Positions 1-39,748 of a stretch of DNA of 39,748 bases are shown piece by piece; position 1 is the first letter of the stretch; every line of letters starts with the position of its first letter. Source of the DNA: a virus; the IMG/VR virus record IMGVR_UViG_3300001920_000004, positions 1 through 39,748 of that record; one strand, written 5' to 3'. The translations under genes were made by a program, and so were the position numbers. A model generated the notes under the pieces. It had not been told where the DNA came from and did no database searches. It saw only the letters and a program-made list of their open reading frames with translations.

Positions 1-1
1 C

Positions 2-832
2 TACATGGGCATGAAGACCATCGTCACCGACGTGGTGCGCGAGAACAACCAGACCTACCGCCTGGGCTGGAGCGAGCAGTGCAAGGACGGCAGCAAGATG
101 GGCTTCGGCATGCCCGAATACCTGCTGCTGTTCAGGAAGCCGGCCACGGACAACACCGTGGGCTACGCCGACACGCCGGTGGTGAAGGCCAAGCCGCTGT
201 GCCTGGACGAGCTCGGCAACGCGGTGCCGTTCGACCGCAACCTCGCAATCAAGCCCGGCACCGGTTACAGCCGCGCGCGCTGGCAGCTCGATGCCCACGG
301 CTTCACCAGGTCCTCGGGCAACCGACTGCTCACGCCTGACGAACTGCGCACGCTGGCGCACGACGTGATCTTCAAGTGGTTCCGCGAGTTCAGCCTGGCC
401 ACGGTCTATGACTTCGAGACCCACGTGCGCATCGGCGAGACGCTGGAGGCCGCAGGGCGCCTGCCGTCCGACTTCATGCTGCTGCAGCCGCAGTCCTGGC
501 GAGACGACGTGTGGAGCGACATCACGCGCATGCGCACGCTCAACGGCGCCCAGTCAGCGGCCGGGCGCGAGATGCACCTGTGCCCCATGCAGTTCGACAT
601 CGCCGACCGCGCGATCGCGCAGTGGACCAACCCCGGCGAGGTGGTGCTCGACCCCTTCGGAGGCCTCATGACCGTGCCCTACCGCGCGGTGATGGCGGGC
701 CGCCAGGGCTACGGCATCGAGCTGAGCCCGCGCTACTTCGCCGATGGCATCGGCTACTGCCAGGCCGCCGAGCGCGAGATGGCCATGCCCTCCTTGTTCG
801 ACACCCTGGTAGATGAGGAGGCCACGGCATGA
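2..832 (+). CDS. DNA N-4/N-6 adenine/cytosine methyltransferase, 5' truncated by window edge
   Basis: This is the C-terminal part of a phage DNA methyltransferase that transfers a methyl group from SAM to an exocyclic amino group of adenine or cytosine in DNA. The reading frame is open to the window edge (first full codon at 2), so the ATG at 5 is probably internal. The SAM-binding motif DPFGG lies at visible residues 216-220, after the family signature LCPMQFDIADRAI. The helix-strand run ending in GIEL completes the Rossmann half. The catalytic (D/N/S)PP(Y/W) motif is not in the visible part and should lie upstream, giving a beta-type order with the catalytic motif before motif I. The gene overlaps the next by 4 bases (ATGA at 829-832), so the two are probably translationally coupled. 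The likely role is protection from host restriction or epigenetic marking. Target sequence cannot be read from this fragment. Confidence 0.88.
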   Translation, partial: YMGMKTIVTDVVRENNQTYRLGWSEQCKDGSKMGFGMPEYLLLFRKPATDNTVGYADTPVVKAKPLCLDELGNAVPFDRNLAIKPGTGYSRARWQLDAHGFTRSSGNRLLTPDELRTLAHDVIFKWFREFSLATVYDFETHVRIGETLEAAGRLPSDFMLLQPQSWRDDVWSDITRMRTLNGAQSAAGREMHLCPMQFDIADRAIAQWTNPGEVVLDPFGGLMTVPYRAVMAGRQGYGIELSPRYFADGIGYCQAAEREMAMPSLFDTLVDEEATA

Positions 833-2058
833 AGCAAGCGTCCTTCTTCGAGGGTGGCCGGCGCCTGCAGATGACGGAGAGCATCGAGCTCACCATCCAG
901 TCGCTGCAGGCCTACCTGCCCGATCACCCGGACGTGGGTATGGCCTGGTCGGGCGGCAAGGACTCGACGGCCATGCTGACCGTGTTCGTCTGGCTCATGG
1001 AATCGGGCCGCATCCCGAGGCCGCGCAGCCTCACCATCTTCCTGGCCGACACCAGGATGGAGCTGCTGCCGTTGTGGGCCGCCGCGATGCAGATCATCGA
1101 GGAGCTGCGCGAGCGCGGCATCCGCGTCGACATCGTGATGGCGCCCATGGACAAGCGCTTCATGGTCTACATCCTGGGCCGCGGTGTTCCGCCGCCCAAC
1201 AACAACACGCTGCGCTGGTGCACTCGCCAGATCAAGATCGACCCGATGCAGGCGGCAGTGGCTGAGCGCCTGGCCGAGTTCCCCGACAACTTTCTCATGA
1301 TCACCGGCGTGCGCCAGGGAGAGAGTGCGATCCGTGATCAGCGCATCGAGATGTCCTGCGGCAAGGACGGTGCAGAGTGCGGCCAGGGCTGGTACCAGAA
1401 GGTGCTGCCCGAGGCGAAGGGCCTGCGCGGCAGGATCGCCACCCTCGCCCCGCTGCTGCACTGGCGCGTGTGCCATGTGTGGGAATGGCTCAAGCACTGG
1501 GCGCCGAAGGAGGAGTTCGGCGACTGGTCCACCGCACTGATCGCCGATGCATACGGCGGCGACGAAGCGGAGGAGATCAACGCGCGCACCGGCTGCACCG
1601 GCTGCCCGCTGGCCCAAGAGGACAAGGCACTCGACAGCGTGCTGTGCATGCCGCAGTGGGCCTACCTGCAGCCGCTCAAGGGCATCCGCCCCCTTTGGCG
1701 AGAGCTGCGCGAGCCCCAGCACCGCCTCAAGAAGGCCGGCGCCGAGCGCCTCAAGGACGGCAGCATCGCCAAGAACCCGCAGCGCATGGGCCCCCTCACC
1801 TTCGAGGCCCGCCTGATGGGGCTCGAGCGGATCCTGTCGATCCAGGCCGAGATCAATGCCGAAGCCCGTGTACATCGCCGGCCGGAGATCTCGCTGATCA
1901 GCGTGGACGAGGAGGCGCGCATCCGCGAGCTGATCAGCGCCGAGACGTGGCCCGAAGGCTGGGATGGTGACGAGCCGACCGGCGACACGGTGATGGAGAC
2001 GGTCTACCAGAACGGGGCGGTGCAGCCCCTCCTCTTCAGCGCGTCGGAGGCAGGATGA
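829..2058 (+). CDS. DndC/PAPS-reductase-like PP-loop ATP pyrophosphatase
   Basis: The 409-aa product is an adenine-nucleotide alpha-hydrolase of the phosphoadenosine-phosphosulfate reductase superfamily. The PP-loop SGGKDST is at residues 41-47, a DTRME segment at 74-78, the CTRQIK signature at 131-136 and TGVRQGES at 159-166. Cysteines C177, C184, C256 and C259 (RTGCTGCPL) could hold an Fe-S cluster, as in DndC. At 409 aa it is longer than sulfate-assimilation CysH (about 240 aa) and closer in size and cysteine pattern to DndC-like proteins. It overlaps the upstream methyltransferase by 4 bases and the NinB gene by 4 bases. A role in DNA modification (sulfur chemistry) or sulfur metabolism is inference; no other dnd gene is visible. 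The family call is secure and the substrate is unknown. Confidence 0.88.
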   Translation: MKQASFFEGGRRLQMTESIELTIQSLQAYLPDHPDVGMAWSGGKDSTAMLTVFVWLMESGRIPRPRSLTIFLADTRMELLPLWAAAMQIIEELRERGIRVDIVMAPMDKRFMVYILGRGVPPPNNNTLRWCTRQIKIDPMQAAVAERLAEFPDNFLMITGVRQGESAIRDQRIEMSCGKDGAECGQGWYQKVLPEAKGLRGRIATLAPLLHWRVCHVWEWLKHWAPKEEFGDWSTALIADAYGGDEAEEINARTGCTGCPLAQEDKALDSVLCMPQWAYLQPLKGIRPLWRELREPQHRLKKAGAERLKDGSIAKNPQRMGPLTFEARLMGLERILSIQAEINAEARVHRRPEISLISVDEEARIRELISAETWPEGWDGDEPTGDTVMETVYQNGAVQPLLFSASEAG

Positions 2059-2579
2059 CCACGCAGAAGATTGATCTGGTCAACCTGCAGCAGGCGCGTC
2101 TGCTGCTGCGCGGCACGGTCTGGCCACTGTGGGAGGCGATGCTCGCCGCCGGCAAAGGGCTGCACGTCGAGTGGTGCACTGCCGAGGACGCGAAGACCGA
2201 CAAGCAGCGGCGCTACCTGCATGGCTACGTCTTCAAGACCATCGCCGAGCAGGCCGTGGTCAATGGCGAGCGCTTCGACCTCAAGACCTGGAAGGAGTGG
2301 TACCGCTCCGAGTTCCTGGGCTTCAAGGTCGTCACCTACAAGAACCCGAAGACCGGCAAGAAGGTGCGCCGCCGTGAGCGCCAGAGCACGGAAGGCCTGG
2401 GCACCAAGGGATACGCCGAATACACAGAGCGCGTGATGGCCCACGCCGCTACGGAGCTGGGCGTGGAGTTCCTGCACGAGTGGACGGACCCCGAGACCGG
2501 CGAGGTCTTCCTCATGAGCGACTACCGCCAGCGCAAGGCGGCCAACCGGCGCAAGTACGAGATCGGGGAGGCCGCGTGA
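2055..2579 (+). CDS. ninB: NinB-family recombination protein
   Basis: The 174-aa product resembles lambda NinB (Orf), a recombination mediator that binds single-stranded DNA and supports phage recombination in place of RecFOR. Visible family features are the N-terminal strand region (QQARLLLRGTVWPL), the TDKQRRYLHG segment near residues 48-57, and the WKEWYRSEFLG segment near 75-85. Length is slightly above lambda NinB (about 146 aa). It starts with ATG in a 4-base overlap with the preceding gene and ends in a GTGA overlap with the next. With two nuclease-like genes just downstream it forms a recombination cassette like the lambda nin region. Confidence 0.85.
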   Translation: MTTQKIDLVNLQQARLLLRGTVWPLWEAMLAAGKGLHVEWCTAEDAKTDKQRRYLHGYVFKTIAEQAVVNGERFDLKTWKEWYRSEFLGFKVVTYKNPKTGKKVRRRERQSTEGLGTKGYAEYTERVMAHAATELGVEFLHEWTDPETGEVFLMSDYRQRKAANRRKYEIGEAA

Positions 2580-2791
2580 ACGACATGAATGTCATCGCGT
2601 TGCCGGCGTCCACCAACTTCACGCCCGAGCAAGCCCTGGCGTCGGCTGCCTCGCTCGACCTCTCTGACGTGCTGGTGGTGGGTTACCTGGAAGGCGAACT
2701 CGTGGTGCGCTCATCGCGCATGACCCGTGCGGAGGCGCTGTTCCTCCTGGAGAACGCCAAGGCCTGGGCGCTGTCCGGAGGCGACTCGTGA
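2576..2791 (+). CDS. Small conserved phage protein, 71 aa, function unknown
   Basis: This small acidic protein sits between ninB and a nuclease-like gene. The GTG at 2576 overlaps the ninB stop codon (GTGA), the same coupling used elsewhere in this operon; the ATG at 2585 is a possible alternative start. The sequence has an N-terminal TPEQAL segment followed by alternating strands (VLVVGYLEGELVVRSS) and a C-terminal helix (TRAEALFLLENAKAWAL). No catalytic motif, signal peptide or membrane segment is visible. It ends in an ATG/GTGA-type overlap with the next gene. I do not recognise a function. Confidence 0.7.
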   Translation: MNDMNVIALPASTNFTPEQALASAASLDLSDVLVVGYLEGELVVRSSRMTRAEALFLLENAKAWALSGGDS

Positions 2792-3351
2792 CACAGTCGA
2801 AGTGGACCGAGCACAGCATCGCGCGCGCCATTGCACTGCAGACGCTGGCCCGCAAGTGCGTGGTGCTGGTCGACAACTGCAACTGGACCGGCCGCGAGTG
2901 CGATGTCCTCGGCGTCACCACCGACCTGCGCATCATCGACGTCGAGGTGAAGATCAGCCGCGCCGACCTGAAAGCCGACGCCAAGAAGGACAAGTGGTGG
3001 CAGCGCATGGGCTGGTATCACCACGGGCCCGATGCGCCGCGCCTGCACCCGCCGAAGGTCTGGAAGCACTACTTCGCGCTGCCGGCCGAGGTCTGGAGGC
3101 CCGATCTGCTGGAGTGCCTGCCGAGCAAGGCCAGTGGCGTGCTGCTGCTGCGTCATGGCAAGGACTACACCGACCGCCACCACCGGCCGCACGTCATCGT
3201 CGAGTGCGCGCGCCGCGCCACGCCGAACAGGGGCGCCGAGCGCTTGACGCCAGAGCAGGTGGTGGATATCGCCAGACTGGCCAACCTTCGCATGTGGGAG
3301 GCCTACCGGGCGCGAGACGCCGCGCGACAGCCTGCGGAGGCCACAGCGTGA
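2788..3351 (+). CDS. Putative PD-(D/E)XK nuclease (MmcB/VRR-like)
   Basis: The 187-aa product has the core arrangement of a restriction-endonuclease-fold nuclease: D39 in RECDVLGV, then E53-V-K55 in IDVEVKIS, spaced as in MmcB-like and Holliday-junction-type PD-(D/E)XK enzymes. The following ADLKADAKKDKWW segment resembles the K-D-x-K-W helix seen in MmcB-type proteins. The start (GTG at 2788) overlaps the upstream stop. Its place between ninB and an HNH-like gene suggests a role in recombination or DNA repair. The catalytic triad is seen, but the exact family is inferred from motif spacing only. Confidence 0.6.
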   Translation: MTQSKWTEHSIARAIALQTLARKCVVLVDNCNWTGRECDVLGVTTDLRIIDVEVKISRADLKADAKKDKWWQRMGWYHHGPDAPRLHPPKVWKHYFALPAEVWRPDLLECLPSKASGVLLLRHGKDYTDRHHRPHVIVECARRATPNRGAERLTPEQVVDIARLANLRMWEAYRARDAARQPAEATA

Positions 3352-3686
3352 TCTCCGTGCCGAAGTTCGTCTACGTGCGAAGCCGCAAGCTGATCAACGC
3401 CATCAAGACGTTGCCGTGCCAGTGCTGCGGAGCGGCGGCACCGTCCGACCCCGCGCACAGCAATCAGAGCTGTCACGGCAAGGGCAGGTCCATCAAGGCC
3501 AGCGACGTGTTCGTGGCCGCGATGTGCCGCACCTGCCACCGGCTGATCGATCAGGGCTCTTACCTCTCGAAGGACGAGCGCGTTTCGATCTGGACCGAGG
3601 CCTGGCGCAAGACCGTGCGCGAGCTGCTGCGCCTTGGCCTTTGGCCTGCCGACATCCCCGTCCCCGACACCCGAGTCTTCCACTGA
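3348..3686 (+). CDS. HNH-like zinc-binding protein (DUF1364-like, recombination-associated)
   Basis: The 112-aa product starts at GTG 3348 overlapping the previous stop (GTGA). The pattern CQCCG (C24, C26, C27), then DPAHSNQSCHGKG around residue 34-46, then MCRTCHRLID (C60, C63, H64) is that of the small zinc/HNH-like phage proteins of the DUF1364 group, which are encoded in nin-like regions and linked to recombination. The histidines H37 and H43 and the Cys pairs likely bind metal. The preceding gene is a possible PD-(D/E)XK nuclease. Catalytic activity is not proven by the sequence. Confidence 0.65.
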   Translation: MISVPKFVYVRSRKLINAIKTLPCQCCGAAAPSDPAHSNQSCHGKGRSIKASDVFVAAMCRTCHRLIDQGSYLSKDERVSIWTEAWRKTVRELLRLGLWPADIPVPDTRVFH

Positions 3687-3688
3687 CC

Positions 3689-4126
3689 ATGAAGCCCAAC
3701 CGACCCCGAACCAACCCCGTGGCGCTCGCCGTGCTGCGCCGCCACATCCGCCGAGACCTGGAGGCGCTGCTCGTGGACGCCCAGATCCACGCGCTGTTCG
3801 GCTCGAACTGGGCCAACCTGCTCGACCGCACAGGGCGCCTGGTCTACATCACCCTCGGCGCGGCCTGTGCGGCCAAGATGACCACCGAGGACCCGGACAT
3901 GCGCATCCTGCTCGGCACCGGTGAGGCGCTGGGAGACCTGCACTTGGACCAGCGGATCGAGCAACATCGCCCAGCCCTGTATTCCGGCTTGGCCGCCTGC
4001 GAGCGGCTGCTGCCCCAGTTGCGCGACACGGATCTCGCCGCTGCCGCGCTGGAAGTCGATTTCCGCCTGGCCGGCCCGCACGGTATCGGCACGCGCGACC
4101 TGCACCAGATGGCGAGGGCTGCATGA
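3689..4126 (+). CDS. Conserved phage protein, 145 aa, function unknown
   Basis: The start is the ATG at 3689, three bases after the previous stop, because the longer open frame upstream lies out of phase over a real gene. The protein is mostly helical, with a basic N-terminus (KPNRPRTNPVALAVLRRHIRRD) and no membrane segment or obvious catalytic motif. It ends in an ATGA overlap with the next gene, so it belongs to the same early operon. I do not recognise a family. Confidence 0.65.
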   Translation: MKPNRPRTNPVALAVLRRHIRRDLEALLVDAQIHALFGSNWANLLDRTGRLVYITLGAACAAKMTTEDPDMRILLGTGEALGDLHLDQRIEQHRPALYSGLAACERLLPQLRDTDLAAAALEVDFRLAGPHGIGTRDLHQMARAA

Positions 4127-4386
4127 CGTGTGCCGCATGTGAGGCCGCCCACGCCAACCCGCTGAGTGGCCGCAGCAACGCGGCGTGCTTTGAGTGCAGT
4201 GCGCGCGCCATCGCGCGATCGCCGCAGTTCCACGCCAGCGTGATTGCCCGCGCCCGCACGCCTGAATACAACGCCGAGCTCGAACGCGTGTTCGGCGTCG
4301 CCGAAGAAGACCAGCGCCGTGGGCACGAAGCCGCCAGCACCTGGGCCCGCCGCATCCGCCAAGCCACGAAGGAGCAAACGACATGA
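4123..4386 (+). CDS. Small cysteine-motif protein, 87 aa
   Basis: This small protein begins MTCAACEAAH and has a second Cys pair in ACFECSARAI, giving CxxC-x(n)-CxxC at about residues 3-6 and 22-25, consistent with a small zinc ribbon. The remainder is a charged helix with a basic C-terminus. It is joined by 4-base overlaps to both neighbours. A DNA- or protein-binding role is plausible but not shown. Confidence 0.65.
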   Translation: MTCAACEAAHANPLSGRSNAACFECSARAIARSPQFHASVIARARTPEYNAELERVFGVAEEDQRRGHEAASTWARRIRQATKEQTT

Positions 4387-4796
4387 GCACGCTACCGCGC
4401 GACCTGCAGGTGTTCGCCCAGCTGGGCCCGTATCACAGCCACATAGACCTGCACATGCGGGTGGTGGACGATTTCATCCCCGGTGCCGTCCACGTGGTTC
4501 AGCCCATGACGCTGAAGAAAGTCGAAGGCGAGGACGTTGAGGTTCACGAGCCCGCGCTGCGCATGCACAAGAAGGCCGCGCAGCTCCTGATGGACGAGTT
4601 GTGGCGCTGCGGCCTGCGGCCCAGCGAAGGAACGGGGAGCGCGGGCAGCCTTCAGGCCACGGAACGCCACCTGCACGACATGCAGCGCATCGCCTTTCAC
4701 CTGCTCTCGGGCCCACGCAACATCTACGCGGATGTGCCAGTCGACCTGATGGACAACGTGCACCCCGGGCCGACGATCATTGGAGGCAAGCGATGA
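4383..4796 (+). CDS. Conserved phage protein, 137 aa, function unknown
   Basis: An ATG start with a GGAG Shine-Dalgarno element about 8 bases upstream overlaps the preceding stop. The central part contains the segment MDELWRCGLRPSEGTGSAG around residues 70-88, a motif that recurs in phage proteins encoded just before Q-type regulators. No domain with known activity is visible. It is followed by the antiterminator-like gene with an ATGA overlap. Confidence 0.65.
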   Translation: MSTLPRDLQVFAQLGPYHSHIDLHMRVVDDFIPGAVHVVQPMTLKKVEGEDVEVHEPALRMHKKAAQLLMDELWRCGLRPSEGTGSAGSLQATERHLHDMQRIAFHLLSGPRNIYADVPVDLMDNVHPGPTIIGGKR

Positions 4797-5482
4797 GCAA
4801 CGACCAGTCGAAGTCCGAACGCCCCGGCGTTGCCGAGAAGTACACGAGCGCCACCGGCGCCTCCTCGCTGGTGGTGGACGCCGAACGGGCAGGGCACGCT
4901 GACCTGCTGATCGCCTCGGGCTGGAACCGCTCACGCCTGGGTTCTGCGCTGCTGCGCCTGCACAGCGAGGCCGACGCCACCAGCGAGCCCATGCGCCTGC
5001 CGGCGACGTCGGTGCAGGTCCTGGCCAGGGCCATTGCCCAGGAGCACTACAACAAAGGCAAGCGTGCGAACAACAAGGTGACCGCGGCCGACGAGGCCGA
5101 GGCCCAACAGCAGGCCGGCGAATGGTTCCTGCAAGAGCACGCCCTGCGCCTGCAGCGCCTCAAGACGCTTCCCGCGGTGCGCGACCAGCTCGCCCTGTGG
5201 GCGGCAGCCAGCAGCATCCCCGAGCCGTTGGACGTGGTGGCCAACGCCATCCACTGGTGGCTCAACAACCGATGCCACATGTGCCACGGTCTGCGCTGGC
5301 AGTTGATCCCAGGCACGCCGAAGTTGAGCAACCGCGCCTGCGACGCCTGCGAGGGCAGCGGCGTGCGGCCCATGCCCGATGGCGTGCAGACCAAGCTGGT
5401 GCTGACCTACATCAACGAGTGCGTGAGTGCCGCGCGCGATCTAATGCAGCAGCGGCTGCGGCACTCAATCCACCGAAAGTAG
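4793..5482 (+). CDS. Putative Q-type late antitermination protein with zinc finger
   Basis: The 229-aa product ends in a DnaJ-like or Q-like zinc finger: C161-x2-C164 and C183-x2-C186-x-G-x-G, with 18 residues between pairs. Lambda Q has a comparable CxxC/CxxC finger and is about 207 aa. The N-terminal half is helical. It is the last gene of the early chain; 15 bases after its stop begins a sigma70 promoter followed by a leader of about 200 nt and an intrinsic terminator. This is the context in which lambda and phage 21 Q proteins act by loading on paused RNA polymerase and suppressing terminators. The ATG start overlaps the previous stop (ATGA). The assignment rests on position plus the finger, not on close sequence identity. 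Confidence 0.55.
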   Translation: MSNDQSKSERPGVAEKYTSATGASSLVVDAERAGHADLLIASGWNRSRLGSALLRLHSEADATSEPMRLPATSVQVLARAIAQEHYNKGKRANNKVTAADEAEAQQQAGEWFLQEHALRLQRLKTLPAVRDQLALWAAASSIPEPLDVVANAIHWWLNNRCHMCHGLRWQLIPGTPKLSNRACDACEGSGVRPMPDGVQTKLVLTYINECVSAARDLMQQRLRHSIHRK

Positions 5483-5497
5483 CCCTGCAAAGTTGAG

Positions 5498-5525
5498 TTG
5501 CCAAAAAAAGTTGCCGGGCTAGAAT
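5498..5525 (+). promoter_or_regulatory. Putative late promoter (pR'-like)
   Basis: TTGCCA at 5498-5503 and TAGAAT at 5520-5525 are separated by 16 bases, with transcription expected from about 5532. The same hexamers occur in a second promoter of this phage at 38067-38096 (minus strand). A hexamer GTTGCC is repeated at 5497-5502 and 5510-5515, a 13-base period overlapping the -35 element and the spacer. This is where a Q-binding element would be expected. No second -10-like pause element is obvious in the first transcribed bases. Confidence 0.65.
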
Positions 5526-5531
5526 CGCGCG

Positions 5532-5736
5532 CCATGGACCGCAGGTGGTGCTCACCACCTCGCCCCAGGAATCTCCGATAGACGTCAGCGCCGTGGCCCG
5601 TAGCCCTCGCTGGAGACCTCCTGACAGGGAAGGTGCCTTCGCGCAGACCCCAATGTCCACCATGTCGATATGCGTCTGAATCCTAGGATGACGCCGCTAC
5701 CGACCGGAGCCCGCCCAGTGCGGGCTTCGTCTTTTT
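5532..5736 (+). ncRNA. Putative untranslated late leader RNA (6S-RNA-like in lambda sense)
   Basis: The stretch between the late promoter and the first intrinsic terminator has no convincing gene and would yield a transcript of about 200 nt, like the 194-nt lambda pR' leader. Near its 5' end a hairpin with arms AGGTGGTG (5543-5550) and CACCACCT (5553-5560) starts about 11 bases into the RNA. A 15-codon ATG frame at 5533 overlaps this hairpin and is unlikely to matter. The start point and function are inferred. Confidence 0.4.
5708..5736 (+). terminator. Intrinsic terminator (tR'-like)
   Basis: Arms AGCCCGC (5708-5714) and GCGGGCT (5720-5726) enclose a 5-base loop and are followed by TCGTCTTTTT. 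It lies directly before the tRNA gene, so transcripts from the late promoter must pass it to reach the tRNA and structural genes. Confidence 0.8.
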
Positions 5737-5811
5737 GACCGATAGCTCAGCAGGTAGAGCGCCGGCCTGTTAAGCCGGAGCGCGCTGGTTCGATGCCAGC
5801 TCGGTCAGCCA
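5736..5811 (+). tRNA. tRNA-Asn (anticodon GTT), phage-encoded
   Basis: A complete 76-nt cloverleaf can be drawn. The acceptor stem is TGACCGA/TCGGTCA (5736-5742 with 5801-5807), the D-stem GCTC/GAGC, and the anticodon stem CCGGC/GCCGG. The anticodon loop CTGTTAA gives GTT at 5769-5771. The variable loop has five bases and the T-stem is GCTGG/CCAGC with loop TTCGATG. The discriminator base is G (5808), an identity element for asparaginyl-tRNA synthetase, and CCA is encoded at 5809-5811. It reads AAC/AAU codons; AAC is frequent in the structural genes downstream. The gene sits between the late terminator and the packaging genes, as an independent cargo gene of the phage. Confidence 0.95.
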
Positions 5812-5941
5812 GCGTTTCAGCACCGCCCGCTACGCCGCCCTCCGCCGAGACACCCGGCCGGTGGTCGAGTGCTGGAGCCCATTCCCGCTACGGCAAGGGC
5901 ACCCGCCGCCAGCCACGGCACTCCAACCTCATGAGGTCCAC

Positions 5942-6232
5942 ATGGCCTGTTCGAAGCGCTCCCTCCTGCTGGCGGTCTGCCTCGGCGCCGCATCCATCGT
6001 CAACGCCGTCGCCGAGACCGTCTCGAAGACCATCGAGGTGGCCTACACGGCCTGCGCCCACGCCGTGAACTGGCTCATCGAGCGCATCGTGCCAGCCGCC
6101 GTGAAGGCCCAGGACCGCGCCGTGTTGCGCGCGCCGGTGCAGCTGGCGCAGGCCCGAGCGTTCGTGCTGCGCCTGGCCAAGCGCGAAACCCCGCGCGTGA
6201 CGCCGGGCTGGCGCATGTGCCCATCCACCTGA
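5942..6232 (+). CDS. Small exported or membrane protein, 96 aa
   Basis: The start chosen is the ATG at 5942, preceded by GAGGT about 7 bases upstream; an in-frame upstream ATG at 5861 lacks such a site. The N-terminus (CSKRSLLLAVCLGAASIV) is a basic-then-hydrophobic segment like a signal peptide or single membrane anchor, followed by amphipathic helices. An intrinsic terminator lies 18 bases after the stop. Lying between the tRNA and the terminase genes, it may be a small late accessory protein. No family is recognised. Confidence 0.5.
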   Translation: MACSKRSLLLAVCLGAASIVNAVAETVSKTIEVAYTACAHAVNWLIERIVPAAVKAQDRAVLRAPVQLAQARAFVLRLAKRETPRVTPGWRMCPST

Positions 6233-6250
6233 TCACCAGGAACCCGGATC

Positions 6251-6272
6251 GGGCCCCATGCGGGGCCCTTTT
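6251..6272 (+). terminator. Intrinsic terminator
   Basis: A perfect 7-bp stem GGGCCCC/GGGGCCC with loop ATGC (6251-6268) is followed by TTTT. It would end transcripts carrying the tRNA and the small exported protein unless RNA polymerase is antiterminated. Confidence 0.8.
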
Positions 6273-6548
6273 CCATTGGGCCGCCATCGGTCCAGCGGAA
6301 AAGTCGATCGTCGACTTCCCCGGCTCTGCCGCACTCCAACCTGCCCGTCACTCGGCCGCCAGGCCTTGGGCACCTCGTGCACCGCAACCGGGTAGGCCAT
6401 CGCAGGTCGCAGTGGCCGACACGTAACACCTGCAGCCCCTCGATGGAGATACGGCGCAGCGCCTCACTCGTGGTGGGCGCATGCGGACAGGCGAGGGCAC
6501 CCCAGTTGTCTCCAAGGTTCTCCAACTACGCAGTTGCCGAGCCTTTTC
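6273..6548 (+). other. Noncoding stretch between two terminators
   Basis: No gene with a credible start and ribosome binding site is visible in this 276-base stretch. It contains a 7-bp hairpin AAGTCGA-TCG-TCGACTT at 6301-6317. I see no convincing sigma70 promoter, so the terminase genes downstream probably depend on read-through from the promoter near 5500. Confidence 0.5.
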
Positions 6549-6577
6549 GCCCGCCGGCCCACCCCCGGCGGGCTTTT
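6549..6577 (+). terminator. Intrinsic terminator upstream of packaging genes
   Basis: Arms GCCCGCCGG (6549-6557) and CCGGCGGGC (6565-6573) enclose a 7-base loop and are followed by TTTT. It is the third terminator between the late promoter and the terminase genes. Confidence 0.8.
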
Positions 6578-6600
6578 CCCCACCCCAGGCAGGCGCGCCC

Positions 6601-6810
6601 ATGACCACTCTGCAGCCCCACCAGCAGCGCGTCGTCGAAGAGCGCGCCGACCTCAGCACCCGCCTGGATCGCCTGCGCACCTTCTTGCGCTCCTCGCTCT
6701 TCGAAGCCGTGCCCCAGGCCGAGCGCGCCCGCCTTCAGCGCCAGTCCGTCTACATGAGCGCCTACCTCGAAGTGCTCGACGAGCGCATCGCCGCCTTCCC
6801 CCAGGCATGA
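6601..6810 (+). CDS. Small helical phage protein, 69 aa, upstream of terminase
   Basis: The protein is almost entirely helical and charged, beginning MTTLQPHQQRVVEERADL and containing SSLFEAVPQAERARLQRQ and YMSAYLEVLDERIAAF. This pattern is common in small phage genes placed before terminase or in early regions; the function is unknown. It overlaps the small terminase gene by 4 bases (ATGA). Confidence 0.7.
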   Translation: MTTLQPHQQRVVEERADLSTRLDRLRTFLRSSLFEAVPQAERARLQRQSVYMSAYLEVLDERIAAFPQA

Positions 6811-7595
6811 CCAAGCCCGCAGCCAAGCCGGCCCCCAAGTCCCAGGAGAAGGCCAAGCCCACCACCACCCCGCGCAAGCGCCTGATGGACTGGGAAGCCG
6901 TCGAGCGCGACTACCGCACCGGGCGCTTCACCGACCAGGAGCTCGCCGACAAGTACGGCAACCTCGTCAGCCGCCAAGCCGTCACCAAGATGGCCAAGAC
7001 CAAGGGCTGGCAGAAGGACCTCACCGACGCCGTGCGCCAGGCCACCAAGGCCAGCCTCATTCAGGAACAGGTCCGCCAGCGCCTGCAAGCCGACTCCCAG
7101 CAGGTTGCAACAAAGTTGCCGGCAACCTCCGATGCAACTTCCGCAGCCGCCATAGTTGCCAATGCAACCGCGGCAACCGTGGACGCCACGGCCAACGCAG
7201 TGCTCGTCGCTGCCGAAGCCAACAAGCAGGTGATCCTTCAGCACCGCCGCGACATCCAGTCGCTGCGCGCCATGCTGATGGACATGGCTGGCGAGTTGCA
7301 GCAAGCCGGTCGCGCCGACCTGAGCCGCTTGGCCGAGGTGCTCACGGCCGGCGCCGAGGGCGAGATGGACGCCGAGCGCCTGGAGGCCCTGCGATCCGAC
7401 CTGCAGGCCGTGGCCAGGCTGCCGATGCGCGTGCTGTCGGTGCAGCGCATGACCCAGGCCATGACCCGGCTGCAGTTGCTGGAGCGCCGCGCGTTCGGTC
7501 TCGATGAACCCGAGCAGCCGCCGCCGGTGGACGAGTTGGCCGAGCTCAGCGACGAAGAGCTGGAGAGGCGAATTGAGCAGTTCGCTCGCCGCTGA
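6807..7595 (+). CDS. Terminase small subunit
   Basis: The 262-aa product is the DNA-recognition subunit that selects the packaging start site and hands DNA to the large subunit. After a Lys/Pro/Ala-rich tail (residues 1-25) comes a helix-turn-helix region, FTDQELADKYG then SRQAVTKMAKTKGW (about residues 40-70). An Ala/Thr-rich linker and long helices for oligomerisation follow, with an acidic C-terminus. The start is the ATG at 6807, in a 4-base overlap with the preceding gene; the longer frame upstream runs out of phase over it. The stop lies 23 bases inside the large-subunit gene. Confidence 0.85.
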   Translation: MTKPAAKPAPKSQEKAKPTTTPRKRLMDWEAVERDYRTGRFTDQELADKYGNLVSRQAVTKMAKTKGWQKDLTDAVRQATKASLIQEQVRQRLQADSQQVATKLPATSDATSAAAIVANATAATVDATANAVLVAAEANKQVILQHRRDIQSLRAMLMDMAGELQQAGRADLSRLAEVLTAGAEGEMDAERLEALRSDLQAVARLPMRVLSVQRMTQAMTRLQLLERRAFGLDEPEQPPPVDELAELSDEELERRIEQFARR

Positions 7596-9096
7596 GCTGG
7601 CCCGGCGCCAGCGCGAGCAGCAGGCCTTGGCGGTGCCGCAGGCCAAGTCCTTGCCGGTGGTGCTGCCGGTACCGCAGAGCCGGGAGGAGCGCCTGGCGCT
7701 GCTGGCCCTGCTGGAGGAGCAGGAGCGGCGCAAGCAGCGGCGCAAGCTGTTCAGCTACTTCCCCGAGACCGGGCCGCTTCGGCGTGAGCTGTACGCGCAG
7801 CACATGCAGTTCTTCCGGCTGGGCGCCGAGTACAAGACCCGCGGCTTCATGGCCGGCAACCGGGTTGGAAAGACCGAGGGCGGCGGCTGCGAGGTGGTCT
7901 ACCACCTGACCGGGCGCTACCCCGACTGGTGGGAAGGCCACCGATTCACGCACGCCATCGACGCCTGGGCGGCTGGCGACACCAAGGAGACGGTGCGCGA
8001 CATCCTGCAGTTGAAGCTGATGGGCCCCGAGGGGGCCTACGGCACCGGCCTGATCCCGGGCGAGGACATCGTGAAGTTCCAGCGGCGCCCGAACGGCGCC
8101 GGCGCGCTGGACTACGTGATCGTGAGGCACCGCACGGGGCGCGTGTCCCGCCTGGCCTTCAAGTCCTTCGACCAGGGTCGCGAGGCCTTTCAGGGGACCG
8201 AGAAGCACCTGGTCTGGCTTGACGAGGAGTCCAACGAGGCGATCCGCGCGGAGTGCGCGATGCGCCTGGGTACCACCAACGGCCTGCTGATCGAGACCTT
8301 CACGCCGCTGCGAGGCCTCACGCCGGTGGTGATGAACTACCTGGGGGCCGAAGCCGAGATCCCGGCCGATCGCGTGGGCCGCGCCGAGCACCAGGCTCTG
8401 GTGATGGCTGGCTGGGATGACGTGCCTCACCTGGATGCCGCGCAGAAGGCCCGGCTGATGGCCAACTGCGAGCCGCACCTGCGCGAGGCGCGCAGCCGGG
8501 GAGTTCCCAGCATCGGCGCCGGCGCGATCTACCCGGTCCCCGAAGACCAGATCACGGTCGACGACTTCCCGATCCCAGAGCACTGGCCACGAGCCTACGG
8601 CCTGGACGTCGGCTGGAACTGCACCGCCGCGGCGTTCGGCGCGCTCGATCGCGACAACGACGTGCTCTACGTCTACTCCTGCCACTCGCAAGGGCAGCAG
8701 GAACCCAGCACTCATGTGGCCGCCATCAAGGCCCGCGGCGACTGGATCCCCGGAACCATCGACCCGGCCAGCCGCGGACGCAGCCAGAAGGACGGCGAGC
8801 AACTGCTGGAGATCTACACGCTGCTCGGCCTGCCGCTCACGCCCGCCGACAACAGCGTCGAGTCGGGCCTGTTCGAGGTTCACCAGCGCCTGGCCACCGG
8901 GCGCCTCAAGGTGTTTCGCTCCTGTCGTCCGTGGTTCGCGGAATACCGCATCTACCACCGCGACGACAAGGGCCACATCGTCAAGAAGAACGACCACCTG
9001 ATGGACGCCACGCGCTATCTGGTGGTCACCGGACTGCACATCGTGCAGACCAACGTCGGCGTCGAGAGCTTTCGCACTCGCCGGCGCTACTCGTAA
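7573..9096 (+). CDS. Terminase large subunit (ATPase/nuclease)
   Basis: The 507-aa product packages DNA into the prohead. The ATPase half has Walker A AGNRVGKT (94-101), Walker B LVWLDEE (213-219) and the coupling motif TFTPLRG (242-248). The RNase-H-like nuclease half shows acidic residues D345 (GLDVGW), D397 (TIDPAS) and D478 (HLMDATRY). I chose a TTG start at 7573 because GGAGAGG lies 5-11 bases upstream and the frame before it is only the out-of-phase end of the small subunit gene. The gene pairs with a P22-type portal, so headful packaging is likely. Confidence 0.95.
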   Translation: MSSSLAAELARRQREQQALAVPQAKSLPVVLPVPQSREERLALLALLEEQERRKQRRKLFSYFPETGPLRRELYAQHMQFFRLGAEYKTRGFMAGNRVGKTEGGGCEVVYHLTGRYPDWWEGHRFTHAIDAWAAGDTKETVRDILQLKLMGPEGAYGTGLIPGEDIVKFQRRPNGAGALDYVIVRHRTGRVSRLAFKSFDQGREAFQGTEKHLVWLDEESNEAIRAECAMRLGTTNGLLIETFTPLRGLTPVVMNYLGAEAEIPADRVGRAEHQALVMAGWDDVPHLDAAQKARLMANCEPHLREARSRGVPSIGAGAIYPVPEDQITVDDFPIPEHWPRAYGLDVGWNCTAAAFGALDRDNDVLYVYSCHSQGQQEPSTHVAAIKARGDWIPGTIDPASRGRSQKDGEQLLEIYTLLGLPLTPADNSVESGLFEVHQRLATGRLKVFRSCRPWFAEYRIYHRDDKGHIVKKNDHLMDATRYLVVTGLHIVQTNVGVESFRTRRRYS

Positions 9097-9104
9097 GGCA
9101 CGCC

Positions 9105-11168
9105 ATGGCCGATCCCACCAATTCACGCGACCTCGCGCCAGCCGACAAGGGCAGCATGGGTCTTGTCGAGCTCGAGGAGCTCGTCAAGGACTCGATGCAC
9201 CAGCCCGAATGGCGCCAGCGCGCCGATGAGGTTGCGGGGTTCATCGACGGCAAACAGATCGCGCCGGACAAACGCATGGAGATGGAGGAGACCGGGCAGC
9301 CCGTCTCCATCACCAACCTCATGCAGCGCACGCTCAACGGCGCCCTCGGCCAGGAAGCCAAGGCCCGTGTGGACTGGAAGGCCACGGCCGACAACGACGC
9401 GTTCCTGGAAGTCTCCGAGGTCATGAACGACCGCCTGCACGAAGCGCAGCGCGAGACCTACGCCGACATGGCGATCAGCGACGCCTACAAGAGCCAGATC
9501 GGCCCGGGCCTGGGCTGGGTGGAGGTCTCGCGCAACCCCGACCCGCTGGAGTACCAGTACCGGGTGTGCGAGGTGCACCGCAACGAGATCTGGTGGGACT
9601 GGCGCAGCCAGCACCGCGACCTGCGCGACGCCCGCTGGCTGTGCCGCCAGCGCTGGGTGGACCGCGACGAGGCCGAAAACTACTTCCCCGAGCACAAGCT
9701 CATCTTCAAGTACGGCTGCCACCACGGGCCGATCTCGGACACGCTCAGCCTGCAGCTGGTCCAGGCCGACACGTTCGAGCGGATCATGACCACGCGCAGC
9801 AGCTTCAACGTGCTGCAGGAGGAGTGGCTCGACAGCACGCGCGCCCGGGTGAAGTTCTACGAGGTCTGGTACCGCCGGCCCAAGCTGGTGGTGGCCATGC
9901 TGCTGCCCGGCGGCAAGCGACTGCCGTTCAACGTCGCCAACCCGTTCCACCACGAGATGGTCTCGCGCGGCATGGCCCAACTCATGAAGGGCCCGAGCTT
10001 CGAGGTGCGCCAGGCCATCTTCGCCGGCCCGTACCGTCTGGTCGACCGCGGCACGACGCTGCGCCGCTTCCCCTACATCCCGTTCTGGTGCTACCGCGAC
10101 GACGCCGATCGCACGCCCTACGGCCTGGGCGAGGGCATGATGTCGCCGCAGCAGGAGTACAACGAGCGGCGCTCCAAGCTGCTGTGGCTGCTCAAGGCCA
10201 AGCAGGTGTTCGCCGACGCCGACGCGCTGGACGAGCGCTACAACAGCCTGAAGGAACTGGCTCTCGAAGCGCTGCGCCCGGACGCCATGTTCGTGCTCAA
10301 CCCGATGCGCAAGAACGGCCAGTTCGGCCTGCGCATCGAGCACAACGGCCAACTCGCCAAAGAGCAAGTCGAGGTGATGCAGGACGCCAAGGAGCTGATC
10401 CAGGACCAGCCCGGCATCTACTCCACCATGCTGGGCAACGCGCCATCGGGCGTGACGTCTGGCCTGGCCATCAACTCGCTGGTCGAGCAGTCCATGGTCA
10501 GCCTGGGCGAGGTCAACGACAACTACCGCTACGCCCGCCGCATGGTGGGTGAGGCGCTGTTCAACCTCATCGCCGAAGACCATCTCGCGCGAGACCTTCA
10601 GATCCGCATCGGCCAGGGCAAGAAGGCCAAGGTCATTGTGCTCAACACGGTCGACCCCGAGACGCGTCTGCCGAAGAACCAGGTGAAGGATGCCCCGGTG
10701 AAGGTCGGCCTGCAGGATGTGCCCAGCACGCCGGCGCACCGCATGCAGCAGCAGCAGCAGATCGCGCAGGCCCTGCAGGCCGTGGGCGCGAACCCGGATG
10801 CCGTCATCCTGCTCACCTCCGCGCTGATCGACAGCAGCGACATCCCGAACCACGCCGAATACGCGGCCTGGCTGCGCAAGCGCGCCGGCATCCCCGAGCC
10901 GGGCACGACCGACGACGAGGAGGTCGAAGCCACCGAGGCCGCCATGCAGCAGGCCAAATCCATTGCACAGAAGGCGCAGATGGACGCACTCGCCGCGAAG
11001 ACCTCGCGTGATCGCGCCGCGGCCGAGCAGGCCTCCAGCGCGGCGCGCCTGAACCTGGCCAAGGCCGACCAGATCACCGACGCGATCGAGAACCCGCCCG
11101 AGGCCGCACCAGCGGCCAACGACGAGGACGCGCTGATCGAAGGCGCCTGGAAACAGGCCACGGCCTGA
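9105..11168 (+). CDS. Portal protein, P22 type
   Basis: The 687-aa product forms the dodecameric ring at the head vertex through which DNA enters and leaves. Its length and sequence pattern fit the P22-like portal family: an N-terminal clip/wing region with EIWWDWRS and RWLCRQRW segments, a central FPYIPFWCYRDD-PYGLGEGM segment, and a C-terminal helical barrel rich in Gln and Ala (about residues 545-680). It follows the terminase by 8 bases. Confidence 0.93.
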   Translation: MADPTNSRDLAPADKGSMGLVELEELVKDSMHQPEWRQRADEVAGFIDGKQIAPDKRMEMEETGQPVSITNLMQRTLNGALGQEAKARVDWKATADNDAFLEVSEVMNDRLHEAQRETYADMAISDAYKSQIGPGLGWVEVSRNPDPLEYQYRVCEVHRNEIWWDWRSQHRDLRDARWLCRQRWVDRDEAENYFPEHKLIFKYGCHHGPISDTLSLQLVQADTFERIMTTRSSFNVLQEEWLDSTRARVKFYEVWYRRPKLVVAMLLPGGKRLPFNVANPFHHEMVSRGMAQLMKGPSFEVRQAIFAGPYRLVDRGTTLRRFPYIPFWCYRDDADRTPYGLGEGMMSPQQEYNERRSKLLWLLKAKQVFADADALDERYNSLKELALEALRPDAMFVLNPMRKNGQFGLRIEHNGQLAKEQVEVMQDAKELIQDQPGIYSTMLGNAPSGVTSGLAINSLVEQSMVSLGEVNDNYRYARRMVGEALFNLIAEDHLARDLQIRIGQGKKAKVIVLNTVDPETRLPKNQVKDAPVKVGLQDVPSTPAHRMQQQQQIAQALQAVGANPDAVILLTSALIDSSDIPNHAEYAAWLRKRAGIPEPGTTDDEEVEATEAAMQQAKSIAQKAQMDALAAKTSRDRAAAEQASSAARLNLAKADQITDAIENPPEAAPAANDEDALIEGAWKQATA

Positions 11169-11233
11169 CCCCGATTTCCCCGCAGCGCGTGCCGGCGCGC
11201 TGGTGGCGGTATCTGCCGGCAACCCCCTGACGT

Positions 11234-11263
11234 GAGCCCGTCCGCAGCAATGCGCGCGGGCTC
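11234..11263 (+). terminator. Stem-loop between portal and scaffold genes
   Basis: Arms GAGCCCG (11234-11240) and CGGGCTC (11257-11263) enclose a loop with an inner CGCA/TGCG pair. The 3' flank TGTCGCTTCC is only weakly T-rich, so this may be a partial terminator or an RNA-processing hairpin that sets portal versus scaffold/coat levels. The surrounding 133-base gap has no gene. Confidence 0.45.
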
Positions 11264-11301
11264 TGTCGCTTCCGCATCTCAGCGATACGAGGAACCCCCC
11301 A

Positions 11302-12363
11302 ATGGACTCCAACGAAAGTCTGGCCAAGACGCTGGACAGCCTTCCCGACGACTTCAACTTCGAGGATGCGAACGCCCTGGCGAAAGTCATGGGCGACCCC
11401 GACCCGAACGACGAAGCCGCGACCCAGGCTGTCCAGGGCGATACCACCGCAACCCAGGTCACCGAGACCGCCACGGCGCCCGCCGCAGCACCCGCTGCTG
11501 CACCGGCTCCCGCGGCCGCTCCGGCACCTGCACCTGCCGTGGAGAGCAGCGCATCGCCCGCCGCTGCAGCACCGGCCGCTGACGTGAAGGTCGAAGGAGT
11601 GCTCGCCAAGGACGGCAAACACGTGTTGCCCTACTCGGCGCTGCAGGAGAGCCGGCGCGAGGCGCTCACCCAGCGCAGCCGTGCCGAACAGCTGGAAGAG
11701 GCGAATCGACGCCTGCAAGAGCAACTCGAAGCCGCGAAGGCCGGTCGCCCCATTGGCGACGAGGCCATCTCGGAAGAGGCGCTGGCGCAGGTCGAGAAGG
11801 ACTTTCCACAGCTCGCTCCCTTTGTGAAGTCGACCCGCGCGATCCAAGCGACCGTCGCGAAGTTGACCCAGCAGCAGAGCCAGCCCCAAGGCGACAAGAA
11901 CGCCGAGATCGACGCCGAGCTCGACGCACGAGCCGAACTGGACGCAGCCCTTGCCCAGCGCCCCCTGCTGAGCAAGTACGTGGACCAGGGCGGCGTGGTG
12001 TGGCAGCGCGCCATTGAGATCGACCGCAGCCTCCTGGGCAACCAGGAGTGGGCCTCCAAGCCCATCGCCGAACGGCTGGTCGAGACCGAGAAGCTGCTCG
12101 CGCAGGAACTCGGCATCCAGCTCCCGACGAGCGCTCCTCCCCCACCGGCACCGGCAGGCACGCCGGCTGCGGCTCCCGCACCCCGCGTGGACCCCGCCGC
12201 AGCGGCACCCGCCGCAGGCCCCTCAACGCTCAGTGACATCTCCGGTACCGCACCACGCGTCGAAAAGGACCCGTGGGACGACCGGCTGCCCATCGAAGGT
12301 TTGGCCGCTGCAGAGCGCATGACCGACGAGCAGCTCATGAGGTCGCTGGGCATTCCCTACTGA
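11302..12363 (+). CDS. Putative scaffolding protein
   Basis: The 353-aa product lies between portal and coat genes, the usual place for the scaffold. It is acidic at the N-terminus, has two Ala/Pro-rich linkers (about residues 45-90 and 270-310), a charged coiled-coil core (ESRREALTQRSRAEQLEEANRRL and following, about 115-145), and a short C-terminal helix. These are features of internal assembly scaffolds rather than enzymes. The sequence itself is not close to a scaffold I can name. Confidence 0.7.
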   Translation: MDSNESLAKTLDSLPDDFNFEDANALAKVMGDPDPNDEAATQAVQGDTTATQVTETATAPAAAPAAAPAPAAAPAPAPAVESSASPAAAAPAADVKVEGVLAKDGKHVLPYSALQESRREALTQRSRAEQLEEANRRLQEQLEAAKAGRPIGDEAISEEALAQVEKDFPQLAPFVKSTRAIQATVAKLTQQQSQPQGDKNAEIDAELDARAELDAALAQRPLLSKYVDQGGVVWQRAIEIDRSLLGNQEWASKPIAERLVETEKLLAQELGIQLPTSAPPPPAPAGTPAAAPAPRVDPAAAAPAAGPSTLSDISGTAPRVEKDPWDDRLPIEGLAAAERMTDEQLMRSLGIPY

Positions 12364-12389
12364 TCCCCCAACGCTGAAAGGAAGTCGAC

Positions 12390-13685
12390 ATGACCACCGT
12401 CGACACGAACTCCTCGTTTGCCGTCAAGAAGGAATCGGTCGCGCTCGCCGCTCTGGCGGTGCGCAAACCGACCAACCTGACGCGCCTCACCGGCCAGGTG
12501 CCCACCCAGACCGGCGCCGAAGCCACGCTCAAGCAGCAGTCGAACCCGGGCCTGCCCGGCATTCGCGTGCGCGAGCTGGCCTCGGGCGCTGGCGACAAGG
12601 TGACCATCGAGGCCATCGACGTCCTGTCGGGCGAGCCCATCATGGGTGACCGCATCCGCGAGGGCAAAGGTGAGGCCATGAACATCTCGAGCATGGAAGC
12701 CCGCATCGACCTCGCGTCGAAGGTGGTGTATCCCGGCGCGAAGATGACCCAGAAGCGCACGCGCCACCAGCTGCGCCCCCTGGCCATGGCCCAGCTCATG
12801 GGCTACTTCCCGCGTCTGCTCTGGCAGCGTGCCCTCGTGCAGATCGCCGGTGCGCGCGGCGCCCAGCGTGACCGCTCGTGGCACGTCCCGCTGCAGACCG
12901 CCGACACGTTCGCCGAGGTGATGATCAACCCGGTCAAGGCTCCCACCTACAACCGGCACCTGGTCATCGACGGCAACGCGGTGGTTCAGGGTGGCGCGCA
13001 GCTGGCCAGCGTCGACAGCGCCGACGTGTGGAAGCTCACGCATGTGGACGCCATCAGCGAGTGGCTGGACTCGATCCAGTTCAAGCTGCAGCCCATCCGC
13101 TTGCCCGGCGACCCCGCGGCCGACGATGACCCCATCAAGGGCGTGCTCATGATGGACCCCCAGGCCTGGAACCAGATCCTGACCGACACCACGGCCGGGC
13201 ACAACATCCGGACCTGGCAGGCCAACGCGCTGGAGCGCGGCCGCCAGATGGGCGCCAACATCCACCCGCTGTTCCGCGGCGAGGTGTACATGTGGAACAA
13301 CATCGTGATCCGGAAGATGGAGCACTCCATCTACTTCAACCCGGGTGACGTGGTGCCCCACATCACGGCGGCCAACCGCTACTCGGCGACCGAGACCAAC
13401 GTCACGGTCAACGGCAGCCTGGGCGCGGGCTTCCGCGTCTCGCGCTCCGTGCTGCTGGGTGCACAGGCCTTCGGCGTGCTGGAAGGCGCGAACGAGTCCA
13501 CCGGCATCCAGGCGGCCTTCAAGGAACGCAAGTTCGACTACGACTCGAAGTACGAGGCGATGGGCGAGTGGATGGGCGGCGAGACCAAGCTGCGCTTCAA
13601 GTTCGCCAACGAGGACGGCACGCTGGAGCCGACCGATCACGGCGTGGTGGTCATCGACGCGGCCGTCAAGGCCGTGGGCGTGTGA
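12390..13685 (+). CDS. Major capsid protein, N4-gp56 family
   Basis: The 431-aa product matches the N4-gp56 major capsid family in length, position and conserved features. These include the VRELASGAGDKVTIEAIDVLSGEPIMGD region (about 57-85), FPRLLWQRAL, the HNIRTWQANALERG segment, and the C-terminal ERKFDYDSKYEAMGEWMGGETKLRF. It has an AGGAAG ribosome-binding site 8 bases upstream. Combination of an N4-type coat with a P22-type portal is a mosaic feature of this phage group. Confidence 0.92.
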   Translation: MTTVDTNSSFAVKKESVALAALAVRKPTNLTRLTGQVPTQTGAEATLKQQSNPGLPGIRVRELASGAGDKVTIEAIDVLSGEPIMGDRIREGKGEAMNISSMEARIDLASKVVYPGAKMTQKRTRHQLRPLAMAQLMGYFPRLLWQRALVQIAGARGAQRDRSWHVPLQTADTFAEVMINPVKAPTYNRHLVIDGNAVVQGGAQLASVDSADVWKLTHVDAISEWLDSIQFKLQPIRLPGDPAADDDPIKGVLMMDPQAWNQILTDTTAGHNIRTWQANALERGRQMGANIHPLFRGEVYMWNNIVIRKMEHSIYFNPGDVVPHITAANRYSATETNVTVNGSLGAGFRVSRSVLLGAQAFGVLEGANESTGIQAAFKERKFDYDSKYEAMGEWMGGETKLRFKFANEDGTLEPTDHGVVVIDAAVKAVGV

Positions 13686-13697
13686 TCGACAGGGTAG

Positions 13698-13714
13698 GGC
13701 GCCCTCGCGGCGCC
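13698..13714 (+). terminator. GC hairpin after the coat gene
   Basis: GGCGCC arms at 13698-13703 and 13709-13714 with loop CTCGC lie 13 bases after the coat stop. There is no T-run, so it is more likely a weak pause or a 3'-end-protecting hairpin than a full terminator. Confidence 0.35.
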
Positions 13715-13756
13715 TGACCTGACCACCTTCCAACCCTCTTCACTGGAGAACTGAAC

Positions 13757-14206
13757 ATGCCCTCCTACAAAGGCCCTCAAGCCTCGCGCGCCCGCCACGC
13801 TTCGTCCGAAGCCGGCAACGCGTGGGTCGACGACAACAAGGTCGCGGTCACCGCGGCCCTCACCACCGCCGATGAAGTGGTGCTGCTCGACGTGCCCGCC
13901 GGCACCCGGCTGCACGGCTTGAAGCTGCGTGCTGGCGACCTCGACACCGGCACCGCGCTGGTGGCGAGCCTCGGCTACCGCTCCAAGCACGCCGAGCCGC
14001 AACTGGCGCCGAGCGCCAACTACTTCCTCAGCGGCTCCACCTCCTTCCAGGCGGCGCAAGCGGGTTGGGTCGATCTGGCCTTCGAGCCGATCGTCTTCAA
14101 CGAGCCCGTGCAGATCGTGCTGAGCGTGGGCACCGGCGCCGCCGGCCAGTCCGGCACCCAGAGCATCTGGGCGATCGGCGAAGGCCAGGTGGTTGGCGCT
14201 CGCTGA
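13757..14206 (+). CDS. Putative head decoration protein
   Basis: The 149-aa product is beta-rich, with segments such as DEVVLLDVPAGTRLHGLKLRAGDLDTGTALVASLGY and FNEPVQIVLSVGTGAAG. It follows the coat gene with its own GGAG ribosome-binding site and is followed by a strong terminator, so it is likely made in amounts similar to the coat. These features fit a capsid decoration or stabilising protein, but no named family is certain. Confidence 0.55.
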   Translation: MPSYKGPQASRARHASSEAGNAWVDDNKVAVTAALTTADEVVLLDVPAGTRLHGLKLRAGDLDTGTALVASLGYRSKHAEPQLAPSANYFLSGSTSFQAAQAGWVDLAFEPIVFNEPVQIVLSVGTGAAGQSGTQSIWAIGEGQVVGAR

Positions 14207-14228
14207 GCGCTGATCGTCATCAACCCGC

Positions 14229-14263
14229 AAAGGGGCTGGCTCTGCGAAGGGCCGGCCCCTTTT
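14229..14263 (+). terminator. Intrinsic terminator after coat/decoration genes
   Basis: Arms GGGGCTGGC (14232-14240) and GCCGGCCCC (14251-14259) form a 9-bp stem with one G-T pair, extended by A/T pairs, followed by TTTTC. It would reduce expression of downstream tail genes relative to the coat. Confidence 0.75.
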
Positions 14264-14279
14264 CATTGGAGAACCCGAG

Positions 14280-14981
14280 ATGAAGATCCGCTACATCGGC
14301 AAGAAGCCCAGCCGCGCCGACACGTTGTACGGCACCGGCCTGGTGTGGAACGGCCACGGCGACGTGCAGACCTGCACGGACCCCGCAAAAGCCAAGCTGC
14401 TGCTGCGCCACACCGACATGTTCGAGCCCGCCGACGGCGAGCCCATGCGTGAGCAGCAGCGAGTGAAATCGCTCTCGATCCTGATCGGCACCGATTCCCT
14501 GCCGGCTCATGTGGACGTCGGCGGCGACACCAGCGTGGCCCTGGGTGACCTCGTACGCGCAGCACACGAGGAATCGGGCCTGAGCGTCGAGCAGTGGAAC
14601 GAGCTGCCGCAGGTTGATCGTGACGGCGCGATCCACGCTGTGCTTCAGCGCGCCAAGGCTGCGGTGGCTGCACGTGCTGGCCAGGGCGACACGGCCAGCG
14701 GCGATGTCGGCGCCGGTGATGGCAACCCCGGTGGCGAAGGCGATCAAGGCAGCGAGAGTGGCGCCGGCGGTGAAGGCGGTAGCCAGCCCCAGGGTGGCCA
14801 AGGCGACCCCGACGGCAAACCGCAGTTCGTCATGGCCACCGAGGAAGGCCCTCTGGTGCTGGACGAGCTGGACAAGGAGACCCTGCGCAAGATCGCCAAG
14901 GATCTGGGCGTGACGGTCTCCAACAACGCCGGCGAGGAGACGCTTCGCCGTCGCCTGGTCGAAGCCCACCCGGTGAGCTGA
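14280..14981 (+). CDS. Head/neck protein with C-terminal LEM/HeH-like motif
   Basis: The 233-aa product starts with MKIRYIGKKPSRADTLYGTG, a beta module found in small phage head proteins (strands, then AKLLLRHTDMFE). A Gly/Asp/Ser-rich linker spans about residues 135-185. The C-terminus (LDKETLRKIAKDLGVTVSNN... ETLRRRLVE, about 195-228) resembles the HeH/LEM-type two-helix domain often appended to phage structural proteins and able to bind DNA or protein. The role in the head is inferred from position. Confidence 0.55.
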   Translation: MKIRYIGKKPSRADTLYGTGLVWNGHGDVQTCTDPAKAKLLLRHTDMFEPADGEPMREQQRVKSLSILIGTDSLPAHVDVGGDTSVALGDLVRAAHEESGLSVEQWNELPQVDRDGAIHAVLQRAKAAVAARAGQGDTASGDVGAGDGNPGGEGDQGSESGAGGEGGSQPQGGQGDPDGKPQFVMATEEGPLVLDELDKETLRKIAKDLGVTVSNNAGEETLRRRLVEAHPVS

Positions 14982-14982
14982 G

Positions 14983-15594
14983 ATGAAGCTCTGGGCCGAC
15001 TTTCATCCGCTGGTGCTGACCAGTGCCATCGGCTGCCCCTTGCCGGTGGTCAATCAGAAGCTGATCGAGTCGGCCCGTGAGTTCTGCATTCGCACCAACG
15101 CGTGGCAGGAAGAGGACGTCATCACCGCGGACGGCAGCACCCAGCAGTTCGACTTCGCCACGCCCACGCGCGCCGAAATGCTGCAGGTCGTTCGCGCCAG
15201 CGTGGCTGGCCGACCCCTCAACGTCTACGGCCGCAACCTGCTGCCGCCCGACTGGGCCACCAACGGCGCGCGCAGCGACTCGCTCTACCACTTCACCCGC
15301 TACGACTACCTGCTGTTTCCCAAGCCCAGTGCCGGCGAGCTGATCGAAGTCGTGATTGCCGTGCGCCCGGGGCTGGACGGTGCCGGTGTGGGCGACGAGG
15401 TCTTCGAGTCCCACGCCGAGCACATCGCTGCCGGTGCGCGCTACCGCCTTCTGCGCATGCCTCGCACCGAGTGGCAGGACCTGGTGGAAGCCGAGATCGC
15501 GCTGGGCGAGTTCGAACGCGGTGTGCACGAGGCCGCGAACCGCGACTTCATGCAAACGCCTGCCGCGTCTCGGCGCGTGAAGACCTGGGGGTGA
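14983..15594 (+). CDS. Putative head-tail adaptor protein
   Basis: The 203-aa product lies between head and tail genes and pairs with the next gene. It has the N-terminal pattern FHPLVLTSAIGCPLPVVNQKLIESAREFCIRTNAW, seen in podophage neck proteins that pack helices against the portal, followed by beta strands and a C-terminal helix. The role as gp4-like or tail-tubular-A-like adaptor is inference from order and size. Confidence 0.55.
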   Translation: MKLWADFHPLVLTSAIGCPLPVVNQKLIESAREFCIRTNAWQEEDVITADGSTQQFDFATPTRAEMLQVVRASVAGRPLNVYGRNLLPPDWATNGARSDSLYHFTRYDYLLFPKPSAGELIEVVIAVRPGLDGAGVGDEVFESHAEHIAAGARYRLLRMPRTEWQDLVEAEIALGEFERGVHEAANRDFMQTPAASRRVKTWG

Positions 15595-15598
15595 TGGC

Positions 15599-16258
15599 AT
15601 GGCGGTGACCATTCGAAGCGTTCTGGAGCGTGTCGTCGGCATGCTCGAAGACGAAACCAGCACCACGTGGACGCTGGCGGACTTGGTGCGCTACGCCAAC
15701 GACGGCCAGAACGACATGCTCGTTCGCCGCCCGGACCTCTTCATCGCCAGCATCGAGCACGCGCTTGCAGCAGGCTGGCGGCAGAACATCCCCACCGACT
15801 GCACCAAGCTCGTCGAGATCGACGGCAACGCCGCAGGCACCTTCCGGTCCTGCACCAAGATCCAGCGCGCGCTGCTTGATGCGCAGGTGCCGGGCTGGCG
15901 CGGCATGACCCAGGTGCTCGAGCCCGAGCACTTCATGTTCGACGACCGCGAGCCGCAGCAGTTCGACGTCTACCCGCCGGCCAAGCTGGGCGCTCGCCTG
16001 TTCACGCGCTGCGTGCGCCGCCCCACACCGATCCCGGCACCGGCCCCAGGTGCAACGCTGGCCAGCCTGGCCGGTGACATCGGTGTGCCCGATGAGATGC
16101 AGGGCGCCCTGCAGCACTACGTCGCCGCCCGCTGCTTCGGCGAAGGCGGCGAGTCCGGAAACCTCGTGCTCGCCGAGAAGCACATCGGCCTGTACGCCAA
16201 CACCCTGGGCGTCGAGATCGAGGCCACCCGCGCCGTCGCCCCCACCAACACCAAGTAA
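15599..16258 (+). CDS. Head-tail adaptor protein, DUF6682-like
   Basis: The 219-aa product begins with a helical region (SVLERVVGMLEDETSTTWTLADLVRYANDGQNDMLVRRPDLF) followed by a beta region with FDVYPP and a C-terminal helix that ends in an Ala-rich tail. This pattern matches the DUF6682-type neck proteins of podophages with P22-like portals. It follows the preceding adaptor gene after 4 bases. Confidence 0.6.
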   Translation: MAVTIRSVLERVVGMLEDETSTTWTLADLVRYANDGQNDMLVRRPDLFIASIEHALAAGWRQNIPTDCTKLVEIDGNAAGTFRSCTKIQRALLDAQVPGWRGMTQVLEPEHFMFDDREPQQFDVYPPAKLGARLFTRCVRRPTPIPAPAPGATLASLAGDIGVPDEMQGALQHYVAARCFGEGGESGNLVLAEKHIGLYANTLGVEIEATRAVAPTNTK

Positions 16259-16273
16259 CCCAAGGAGCACGCC

Positions 16274-16663
16274 ATGCCCCGCTACCGCCACCCCGACGCG
16301 CTGGACAACGGCCTTGCCTACATCCGCGCCAATGCCACGCGCATGGTGCTCATCAGCAGCTACGCCATCGGCGACAGCTACGCCACGGTGGTCGGACGGA
16401 TCCTGGCCGAGGCCGACATCGACTCCAGCGACATGACGCTGGCGTCGAGCGGCAACAACCGCACGCTCACCATCGCCGGGCAGACCGACTCGTCGGCCAA
16501 CGCCAACGGTGGCGGCGCCGACAGCCACGTGGCACTGCTCGATGACGCCAACAGCAAGGTGCTCGAAGTCACCGAGGAAACCGCAGCGCAGTCCGTCATC
16601 GCCGGCAACCCCGTGAACATCGCCGGCTTCGTCCTCACGGCGACCCAGCCTGTCGCTCCGTAA
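16274..16663 (+). CDS. Conserved phage structural protein, 129 aa
   Basis: The protein begins MPRYRHPDALDNGLAYIRANATRMVLIS, then shows beta strands with a Ser/Thr/Gly-rich section. Such proteins are found next to neck and tail genes of podophages and other tailed phages. There is an AAGGAG ribosome-binding site upstream. It may be a minor virion component; its function is unknown. Confidence 0.6.
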   Translation: MPRYRHPDALDNGLAYIRANATRMVLISSYAIGDSYATVVGRILAEADIDSSDMTLASSGNNRTLTIAGQTDSSANANGGGADSHVALLDDANSKVLEVTEETAAQSVIAGNPVNIAGFVLTATQPVAP

Positions 16664-16675
16664 GGGGTCGGACCA

Positions 16676-18190
16676 ATGGACCCGATCACCCTCATCCTGC
16701 GTGCGATCAAGGGTTCGCCGCTCACGCACGCCGAGGAAGACGGCAACAAGACGGCCCTCAAGACCGCGATCGAGCAGGCCTATGCAGAAGCGGCCAAGAC
16801 GGCCGACTTTGTGGAGGTCACGGCCACCAAGACCGATCCGGTCGATGCTGACACGTTCTTCATGTTCAACAGCGAGGCGGGCGGTGTCCCCGTCATCGTC
16901 AGCAAGGCCGACTTCCTGGCTGCTGTCGTCTCCGCACTCGCCGGCAAGCAGGCCACGCTGGTCAGCGGCACGAACGTCAAGACCATCAACGGCACGTCGA
17001 TCCTGGGTTCCGGGAACATCGCCATCGCGGGCGGCACGGGCGACATCGCCACGATCTCGCACAACGGCGCTGGCGCTGATCCGGTCACTGGCGACACGCT
17101 CTCGGTGACCTTCGCCACCGGCTGGACGGGTTCGGTCCAGTGGACGCGCAACGGCTCCAACATCTCGGGCGCGACCAGCGCGACCTACGAGGCTGTCGAG
17201 GCCGACGAGGGCGCCACCATCGCGGCGGTCATCTCGGGCCTGACCTACGCGCCTGTGGGCCTGGAAGTCGCAGCGCCCTCGGCCACCGTCCCCGATGCCT
17301 TCACCTCGGGCGACTGGACCGCCACCGCTGGCGTCGAGTCCATTGTGCTCAACATCACGGCCCTTCCAAGCGATGGCGGCTCGGCCATCACGGCGCTGCA
17401 ATACCGCCTCGATGGCGGCAGCCCGGTCACGCTGAGCGGCACTGGAACCGGCGAGCGCACAATCAGCAGTCTCACGGGCGGCGTGGAGTACGACGTTGAG
17501 ATTCGTGCGGTGAACGCGGTGGGTAATGGCGCCTGGAGCGACCTGAAAGCTCGCACGCCGACGGCTGCAAGTTCGGGTGCCGAGATTGTTGCTGTGGGCC
17601 GGTCCGACACTTCGTTCGGCACTAGCGGCAACATCCCTGTTCCTGCTGGAGCGGAACCGGGCGACCGGCTGGTTGTGTTTTTGTCCAAGAACACGGGCGC
17701 CGCTGTCACGTCGATCAACGACAACCAGAGCACCGGGTACACCGAACTGACGACCACAGGCCAAGGGTCGGATGACAAGCAGTATGTCTCAGCCCCGCTG
17801 GGCTCGACCGTGCCGACCACGATCACGGTCAACTTCGATGCCAATGACATCGTTTCCCCAGCGGTTGTTTTTGTGGTCAGGGGCGCTTCCGCGACAGTTG
17901 CCAACCAGGGCGCACTGTCCACTGGCTTCGCTGCCGGCCCGCGAGCTCACAACTACACGACGACGGGCGCGAACGAGTTTGTATTCGGTCAGCTCGATTT
18001 CGGATCCGGCGGCATCACTGGAGCCACCGATGAGGACGGCGATCACACATGGTCGCTGGCTACCGGCAACGGCTACAACACCTATTTCGCCATCGTTCGC
18101 CCGACTGCGGGGTCATATTCGGCGACTGTCGGTCCTGCCGGCGGTAGCGATGCCTCTGGCGGCAACTGGTTCTCTCTTGAGGCCGAGTGA
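16676..18190 (+). CDS. Tail fibre/spike-like protein with Ig-like and fibronectin type III domains
   Basis: The 504-aa product begins with a phage-fibre anchor, ILRAIKGSPLTHAEEDGN (about 7-24), and a stalk motif VKTINGTSILGSGNIAI (about 101-117). An Ig-like module follows with TWTGSVQWTRNGSNI-type strands (about 140-205), then a fibronectin type III domain (about 207-295, ending VEYDVEIRAVNAVGNGAWSDLKARTP). The C-terminal domain (about 300-504) is beta-rich. From about base 17570 the codon use becomes less GC-biased than the N-terminal half, as expected for a swapped host-range tip. It overlaps the next gene at TGATG. Confidence 0.75.
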   Translation: MDPITLILRAIKGSPLTHAEEDGNKTALKTAIEQAYAEAAKTADFVEVTATKTDPVDADTFFMFNSEAGGVPVIVSKADFLAAVVSALAGKQATLVSGTNVKTINGTSILGSGNIAIAGGTGDIATISHNGAGADPVTGDTLSVTFATGWTGSVQWTRNGSNISGATSATYEAVEADEGATIAAVISGLTYAPVGLEVAAPSATVPDAFTSGDWTATAGVESIVLNITALPSDGGSAITALQYRLDGGSPVTLSGTGTGERTISSLTGGVEYDVEIRAVNAVGNGAWSDLKARTPTAASSGAEIVAVGRSDTSFGTSGNIPVPAGAEPGDRLVVFLSKNTGAAVTSINDNQSTGYTELTTTGQGSDDKQYVSAPLGSTVPTTITVNFDANDIVSPAVVFVVRGASATVANQGALSTGFAAGPRAHNYTTTGANEFVFGQLDFGSGGITGATDEDGDHTWSLATGNGYNTYFAIVRPTAGSYSATVGPAGGSDASGGNWFSLEAE

Positions 18191-19650
18191 TGTTCCTGCG
18201 CATCGGCGACCTCGGGCTGTTGTTCAGCGCTACTCAGGCGGCGCAGATTGACCTGTCCGCTGCTCCGAGCCCCCCACCTCCACCTCCCCCTCCACCGCCG
18301 CCGACCGATGACATCACGGTTGTTCTGTCGGCATCTCGCCTGAGCGGTCCCGCACCGCTGGCGGCGCACTTCATGGCGATCGGCACGACGGCGGACATTG
18401 ATGGCGTCACCGACACCTTCCGGCAGTTGCTCTACACCTTCGACTTCGGTGACGAGGACGCGGGTACGTGGGCGATTTCTGGCAAGTCGAAGAACGAGCA
18501 CATCGGTGGCCCGGTCACGGCACACGTTTTCGAGACCCCAGGCACCTACACCGTGCGCTGCACGGCAACCCGTGGCGAGTCATCGAACTACGAGGAAGTG
18601 ACGATCACGGTTGAAGACCCGGATACGGTCTATGCCGGCACCAACACGATCTTCGTCTCACCGAGTGGCAACTATGCCGGTGCACCTTCTGGAGCCACGA
18701 CGGCAACCAGCATCCCGACCATCGTGAGCAACCGGCGCTACATGCTGCGCCCCGGCGAGTCGTTCGGTTCGGTCAGCATCCCGCACGGCGTTTCCGGCAC
18801 TCAGGTTGTCGCGGCCCCGCTGTCGGGTGCGAAGCCCATCGTGTCCTCTGTGCAAGTCGGTACCGGAGGCCAGGCTCCGAACGCCAACTTCCCCGAGGAC
18901 ATCACCATCGCCAATCTGGAGATGTCGGGGGGTCTCACTCAGACCGCATCCTGCCGCCGCCTGCTGCTCCTGAACCTTGACCAACCCAACAACCACGGGT
19001 GGATGATTAACTCGGCCATCGAGTATTGGGCCGACCCATCGCGCTACGGGCCGACCATGCCCATGCCGCGTGAGTATTTCGTGATCGGCTGCACCAGCGA
19101 CGGCAACCGCGACGGATCGTCCCCGGGCTTCTATGGCTTCCTGCCTCGCTCTGCCGTCATGGGTTGTTCGTTCAAGAACACCTGGCAGCACATCATGAGG
19201 CTCTGGGCGTCCACGCAAAGCATCATCGCCCACAACGTGCTGGGCGGTGGTTCAAGCGATGGCGTTCGCCACTCACTGAAGATGCACAGCACCGGTAGCG
19301 GGACGTTCCCGGTAGAGGGTGATTTCTCCACTTCCGGCTGGGCCACGCGGCACAACGTGGTGATGGACAACGTGTTCTCCGACGAGGCCGACAACAACCA
19401 GTACGCGGTGGTGATCGGTCCGCAGAACGGCATCGTTTCTGAAGCAGTCGAAGACGTGATCTTCGAGAACAACCGTTTCAAGCGTGGTCCGAACTACGTC
19501 ACCGATGGCGGCTTGTCTGGTCGTCGGATGACTGCCATCAACAACACGCAGTTCTCTGGTGGTGGCGCGGCGGCTGTCGAGCAGCCCGGCTTGCACAACG
19601 AGGGGCTTCCCGATGGATGGGAAGGCCCGTACTACACGAGCCGGACATGA
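18190..19650 (+). CDS. Tailspike-like protein: polyproline, PKD domain and right-handed beta-helix
   Basis: The 486-aa product starts at the ATG in TGATG (a GTG at 18187 is alternative). A hydrophobic start is followed by a run of eleven to twelve prolines (about 29-40) and a PKD domain (about 45-140) with the hallmarks YTFDFGDED and HVFETPGTYTVRCTAT. The rest (about 150-460) reads as a pectin-lyase-type parallel beta-helix with repeated short strands and Asn ladders (NHGWMINSAIEYW, HNVVMDNVFSDEADNNQY, DVIFENNRFKRG). Such helices in phage bind or cleave surface polysaccharide. A receptor-binding spike or depolymerase is likely, but catalytic residues cannot be assigned. Confidence 0.7.
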   Translation: MFLRIGDLGLLFSATQAAQIDLSAAPSPPPPPPPPPPPTDDITVVLSASRLSGPAPLAAHFMAIGTTADIDGVTDTFRQLLYTFDFGDEDAGTWAISGKSKNEHIGGPVTAHVFETPGTYTVRCTATRGESSNYEEVTITVEDPDTVYAGTNTIFVSPSGNYAGAPSGATTATSIPTIVSNRRYMLRPGESFGSVSIPHGVSGTQVVAAPLSGAKPIVSSVQVGTGGQAPNANFPEDITIANLEMSGGLTQTASCRRLLLLNLDQPNNHGWMINSAIEYWADPSRYGPTMPMPREYFVIGCTSDGNRDGSSPGFYGFLPRSAVMGCSFKNTWQHIMRLWASTQSIIAHNVLGGGSSDGVRHSLKMHSTGSGTFPVEGDFSTSGWATRHNVVMDNVFSDEADNNQYAVVIGPQNGIVSEAVEDVIFENNRFKRGPNYVTDGGLSGRRMTAINNTQFSGGGAAAVEQPGLHNEGLPDGWEGPYYTSRT

Positions 19651-19705
19651 ACATCAACGAGACGACCAGCACCCGTCCCGTGCCCACGCCGTTTGAGGAC
19701 TGACC

Positions 19706-20110
19706 ATGAGCTACGTCGAGTCCGGCTATTGGGAGGCGGGGTACACCGAGGAAGATGTCGTCGAGCACGACGCTGTGCCGGCGAACTCGACCAGCGGGTC
19801 GATCTCCACCGCATCGAGCGCCATCCAGACCCACCTGGCCGCGCCGGCCAACTCGGTGTCGGGCTCCACGTCCACGGCATCGGCTGCCACGCAGGGCGAG
19901 GTGACGTTCGTGGCCACACCCGCCGATTCGGTGTCGGGCTCCACCAGCGAGGCCACTGCCGCCACGCAGGCCAACGTGGCCGTGCCGGCCAACAGCGTTT
20001 CGCGCTCCACGTCCTCGGCGTCAAGCGCCGTCAACCTGAACCTCACCCTTGACCCCGACTTCGCTGAGTACCCAATCAGCGATGAGCTCGTGGCCGAGTT
20101 CTGGGAGTGA
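19706..20110 (+). CDS. Repeat-containing phage tail-region protein, 134 aa
   Basis: After an aromatic and acidic N-terminus (MSYVESGYWEAGYTEED) the protein consists of four Ser/Thr/Ala-rich repeats of about 22 residues (24-114), each starting with the pattern (V/A/T)PA(N/D)S(T/V)SGSxS. It ends with an acidic helix ending AEFWE. The repeats suggest a fibrous linker or an adhesion surface. The gene lies between the spike and the fibre-tail adaptor genes. Confidence 0.65.
   Translation: MSYVESGYWEAGYTEEDVVEHDAVPANSTSGSISTASSAIQTHLAAPANSVSGSTSTASAATQGEVTFVATPADSVSGSTSEATAATQANVAVPANSVSRSTSSASSAVNLNLTLDPDFAEYPISDELVAEFWE
19775..20047 (+). repeat. Four in-frame tandem repeats (22 codons each, one of 25)
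   Basis: Repeat units cover residues 24-45, 46-70, 71-92 and 93-114 of the 134-aa protein. The core PANSVSGSTS recurs with small changes. The second unit carries three extra codons. Confidence 0.8.
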
Positions 20111-20115
20111 CCACC

Positions 20116-20403
20116 ATGATCCTCGCGCGCTACCGACAACAACCAGGCGAGATCAAGTCTCGAAGCATCAGCTTTGCCAAATACCTTGAGCGCATGGGCG
20201 ACTCCGCGCGTGCCGTCAACCCCATCGAGGTGAGCGTGCCCACGGGCCTGACCCTCGTGGCGGGCACCTGGGTCGATGCCGAGAACTTCTACAAGGCCCT
20301 CATCCAGGGCGTGCCCGGCCGCCACAAGTTGACGGTGTGGCTCAACACCGCCGGCGGCGAACGGCTCGAGGCCGACATCGTTTTCAACATCAAAGACGCC
20401 TGA
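20116..20403 (+). CDS. Putative phage fibre-tail adaptor protein
   Basis: The 95-aa product (start ATG 20116 with GGGAG 8 bases upstream; GTG at 20107 is alternative) has the pattern of small adaptor proteins. A Lys-Ser-Arg region (GEIKSRSISFAKYLERMGDS) is followed by two beta blocks (IEVSVPTGLTLVAGTWV, HKLTVWLNTAGGERLEADIVFNI). This matches the class annotated as fibre-tail adaptors in podophages. Confidence 0.6.
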   Translation: MILARYRQQPGEIKSRSISFAKYLERMGDSARAVNPIEVSVPTGLTLVAGTWVDAENFYKALIQGVPGRHKLTVWLNTAGGERLEADIVFNIKDA

Positions 20404-20420
20404 CCCAGGAGGAAGCGCCC

Positions 20421-20861
20421 ATGCTCACGCGAATCATCGCCATTGCCGACCGGATGCTGCCGCCGCTGGCTGTCCTGGCCATCAACCTGCTTTTCCCGGT
20501 CGCGGCCTGGGCCGAGGCGAGCCTCAAGAGCCCGCTGTCCTACTCCCTGCGCGAGTACGGCTTGATCCTGGGCATCGCGCTCATGGGCGGCGCCGCGGGC
20601 TGGGTGCAGCGCGTGCGCAAGGGTGAGGCCGATGCCTCGCTACCCGCGCTGGTGGGCGAGCTCATGATCTCCGCGTTCTCCGGGCTCATCACCTTCTGGA
20701 TATGCGAGTCGCAGGGGTTCAGCCCCCTCATCACCGCAGCGGCGGCCGGCATGGCCGGACACGCGGGCGGCACCGGCATCTCGTGGCTTGAGCGCCTGTT
20801 CAAGCGCTACATCGAGCGCCGCGTGGGTGCCACACAGCACGGCACGGGAGATAAGCGATGA
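20421..20861 (+). CDS. Holin
   Basis: The 146-aa product has an AGGAGG ribosome-binding site 8 bases upstream of its ATG and three to four hydrophobic segments, at about 13-32, 47-62, 79-96 and 101-120. The C-terminus is basic (LFKRYIERR). It overlaps the endolysin gene by 4 bases. It should form inner-membrane lesions that release the endolysin at the time of lysis. An alternative, a pinholin, cannot be excluded, but the endolysin lacks an export signal, which favours a canonical holin. Confidence 0.85.
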   Translation: MLTRIIAIADRMLPPLAVLAINLLFPVAAWAEASLKSPLSYSLREYGLILGIALMGGAAGWVQRVRKGEADASLPALVGELMISAFSGLITFWICESQGFSPLITAAAAGMAGHAGGTGISWLERLFKRYIERRVGATQHGTGDKR

Positions 20862-21340
20862 AACCCGAACCACTGTGGCTCACCGAGGCCCGCAAGTACA
20901 TCGGCGTGCGCGAGATCCCTGGCGTGAACCACCACCCCCTGATCGTGCAGATGTGGAAGACGATCAAGCGCGGCGGCATCCGCGACGATGAAACCCCCTG
21001 GTGTGCTGCTTACGTGGGCTTTTGCCTTGAGAACGTGGGTATCGTCTCCAGCCGCTTCGAGTCCGCGCGCAGCTACATGACCTGGGGCCGAGCGCTCGAT
21101 CGCCCCGTGCACGGCTGCATCGTCGTCTTCACGCGCGCCGGTGGCGGGCATGTCGGCTTCCTCGTGGGCATGGACCGCAATGGCGACCTGCTCATCCTGG
21201 GCGGCAACCAAGGCAACGCCGTCAACGTGCGCGCCTTCCCCAAGGATCGCGTCACCGGCTACCGCTGGCCGCTGGCGGTTCCCATCCCCGATACCGGCCT
21301 CGCCCTGGGCGAAGCCCCTGCGACCACGGGTGAAGCATGA
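20858..21340 (+). CDS. Endolysin, CHAP-like peptidoglycan hydrolase (TIGR02594-like)
   Basis: The 160-aa product has the NlpC/P60-CHAP triad pattern: C49 in TPWCAAYVGFCL, H98 in GGGHVGFLVG and N117 in LGGNQGNAV. The N-terminal LTEARKYIGVREIPGVNHHP motif is typical of the TIGR02594 endolysins. No signal peptide is present, consistent with release through the holin. It probably cleaves an amide or peptide bond in murein. Confidence 0.9.
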   Translation: MKPEPLWLTEARKYIGVREIPGVNHHPLIVQMWKTIKRGGIRDDETPWCAAYVGFCLENVGIVSSRFESARSYMTWGRALDRPVHGCIVVFTRAGGGHVGFLVGMDRNGDLLILGGNQGNAVNVRAFPKDRVTGYRWPLAVPIPDTGLALGEAPATTGEA

Positions 21341-21861
21341 ACCTGACGCGCTGGCTCCTGCTCATCGCGCTTGCCGCGGCCGGCGTGCAGTCGTGCCGCC
21401 TGGCCGACGAGCAAGCCGCGCACGCCAACACCCGCGCCGAGCGCGCGCAGGAGCGCGAGCGAGCCGCCACCGCTCTGGCCAAAGAGCAGGACCGCCACCG
21501 CGCCACCGAGAACACGCTTGCCGCCCGCATCTTGGAGGATGCCCATGAAACCCAGAACCGCCTTGACCAGCAAGAGCGCGACCTCGCTGCTGCTGGCTCT
21601 GTTGCTGAGCGCCTGCGCCGCGAGCTCGCCGCCGCCCGCGCCCGGGGCCAGTGCGCCGCCACCGCAGATCCCACCACTGCCGCCCCAGGCGGTGCAGCCG
21701 AGTCGCCCGTCGATCTGCACACCGAGCTGCAGCGCCGGCTTGATGAGGCTGCGGACGGAATTGCTGGATTCGCTGACCGCGCTGCAGAAGCCGGCGGCGC
21801 CTGCCAGCGCGCCTACGAGCGCGCCCGCCAAGCCCTGAAACCGAACGAGGTGATGCCATGA
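21337..21861 (+). CDS. i-spanin (Rz-like)
   Basis: The 174-aa product has one N-terminal inner-membrane segment (about 4-19) followed by a long charged coiled coil (about 25-105) and a helical C-terminal region. It carries a nested o-spanin gene in the +1 frame. It should span the periplasm and, with the nested lipoprotein, fuse the inner and outer membranes in the final lysis step. The gene overlaps the endolysin gene by 4 bases. Confidence 0.82.
   Translation: MNLTRWLLLIALAAAGVQSCRLADEQAAHANTRAERAQERERAATALAKEQDRHRATENTLAARILEDAHETQNRLDQQERDLAAAGSVAERLRRELAAARARGQCAATADPTTAAPGGAAESPVDLHTELQRRLDEAADGIAGFADRAAEAGGACQRAYERARQALKPNEVMP
21545..21838 (+). CDS. o-spanin lipoprotein (Rz1-like), nested in the Rz gene
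   Basis: The 97-aa frame lies wholly inside the Rz gene in another frame. GGAGG at 21534-21538 lies 6 bases before the ATG. A type II signal peptide with lipobox LSAC (residues 21-24) is followed by a proline-rich stretch (SSPPPAPGASAPPPQIPPLPPQ), the hallmark of Rz1 proteins. The acylated Cys24 would anchor it in the outer membrane. Confidence 0.85.
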   Translation: MKPRTALTSKSATSLLLALLLSACAASSPPPAPGASAPPPQIPPLPPQAVQPSRPSICTPSCSAGLMRLRTELLDSLTALQKPAAPASAPTSAPAKP

Positions 21862-22319
21862 CCGACTTGCTCAACCTGTTCTCCAGCAGCGACCTCATCA
21901 TGGTCGCGCTGCGCGTGGCCGATGCGCTCGGCATGCTCTGGCCCACCGTGCAGGCCGCGCTCTGCCTGGCCGCCTTCCTGTGGATCTTCTGGGTGCTCTA
22001 CGTCGCCACCATGGGCGTGTACCGGCTGCACCTGTCCGGGCAACTCAAGTCGCTGGACATCTCGCTCTTCACCAAGGCGATGTGCTACTCGCTGGTGGCC
22101 GTGGCCGTCGTCGTCGATGCACTCGCGCAGTACACGGTGGCCACGGTCATGTTCCTCGACCTGCCGCGCCGCGGAGAGCGCCTGGTCACCGACCGGCTGC
22201 AGCGCTACGTCGCTCAGCCCCGCCAGGACTGGCGATCGGCCAAGGCGCACTACGTGTGCACGCACCTGCTTGACCTCTTCGACCCCACGGGCGACCACTG
22301 CAACCGGAGCAAGGCATGA
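21858..22319 (+). CDS. Two-helix membrane protein, 153 aa
   Basis: Hydrophobic segments lie at about residues 31-55 and 74-100, with basic residues (RRGERLVTDRLQRYV) after the second, placing the C-terminus in the cytoplasm. It directly follows the spanin genes and precedes the collar fibre, both by 4-base overlaps. It may assist lysis (a second holin or antiholin) or superinfection exclusion; the sequence does not decide. Confidence 0.6.
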   Translation: MTDLLNLFSSSDLIMVALRVADALGMLWPTVQAALCLAAFLWIFWVLYVATMGVYRLHLSGQLKSLDISLFTKAMCYSLVAVAVVVDALAQYTVATVMFLDLPRRGERLVTDRLQRYVAQPRQDWRSAKAHYVCTHLLDLFDPTGDHCNRSKA

Positions 22320-23656
22320 GCCAGAAGATTTCCAACAACGGCCGCTCGCGCCTGGTCAGCGCGATCGCCGACAACGCCACGACGTTCACGATCGAGAGCG
22401 CGACCGCCGACACGCTGCCGGTGGCCAACACCACCGACTGGCTTGAGCCGGAGGACTGGTTCAAGGCCGTGCTGGAAAACAGCCTGGGCCAGATCGAGAT
22501 CATCTACGTGGGCATTCGCAACTCGGGCAGCGGCGTGCTCGGCAACATCCTGCGCGGCCAGGAGGGCACCACGGCCCTGGCCTTTGCGGCTGGTGACGTC
22601 TGCGCGCTTCGCCTGACGGCCCTCGACCACGAAGGCCTCATCAACTTCAAGTCGGTGGACAACGTGTTCACTGGCAACAACCAGTTCACGCAGCCCATCC
22701 AGGGCAGCATCACCGGCAACGCGGCCACCGCGACCACCGCCACCACGGCCGGCTCAGCAACAACCGCCGCAACCGCCACCACGGTGGTGGACGGCGCCAT
22801 CACCGAGGCCAAGCTGGCGGCCAACGCTGTCACGCCGGGCAAGATCGCAAACTCGGCAGTGGAAACCGCCAAGATCGCCAATGAGGCGGTGACCACGCCC
22901 AAGATCGCCAACGAGGCCGTGACGCAGGCGAAGCTCGCGGCTGCCGTGGTCGAGCGGCAAGTGCCTGTTGGCACGATCATCACCTCGGCCCATCGCTCGC
23001 CGCCGCCGGGCTATCTGCGCGCCAACGGCGCAGAGCTCAGCCGCCTGGACTACGCCGACCTCTTCAACGCGCTGTGCGAAGACCAGGGCGAGTGCACCAT
23101 CAGCGTGTCCAACCCGGCGATCGTCACGGTCAACGGCAACGACCTGCAGATCAACGAGCCGGTGCGGCTGCAAACCACGGGCACGTTGCCGACAGGGCTT
23201 GCCGCCAACACCACGTACTACGTGCGCAGCAAGCCCGGCGTGGACACCATCACGCTGTCCGCCACCCCAGGCGGCACGGCCATCGGCACCAGCGGAACCC
23301 AGGGCGGTGTGCACAGCATGCGCGCATTCCCATGGGGCGCTGGCGATGGTGCATCGACCTTCAACCTGCCTGACCTGCGCGGCGAGTTCGTGCGCTTTGC
23401 CGACCAAGGCCGTGGCATTGACACCGGCCGCGTGATCGGCACCGAGCAGGGCTCCCAACTCGGCTCCCACACCCACTCGATCTCACCGGCGCTGCGATTC
23501 TCGGTGAGCGGAGAAGGTGCGTCAGGACAGCATTTTTCCGCCACGAGCACCGCGACGGGGTTCACCAACTACGCCCTGACCGCCGCCGGCGGCACGTCCA
23601 ACGGCAGCGAGACGCGATCGCGCAACGTCGCCCTTGAGGCCTACATCAAGTACTGA
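22316..23656 (+). CDS. Tail fibre protein with split tail-collar domain
   Basis: The 446-aa product has an N-terminal attachment region (about 1-115) and a low-complexity Ala/Thr linker (134-157). Five 10-residue repeats of the type AVTxxKIANE follow (161-210), then a phage tail-collar domain. The collar begins VPVGTIITSAHRSPPPGYLRANGAELSRLDYADLFNAL (216-253) and resumes at GAGDGASTFNLPDLRGEFVRFADQGRG (341-367); the stretch between is an inserted beta domain. The collar domain should trimerise at the fibre tip and contact the host surface. Overlaps of 4 bases link it to its upstream neighbour. Confidence 0.82.
   Translation: MSQKISNNGRSRLVSAIADNATTFTIESATADTLPVANTTDWLEPEDWFKAVLENSLGQIEIIYVGIRNSGSGVLGNILRGQEGTTALAFAAGDVCALRLTALDHEGLINFKSVDNVFTGNNQFTQPIQGSITGNAATATTATTAGSATTAATATTVVDGAITEAKLAANAVTPGKIANSAVETAKIANEAVTTPKIANEAVTQAKLAAAVVERQVPVGTIITSAHRSPPPGYLRANGAELSRLDYADLFNALCEDQGECTISVSNPAIVTVNGNDLQINEPVRLQTTGTLPTGLAANTTYYVRSKPGVDTITLSATPGGTAIGTSGTQGGVHSMRAFPWGAGDGASTFNLPDLRGEFVRFADQGRGIDTGRVIGTEQGSQLGSHTHSISPALRFSVSGEGASGQHFSATSTATGFTNYALTAAGGTSNGSETRSRNVALEAYIKY
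22796..22945 (+). repeat. Five in-frame decapeptide repeats in the collar fibre
   Basis: Codons 161-210 encode AITEAKLAAN, AVTPGKIANS, AVETAKIANE, AVTTPKIANE and AVTQAKLAAA in exact 30-base register. Such repeats are typical of trimeric fibre shafts, where repeat number sets shaft length. Confidence 0.85.
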
Positions 23657-23664
23657 GGCTGACC

Positions 23665-24126
23665 ATGAAAGTTGTCTCCCAACTGGATGCGAACGGATAC
23701 TTCGTGGGTCCGACCACGGCCGATCGCTCGCCGCGCAACCCCGATGTGTGGCTGCTGCCCGGTGGCGCCGTCGATGCCGCGCCGCCCGAGATCCCCGACG
23801 GCAAGGTGGCCCTGTGGCAGAACGGCACCTGGGCCTTTGTCAACCCGCCGGGTGAGTCGCAGCAGGAGACGCCACCGGTCGATGGCGTGCCCCAGGTGGT
23901 CACGCGCGCGCAGGCCAAGGCGGCGCTTGCGCAGGCCGGCCTGCTCGATGCCGTGCAGACCATCATGGACGACCCCGAGACGCCGATCCTCTACCGCATC
24001 GCCTGGAACGACGCGCAGGAGTTTCGCCGCACCTCGCCGACGCTCGCGGCCCTGGCTGTGCTCATGAGTCTGAGCGAGCAGGATCTGGACAACCTCTTCA
24101 CGGTGGCCGCCGGCATCGAGCTATGA
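23665..24126 (+). CDS. Putative tail fibre assembly/chaperone-like protein
   Basis: The 153-aa product follows the collar fibre after 8 bases. It begins MKVVSQLDANGYFVGPTTADRSP with a WQNGTWAFV motif at about 52-60, the pattern seen in proteins encoded immediately after fibre genes. The C-terminal half is helical (AQAKAALAQAGLLDAVQTIMDD). A role in fibre folding or as a minor fibre component is inferred from position. Confidence 0.55.
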   Translation: MKVVSQLDANGYFVGPTTADRSPRNPDVWLLPGGAVDAAPPEIPDGKVALWQNGTWAFVNPPGESQQETPPVDGVPQVVTRAQAKAALAQAGLLDAVQTIMDDPETPILYRIAWNDAQEFRRTSPTLAALAVLMSLSEQDLDNLFTVAAGIEL

Positions 24127-26147
24127 CCGTCATTGCGATCAAGGCCTTCCGCGGCGCTGTGCCGCGCATGAGTTCGCGGCTGCTGCAGCCCAACCAGGCG
24201 ATTCGCGCCTGGAACTGCCGCATCACGTCCGGCCGCCTTGATCCCGTGAACAAGCCACGAACGGTGGTGACATCGACGATCGCCAACAACATCCGCTCGA
24301 TCTACCGGTACCGCCACCTTCGCGCCGGCGTGCGCCTGGACTCATGGCTCACGTGGGACAGCGACGTGGACATGGCGCCTTCTCCGCTGGCCAACGAAGA
24401 GCGCGGCACGTTCTACTTCACCTCCGAGGCCTTTGACCCTCGAGTCTCCAACTACGAGCTCGCCATCAGCGGCTCCGTCTACCCCAATGCGTGGTTCGCC
24501 CTGGGCGTGCCCAGCCCCACGGTGGCGCCCACTGTCACGCCCACCGGCGGCAGTGGAACGGACGAAGAGCGCAGCTACGCCTACACCTTTGTGACGGCCT
24601 GGGGCGAAGAGTCCGGCCCGAGCCCGGCATCCGCGCTGGCCACCGGCAAGCCCGATGGCACCTGGGCGCTCACCAACCTGCAGACCGCGCCACCCAACAG
24701 CGGCACCGTCGTCACCGCACTGGCCAACACGCCGGCATCCGGTCAGGTGCGCATCGAACTCAACAGCGTGTTCGGCCTGGCGCAGCACGAGCGCATCACC
24801 ATCGCCGGCGTCGTCGGCATGACCGACCTCAACGGCTCGCACCGCATCCTCTCGGTCGACGCCGCGAACAACCGCGTGGTGGTGGCGCTGGAAACCGCGC
24901 AGACCTACACGTCGGGCGGTACCTGGGCGCGCGAGGCGCTGCTCAACACCACGGGCATGGTCAAACGGATCTACCGCACCGCAGGCAACGACTCGGCATT
25001 CCTTTTCGTGGCCGAGATCCCTGCGTCCACCACCAGCTACAACGACACCGTGGCTGGCGCGGACCTTGGCGAAGTCATCATCACCGCCGGCACACTGCCG
25101 CCACCGAAGAACCTGACCTGCTTTGATGTGCTGCCCAACGGCTGCGGTGTTGGACTGGCCGGCAACGAGGTCTGTTTCAGCGACCCCTACATGCTCTACT
25201 CGTGGCCGCTGAGCAACCGCTACAGCTTCTCCGGGCGTGGCGTGGCGCTGGTCAAGGCCGGCAACTCGGTCATCGTGCTCACCGAAGGGCAGCCGATCCT
25301 CTTCACCGGCTCTGACCCCGAGGCCATGAGCCCCACCACCATCGAAACCTACGCGCCGTGCGTGTCCAAGCGCGGCATGGTCGATGTCGGTGGCGGCGCG
25401 CTGTACCCCAGCCATGACGGCCTGTGGCTCATCACGCCCCAGGGCGCGAAGAAGATCACGCAAGGCCTGTACCGTGAAGACGAGTGGAAGGCGCTCAACC
25501 CGCACACCTTCCAGGCCGCGCTGTTCGATGGCCAGTACCACGCGCACTACGCGCCATCGACCGGTGAACCCAAGATCCTCGTGCTCGACATCAACGAGCC
25601 CGACAGCGTGACCGAGATCACCGAGGACGTCGGCGCCATCTACCGCAACGACTTCGACGGCATGCTCTATGTCGCCAAGGGCAAGACGATCCGCCTGTGG
25701 GAAGGCGATGGCGCCAACTTCTACTTGTCCGACTGGCTCAGCCGCGACCACCAACTGGCCACGCCCACCACGCTCAACTGCGCGCAGATTTTTGCCGACT
25801 TCGGCGCCATCGTGGCACCCGACACCTCGCAGCAGGAGGCCAATGCGGCGCTGCACGCCACGCCCATGATGGGCTCCGGCCAGATCGCCGGCACGGAGGT
25901 TCTGCGCACGCAGGTCGCCGGCTCCCTGCTGACGCCAAGCCCGCCGGTGTCCACGCGCAGCGTGCAGATGACCCTGCTGCGCAATGGCGTGCCGTGGTTC
26001 ACAAAGACGGTGACGTCTTCCAAGCCGTTTCGGCTGCCCACCGGGTACCGCGACGAGGTGTTCTCGGTGCAGATCGCGGCCTCGGTGAAGACCTACTCGA
26101 TCGCGCTGGCCAGTTCCATGGAAGAGCTCAAGCAGGTGGCGCCATGA
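24123..26147 (+). CDS. Tail nozzle/stabilisation protein (P22 gp10 or tail-tubular-B-like)
   Basis: The 674-aa product is beta-rich throughout, with segments such as WNCRITSGRLDPVNKP, VCFSDPYMLYSWPLSNRYSF and ALYPSHDGLWLITPQGAKKITQGLYREDEW. These beta-propeller-like blades are typical of podophage tail nozzle proteins. A fibronectin-like part lies at about 140-190 (ERSYAYTFVTAWGEESGPSPAS). It is likely to form the distal tube below the portal and adaptors. Position between fibre and ejection genes agrees. Confidence 0.7.
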   Translation: MTVIAIKAFRGAVPRMSSRLLQPNQAIRAWNCRITSGRLDPVNKPRTVVTSTIANNIRSIYRYRHLRAGVRLDSWLTWDSDVDMAPSPLANEERGTFYFTSEAFDPRVSNYELAISGSVYPNAWFALGVPSPTVAPTVTPTGGSGTDEERSYAYTFVTAWGEESGPSPASALATGKPDGTWALTNLQTAPPNSGTVVTALANTPASGQVRIELNSVFGLAQHERITIAGVVGMTDLNGSHRILSVDAANNRVVVALETAQTYTSGGTWAREALLNTTGMVKRIYRTAGNDSAFLFVAEIPASTTSYNDTVAGADLGEVIITAGTLPPPKNLTCFDVLPNGCGVGLAGNEVCFSDPYMLYSWPLSNRYSFSGRGVALVKAGNSVIVLTEGQPILFTGSDPEAMSPTTIETYAPCVSKRGMVDVGGGALYPSHDGLWLITPQGAKKITQGLYREDEWKALNPHTFQAALFDGQYHAHYAPSTGEPKILVLDINEPDSVTEITEDVGAIYRNDFDGMLYVAKGKTIRLWEGDGANFYLSDWLSRDHQLATPTTLNCAQIFADFGAIVAPDTSQQEANAALHATPMMGSGQIAGTEVLRTQVAGSLLTPSPPVSTRSVQMTLLRNGVPWFTKTVTSSKPFRLPTGYRDEVFSVQIAASVKTYSIALASSMEELKQVAP

Positions 26148-26344
26148 AGAAGCCCGGCTTGCCTCTGGTCAAGGACACCGGAAACCCGATGCTCGACCTG
26201 TTCTGCCAGAACACGAAGCAGACGCTGGACGGCATGACCGGACAGGCCAGGGCACGCCCGCGGCTGGAGCCGCTGCCGCCGACGGCCAGCCTGGTCGAGG
26301 TGATCGAGCGCATCAACGAGGTTGTGCTGAGGCTGCAGGAATGA
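26144..26344 (+). CDS. Small phage protein, 66 aa
   Basis: A small mixed-charge protein, MKKPGLPLVKDTGNPMLDLFCQ at the start, with a helical C-terminus (TASLVEVIERINEVVLRLQE). ATGA overlaps tie it to both neighbours, which supports it being real. No motif identifies a function. Confidence 0.65.
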   Translation: MKKPGLPLVKDTGNPMLDLFCQNTKQTLDGMTGQARARPRLEPLPPTASLVEVIERINEVVLRLQE

Positions 26345-26940
26345 TGAGCCCCCTGCGTGAACTGCTGGCGTGCAACCTGGGAGCGACGCTGACGCCCGAG
26401 CTTGCCGCGCAGATCGAGGTGGCTGCTCGCATGGGAGACGACGAACCGATCGACCCGCGCGGCTTCGGCGTCGAGCAGCACGGCGACTACCTCATCCAGG
26501 CCGAGCGCTTCGAGGATGTGCTGCCCGAGTTGGACGAGCTGCACCAGGTGCACTGGCTGGAGACGGAGAAGCACCGCCACGGCCTGGCGCTCAACCCAGA
26601 CTACATCGCCATGGCCGCCATGGACCGCAGCGGGCGCTGCATCCAGTTCACCGTGCGCCACCAGGGCGCGCTGGTGGGCAACCTGCGCTTGTGGATCGGC
26701 GTGAGCCTGCACACCCAGACCCGCTACGCAAGCGAGGACACCCTGTTCCTGCTGCCCGAGCACCGTGGCGGCTTCCTCGTGATGGCCCTCATCCGCTTCG
26801 CCGAGGGCGCGCTGCGCTCCATCGGCATCACCGAGATCCGCGTGAGCAGCAAGTTGGTCAACAACGCCGACGTGCTGATGCGCCGCATGAAGTACCAGCC
26901 CGTGGCGCTGGAGTTCGTCAAGTTTTTCCCGAAGGAGTGA
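26341..26940 (+). CDS. GNAT-like acetyltransferase in virion gene cluster
   Basis: The 199-aa product has the alternating strand-helix order of GNAT proteins. A strand pair (CIQFTVRHQGALVGNLRLWIG) is followed by the acetyl-CoA loop region LLPEHRGGFLVMALIRFAEGALRSIGITEIRVSS and NNADVLMRRMKYQPVALEFVKFF. The Q/RxxGxG/A pyrophosphate loop is represented by RGGFLV. Substrate unknown. Proteins of this type are encoded beside ejection genes in several podophages. It overlaps its upstream neighbour by 4 bases. Confidence 0.6.
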   Translation: MMSPLRELLACNLGATLTPELAAQIEVAARMGDDEPIDPRGFGVEQHGDYLIQAERFEDVLPELDELHQVHWLETEKHRHGLALNPDYIAMAAMDRSGRCIQFTVRHQGALVGNLRLWIGVSLHTQTRYASEDTLFLLPEHRGGFLVMALIRFAEGALRSIGITEIRVSSKLVNNADVLMRRMKYQPVALEFVKFFPKE

Positions 26941-26943
26941 GCT

Positions 26944-28038
26944 ATGTGCTCTGACGCACCCGACATGAGTGGCGCCAACGCTGCGGCGCTGCAAAACGCG
27001 AAGCTCTCGCGCGAGGCCCTGGACTTCTACAAGAAGGTCTACGCCGACGAGGCGCCGACCCGTGCGCGAGCGTCCGAAACCGCGCTCAAGGTGGCCGATG
27101 CCCAACTGGCCTCCATGACCCAGCAGGATGCGCTCTCCAAGGAATACGCGGACTACAACCGCGAGACGTTCCGCCCGCTGGAGAAGTCCATCGTCGCCGA
27201 CGCGCAGAACTACGACACCGCGGAGCGGCGCGAGGCCGAGGCCGGTACCGCTGTGGCTGACGTGGGCATCCAGGCGGCCAACGCGCGCCAGCAGGTCGAG
27301 CGCAACCAGCAGCGCATGGGCGTCAACCCCAACAGCGGCGCGGCCGTTGCCTTGACCAACCAGTTGAGCCTGGGGGAGGCCGCCGCCAAGGCGGGCGCCG
27401 CCAACACGGCGCGCAAGAACGTCGAGACGATCGGCTTTGCCCGCAAGATGGATGCGGCGGGCCTGGGCCGCAACCTGGCCTCCAACTCGTCTACGGCGGC
27501 GAGCGTGGCGCTCAATGCGGGCAACAGCGCGACGGGTAACGCCAGCGCTCCGGTGGCGCAGGGCCAGTCCGCTGCGGATCTGATGGGTAAGGGCTTCAGC
27601 ACCGCGATCCAGGGCAACAACAGCGCGGGCCAGCTCTACGCGCAGGCCGCGCAGATCTCCGGCCAGGACAGCGGCATGTGGGGCGCGCTGGGCTCCGTCG
27701 CCGGTGGCTTCCTGGGCGGGCGCGGCTTCGAGAAGATGATCAGCTCGGACAAGAAGCAGAAGCACCGCGGCAAGAAGGTCAAGCCCGAGCTGTCGCTTGC
27801 CCAGATCCGCCGGCTGCCGGATGCCGAGACCTACGTCTACCGCGATGACAGCCCGGCCGCAGACGGTGGCGTGGTGCACACCGGCCACATGGCCCAGGAC
27901 GTGAACAAGGCCATGGGCGATGAGGTGGCACCGGGCGGTGAGGTGATCGACGTGCAAAGCGCACTCGGCCACACCTTCAACGCCGTCAAGGCGCTGGACA
28001 AGCGTCTTCTCTCCCTTGAACACGCACGAAAGGCCTGA
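26944..28038 (+). CDS. Ejection/internal virion protein with C-terminal S74-type chaperone domain
   Basis: The 364-aa product is largely helical and Ala/Gln-rich up to about residue 250, like podophage ejection proteins, with a short Gly-rich hydrophobic segment near 240-262. The last 98 residues (from 267) look like an intramolecular chaperone autocleavage domain of the S74 type: ISSDKKQKH in place of the usual SDxxxK, and HTGHMAQDV near 311-319. A C-terminal coiled coil follows (AVKALDKRLLSLEHA). It begins the trio of ejection genes in the P22-like order. Confidence 0.65.
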   Translation: MCSDAPDMSGANAAALQNAKLSREALDFYKKVYADEAPTRARASETALKVADAQLASMTQQDALSKEYADYNRETFRPLEKSIVADAQNYDTAERREAEAGTAVADVGIQAANARQQVERNQQRMGVNPNSGAAVALTNQLSLGEAAAKAGAANTARKNVETIGFARKMDAAGLGRNLASNSSTAASVALNAGNSATGNASAPVAQGQSAADLMGKGFSTAIQGNNSAGQLYAQAAQISGQDSGMWGALGSVAGGFLGGRGFEKMISSDKKQKHRGKKVKPELSLAQIRRLPDAETYVYRDDSPAADGGVVHTGHMAQDVNKAMGDEVAPGGEVIDVQSALGHTFNAVKALDKRLLSLEHARKA

Positions 28039-28041
28039 ACC

Positions 28042-29628
28042 ATGAGCAAAGGTCGAAATGCACTTGCCTTCGCGGCCGGCTTGGGCAGCGGCTACCTGTC
28101 GGCTCGCCGGAACGCTGAAGAGGATGAACTGCGCGAAGAGGATCGCGCGTGGCGCGACGAGCAGCGCAACTTCCAGCGTGAAGGCATGGAGCGGGAGCGC
28201 AAGTATCAGCAGTCGCTGGCCGACGCCGTGGCACCGCGCCAGGCGATTGAGGGCACGGTAGTTGCGGACGCCGGTGGCAACCGCAACCTCTACCAGGACC
28301 CTGCCCAGGCCGCTGCCGCCCAGGCAGACCTGCAGGCCGAGGCCGAGATGCGCGGCACGCCCACGCTGGCCGATGCCCGTCCTGGTTTTGGCGTCACCGG
28401 CACCAGCGTGGGCAACCGCATCACCGACGCACGTCCTGACGTGGCCGAGATCAACACGCCACAGGCCCGCAATCAGCGCGTGATCGACGCCACCATGGCG
28501 CACAACCCTGCGCAAGGCATCTCGCTGCAGAACGCCACCACCGCTGCTGAGAAGGCGCGCTTCGACATGGAAGAGGCGCAGCGCCGGCGCCGCACCGAGA
28601 TCGAGCAGGAGGGCTTGGTCGCGACGGTGCGCGCAGCGCAGTCCGGTGATCCCGCCGCGGTCAAGGCCGCCTTCAACAAGGGCGGCAACCTCATGGTGGA
28701 CGGTGACCTCACGGTGACCACGGTCAAGCGCCAGGCCCCCTGGGGCGCAGAGATCGACTCCTACACCTACGAGGGCACGGTGGTCGACAAGGACGGCAAG
28801 AAGCGGCCCGTGAAGGTCAACTCGCTGGACGCCATGGTCTCCATGCTGCCGTTCAAGGACCTGTTCGAGAGCCAGTCTCAACTGGGCCTCGCCGACGTCA
28901 AGCATAAGCAACGCCTCGCAGAGATTGGTGCAGAAGGAGCCGAGCGGCGAAAGAGTCAAGAACATGCCTCAAGCCTTGACGGCGGCATGGGGAAGCCACC
29001 GTCTGGATATAGGTGGAAGAACGACGGCGGTTTAGAGCCAATTCCTGGCGGCCCTGGCGACAAAAAGCAGCAGGGCAAGCCAATGCCATCGAGCGCGGTG
29101 AGCGGGCTCCTTGAGAACCACCGCAATCTGCGTCGCGCGCAGACGGCCTTGCAACTCATATCTGGAAACCCCGTTGGTGACACCACCGGCGATTCAAACG
29201 CCACAGGCATCAAGGGGTACATGCCGAACCAGGTGCTCAATCGGATCGACCCGGCGGGCGTGGACACGCGTGCCGCAATAGCGGATCTCGGCAGCCTCGT
29301 CATCCACGATCGTTCTGGGGCTGCTGTGACAGCAGCGGAGTTTCCGCGTCTAGCGCCATTCATCCCGACTGAGAAGGACGACCCCGCGACAGCTCGGAAG
29401 AAGCTGGCCCAGTTCGTCAAGAACTACCAAGCGCAGATCGACGACACCACGGAGTTCTACCGCGAGATGGGCTACAACGTGCCCACCCAAGTCCTGCAGC
29501 CCGTAGGCGGCGGTGGAACGAACAGTGACGGTGATCTTCCTCGGGTCGCCACGCCGGCCGACGCGGCGAAGTTGCCCTCGGGCACGCGCTTCATCGATCC
29601 CAACGGCGTTACCCGAACGGTTCCCTGA
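28042..29628 (+). CDS. Ejection/internal virion protein, 528 aa
   Basis: The second protein of the trio is charged and helical at the N-terminus (about 20-70) and carries the segment GYRWKNDGGLEPIPGGPGD at about 325-343, which recurs in internal proteins of many phages. A helical C-terminal domain follows (about 350-490). It likely forms part of the channel delivered into the cell at infection. From about base 28890 the codon use drifts to lower GC, suggesting a mosaic join within the gene. Confidence 0.6.
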   Translation: MSKGRNALAFAAGLGSGYLSARRNAEEDELREEDRAWRDEQRNFQREGMERERKYQQSLADAVAPRQAIEGTVVADAGGNRNLYQDPAQAAAAQADLQAEAEMRGTPTLADARPGFGVTGTSVGNRITDARPDVAEINTPQARNQRVIDATMAHNPAQGISLQNATTAAEKARFDMEEAQRRRRTEIEQEGLVATVRAAQSGDPAAVKAAFNKGGNLMVDGDLTVTTVKRQAPWGAEIDSYTYEGTVVDKDGKKRPVKVNSLDAMVSMLPFKDLFESQSQLGLADVKHKQRLAEIGAEGAERRKSQEHASSLDGGMGKPPSGYRWKNDGGLEPIPGGPGDKKQQGKPMPSSAVSGLLENHRNLRRAQTALQLISGNPVGDTTGDSNATGIKGYMPNQVLNRIDPAGVDTRAAIADLGSLVIHDRSGAAVTAAEFPRLAPFIPTEKDDPATARKKLAQFVKNYQAQIDDTTEFYREMGYNVPTQVLQPVGGGGTNSDGDLPRVATPADAAKLPSGTRFIDPNGVTRTVP

Positions 29629-29664
29629 TCATCGGATCGACCGACACTGCACGAGGCACCGCGA

Positions 29665-32600
29665 ATGGACAAAGACAAAAGGACAGAGCTCGATTGGAGT
29701 GCGTTCCCTAAAGTAAGGGAAGCGGCCAAGCCGAAGGCCTCGGGGGACACCAAGCCACCCAAAGGCGAGAAGAAGCAGCGAACCACCCTGGATGAGGTCG
29801 GCCGCCAGGTCGGGCTGACTGTGCGCCATGGTGTCGCAGGCGTACTCAGCCTGCCGGTCATGGCTTCCGATGCAGTTACCGGCGTGATCAACACGGGAGC
29901 GGACGCGGTGCTGGGCGAGGGGCGCGGCCCGCGTTTCATGTCGGCCGGGCGGGCTGTTCAGAACGCGATGAGTGCCGCGGGTCTTCCGGAGCCCGAGAAC
30001 GCCACGGAGCGAGTGGTGGGCGACATCACCTCTGGTATGGCTGGCGCTGGCGGCATGGTCAAGGGAGCCGAGGTGCTAAGCAAGGCTGCGTCTCCCGTTG
30101 CGTCTGCTGTGGGCAAGACCTTGTCGCAGGGTGCAGGCCTGCAGGTTGGTAGCGCGGCGGCCGGCTCCGGTGCTTCCGGTGTCACGCGCGAGAGCGGCGG
30201 AGGTACCGGTGCGCAGGTGGCGGCAGGGCTTGTTGGGTCGGTGGTTGCTGGCGCCGGCGGGACATTGAAGGAAGGAACAATACGTCGAGCGTTGCGTGGT
30301 GGCGAAGAAGGGCGAAAGCGTGTTGCGCAGAACTTGGAGTCCTTCCGACGTGCTGGTACCGCGCCAACGCTGGGGCAGGCCACGGATAGCCGCCTGCACC
30401 GTGCAGCCGAGTCGGCCTTGGCCAAGACCCCGGGCGGGGCAGGCGTAATCGCCGTGCGCGCCCGAGAGCAGGCCAACGAGATGGCCGCTGCTGTGCAGAA
30501 GCTCAGCGATGAACTCGCTCCCGGTGCGAGCGCTGCCAACGCGGGTGAGGCGATCTCGCGCGGAATCAATGCCTTCAAGCAGGGCTTCAAGGGCGTGCAG
30601 AACAAGCTGTACAACGACCTGGACCAGCACCTGCCGAAGGACACGCCAGTTGCTGTGACGAAGACTCAGCAGGCACTAGCCGATCTCAACGCCGACATCC
30701 CGGGCGCGCCCAACCTGAGCCAGTGGTTCAAGAGCGCCAAGATTCAGGGTATCGACAAGGCACTGCAGGCTGACCTCGACGCTGCCTCTGCTGCCGCCGC
30801 CAATGGCCAGGTGAGCGCACTGCCGTACGAGGCGATCAAGAAACTGCGCACACTCGTGGGCAACGAGATCGCCGACAACAGCCTCGTGTCCGACGTGCCG
30901 CGCTCGAAGTGGACGGCGCTGTACGGCGCGCTGTCCGACGACCTGGGCGTCGCGGCCACAGCGGCCGGCCCCAAGGCCGAGCAGTCTTGGCGCTGGGCCA
31001 ACACCTACACCAAGACCCAGCTCGAACGCCTCGAGCAGCTCTCCAGCATCGTCAAGCGCGACTCGCCGGAGCGCGTTTTCAATGCTGCGATCGCCGGCAC
31101 CGCCGAGGGCGACACCATCGTCAAACGCGTGATCAACGCGTTGCCGAAGGCCGAGCGCCGCGAGGTGGCCGCCGCCGTGCTGCAGCGCCTCGGCCGCGCC
31201 ACGCCGGGCCAGCAGAACGCGATGGGCGACGCCTTCAGCAGCGAGACGTTCCTCACGAACCTCTCCAAACTCAGCCCGGCCGCGCGCAAGACCCTGTTCG
31301 GGCGCACCGACCGCGCCGGTATCGAGGAGCAGGTCGCCAACTTCGCCAAGCTCGCCGAGTCGCGGCGCGACGGCGGCCGCGTGTTCGCCAACCCATCAGG
31401 CACCGCAGCGGCTGAAGCGCAGCTCGCGACCGCGGGCGGCATCGGTGCCGGTGCGGTCGGCTCGGTTCTGACGGGAAATCCTTTGCCATTGGCTGCAGCG
31501 CTTGCGGTGCCTCTCTCGGCGCGCGCGATCTCAAAGACGATGGTCAATCCTCGTCTCGTCGAACAGATCGCCACCAAGACGCCTATCCAGGACGGGCTGC
31601 AGGGTTCTCTAGCAGGCGCAGCCGCTCGTACCGGCCAGGCGACGCCCCAGCCCGAAGACGACTGGAGCGCCTTCCCTGAAGTCGGCGATGGTGCCACTCC
31701 GGAACAGCGGCCAGATCCCGCCCAGCAGGTTCAGCCGCCGCGCGGTCCGATCGAGCCCGGGAATATCGACCTGCGCAGCAGGCCCCAGGTGCGCAACCCC
31801 GACGGCAGCCTCAGCACGGTCCGCTCGATGTCGATCGGCACCGATCAGGGCGAGGTGTTGATCCCGACGATCACCGACGACGGCCGCGTGATGAGCGAGG
31901 ACGAGGCAATCGAGCAGTACCGGGAGACCGGCCGGCATCTGGGCATCTTCGCTACGGAGCAGGAGGCCACGGACTACGCGCGCGAGCTGAGCACGCAGCA
32001 GGGTGAGGCGATCGCGCCGCCCGCTGCCGATCCAGCGCCGACGCCGATGCGCGCGCCAGAGTCAGACCCGCTGGTGCGCATTGAGCGCCTGCGCGCAGCT
32101 GGCGAGACCAGTGTGGCGGATGCCCTTCAAAAGCGCTTCGAACGGCGCGAGGCTGAACGTGTGGTCGGCATGGAGCTGCAACAGCTTGCTGCGGCCGGCA
32201 ATGACCTCCTGGCCGACCCCGGCTTTCAGAGCCTATACCGAGAACAGCGCTCGGTTGGCCTCAAGCCTGTGGAGGCAGCTGGGCGTGCGGCGTTAGATAG
32301 CGGTGTGCAGCGCATTGCCGCATCAACGGGAATGCCTGAGCGTGCTCTGGTGAAGCTGCGCGAGGGCCTGGCCAAGGTCGAGCCCGAGCGGGTGCCTGAG
32401 GTTGTGCAGAAGTTTGTGTCATCGCTGGCCACAGCCGGCCTGATGCAGTTGCCGGACTTTGACGTAGCTGCCGAACTCGATTCGACGTGGGAGCGAGTGA
32501 CGGCCTCAGCTGCAGAGAGCTTCTATCCACCCGAGCCGCCGCCGCCGGACCCGATCGCGACGGCGATGGCAGAGAGTGGGCTGGGATCTTCTGGCGGCGG

Positions 32601-33366
32601 TGGCTCCATGGTCACTGGTCTGGAAACCGACGCCCCGCAGGCATTGGACGTCGCGGCGCACGGCGCGGCCACCAGCCCAGCGAACGACCTGCCTGAGCCG
32701 ACAGAACGTCAACATGAGGCGGGCAACTACCGCAAGGGGCACATGCGTCTGGCCGGCCTCGACATCAGTATCGAGAACCCGGCGGGATCGGTGCGCCGAG
32801 GGGTGGATCGCGACGGCACCCCCTGGGAGTCGCAGATGGCGGCGGCGCACTACGGATACCTGAGACGAAGTCGTGGCAACGACGGCGAGCAGATCGACGT
32901 GTTCGTGAAGGTAGGAACTCCGCAAGACTATGCCGGACAGGCGTTCGTGATCGACCAGATCGACCCCGCGACGGGCATGTTCGATGAGCACAAGGTCATT
33001 CTCGGGGCTGCTGACGAGGCCGAGGCGCGCGAGCTGTACCAGGCGCAATACTCCCCTGACTGGCAGGGCCTGGGCGCCATCACCGCGTTGCCTATGCAGG
33101 CCTTCAAGGCCTGGGCGACTGGCGGCACGCGCAAGCAGCCGCTCGGCGACATCGCGGCTGCGCCGGCCGAGGAGGGCGGGATCGCGTCGTCGCCGCAGTT
33201 CGCCGTGGAGCAGCGCCCCGACGGCACGCTCGCTGTCCTCGGGGACCAGGCGGCGATCCGTGAGCTGCTGACGGCGGCGGGCGTGCAGAGCATGCTGCCG
33301 ATGCGTGATGGGATGCTAGTTGGACGCAGTGGCGCAGCGAATGCGATGGGTGCGCTGAGCGCGTAA
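29665..33366 (+). CDS. Large ejection protein with polyvalent-type inorganic pyrophosphatase-like domain
   Basis: The 1233-aa product is the third ejection-type protein, in the place of P22 gp16. Its N-terminal third has several Gly/Ala-rich hydrophobic stretches (about 55-200) suited to membrane insertion. The region around residues 702-778 holds a conserved phage module ([20 protein letters not shown] and [21 protein letters not shown]). The C-terminal region (about 1017-1152) resembles the inorganic-pyrophosphatase-like domain of phage polyvalent proteins, with [40 protein letters not shown] and [20 protein letters not shown]. The protein is likely carried in the virion and delivered to the host. 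Enzymatic activity of the domain is not known. Confidence 0.7.
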
Positions 33367-33535
33367 GTTCGCCCGCGTTTTGTGGGTTCGCGTTGGCAGT
33401 CGGCGGCATGAAGCGTGCTATTGATTGGGTTGTGTGAAACGAGCGTTGTGATAAAGTCATACGTAATACGGCGAAACTTTCGCTGTATTTGCAGAGTTTT
33501 CTGCAATCTCCTTCACCCAACGTCTTCCCGTTCAA
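33367..33535 (+). promoter_or_regulatory. AT-richer intergenic region with two inverted repeats before a two-gene cassette
   Basis: This 169-base gap is visibly more AT-rich than the flanking genes. It contains TGTGATAAAGT (33447-33457), a possible -10 region without a good -35. Two perfect inverted repeats follow: GCGAAA-C-TTTCGC (33471-33483) and TGCAGA-GTTT-TCTGCA (33490-33505). They are placed between the presumed promoter and the ATG at 33536, as operators or RNA hairpins would be. No strong Shine-Dalgarno element is seen before 33536. Confidence 0.45.
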
Positions 33536-33739
33536 ATGGCAGCACTCACCACGCAATCGCCGATTCGTGTCGTGAACGGTCGCATCGTCAGCTTGACGCT
33601 CAACGATCCTGAGATCAAGAAGAAGATGGCAGCCAGGCGCGCCAAGCTGAGGGCCAACCCCCAGGCCCTTCGCGAAGAGTACGTCAAGGCGGGGATCCTC
33701 ACGCCCGGCGGCAAGCTGACCAAGCGCTACGGCGGCTGA
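33536..33739 (+). CDS. Small partner protein of the downstream ART-like gene (possible antitoxin)
   Basis: The 67-aa product is basic in its middle (KKKMAARRAKLRANPQALREEYVKAGIL) and ends with TPGGKLTKRYGG, a pattern common to small proteins encoded before toxin-like genes. Its stop overlaps the ATG of the next gene (TGATG at 33737-33741), so the two are translated together. Its role as antitoxin or specificity partner is inferred. Confidence 0.55.
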   Translation: MAALTTQSPIRVVNGRIVSLTLNDPEIKKKMAARRAKLRANPQALREEYVKAGILTPGGKLTKRYGG

Positions 33740-34323
33740 TGCTCTATCGGCGGCTGCCCAACTGGGTGTTGGGTTTCCACGGCACGGACGAGGAAACCGT
33801 CCACAGCATCCTGAACAGCACCAGCAAGCAGCTCAAGGCGAGCGCGAACAACTACGACTGGATCGGCGGCGGCATCTACTTCTGGGAGAACGATCCCGAG
33901 CGCGCGCTACAGTTCGCGCGCGAGCGCATGGAGTGGAAAAGAATCACCGACAAAAAGCCTGCGGTCATCGGCGCGGTGATCGACCTGGGCCTGTGCCTGA
34001 ATATGTTCGATCAGGCAGCACTGCTCGAAGTCCGAGAGGCCGAGCAAGAGATGTTGGGCGACTTCAAGGTCATGGAGGTCGAGCCTCCCAAGAACGACGG
34101 CAACACCAAGGATCGGCGTCTGCGGCGCCTCGACTGCGCCGTCATCGAGTACCTGCACGTGATCCGGGAGCAAACGGGAGCGCTGGCCTACCAGTCGGTG
34201 CGCGCAGGGTTCCATGAGGGCGACGAGCTCTACGAGGGATCTGGGTTCTACACGAAGAACCACATCCAGATCGCCGTTCGCGATCACGCTTGCATCAAGG
34301 GCTACTTCCTGCCGAGGAAGTGA
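33739..34323 (+). CDS. ADP-ribosyltransferase-fold-like protein (possible toxin or anti-phage effector)
   Basis: The 194-aa product shows the layout of small H-Y-E type ADP-ribosyltransferase folds. A first strand GFHGTD has H14, a helix follows, then NNYDWIGGGIYFWENDPERALQFARER has Y47 and the F/W pocket. A C-terminal part ends in GFYTKNHIQIAVRDHACIKGYFLPR, with E residues just before (EGDELYEG). It lies at the end of the ejection genes in an AT-richer cassette, the usual place for lysogenic conversion (moron) genes. The fold is inferred from motif order only and enzymatic activity is not established. Confidence 0.5.
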   Translation: MLYRRLPNWVLGFHGTDEETVHSILNSTSKQLKASANNYDWIGGGIYFWENDPERALQFARERMEWKRITDKKPAVIGAVIDLGLCLNMFDQAALLEVREAEQEMLGDFKVMEVEPPKNDGNTKDRRLRRLDCAVIEYLHVIREQTGALAYQSVRAGFHEGDELYEGSGFYTKNHIQIAVRDHACIKGYFLPRK

Positions 34324-34334
34324 ACTGGGGAAGG

Positions 34335-35156
34335 TCAGCGCAGCAGCCAGCCCAGGAACATGAAGACGCTCCACACCAATGCGCCGAGCGTAGCGATGAC
34401 GAACAGGAAGCTGCGGACAGCGCCGTTGGTGACTTTGGCGCTTTTCCGGTAGCGTTCTGCCTCGAGCAACTGCTGCGAATCGGCGAGATCGCGCGCTGGA
34501 ACTCGGGGGCCCATTGGTTTCATGCGCGAAGCGTACCATCCCGGGAGCCAGCGGGCAAAGCCGAAAAGGGGGGCGCCGTGGCGCACGGTGTGTGCCGACG
34601 CCTCGATTGCCCCCTCCAACTCCTCACGGGTCAGGGGGATGTCCAGCTGCAGCAGCTCGCGCGCGCTGTGGGTGGCCAGGGCGCGCAACTGCTTGCGCAG
34701 CGGATCGTCGATGTTGAACTGGCCGGTCGTTGGGTCGAAGGCCCACTCGACCATCTTGGCAACAATCTCGTCTGCCTCGTCGATCGGTTGCAGGTTGCAT
34801 TGGCCGTCGTCGCCCACGTACATGTCGCGCACGGTGTCCCTAGCCAGGCCAAGGCTGGAATCGCCTGCGCGCACGGCGCCAAGTACTTGGGCCATGAAAG
34901 TGACCCAATGAACCCCCAGCATCTCCCGGAAGCCATGGTGGCCGATGGCCTCGTGTGCAAGAGTCGCCAGCGCCTTCTCGGCCGACTGCGCATCGGCGAC
35001 CACGAACACCTCGTCGTCCATGTGTGCGCCCAGGATAGGGAAGGGCGCGCGGAACGGTAGTGCCGCAGCATCACCTACGACGCTGATGCTCGGAGCCGCG
35101 CGCCACCGGCTCGTCAGGCCGTGCACCGCGCGCTCGACTCGCTTGAAGTGTTCCAC
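34335..35156 (-). CDS. Membrane-tethered metallopeptidase-like protein (polyvalent-type)
   Basis: The start chosen is the GTG at 35156, with AGGAG 6 bases upstream. The 273-aa product has the motif LAHEAIGHHGFREMLG (H68-E69-x2-G-H73-H74), resembling the HExxGH-type zinc sites of metallopeptidase domains in phage polyvalent proteins, and a downstream acidic helix DEADEIVAKMVE (126-137) that could supply a third ligand. A single transmembrane helix (SFLFVIATLGALVWSVFMFLGWLL) at the extreme C-terminus would anchor it to the inner membrane. It is the last gene of the minus-strand operon and ends 11 bases from the opposing cassette. Protease activity is inferred. Confidence 0.6.
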   Translation of the reverse strand: MEHFKRVERAVHGLTSRWRAAPSISVVGDAAALPFRAPFPILGAHMDDEVFVVADAQSAEKALATLAHEAIGHHGFREMLGVHWVTFMAQVLGAVRAGDSSLGLARDTVRDMYVGDDGQCNLQPIDEADEIVAKMVEWAFDPTTGQFNIDDPLRKQLRALATHSARELLQLDIPLTREELEGAIEASAHTVRHGAPLFGFARWLPGWYASRMKPMGPRVPARDLADSQQLLEAERYRKSAKVTNGAVRSFLFVIATLGALVWSVFMFLGWLLR

Positions 35157-35178
35157 GTGTTCTCCTGAGAAAGAGGCC

Positions 35179-35192
35179 CACCCCGAAGGGTG
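35179..35192 (-). terminator. UUCG-tetraloop hairpin upstream of the metallopeptidase gene
   Basis: On the minus strand CACCC-TTCG-GGGTG forms a perfect hairpin followed by GGCCTCTTTCTC. It lies just ahead of the ribosome binding site of the 34335-35156 gene and may attenuate its expression. Confidence 0.4.
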
Positions 35193-35212
35193 AGCGTTTC
35201 TGGTGGTCGGTT

Positions 35213-35335
35213 GCCAGGTTCCATGCCTGCCAATCCACGCCGGGCCTTGCCTAGGCTGGACGTGCCTTGCCACGCCTGCCTCACCACGCCGGTCCCGAAC
35301 TTGCCATACCACGCCCCGCCTTGCCTGCCTTGTTC
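35213..35335 (-). repeat. Degenerate short-repeat noncoding region
   Basis: The gap between two minus-strand genes is built of degenerate short units. CCTTGCC occurs at 35245, 35265 and 35319, and CCACGCC-like units are interspersed (on the minus strand, GGCAAGG and GGCGTGG). Open frames across it encode only low-complexity Gly/Arg/Trp-rich peptides. It could be a recombination-prone spacer or a binding array; no spacers of constant length exist, so it is not a CRISPR. Confidence 0.55.
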
Positions 35336-35367
35336 CTTCCCCAGGGGATGGCGCCCCTGCCGGCTGC

Positions 35368-35916
35368 CTATTTCGCTTGCGCTGCGATGGGCTCTCGCAA
35401 TGACAACGCTACTTGGTCGAGCGCGCTGAACACGTCGGCCAGTTCCTGCAGCTCGCGGTACTTGCGTCCCACCGAGTCGAGCTCGGTGTATGCGCGCTGC
35501 AGCACCTGTCGGCGCATCTCGGAATCGTTCATCGCCGTAGCTGTCGATTCGTAGCCGCGTGCGCCATCGCGTGTCACGGCGACGAAGGCGCGTACAGGAC
35601 GCACGGGTGGGTCCTGCTGTCGCTGGACGCCCTCTAAGCTCACCTGGCGCGGCCTCGCCTTGGGCGTCTCGATGTAGGTCACCGTGATGCTTCGGATCAG
35701 ATGTCCGGCCTGATTGAGTCGGTGCTGCTCGGCTGCCTTGCCGTCGTCCCACTCGAAATAGTCGTGGAGCGGGCTCTGTTCCGCGCGTGCGTCGTCCAGC
35801 ACCAGTTCGGGCGTCAGGTTGTGGGATCGAGCGCGAATGCCCTCCAGGTGCTCGCCGACCTGTTGAGCGTCGCCGGAGAGGTGGCACCCTTCGCGAAAGT
35901 GAAAGACAGGCTTCAT
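35368..35916 (-). CDS. Conserved phage protein, 182 aa, function unknown
   Basis: The protein contains the segment LTPELVLDDARAEQSPLHDYFEWDDGKAAEQHRLNQAGHLIRSITV (about 34-80), which recurs in phage early proteins, and a C-terminal coiled coil (QVLQRAYTELDSVGRKYRELQEL). It has no enzyme motif. It follows the 193-aa gene after 3 bases in the minus-strand operon, suggesting a joint role in DNA metabolism or regulation. Confidence 0.7.
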   Translation of the reverse strand: MKPVFHFREGCHLSGDAQQVGEHLEGIRARSHNLTPELVLDDARAEQSPLHDYFEWDDGKAAEQHRLNQAGHLIRSITVTYIETPKARPRQVSLEGVQRQQDPPVRPVRAFVAVTRDGARGYESTATAMNDSEMRRQVLQRAYTELDSVGRKYRELQELADVFSALDQVALSLREPIAAQAK

Positions 35917-35919
35917 GCG

Positions 35920-36501
35920 TTACTCCACGTGGAACCGGCCGAACATGCCATCGCGCTGCGGCCGCCACTCGCCCACGCCACAGGCGAAGCCGGCCACCGA
36001 GAACATGTTGACGATCTGCTCGGCGCTGATGGCGTTGGCGTTGAACTGAATTGGCACTGTCACGGCCCACTGTTTGAACTCGCCCCGGAAGCGGATGTCG
36101 GACGTGCCCATGGCGATCTTGACCATGTCCTCGCGCGGCGTCGGCACGCCCTCGATCTTCAACAGCTCGCCCGGAATGTGGAACGCTCCGCGCATCTGCA
36201 CCTTGGTGATGCCGTCCACGAAGGTTGCGGCGTCTACCGCGGCAGCCTTGAATGCGATCGCCGGGAACCCATAGCCGCCGTCGGGGTGTGGGTATAGGGA
36301 ATCCCTGAAGTCCTGCTCGGGGTCCTTCGCCTGCTTTCCTACGTTGGCCCGCTTCATCTGCTTGTCGAGCATTTGCTTCTTTGCCTTCTCGCTCCAGGCA
36401 TGGCAGATCAGCGGGCTATCTCCGACCAGGCGCAGTTGAATTGTCTGAAGGTTCAGGGGCGGCAGCGTGATCGTTTGCGATTCGGGTTTCTTCGTGGCCA
36501 T
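35920..36501 (-). CDS. Conserved phage protein, 193 aa, function unknown
   Basis: The ATG at 36501 has AAGG 7 bases upstream; a GTG at 36507 overlapping the upstream stop is possible. The protein shows a conserved N-terminal block (LRLVGDSPLICHAWSEKAKKQML), a central block (PHPDGGYGFPAIAFKAAAVDA) and a Gly-rich C-terminus (FACGVGEWRPQRDGMFGRFHVE). This family is widespread in phages but has no known function that I can name. The beta-rich layout and Gly loop are weakly reminiscent of RAMP/Cas7-like folds, which is speculation. Confidence 0.7.
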   Translation of the reverse strand: MATKKPESQTITLPPLNLQTIQLRLVGDSPLICHAWSEKAKKQMLDKQMKRANVGKQAKDPEQDFRDSLYPHPDGGYGFPAIAFKAAAVDAATFVDGITKVQMRGAFHIPGELLKIEGVPTPREDMVKIAMGTSDIRFRGEFKQWAVTVPIQFNANAISAEQIVNMFSVAGFACGVGEWRPQRDGMFGRFHVE

Positions 36502-36503
36502 GA

Positions 36504-37055
36504 TCACGCCTTACCTTCGGCCTTGAGCCGCGCCTTCACGGTTTCCAGATCGAACATCAGACCGGAGTTCGCGAGGTCCACGAGGTTCTGGTCGTCTAGA
36601 TGGTCGAGGTTGGCACCGTAGGCTTTTACAAACGTCTGTAGCCACTTCGCGAGCGTGCCGAAAAAGCCGAAGTACTGGGCACGCAAGCTCTCGAACTCGG
36701 AGGACCAATCCTTGAGCATGGTGTGTTCAAGCGCCGCGTTCCCGCCTTCCTGCTCGAAACGGATCATGAAAGACTCGACAACGCCGGTCATCCAGGAGGT
36801 TGCCTGGCCGGCCTCCTCGGCCCGCAAGTGCTTCAGGAAAACAATGGCCATTGCTTCACCGGTTTGGTAGCCGCCCATGTACCCCCCGGTGGCTGGTACG
36901 GTCCAGTATGGCGTCGATACCTTCTTGCCGCGGTCGTTGAGGAATGGCATGCGCCGCAGGCCGTCTTTTTCGCGTGGCTTGAGCCTGATGGGTCCACGTC
37001 GGAGTGCTGCGCGGCGGGGGCGTGACGTGGCTCGAGATATGGTCGTAGAATTCAT
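36504..37055 (-). CDS. Conserved phage protein, 183 aa, function unknown
   Basis: The protein has a basic N-terminal tail (RATSRPRRAALRRGPIRLKPREKDGLRR), then FLNDRGKKVSTPYWTVPATGGYMGGYQTGEAMA (about 38-70), a helical middle and an acidic C-terminal helix. The stop overlaps the next gene (GTGA at 36504-36507). No family with a known role is recognised. Confidence 0.7.
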   Translation of the reverse strand: MNSTTISRATSRPRRAALRRGPIRLKPREKDGLRRMPFLNDRGKKVSTPYWTVPATGGYMGGYQTGEAMAIVFLKHLRAEEAGQATSWMTGVVESFMIRFEQEGGNAALEHTMLKDWSSEFESLRAQYFGFFGTLAKWLQTFVKAYGANLDHLDDQNLVDLANSGLMFDLETVKARLKAEGKA

Positions 37056-37089
37056 AACGGTCTTCTCGCTTTGCTAGGTGAGTGATCCA

Positions 37090-37123
37090 GAAGCCTCAAC
37101 AGGGTCCAAGCTGTTGGGGCTTC
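37090..37123 (+). terminator. 13-bp hairpin between rha-like and 183-aa genes
   Basis: Positions 37090-37102 pair with 37111-37123 over 13 bp (one G-T) around an 8-base loop. On the plus strand GCCTTTTG follows, so it could stop antisense transcription. On the minus strand, the direction of the operon, no T-run follows and it may act as an attenuator or processing site. Confidence 0.5.
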
Positions 37124-37138
37124 GCCTTTTGTGGTCCG

Positions 37139-37765
37139 TCATGCTCGCTTCCCGAGCAGCAGAGTCTCCAGCCGGCCAAGTGCAACCTTCGCAGCCGCGT
37201 ACCCGTCATGGTGGTCGTTGGCCGCCTCCATCGCCTTCACGGCCAGATGCTGCGCCACGACGATCGATGACTTCTGCGCGGACGCTACTTTGCTGCGCTG
37301 GCCCGAGGCAATGCCCACGGTTTTGTTGACCAGCTTGTTGAGGTTCATGTGAACGAACCGCTCGTTCTCCGAGCCGGCCGCCAGCTCGTGGGCCCTGTCG
37401 TGCAGCTCGTGGTAGCCGGGCAGGTACTCGAGTTCGGTAGCTGCCTCCCCTGCGCGTGCCTGCTTGAATGCCTTGACCAGCGCTGTCTTGAGCTCAACGA
37501 TGTGGGCAGTGTTGCGCGACATCGTCAGCAGCAGGTAGGACTGATCCTCGTTCAGCAGGGCGAAGCGCTGGCGCTTTGCACCTCGGCCGCCTTCGGTTCT
37601 CACTGCCTCCGTTTCAAACGGAAGAAGTCCCAGGGACTTGAAGTTCGTGGCGTAGCGCTCGATGAGCTCTAACACGTTCTTGTGCTGGTTCTGCAGTCGC
37701 GCGGCGAGTTGGCGGCTGTCGATGCGTGGCTCGCCCTTCGAGTGGACGAGGACGACGGCCCTCAT
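37139..37765 (-). CDS. rha: Rha-family phage regulatory protein (antirepressor-like)
   Basis: The 208-aa product starts at ATG 37765 with GGAG 7 bases upstream; the longer frame runs over the arc-like gene. Its N-terminal half has the Rha pattern: RIDSRQLAARLQNQHKNVLELIERY (about 15-39), then FALLNEDQSYLLLTMSRNT near 70-88 and AHIVELKTALVKAFKQAR. Rha proteins are encoded in temperate-phage immunity regions and influence lytic development in hosts lacking IHF; they are often grouped with antirepressors. Here it takes the place of ant behind an arc-like gene. The C-terminal part is helical and unassigned. Confidence 0.82.
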   Translation of the reverse strand: MRAVVLVHSKGEPRIDSRQLAARLQNQHKNVLELIERYATNFKSLGLLPFETEAVRTEGGRGAKRQRFALLNEDQSYLLLTMSRNTAHIVELKTALVKAFKQARAGEAATELEYLPGYHELHDRAHELAAGSENERFVHMNLNKLVNKTVGIASGQRSKVASAQKSSIVVAQHLAVKAMEAANDHHDGYAAAKVALGRLETLLLGKRA

Positions 37766-37784
37766 TTCGGGGCTCCGTATTGCT

Positions 37785-38033
37785 TCAGGCACCCTGCTTG
37801 GCCGCTTCATCATTCCGCTCCCGGTTCTTCTCGCTCTCGGCGACCAATTCCGCTGTGGCGGTGGCCGAGCGACCCCGCGATTGAAGCCCTTCACGGATGA
37901 GCGCCACGATCTGCCCGTTGAAGCTGCGATCCTCCGCACGGGCGGCATCGTGAACCTGGCTGTGCAGGTCGGGAGGAAGGCGCACCGCCGTGTTCTTCCA
38001 GTCCTTTTGACTTTGGATGCTTGCCAATTTCAT
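37785..38033 (-). CDS. Arc-like ribbon-helix-helix regulator
   Basis: The 82-aa product has the ribbon-helix-helix core KNTAVRLPPDLHSQVHDAARAEDRSFNGQIVALIREGLQ (about 13-52). Here RSFNGQIV corresponds to the RSVNSEIY segment of P22 Arc. The charged C-terminal tail (AESEKNRERNDEAAKQ) extends it past Arc (53 aa). The start ATG 38033 follows AAAGGA closely; ATG at 38051 is an alternative without a site. It is the first gene of the minus operon and divergent from the Mnt homologue. It should bind operators in the shared intergenic region. Confidence 0.75.
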   Translation of the reverse strand: MKLASIQSQKDWKNTAVRLPPDLHSQVHDAARAEDRSFNGQIVALIREGLQSRGRSATATAELVAESEKNRERNDEAAKQGA

Positions 38034-38070
38034 ATCCTTTCTATGCACCATCTGTGCACGGCGCAAATTC

Positions 38071-38084
38071 TAGGCACGGTGCTA
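38071..38084. promoter_or_regulatory. Operator 1 (Mnt-like site, TAGGCACGGTGCTA)
   Basis: An imperfect dyad with core GCAC-G-GTGC centred at 38078. The CACnGTG core is the centre of the P22 Mnt operator. It overlaps the minus promoter -10/spacer and the plus promoter. Confidence 0.6.
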
Positions 38085-38088
38085 ATAT
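38080..38088 (+). promoter_or_regulatory. Extended -10 promoter of the mnt-like gene
   Basis: TG-C-TAATAT is a good extended -10 element without a clear -35; transcription would start near 38095. The leader is about 26 bases, with operator 2 inside it. No Shine-Dalgarno element precedes the ATG at 38121. Confidence 0.5.
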
Positions 38089-38104
38089 TTTGGCAAGCGT
38101 TTTT

Positions 38105-38120
38105 CTGGCACAGTGCCTAG
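38105..38120. promoter_or_regulatory. Operator 2 (Mnt-like site) abutting the mnt-like start codon
   Basis: CTGGCACAGTGCCTAG contains the 11-base palindrome GGCAC-A-GTGCC centred at 38112, 34 bases from operator 1, and ends one base before the ATG. A third, looser dyad TGCAC-N5-GTGCA lies at 38044-38058 near the arc-like transcription start. Confidence 0.6.
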
Positions 38121-38708
38121 ATGGCACGAGACGACCCGACCATCTACTTGCGCATTCCGGCTGACCTCAAGGAGAAGCTGGACCAAGAGGCCCTCAACAA
38201 TCGACGCTCGCTGACCAGCGAAGTCGTCGCCCGCTTGAACGAGAGCTTCGAGGGGCCACGCAAGGATGTGTTTGACGTGCTGCAGCGCGAGACCGAAGCG
38301 ATGCTCGCTGCACTGACAGCGCAGGTGCAGATGCAACAGATGCGGATCGACTTGGCCCGCGTGAGGCTCGATGGCTTGTTCATGAAGCGGCGCGCTCTGG
38401 AGGCGGAAAGCCGGGAACTGATCGCCAAGGCCAAGACCGACCGGGAACTCAAGCTAGCGGCTGCAGCCGGCGACGAGTTGCATCAGGTGCTCAGTGACGC
38501 AGCTTCGGTCGAAGTAGAGCTCGTGGGACTCGCGAAGGAACGGGATGAGACGATCGCCCAGTTGGAGCACGTGCGCCAGATGGTCGACTCAGCGCGAACA
38601 GGGCTGGAGGAATCGCTGAAGTCGAAGCGCCGAGCCCATTTGGATGAGCCGCCGGCGCAAGCTGCGCTGCCGTTGCCCAAGCGCCGCGTGATCCTCAAGC
38701 GTCCATGA
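38121..38708 (+). CDS. mnt: Mnt-like ribbon-helix-helix repressor with long coiled-coil tail
   Basis: The N-terminus MARDDPTIYLRIPADLKEKL aligns with P22 Mnt (MARDDPHFNFRMPMEVREKL as I recall it), and the RHH continues through RRSLTSEVVARLNESF. After removal of Met, Arg2 and Arg10 are kept while His6 and Asn8 are Thr and Tyr. Mnt is about 82 aa; this protein is 195 aa, with its extra length forming a long charged coiled coil (about 58-165), consistent with tetramerisation or a partner. It is divergent from the arc-like/rha operon, as mnt is from arc-ant in P22. It should repress that operon and maintain lysogeny at a second immunity locus. Confidence 0.85.
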   Translation: MARDDPTIYLRIPADLKEKLDQEALNNRRSLTSEVVARLNESFEGPRKDVFDVLQRETEAMLAALTAQVQMQQMRIDLARVRLDGLFMKRRALEAESRELIAKAKTDRELKLAAAAGDELHQVLSDAASVEVELVGLAKERDETIAQLEHVRQMVDSARTGLEESLKSKRRAHLDEPPAQAALPLPKRRVILKRP

Positions 38709-38827
38709 AGGTCAAGCCGAGCGCGCTCACGGCGCCTGCGCCTGTCGAGATTGAAAACCTGCGGCGCCATGCCGAAGAGGTCAGCGAGCGCATACGCGCG
38801 ATGCTTGCCGAGTCCCATGGCCTTTAG
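38705..38827 (+). CDS. Short helical protein, 40 aa, coupled to the mnt-like gene
   Basis: An ATG overlapping the mnt-like stop (ATGA) opens a 40-codon frame ending at TAG 38825. The peptide has a helical C-terminal half, EIENLRRHAEEVSERIRAMLAES. The overlap and helix periodicity support a real small gene, but there are no motifs. Confidence 0.5.
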   Translation: MKVKPSALTAPAPVEIENLRRHAEEVSERIRAMLAESHGL

Positions 38828-38867
38828 CTCAGAAAAGAGCAGAAGTTCCCCGAGCGCTGAGCTGATT

Positions 38868-38883
38868 GGCCGAGCGCTCGGCC
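38868..38883. repeat. Perfect 16-base palindrome with flanking direct repeat
   Basis: GGCCGAGCGCTCGGCC is a perfect palindrome flanked by TGATT and ATCA, which extend the symmetry with one bulge. CCGAGCGCT is repeated at 38850-38858 and 38870-38878. It lies between the mnt-like operon and its terminator. Confidence 0.75.
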
Positions 38884-38946
38884 ATCACCCTTTCCCCCGA
38901 ACCAGCTGTCTCCTCGGTTAGTCGCGCCGCGAGGCTGCTGAGCGTT

Positions 38947-38979
38947 GCCCCCTGGCCCTCGCGGGTCGGGGGGCTTTTT
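38947..38979 (+). terminator. Intrinsic terminator after the mnt-like operon
   Basis: GCCCCC (38947-38952) pairs with GGGGGC (38969-38974), with further internal pairing of the loop, followed by TTTTT. It lies between convergent genes, ending the plus-strand mnt-like transcript. Confidence 0.75.
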
Positions 38980-38988
38980 CCGTTGGAA

Positions 38989-39288
38989 CTACAGCGGCCG
39001 GACCAACCAGAGTTGCTCAAAGGCCGCCATGGCGTCGCCATCGCTGCGCCGCTCGATCCCGCGCAGGATGAAGCCGTCATCGGTCGTGGCGTGCCACTGC
39101 GGTTCGATCAGCGCGTCGGCTCCACGCACGGCGCTACCCTGGGATACCATGAGCGACAGGACCCGCAGGGTTGGCTTGCCACGCTGGGGCTGGTCGCCCT
39201 GGTGTAGGTAGCCTTCGATGGGTTCTGGCCAGTCCTTCTTGGCCAGGGCCACGCCGTTGAGGCGAAGCTTGGTGACGGTGCAGCGCAT
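38989..39288 (-). CDS. Small conserved prophage-type protein, 99 aa
   Basis: The protein starts MRCTVTKLRLNGVALAKKDW and contains DDGFILRGIERRSDGDAMAAFEQLWLVRP at the C-terminus. This beta-rich pattern, with a closing GF(I/V)LxG...W-VRP, recurs in small prophage proteins of Burkholderiales. It converges on the mnt-like operon. No promoter or strong ribosome-binding site is clear. Confidence 0.6.
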   Translation of the reverse strand: MRCTVTKLRLNGVALAKKDWPEPIEGYLHQGDQPQRGKPTLRVLSLMVSQGSAVRGADALIEPQWHATTDDGFILRGIERRSDGDAMAAFEQLWLVRPL

Positions 39289-39403
39289 GACAGCAGTTTC
39301 GCACCTGCCCGGGTGCTACGATGCCGACAGGCGGCGTGGGCATTGCTGTAGGCATCCGGGCAATGATTCACGTGAAACCCGCGCCGTTGCTTGCTTGTCG
39401 GAG

Positions 39404-39419
39404 TTCTCTCACTCCGCCA
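39404..39419 (+). other. Candidate attR: 3' end of a tRNA-Ser-like gene
   Basis: TTCTCTCACTCCGCCA matches the acceptor strand, discriminator and CCA of many bacterial tRNA-Ser genes. It is not preceded by a complete cloverleaf but is followed by a strong terminator and a host-type gene. Integrases often recombine at tRNA 3' ends, leaving such a fragment at the distal end. The intact tRNA and integrase would be left of the window. Confidence 0.4.
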
Positions 39420-39432
39420 AGTGTTCGAATGC

Positions 39433-39464
39433 AAAGGCGCCCCTCGGGGCGCCTTTGTTTTTTT
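39433..39464 (+). terminator. Strong intrinsic terminator
   Basis: AAAGGCGCCCC (39433-39443) pairs with GGGGCGCCTTT (39446-39456) around a TC loop, followed by GTTTTTTT. It is probably the native terminator of the host RNA gene at this locus. Confidence 0.88.
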
Positions 39465-39483
39465 CCGCTGCACCACACCGCCC

Positions 39484-39748
39484 ATGTCCCAGAGCCTGTC
39501 GCGCACCGCTTTTGCCACGCTGTTGCTCATTGCATTCATGATGGGCGCGAACCATGTGGCCGCACGGCTGGCCTTCGACCACGGCGTGACAGTGGCCACC
39601 GCCGTCACTTTCCGCAGTGGCGTGACGGCGCTGGTGGTGGCGGCCATCCTGCTGGTGTACCGCGTGCCCTTGAAGCTGCAGGCGAAGCACCGCAAGGCGC
39701 TGCCCGCCATCGGGCTGCTGATCGGCGTTCAGAGCCTGTGCCTGTACG
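39484..39748 (+). CDS. EamA/DMT-family transporter, 3' truncated by window edge
   Basis: The 88 visible residues begin MSQSLSRTAFATLLLIAFMMGANHVAARLAFDHGV and show the first two to three helices of a drug/metabolite transporter: helix 1 about 9-29, helix 2 about 38-59, helix 3 from about 73. The GANHVAARLAF segment is typical of EamA domains. It is most likely a host chromosomal gene lying just outside the prophage. Substrate unknown. Confidence 0.8.
   Translation, partial: MSQSLSRTAFATLLLIAFMMGANHVAARLAFDHGVTVATAVTFRSGVTALVVAAILLVYRVPLKLQAKHRKALPAIGLLIGVQSLCLY

Follow-up and report, generated by a model that had tools for sequence, protein, structure and literature searches.

A conserved leader RNA beside a Q-like gene may take part in late antitermination in phages of Comamonadaceae-like hosts

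How are the late genes of this virus reached by RNA polymerase, when the promoter ahead of them is followed by a terminator? Antitermination that is set by a DNA site together with a sigma-dependent pause has its textbook example in the Q proteins. The initial annotation of the window (the entire IMG/VR virus record, 39,748 bases) proposed a divergent Q-type antiterminator and described, in this order, a zinc-finger ORF, a sigma70 promoter within 15 bases of it, an untranslated leader, a terminator, two further terminators and the terminase genes. All of these features were found to be present (Table 1). The stop codon of the zinc-finger ORF ends 15 nt ahead of the -35 box, which starts at 5498, the -10 box occupies 5520-5525, and the first terminator sits about 173 nt past the expected transcription start near 5532. 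Both further terminators are strong hairpins, of which the scanner listed the first but not the second because the latter has four T's. The stretch that had been singled out ends at 5811, which coincides with the last base of a tRNA-Asn(GTT) gene absent from the initial annotation; this tRNA would be transcribed upon read-through. The 96-aa ORF behind it gave no confident family in family-profile searches. At the left end of the record a DNA methylase (PF01555, 5-832) adjoins a PAPS-reductase-like protein (PF01507, 829-2058), a possible DNA-modification pair.

Table 1. Features in and around the proposed late switch, in window positions.
Feature	Position	Strand	Evidence or remark
Q-family protein, 229 aa	4793..5482	+	ORF and homolog profiles
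Late promoter, pR'-like, TTGCCA-N16-TAGAAT	5498..5525	+	promoter scan; -10 box register same in relatives
Conserved structured leader RNA	5532..5631	+	covariance models R1 and R2; start near 5532 inferred
RNA 5' domain: P1 (5535-5537/5565-5567) closing hairpin H1 (5541-5549/5554-5563)	5535..5567	+	
P3 stem CAGCG/CGCTG, conserved GUAGC (5600-5604) in loop	5586..5612	+	
Intrinsic terminator, tR'-like	5705..5729	+	z -4.1
tRNA-Asn(GTT)	5736..5811	+	tRNA gene search
Small ORF, 96 aa, hydrophobic N-terminus	5942..6232	+	translation
Intrinsic terminator	6251..6268	+	z -2.5
Intrinsic-terminator-like hairpin	6549..6573	+	z -2.65
crAss001_48-related small protein, first gene past the terminators	6601..6810	+	E 6.6e-20
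Terminase small subunit (TerS)	6807..7595	+	phrog_1206, E 9e-34
Terminase large subunit (TerL)	7504..9096	+	true start probably near 7570-7620

The promoter was the sole sigma70-like site in positions 1-12000 of the window. The promoter scan alone is not significant, because one site was found and 0.5 were expected from shuffles; it is the comparative data that make the promoter credible. In relatives the -10 box keeps its register, even in those whose Q gene is 0.5-2.3 kb away on the upstream side. The same scan, up to 12000, found no separate promoter at 6578-6600, which would have counted against the proposed arrangement. Since a promoter and then a terminator precede the late genes, these genes require read-through, and the neighbouring Q-like gene would be the obvious agent.

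Relatives of the 229-aa protein were found through the neighbours of TerL genes, among which a Hydrogenophaga aromaticivorans prophage carried a homolog at the same position. Homologs were present in 14 of 401 genomes from the family to which Hydrogenophaga belongs (best 36-46% identity), and 359 other genomes of the same class gave no further family member. Direct searches with the window protein, by tblastn in phages and with peptide patterns in viral and genome contigs, were without a match. When the DNA after the Q genes was aligned, a -10 box was seen to coincide with the Q stop codon or to lie close to it, and a conserved leader of about 120-140 nt came next. From seven copies, RNAalifold predicted 32 base pairs, 17 of them with two-sided change. 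A covariance model (R1), which had the window among its training sequences, was searched over the same 401 genomes and found strong copies outside the training set in three of them (G091, G139 and G325; E 1e-22 to 1e-24). With a DNA pattern made from the RNA alone 34 viral contigs were found, and R1 scored all 34. The untranslated leader is present as had been annotated; taken there as plain DNA, it is a conserved, covarying RNA that travels with the Q family.

In the 41 distinct sequences, 25 of the 32 base pairs showed two-sided (compensatory) change and 90% of the cells were paired. The covariation was 0.444 in comparison to 0.183 for shuffled and about 0.09 for slid alignments, and 0 of 500 shuffles were as high. 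The slid controls dropped to about 42% paired, a comparison in which the rows were aligned to the model, favouring its structure. As G-U cells exceeded A-C cells 122 to 45, the signal points to a + strand RNA rather than a DNA palindrome. The apical ACAGCCTGGC..GCCTGTAGCGA owes part of its conservation in the viral contigs to the search, for which these letters were the pattern, and was independently present in genome-derived copies (L130, L131, L132, L141, L134). In two copies (L183, L188) the H1 hairpin was swapped for a larger GC-rich 5' domain, and the 3' domain was kept. A coding leader was considered unlikely, as the lengths vary in all three frames and a fully open frame was found in only 20 of 38. 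Rfam 15 gave no leader match in the window or in eight related loci, only chance-level scores.

R1 scored the window's own copy at 75.8 bits with the window in training, and the match (5520-5631) takes in the -10 box. A leave-window-out model (R2, 29 sequences) was used solely as a test of this copy; its own RNAalifold structure lost helix P2 because the MAFFT alignment was imperfect. Within the window, R2 placed only 5520-5633 above noise (37.8 bits, E 7e-8; the next score was 9.3), and in a search of terminase relatives (646 kb of phage DNA) the window copy was its only match (E 3.3e-7). About 600 kb of terminase relatives without the usual Q partner of the RNA gave no RNA match. The window copy forms P1 with three pairs, H1 with nine and P3 with five together with the GUAGC loop; the outer helix P2 is largely lost and only partly formed. 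The window RNA folded no better than shuffles (z 0.04), so that its structure rests on comparison, folding energy alone not being significant.

We then weighed what the conserved leader means for the mode of action of Q. The Q proteins of lambda and phage 21 bind a DNA element between the -35 and -10 boxes of the late promoter (PMC6606751; PMC7171158), and such elements can differ between phages. It could thus be that each Q of the present family binds its own element in the spacer and that the RNA does something else, for instance in pausing or stability. The spacer of the window does carry a TTGCC direct repeat. Among 28 representatives, however, the spacer held 0.10 bits per position, with a pairwise identity of 28%, as compared to 1.05 bits and 59% for the leader, and no shared motif was found in it across the family, phage-specific elements being possible. 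Moreover, the P1 pairing covaries, so selection in P1 acts on the RNA and not on a pause sequence fixed in the DNA. We likewise rejected a -10-like pause element at +1 to +6, since it is not conserved and these positions covary as P1. Taken together, we regard ordinary DNA-bound Q with an unrelated leader as unlikely. Because the shared constraint lies in the leader and the spacer is random, a role in cis of the nascent RNA in Q-dependent antitermination is preferred.

GTTGCC-type repeats of the promoter (window 5497-5518) recur inside the TerS gene (window 7107-7180). In the L039 prophage a 15-base stretch, GCACAAAAAAGCAGC, is common to the promoter and TerS (7037 and 9345).

A terminator was detected within 172 nt from the RNA 3' end in 28 of 40 cases, in comparison to 54 of 800 random stretches (7%), and late transcription must therefore pass a terminator. 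Most of these 28 terminators start within about 10 nt of the RNA 3' end; the gap in the window is 73 nt. An RNA that ends right at the terminator would give a discrete species of 120-200 nt. The terminated transcript might be a stable sRNA that acts on distant targets in the lysogen, for which StxS, from the pR'-tR' region of Stx phages, is a described precedent (PMC7873438). We find this quite improbable, since the conserved parts are paired elements and internal loops with no unpaired seed evident, the U-tracts of the terminators after the RNA copies are short and interrupted, and the tight coupling to one protein family would be left unexplained. We also considered that P3 and the terminator arm, which both hold GCCCGCA, might form a switch, and rejected this, as the terminator arm does not track P3 changes to CCACC or CCGAT.

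The coupling to the Q family was evident in both data sets. Among the 34 contigs found with the RNA pattern, 32 had a Q-family gene upstream on the same strand, at a distance of -5 to +8 nt in 21, 25-41 nt in five and 0.5-2.3 kb in six; one of the two remaining contigs had Q elsewhere and the other was cut off. Eight of the nine genomes with the RNA fell among the 14 of 401 that carry Q (P about 2e-12), or seven of nine without G325, in which the Q match is weak (E 8e-4) and unconfirmed by a larger profile. Where genes lie between Q and the promoter, the RNA stays attached to the promoter and not to Q, and for this reason the leader was rejected as a 3' UTR of Q. In four such loci (L184, L170, L136 and L134) the inserted ORFs were HNH homing-endonuclease-like as read by eye. 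In L147, the RNA copy (1501-1638) lies 37 nt past a tyrosine-integrase-like gene, and the larger profile finds no Q in this fragmented genome. The proximity of RNA and Q could also reflect hitch-hiking instead of joint function.

These data also bear on the idea that the leader RNA alone modifies the host polymerase, with the Q gene separate or accessory. The putL element of HK022 lies just past its promoter, has two stem-loops and requires no phage protein (PMC9378689), and the leader RNA likewise begins near +1 and has a terminator after it. However, if the RNA sufficed, a lysogen would have its late genes switched on, the RNA and the Q gene are almost always inherited together, and the length of the RNA is about 115 nt as compared to about 70 for put. 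We hold autonomous action of this kind to be very unlikely.

Phages with different terminase families share the order Q, promoter, RNA, terminator, (tRNA) and terminase or other late genes. Downstream of the module we found terminases of different families and portal or tape-measure protein genes, and since these downstream genes differ, the module moves between phages. Many members carry tRNA genes past the terminator (Thr, Met, Trp, Gly and Arg; Asn in the window), and a Hydrogenophaga prophage (L094, the same as L039) has a permuted tmRNA at the matching place (7734-8039), between promoter/terminator and terminase. In a related phage (L083) tRNA-Trp is found where the window has tRNA-Asn. 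Of the terminase relatives that have a Q homolog, L094 and L083 are the closest, and their leader was not detectable as the window-type RNA. Promoter and leader are 94% identical between the two (L094 6958-7169, L083 6215-6424), whereas the adjoining stretches differ, and this leader may represent a second type.

The protein itself has a zinc finger at C161/C164...C183/C186 (CHMC...CDAC) and a 40-residue helical insert in comparison to shorter relatives. In Pfam and NCBIfam nothing scored above threshold for the window protein, and its family reached no Pfam family's curated cut-off. As for the Pfam Q families (list from PMC7171158), PF03589 (lambda Q) matched one of 14 members below its cut-off (E 0.036) and not the window protein, and Q21 (PF06530) and Q82 (PF06323) were not among the Pfam families matched by any of the 14; DnaJ-type fingers scored about as well as Q in this comparison. 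PHROGs gave a weak match to 'anti-termination protein Q-like' at the finger of the window protein (E 0.018), and such Q-like matches were obtained for five of the 14 members. With a family profile of 33 sequences lambda Q (7ubm, E=0.0012) was the best PDB match; it covers two colinear segments, one of them the zinc finger and the other, weak, at the N terminus (GDADvLiAAGw versus GTDVMAAMGM in lambda). Hhalign of the family against lambda Q gave E 5e-5 and prob 67, for the finger only.

A structural match to Q proteins, by which the initial annotation had proposed to check its claim, was not obtained: no Q structure was among the matches listed by Foldseek against the PDB for two member models (pLDDT 79 and 85), both from shallow alignments. 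The top BFVD match, A0A6J5NR76 (E 5e-4), is an uncharacterised protein of a phage. Because no member qualifies for the Pfam family and the predicted fold finds no lambda Q, we call the protein Q-like, probably a distant relative of lambda Q and not a PF03589 member, as judged from sequence. The proposal of a divergent Q-type antiterminator was supported in part, by the feature order, the weak colinear lambda Q match and a layout that is repeated in dozens of phages, but not by the fold. That the protein is some other early regulator, with the late genes expressed by the promoter and leaky termination, would agree with the absence of a Pfam Q family at threshold, the scores of the DnaJ-type fingers and the negative fold comparison, but merits little credence in view of the colinear lambda Q match, the PHROG matches and the Q-like genome position.

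The best explanation, to which we assign a probability of about 60%, is a Q-type late antitermination switch of lambdoid-type phages with Comamonadaceae-like hosts and with the nascent leader RNA as a participant. Host polymerase would fire constitutively from the late promoter, and the transcript would form a two-domain RNA that begins at about +1, and would as a rule stop at the tR'-like terminator. The Q-family protein, encoded by the last early gene, would modify RNA polymerase at this promoter, and the modified polymerase would read through this terminator and the next ones into tRNA-Asn, terminase and the other late genes. We infer that the conserved leader RNA would act in cis during its synthesis by holding or loading the Q-modified polymerase. 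The negative fold comparison, the poor folding of the window RNA with its defective P2, and the different leader of L094 and L083 speak against this explanation. More tentatively, the Q-type antiterminator may be loaded at the conserved nascent RNA and not at promoter DNA, as a hybrid of Q and N/put that is recurrent in Burkholderiales phages.

This putative Q-type late control contains an RNA family new to Rfam 15, with about 40 distinct examples and strong covariation. The Q family and the RNA had no match in 50,697 phage records, nor had the Q-RNA DNA in 72,556 plasmids, and phage and plasmid searches with a relative as query also gave none. In the literature, as covered by open-licence papers and thus as weak evidence, no such element was found. 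The carriers are a group of little-known phages of Comamonadaceae-type bacteria, and the findings suggest that their late genes are switched on with help of the nascent RNA and not by DNA-bound Q alone. If true, this would provide a compact and testable antitermination system outside enterobacteria. The RNA can serve to mark the late promoters of environmental phages, and the late-switch module gives a reason for the tRNA and tmRNA genes at this location.

Compared with known systems, the locus resembles lambda Q/pR'/tR' in that Q is the last early gene and is followed by an adjoining promoter, an untranslated leader, a terminator and the late genes. The CxxCxG...CxxCxG finger is shared as well, and the family profile gives the weak colinear match to lambda Q. 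It differs from lambda in scoring below the PF03589 threshold, in lacking a shared DNA element in the spacer and in its strongly conserved structured leader RNA, of which the RNA model finds no copy in the lambda Q-pR' region. With StxS it has in common that the terminated late leader could be a discrete RNA species; StxS is an Hfq-binding sRNA that is not known to have a comparable conserved, covarying structure. HK022 put is similarly a structured nascent RNA near a phage promoter and upstream of terminators, but, in a comparison of size and context, put is shorter and acts alone in early operons, whereas the leader RNA belongs to a late operon and is linked to a Q gene. Lambda N/nut differs in its early operons, its boxA/boxB elements and its arginine-rich peptide, none of which was noticed at the present locus, and would be alike, if the best explanation is true, in that a phage protein and a nascent RNA element act together. 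A Q family tied to a leader RNA would then join the Q mechanism with the RNA-based ones of N/nut and put.
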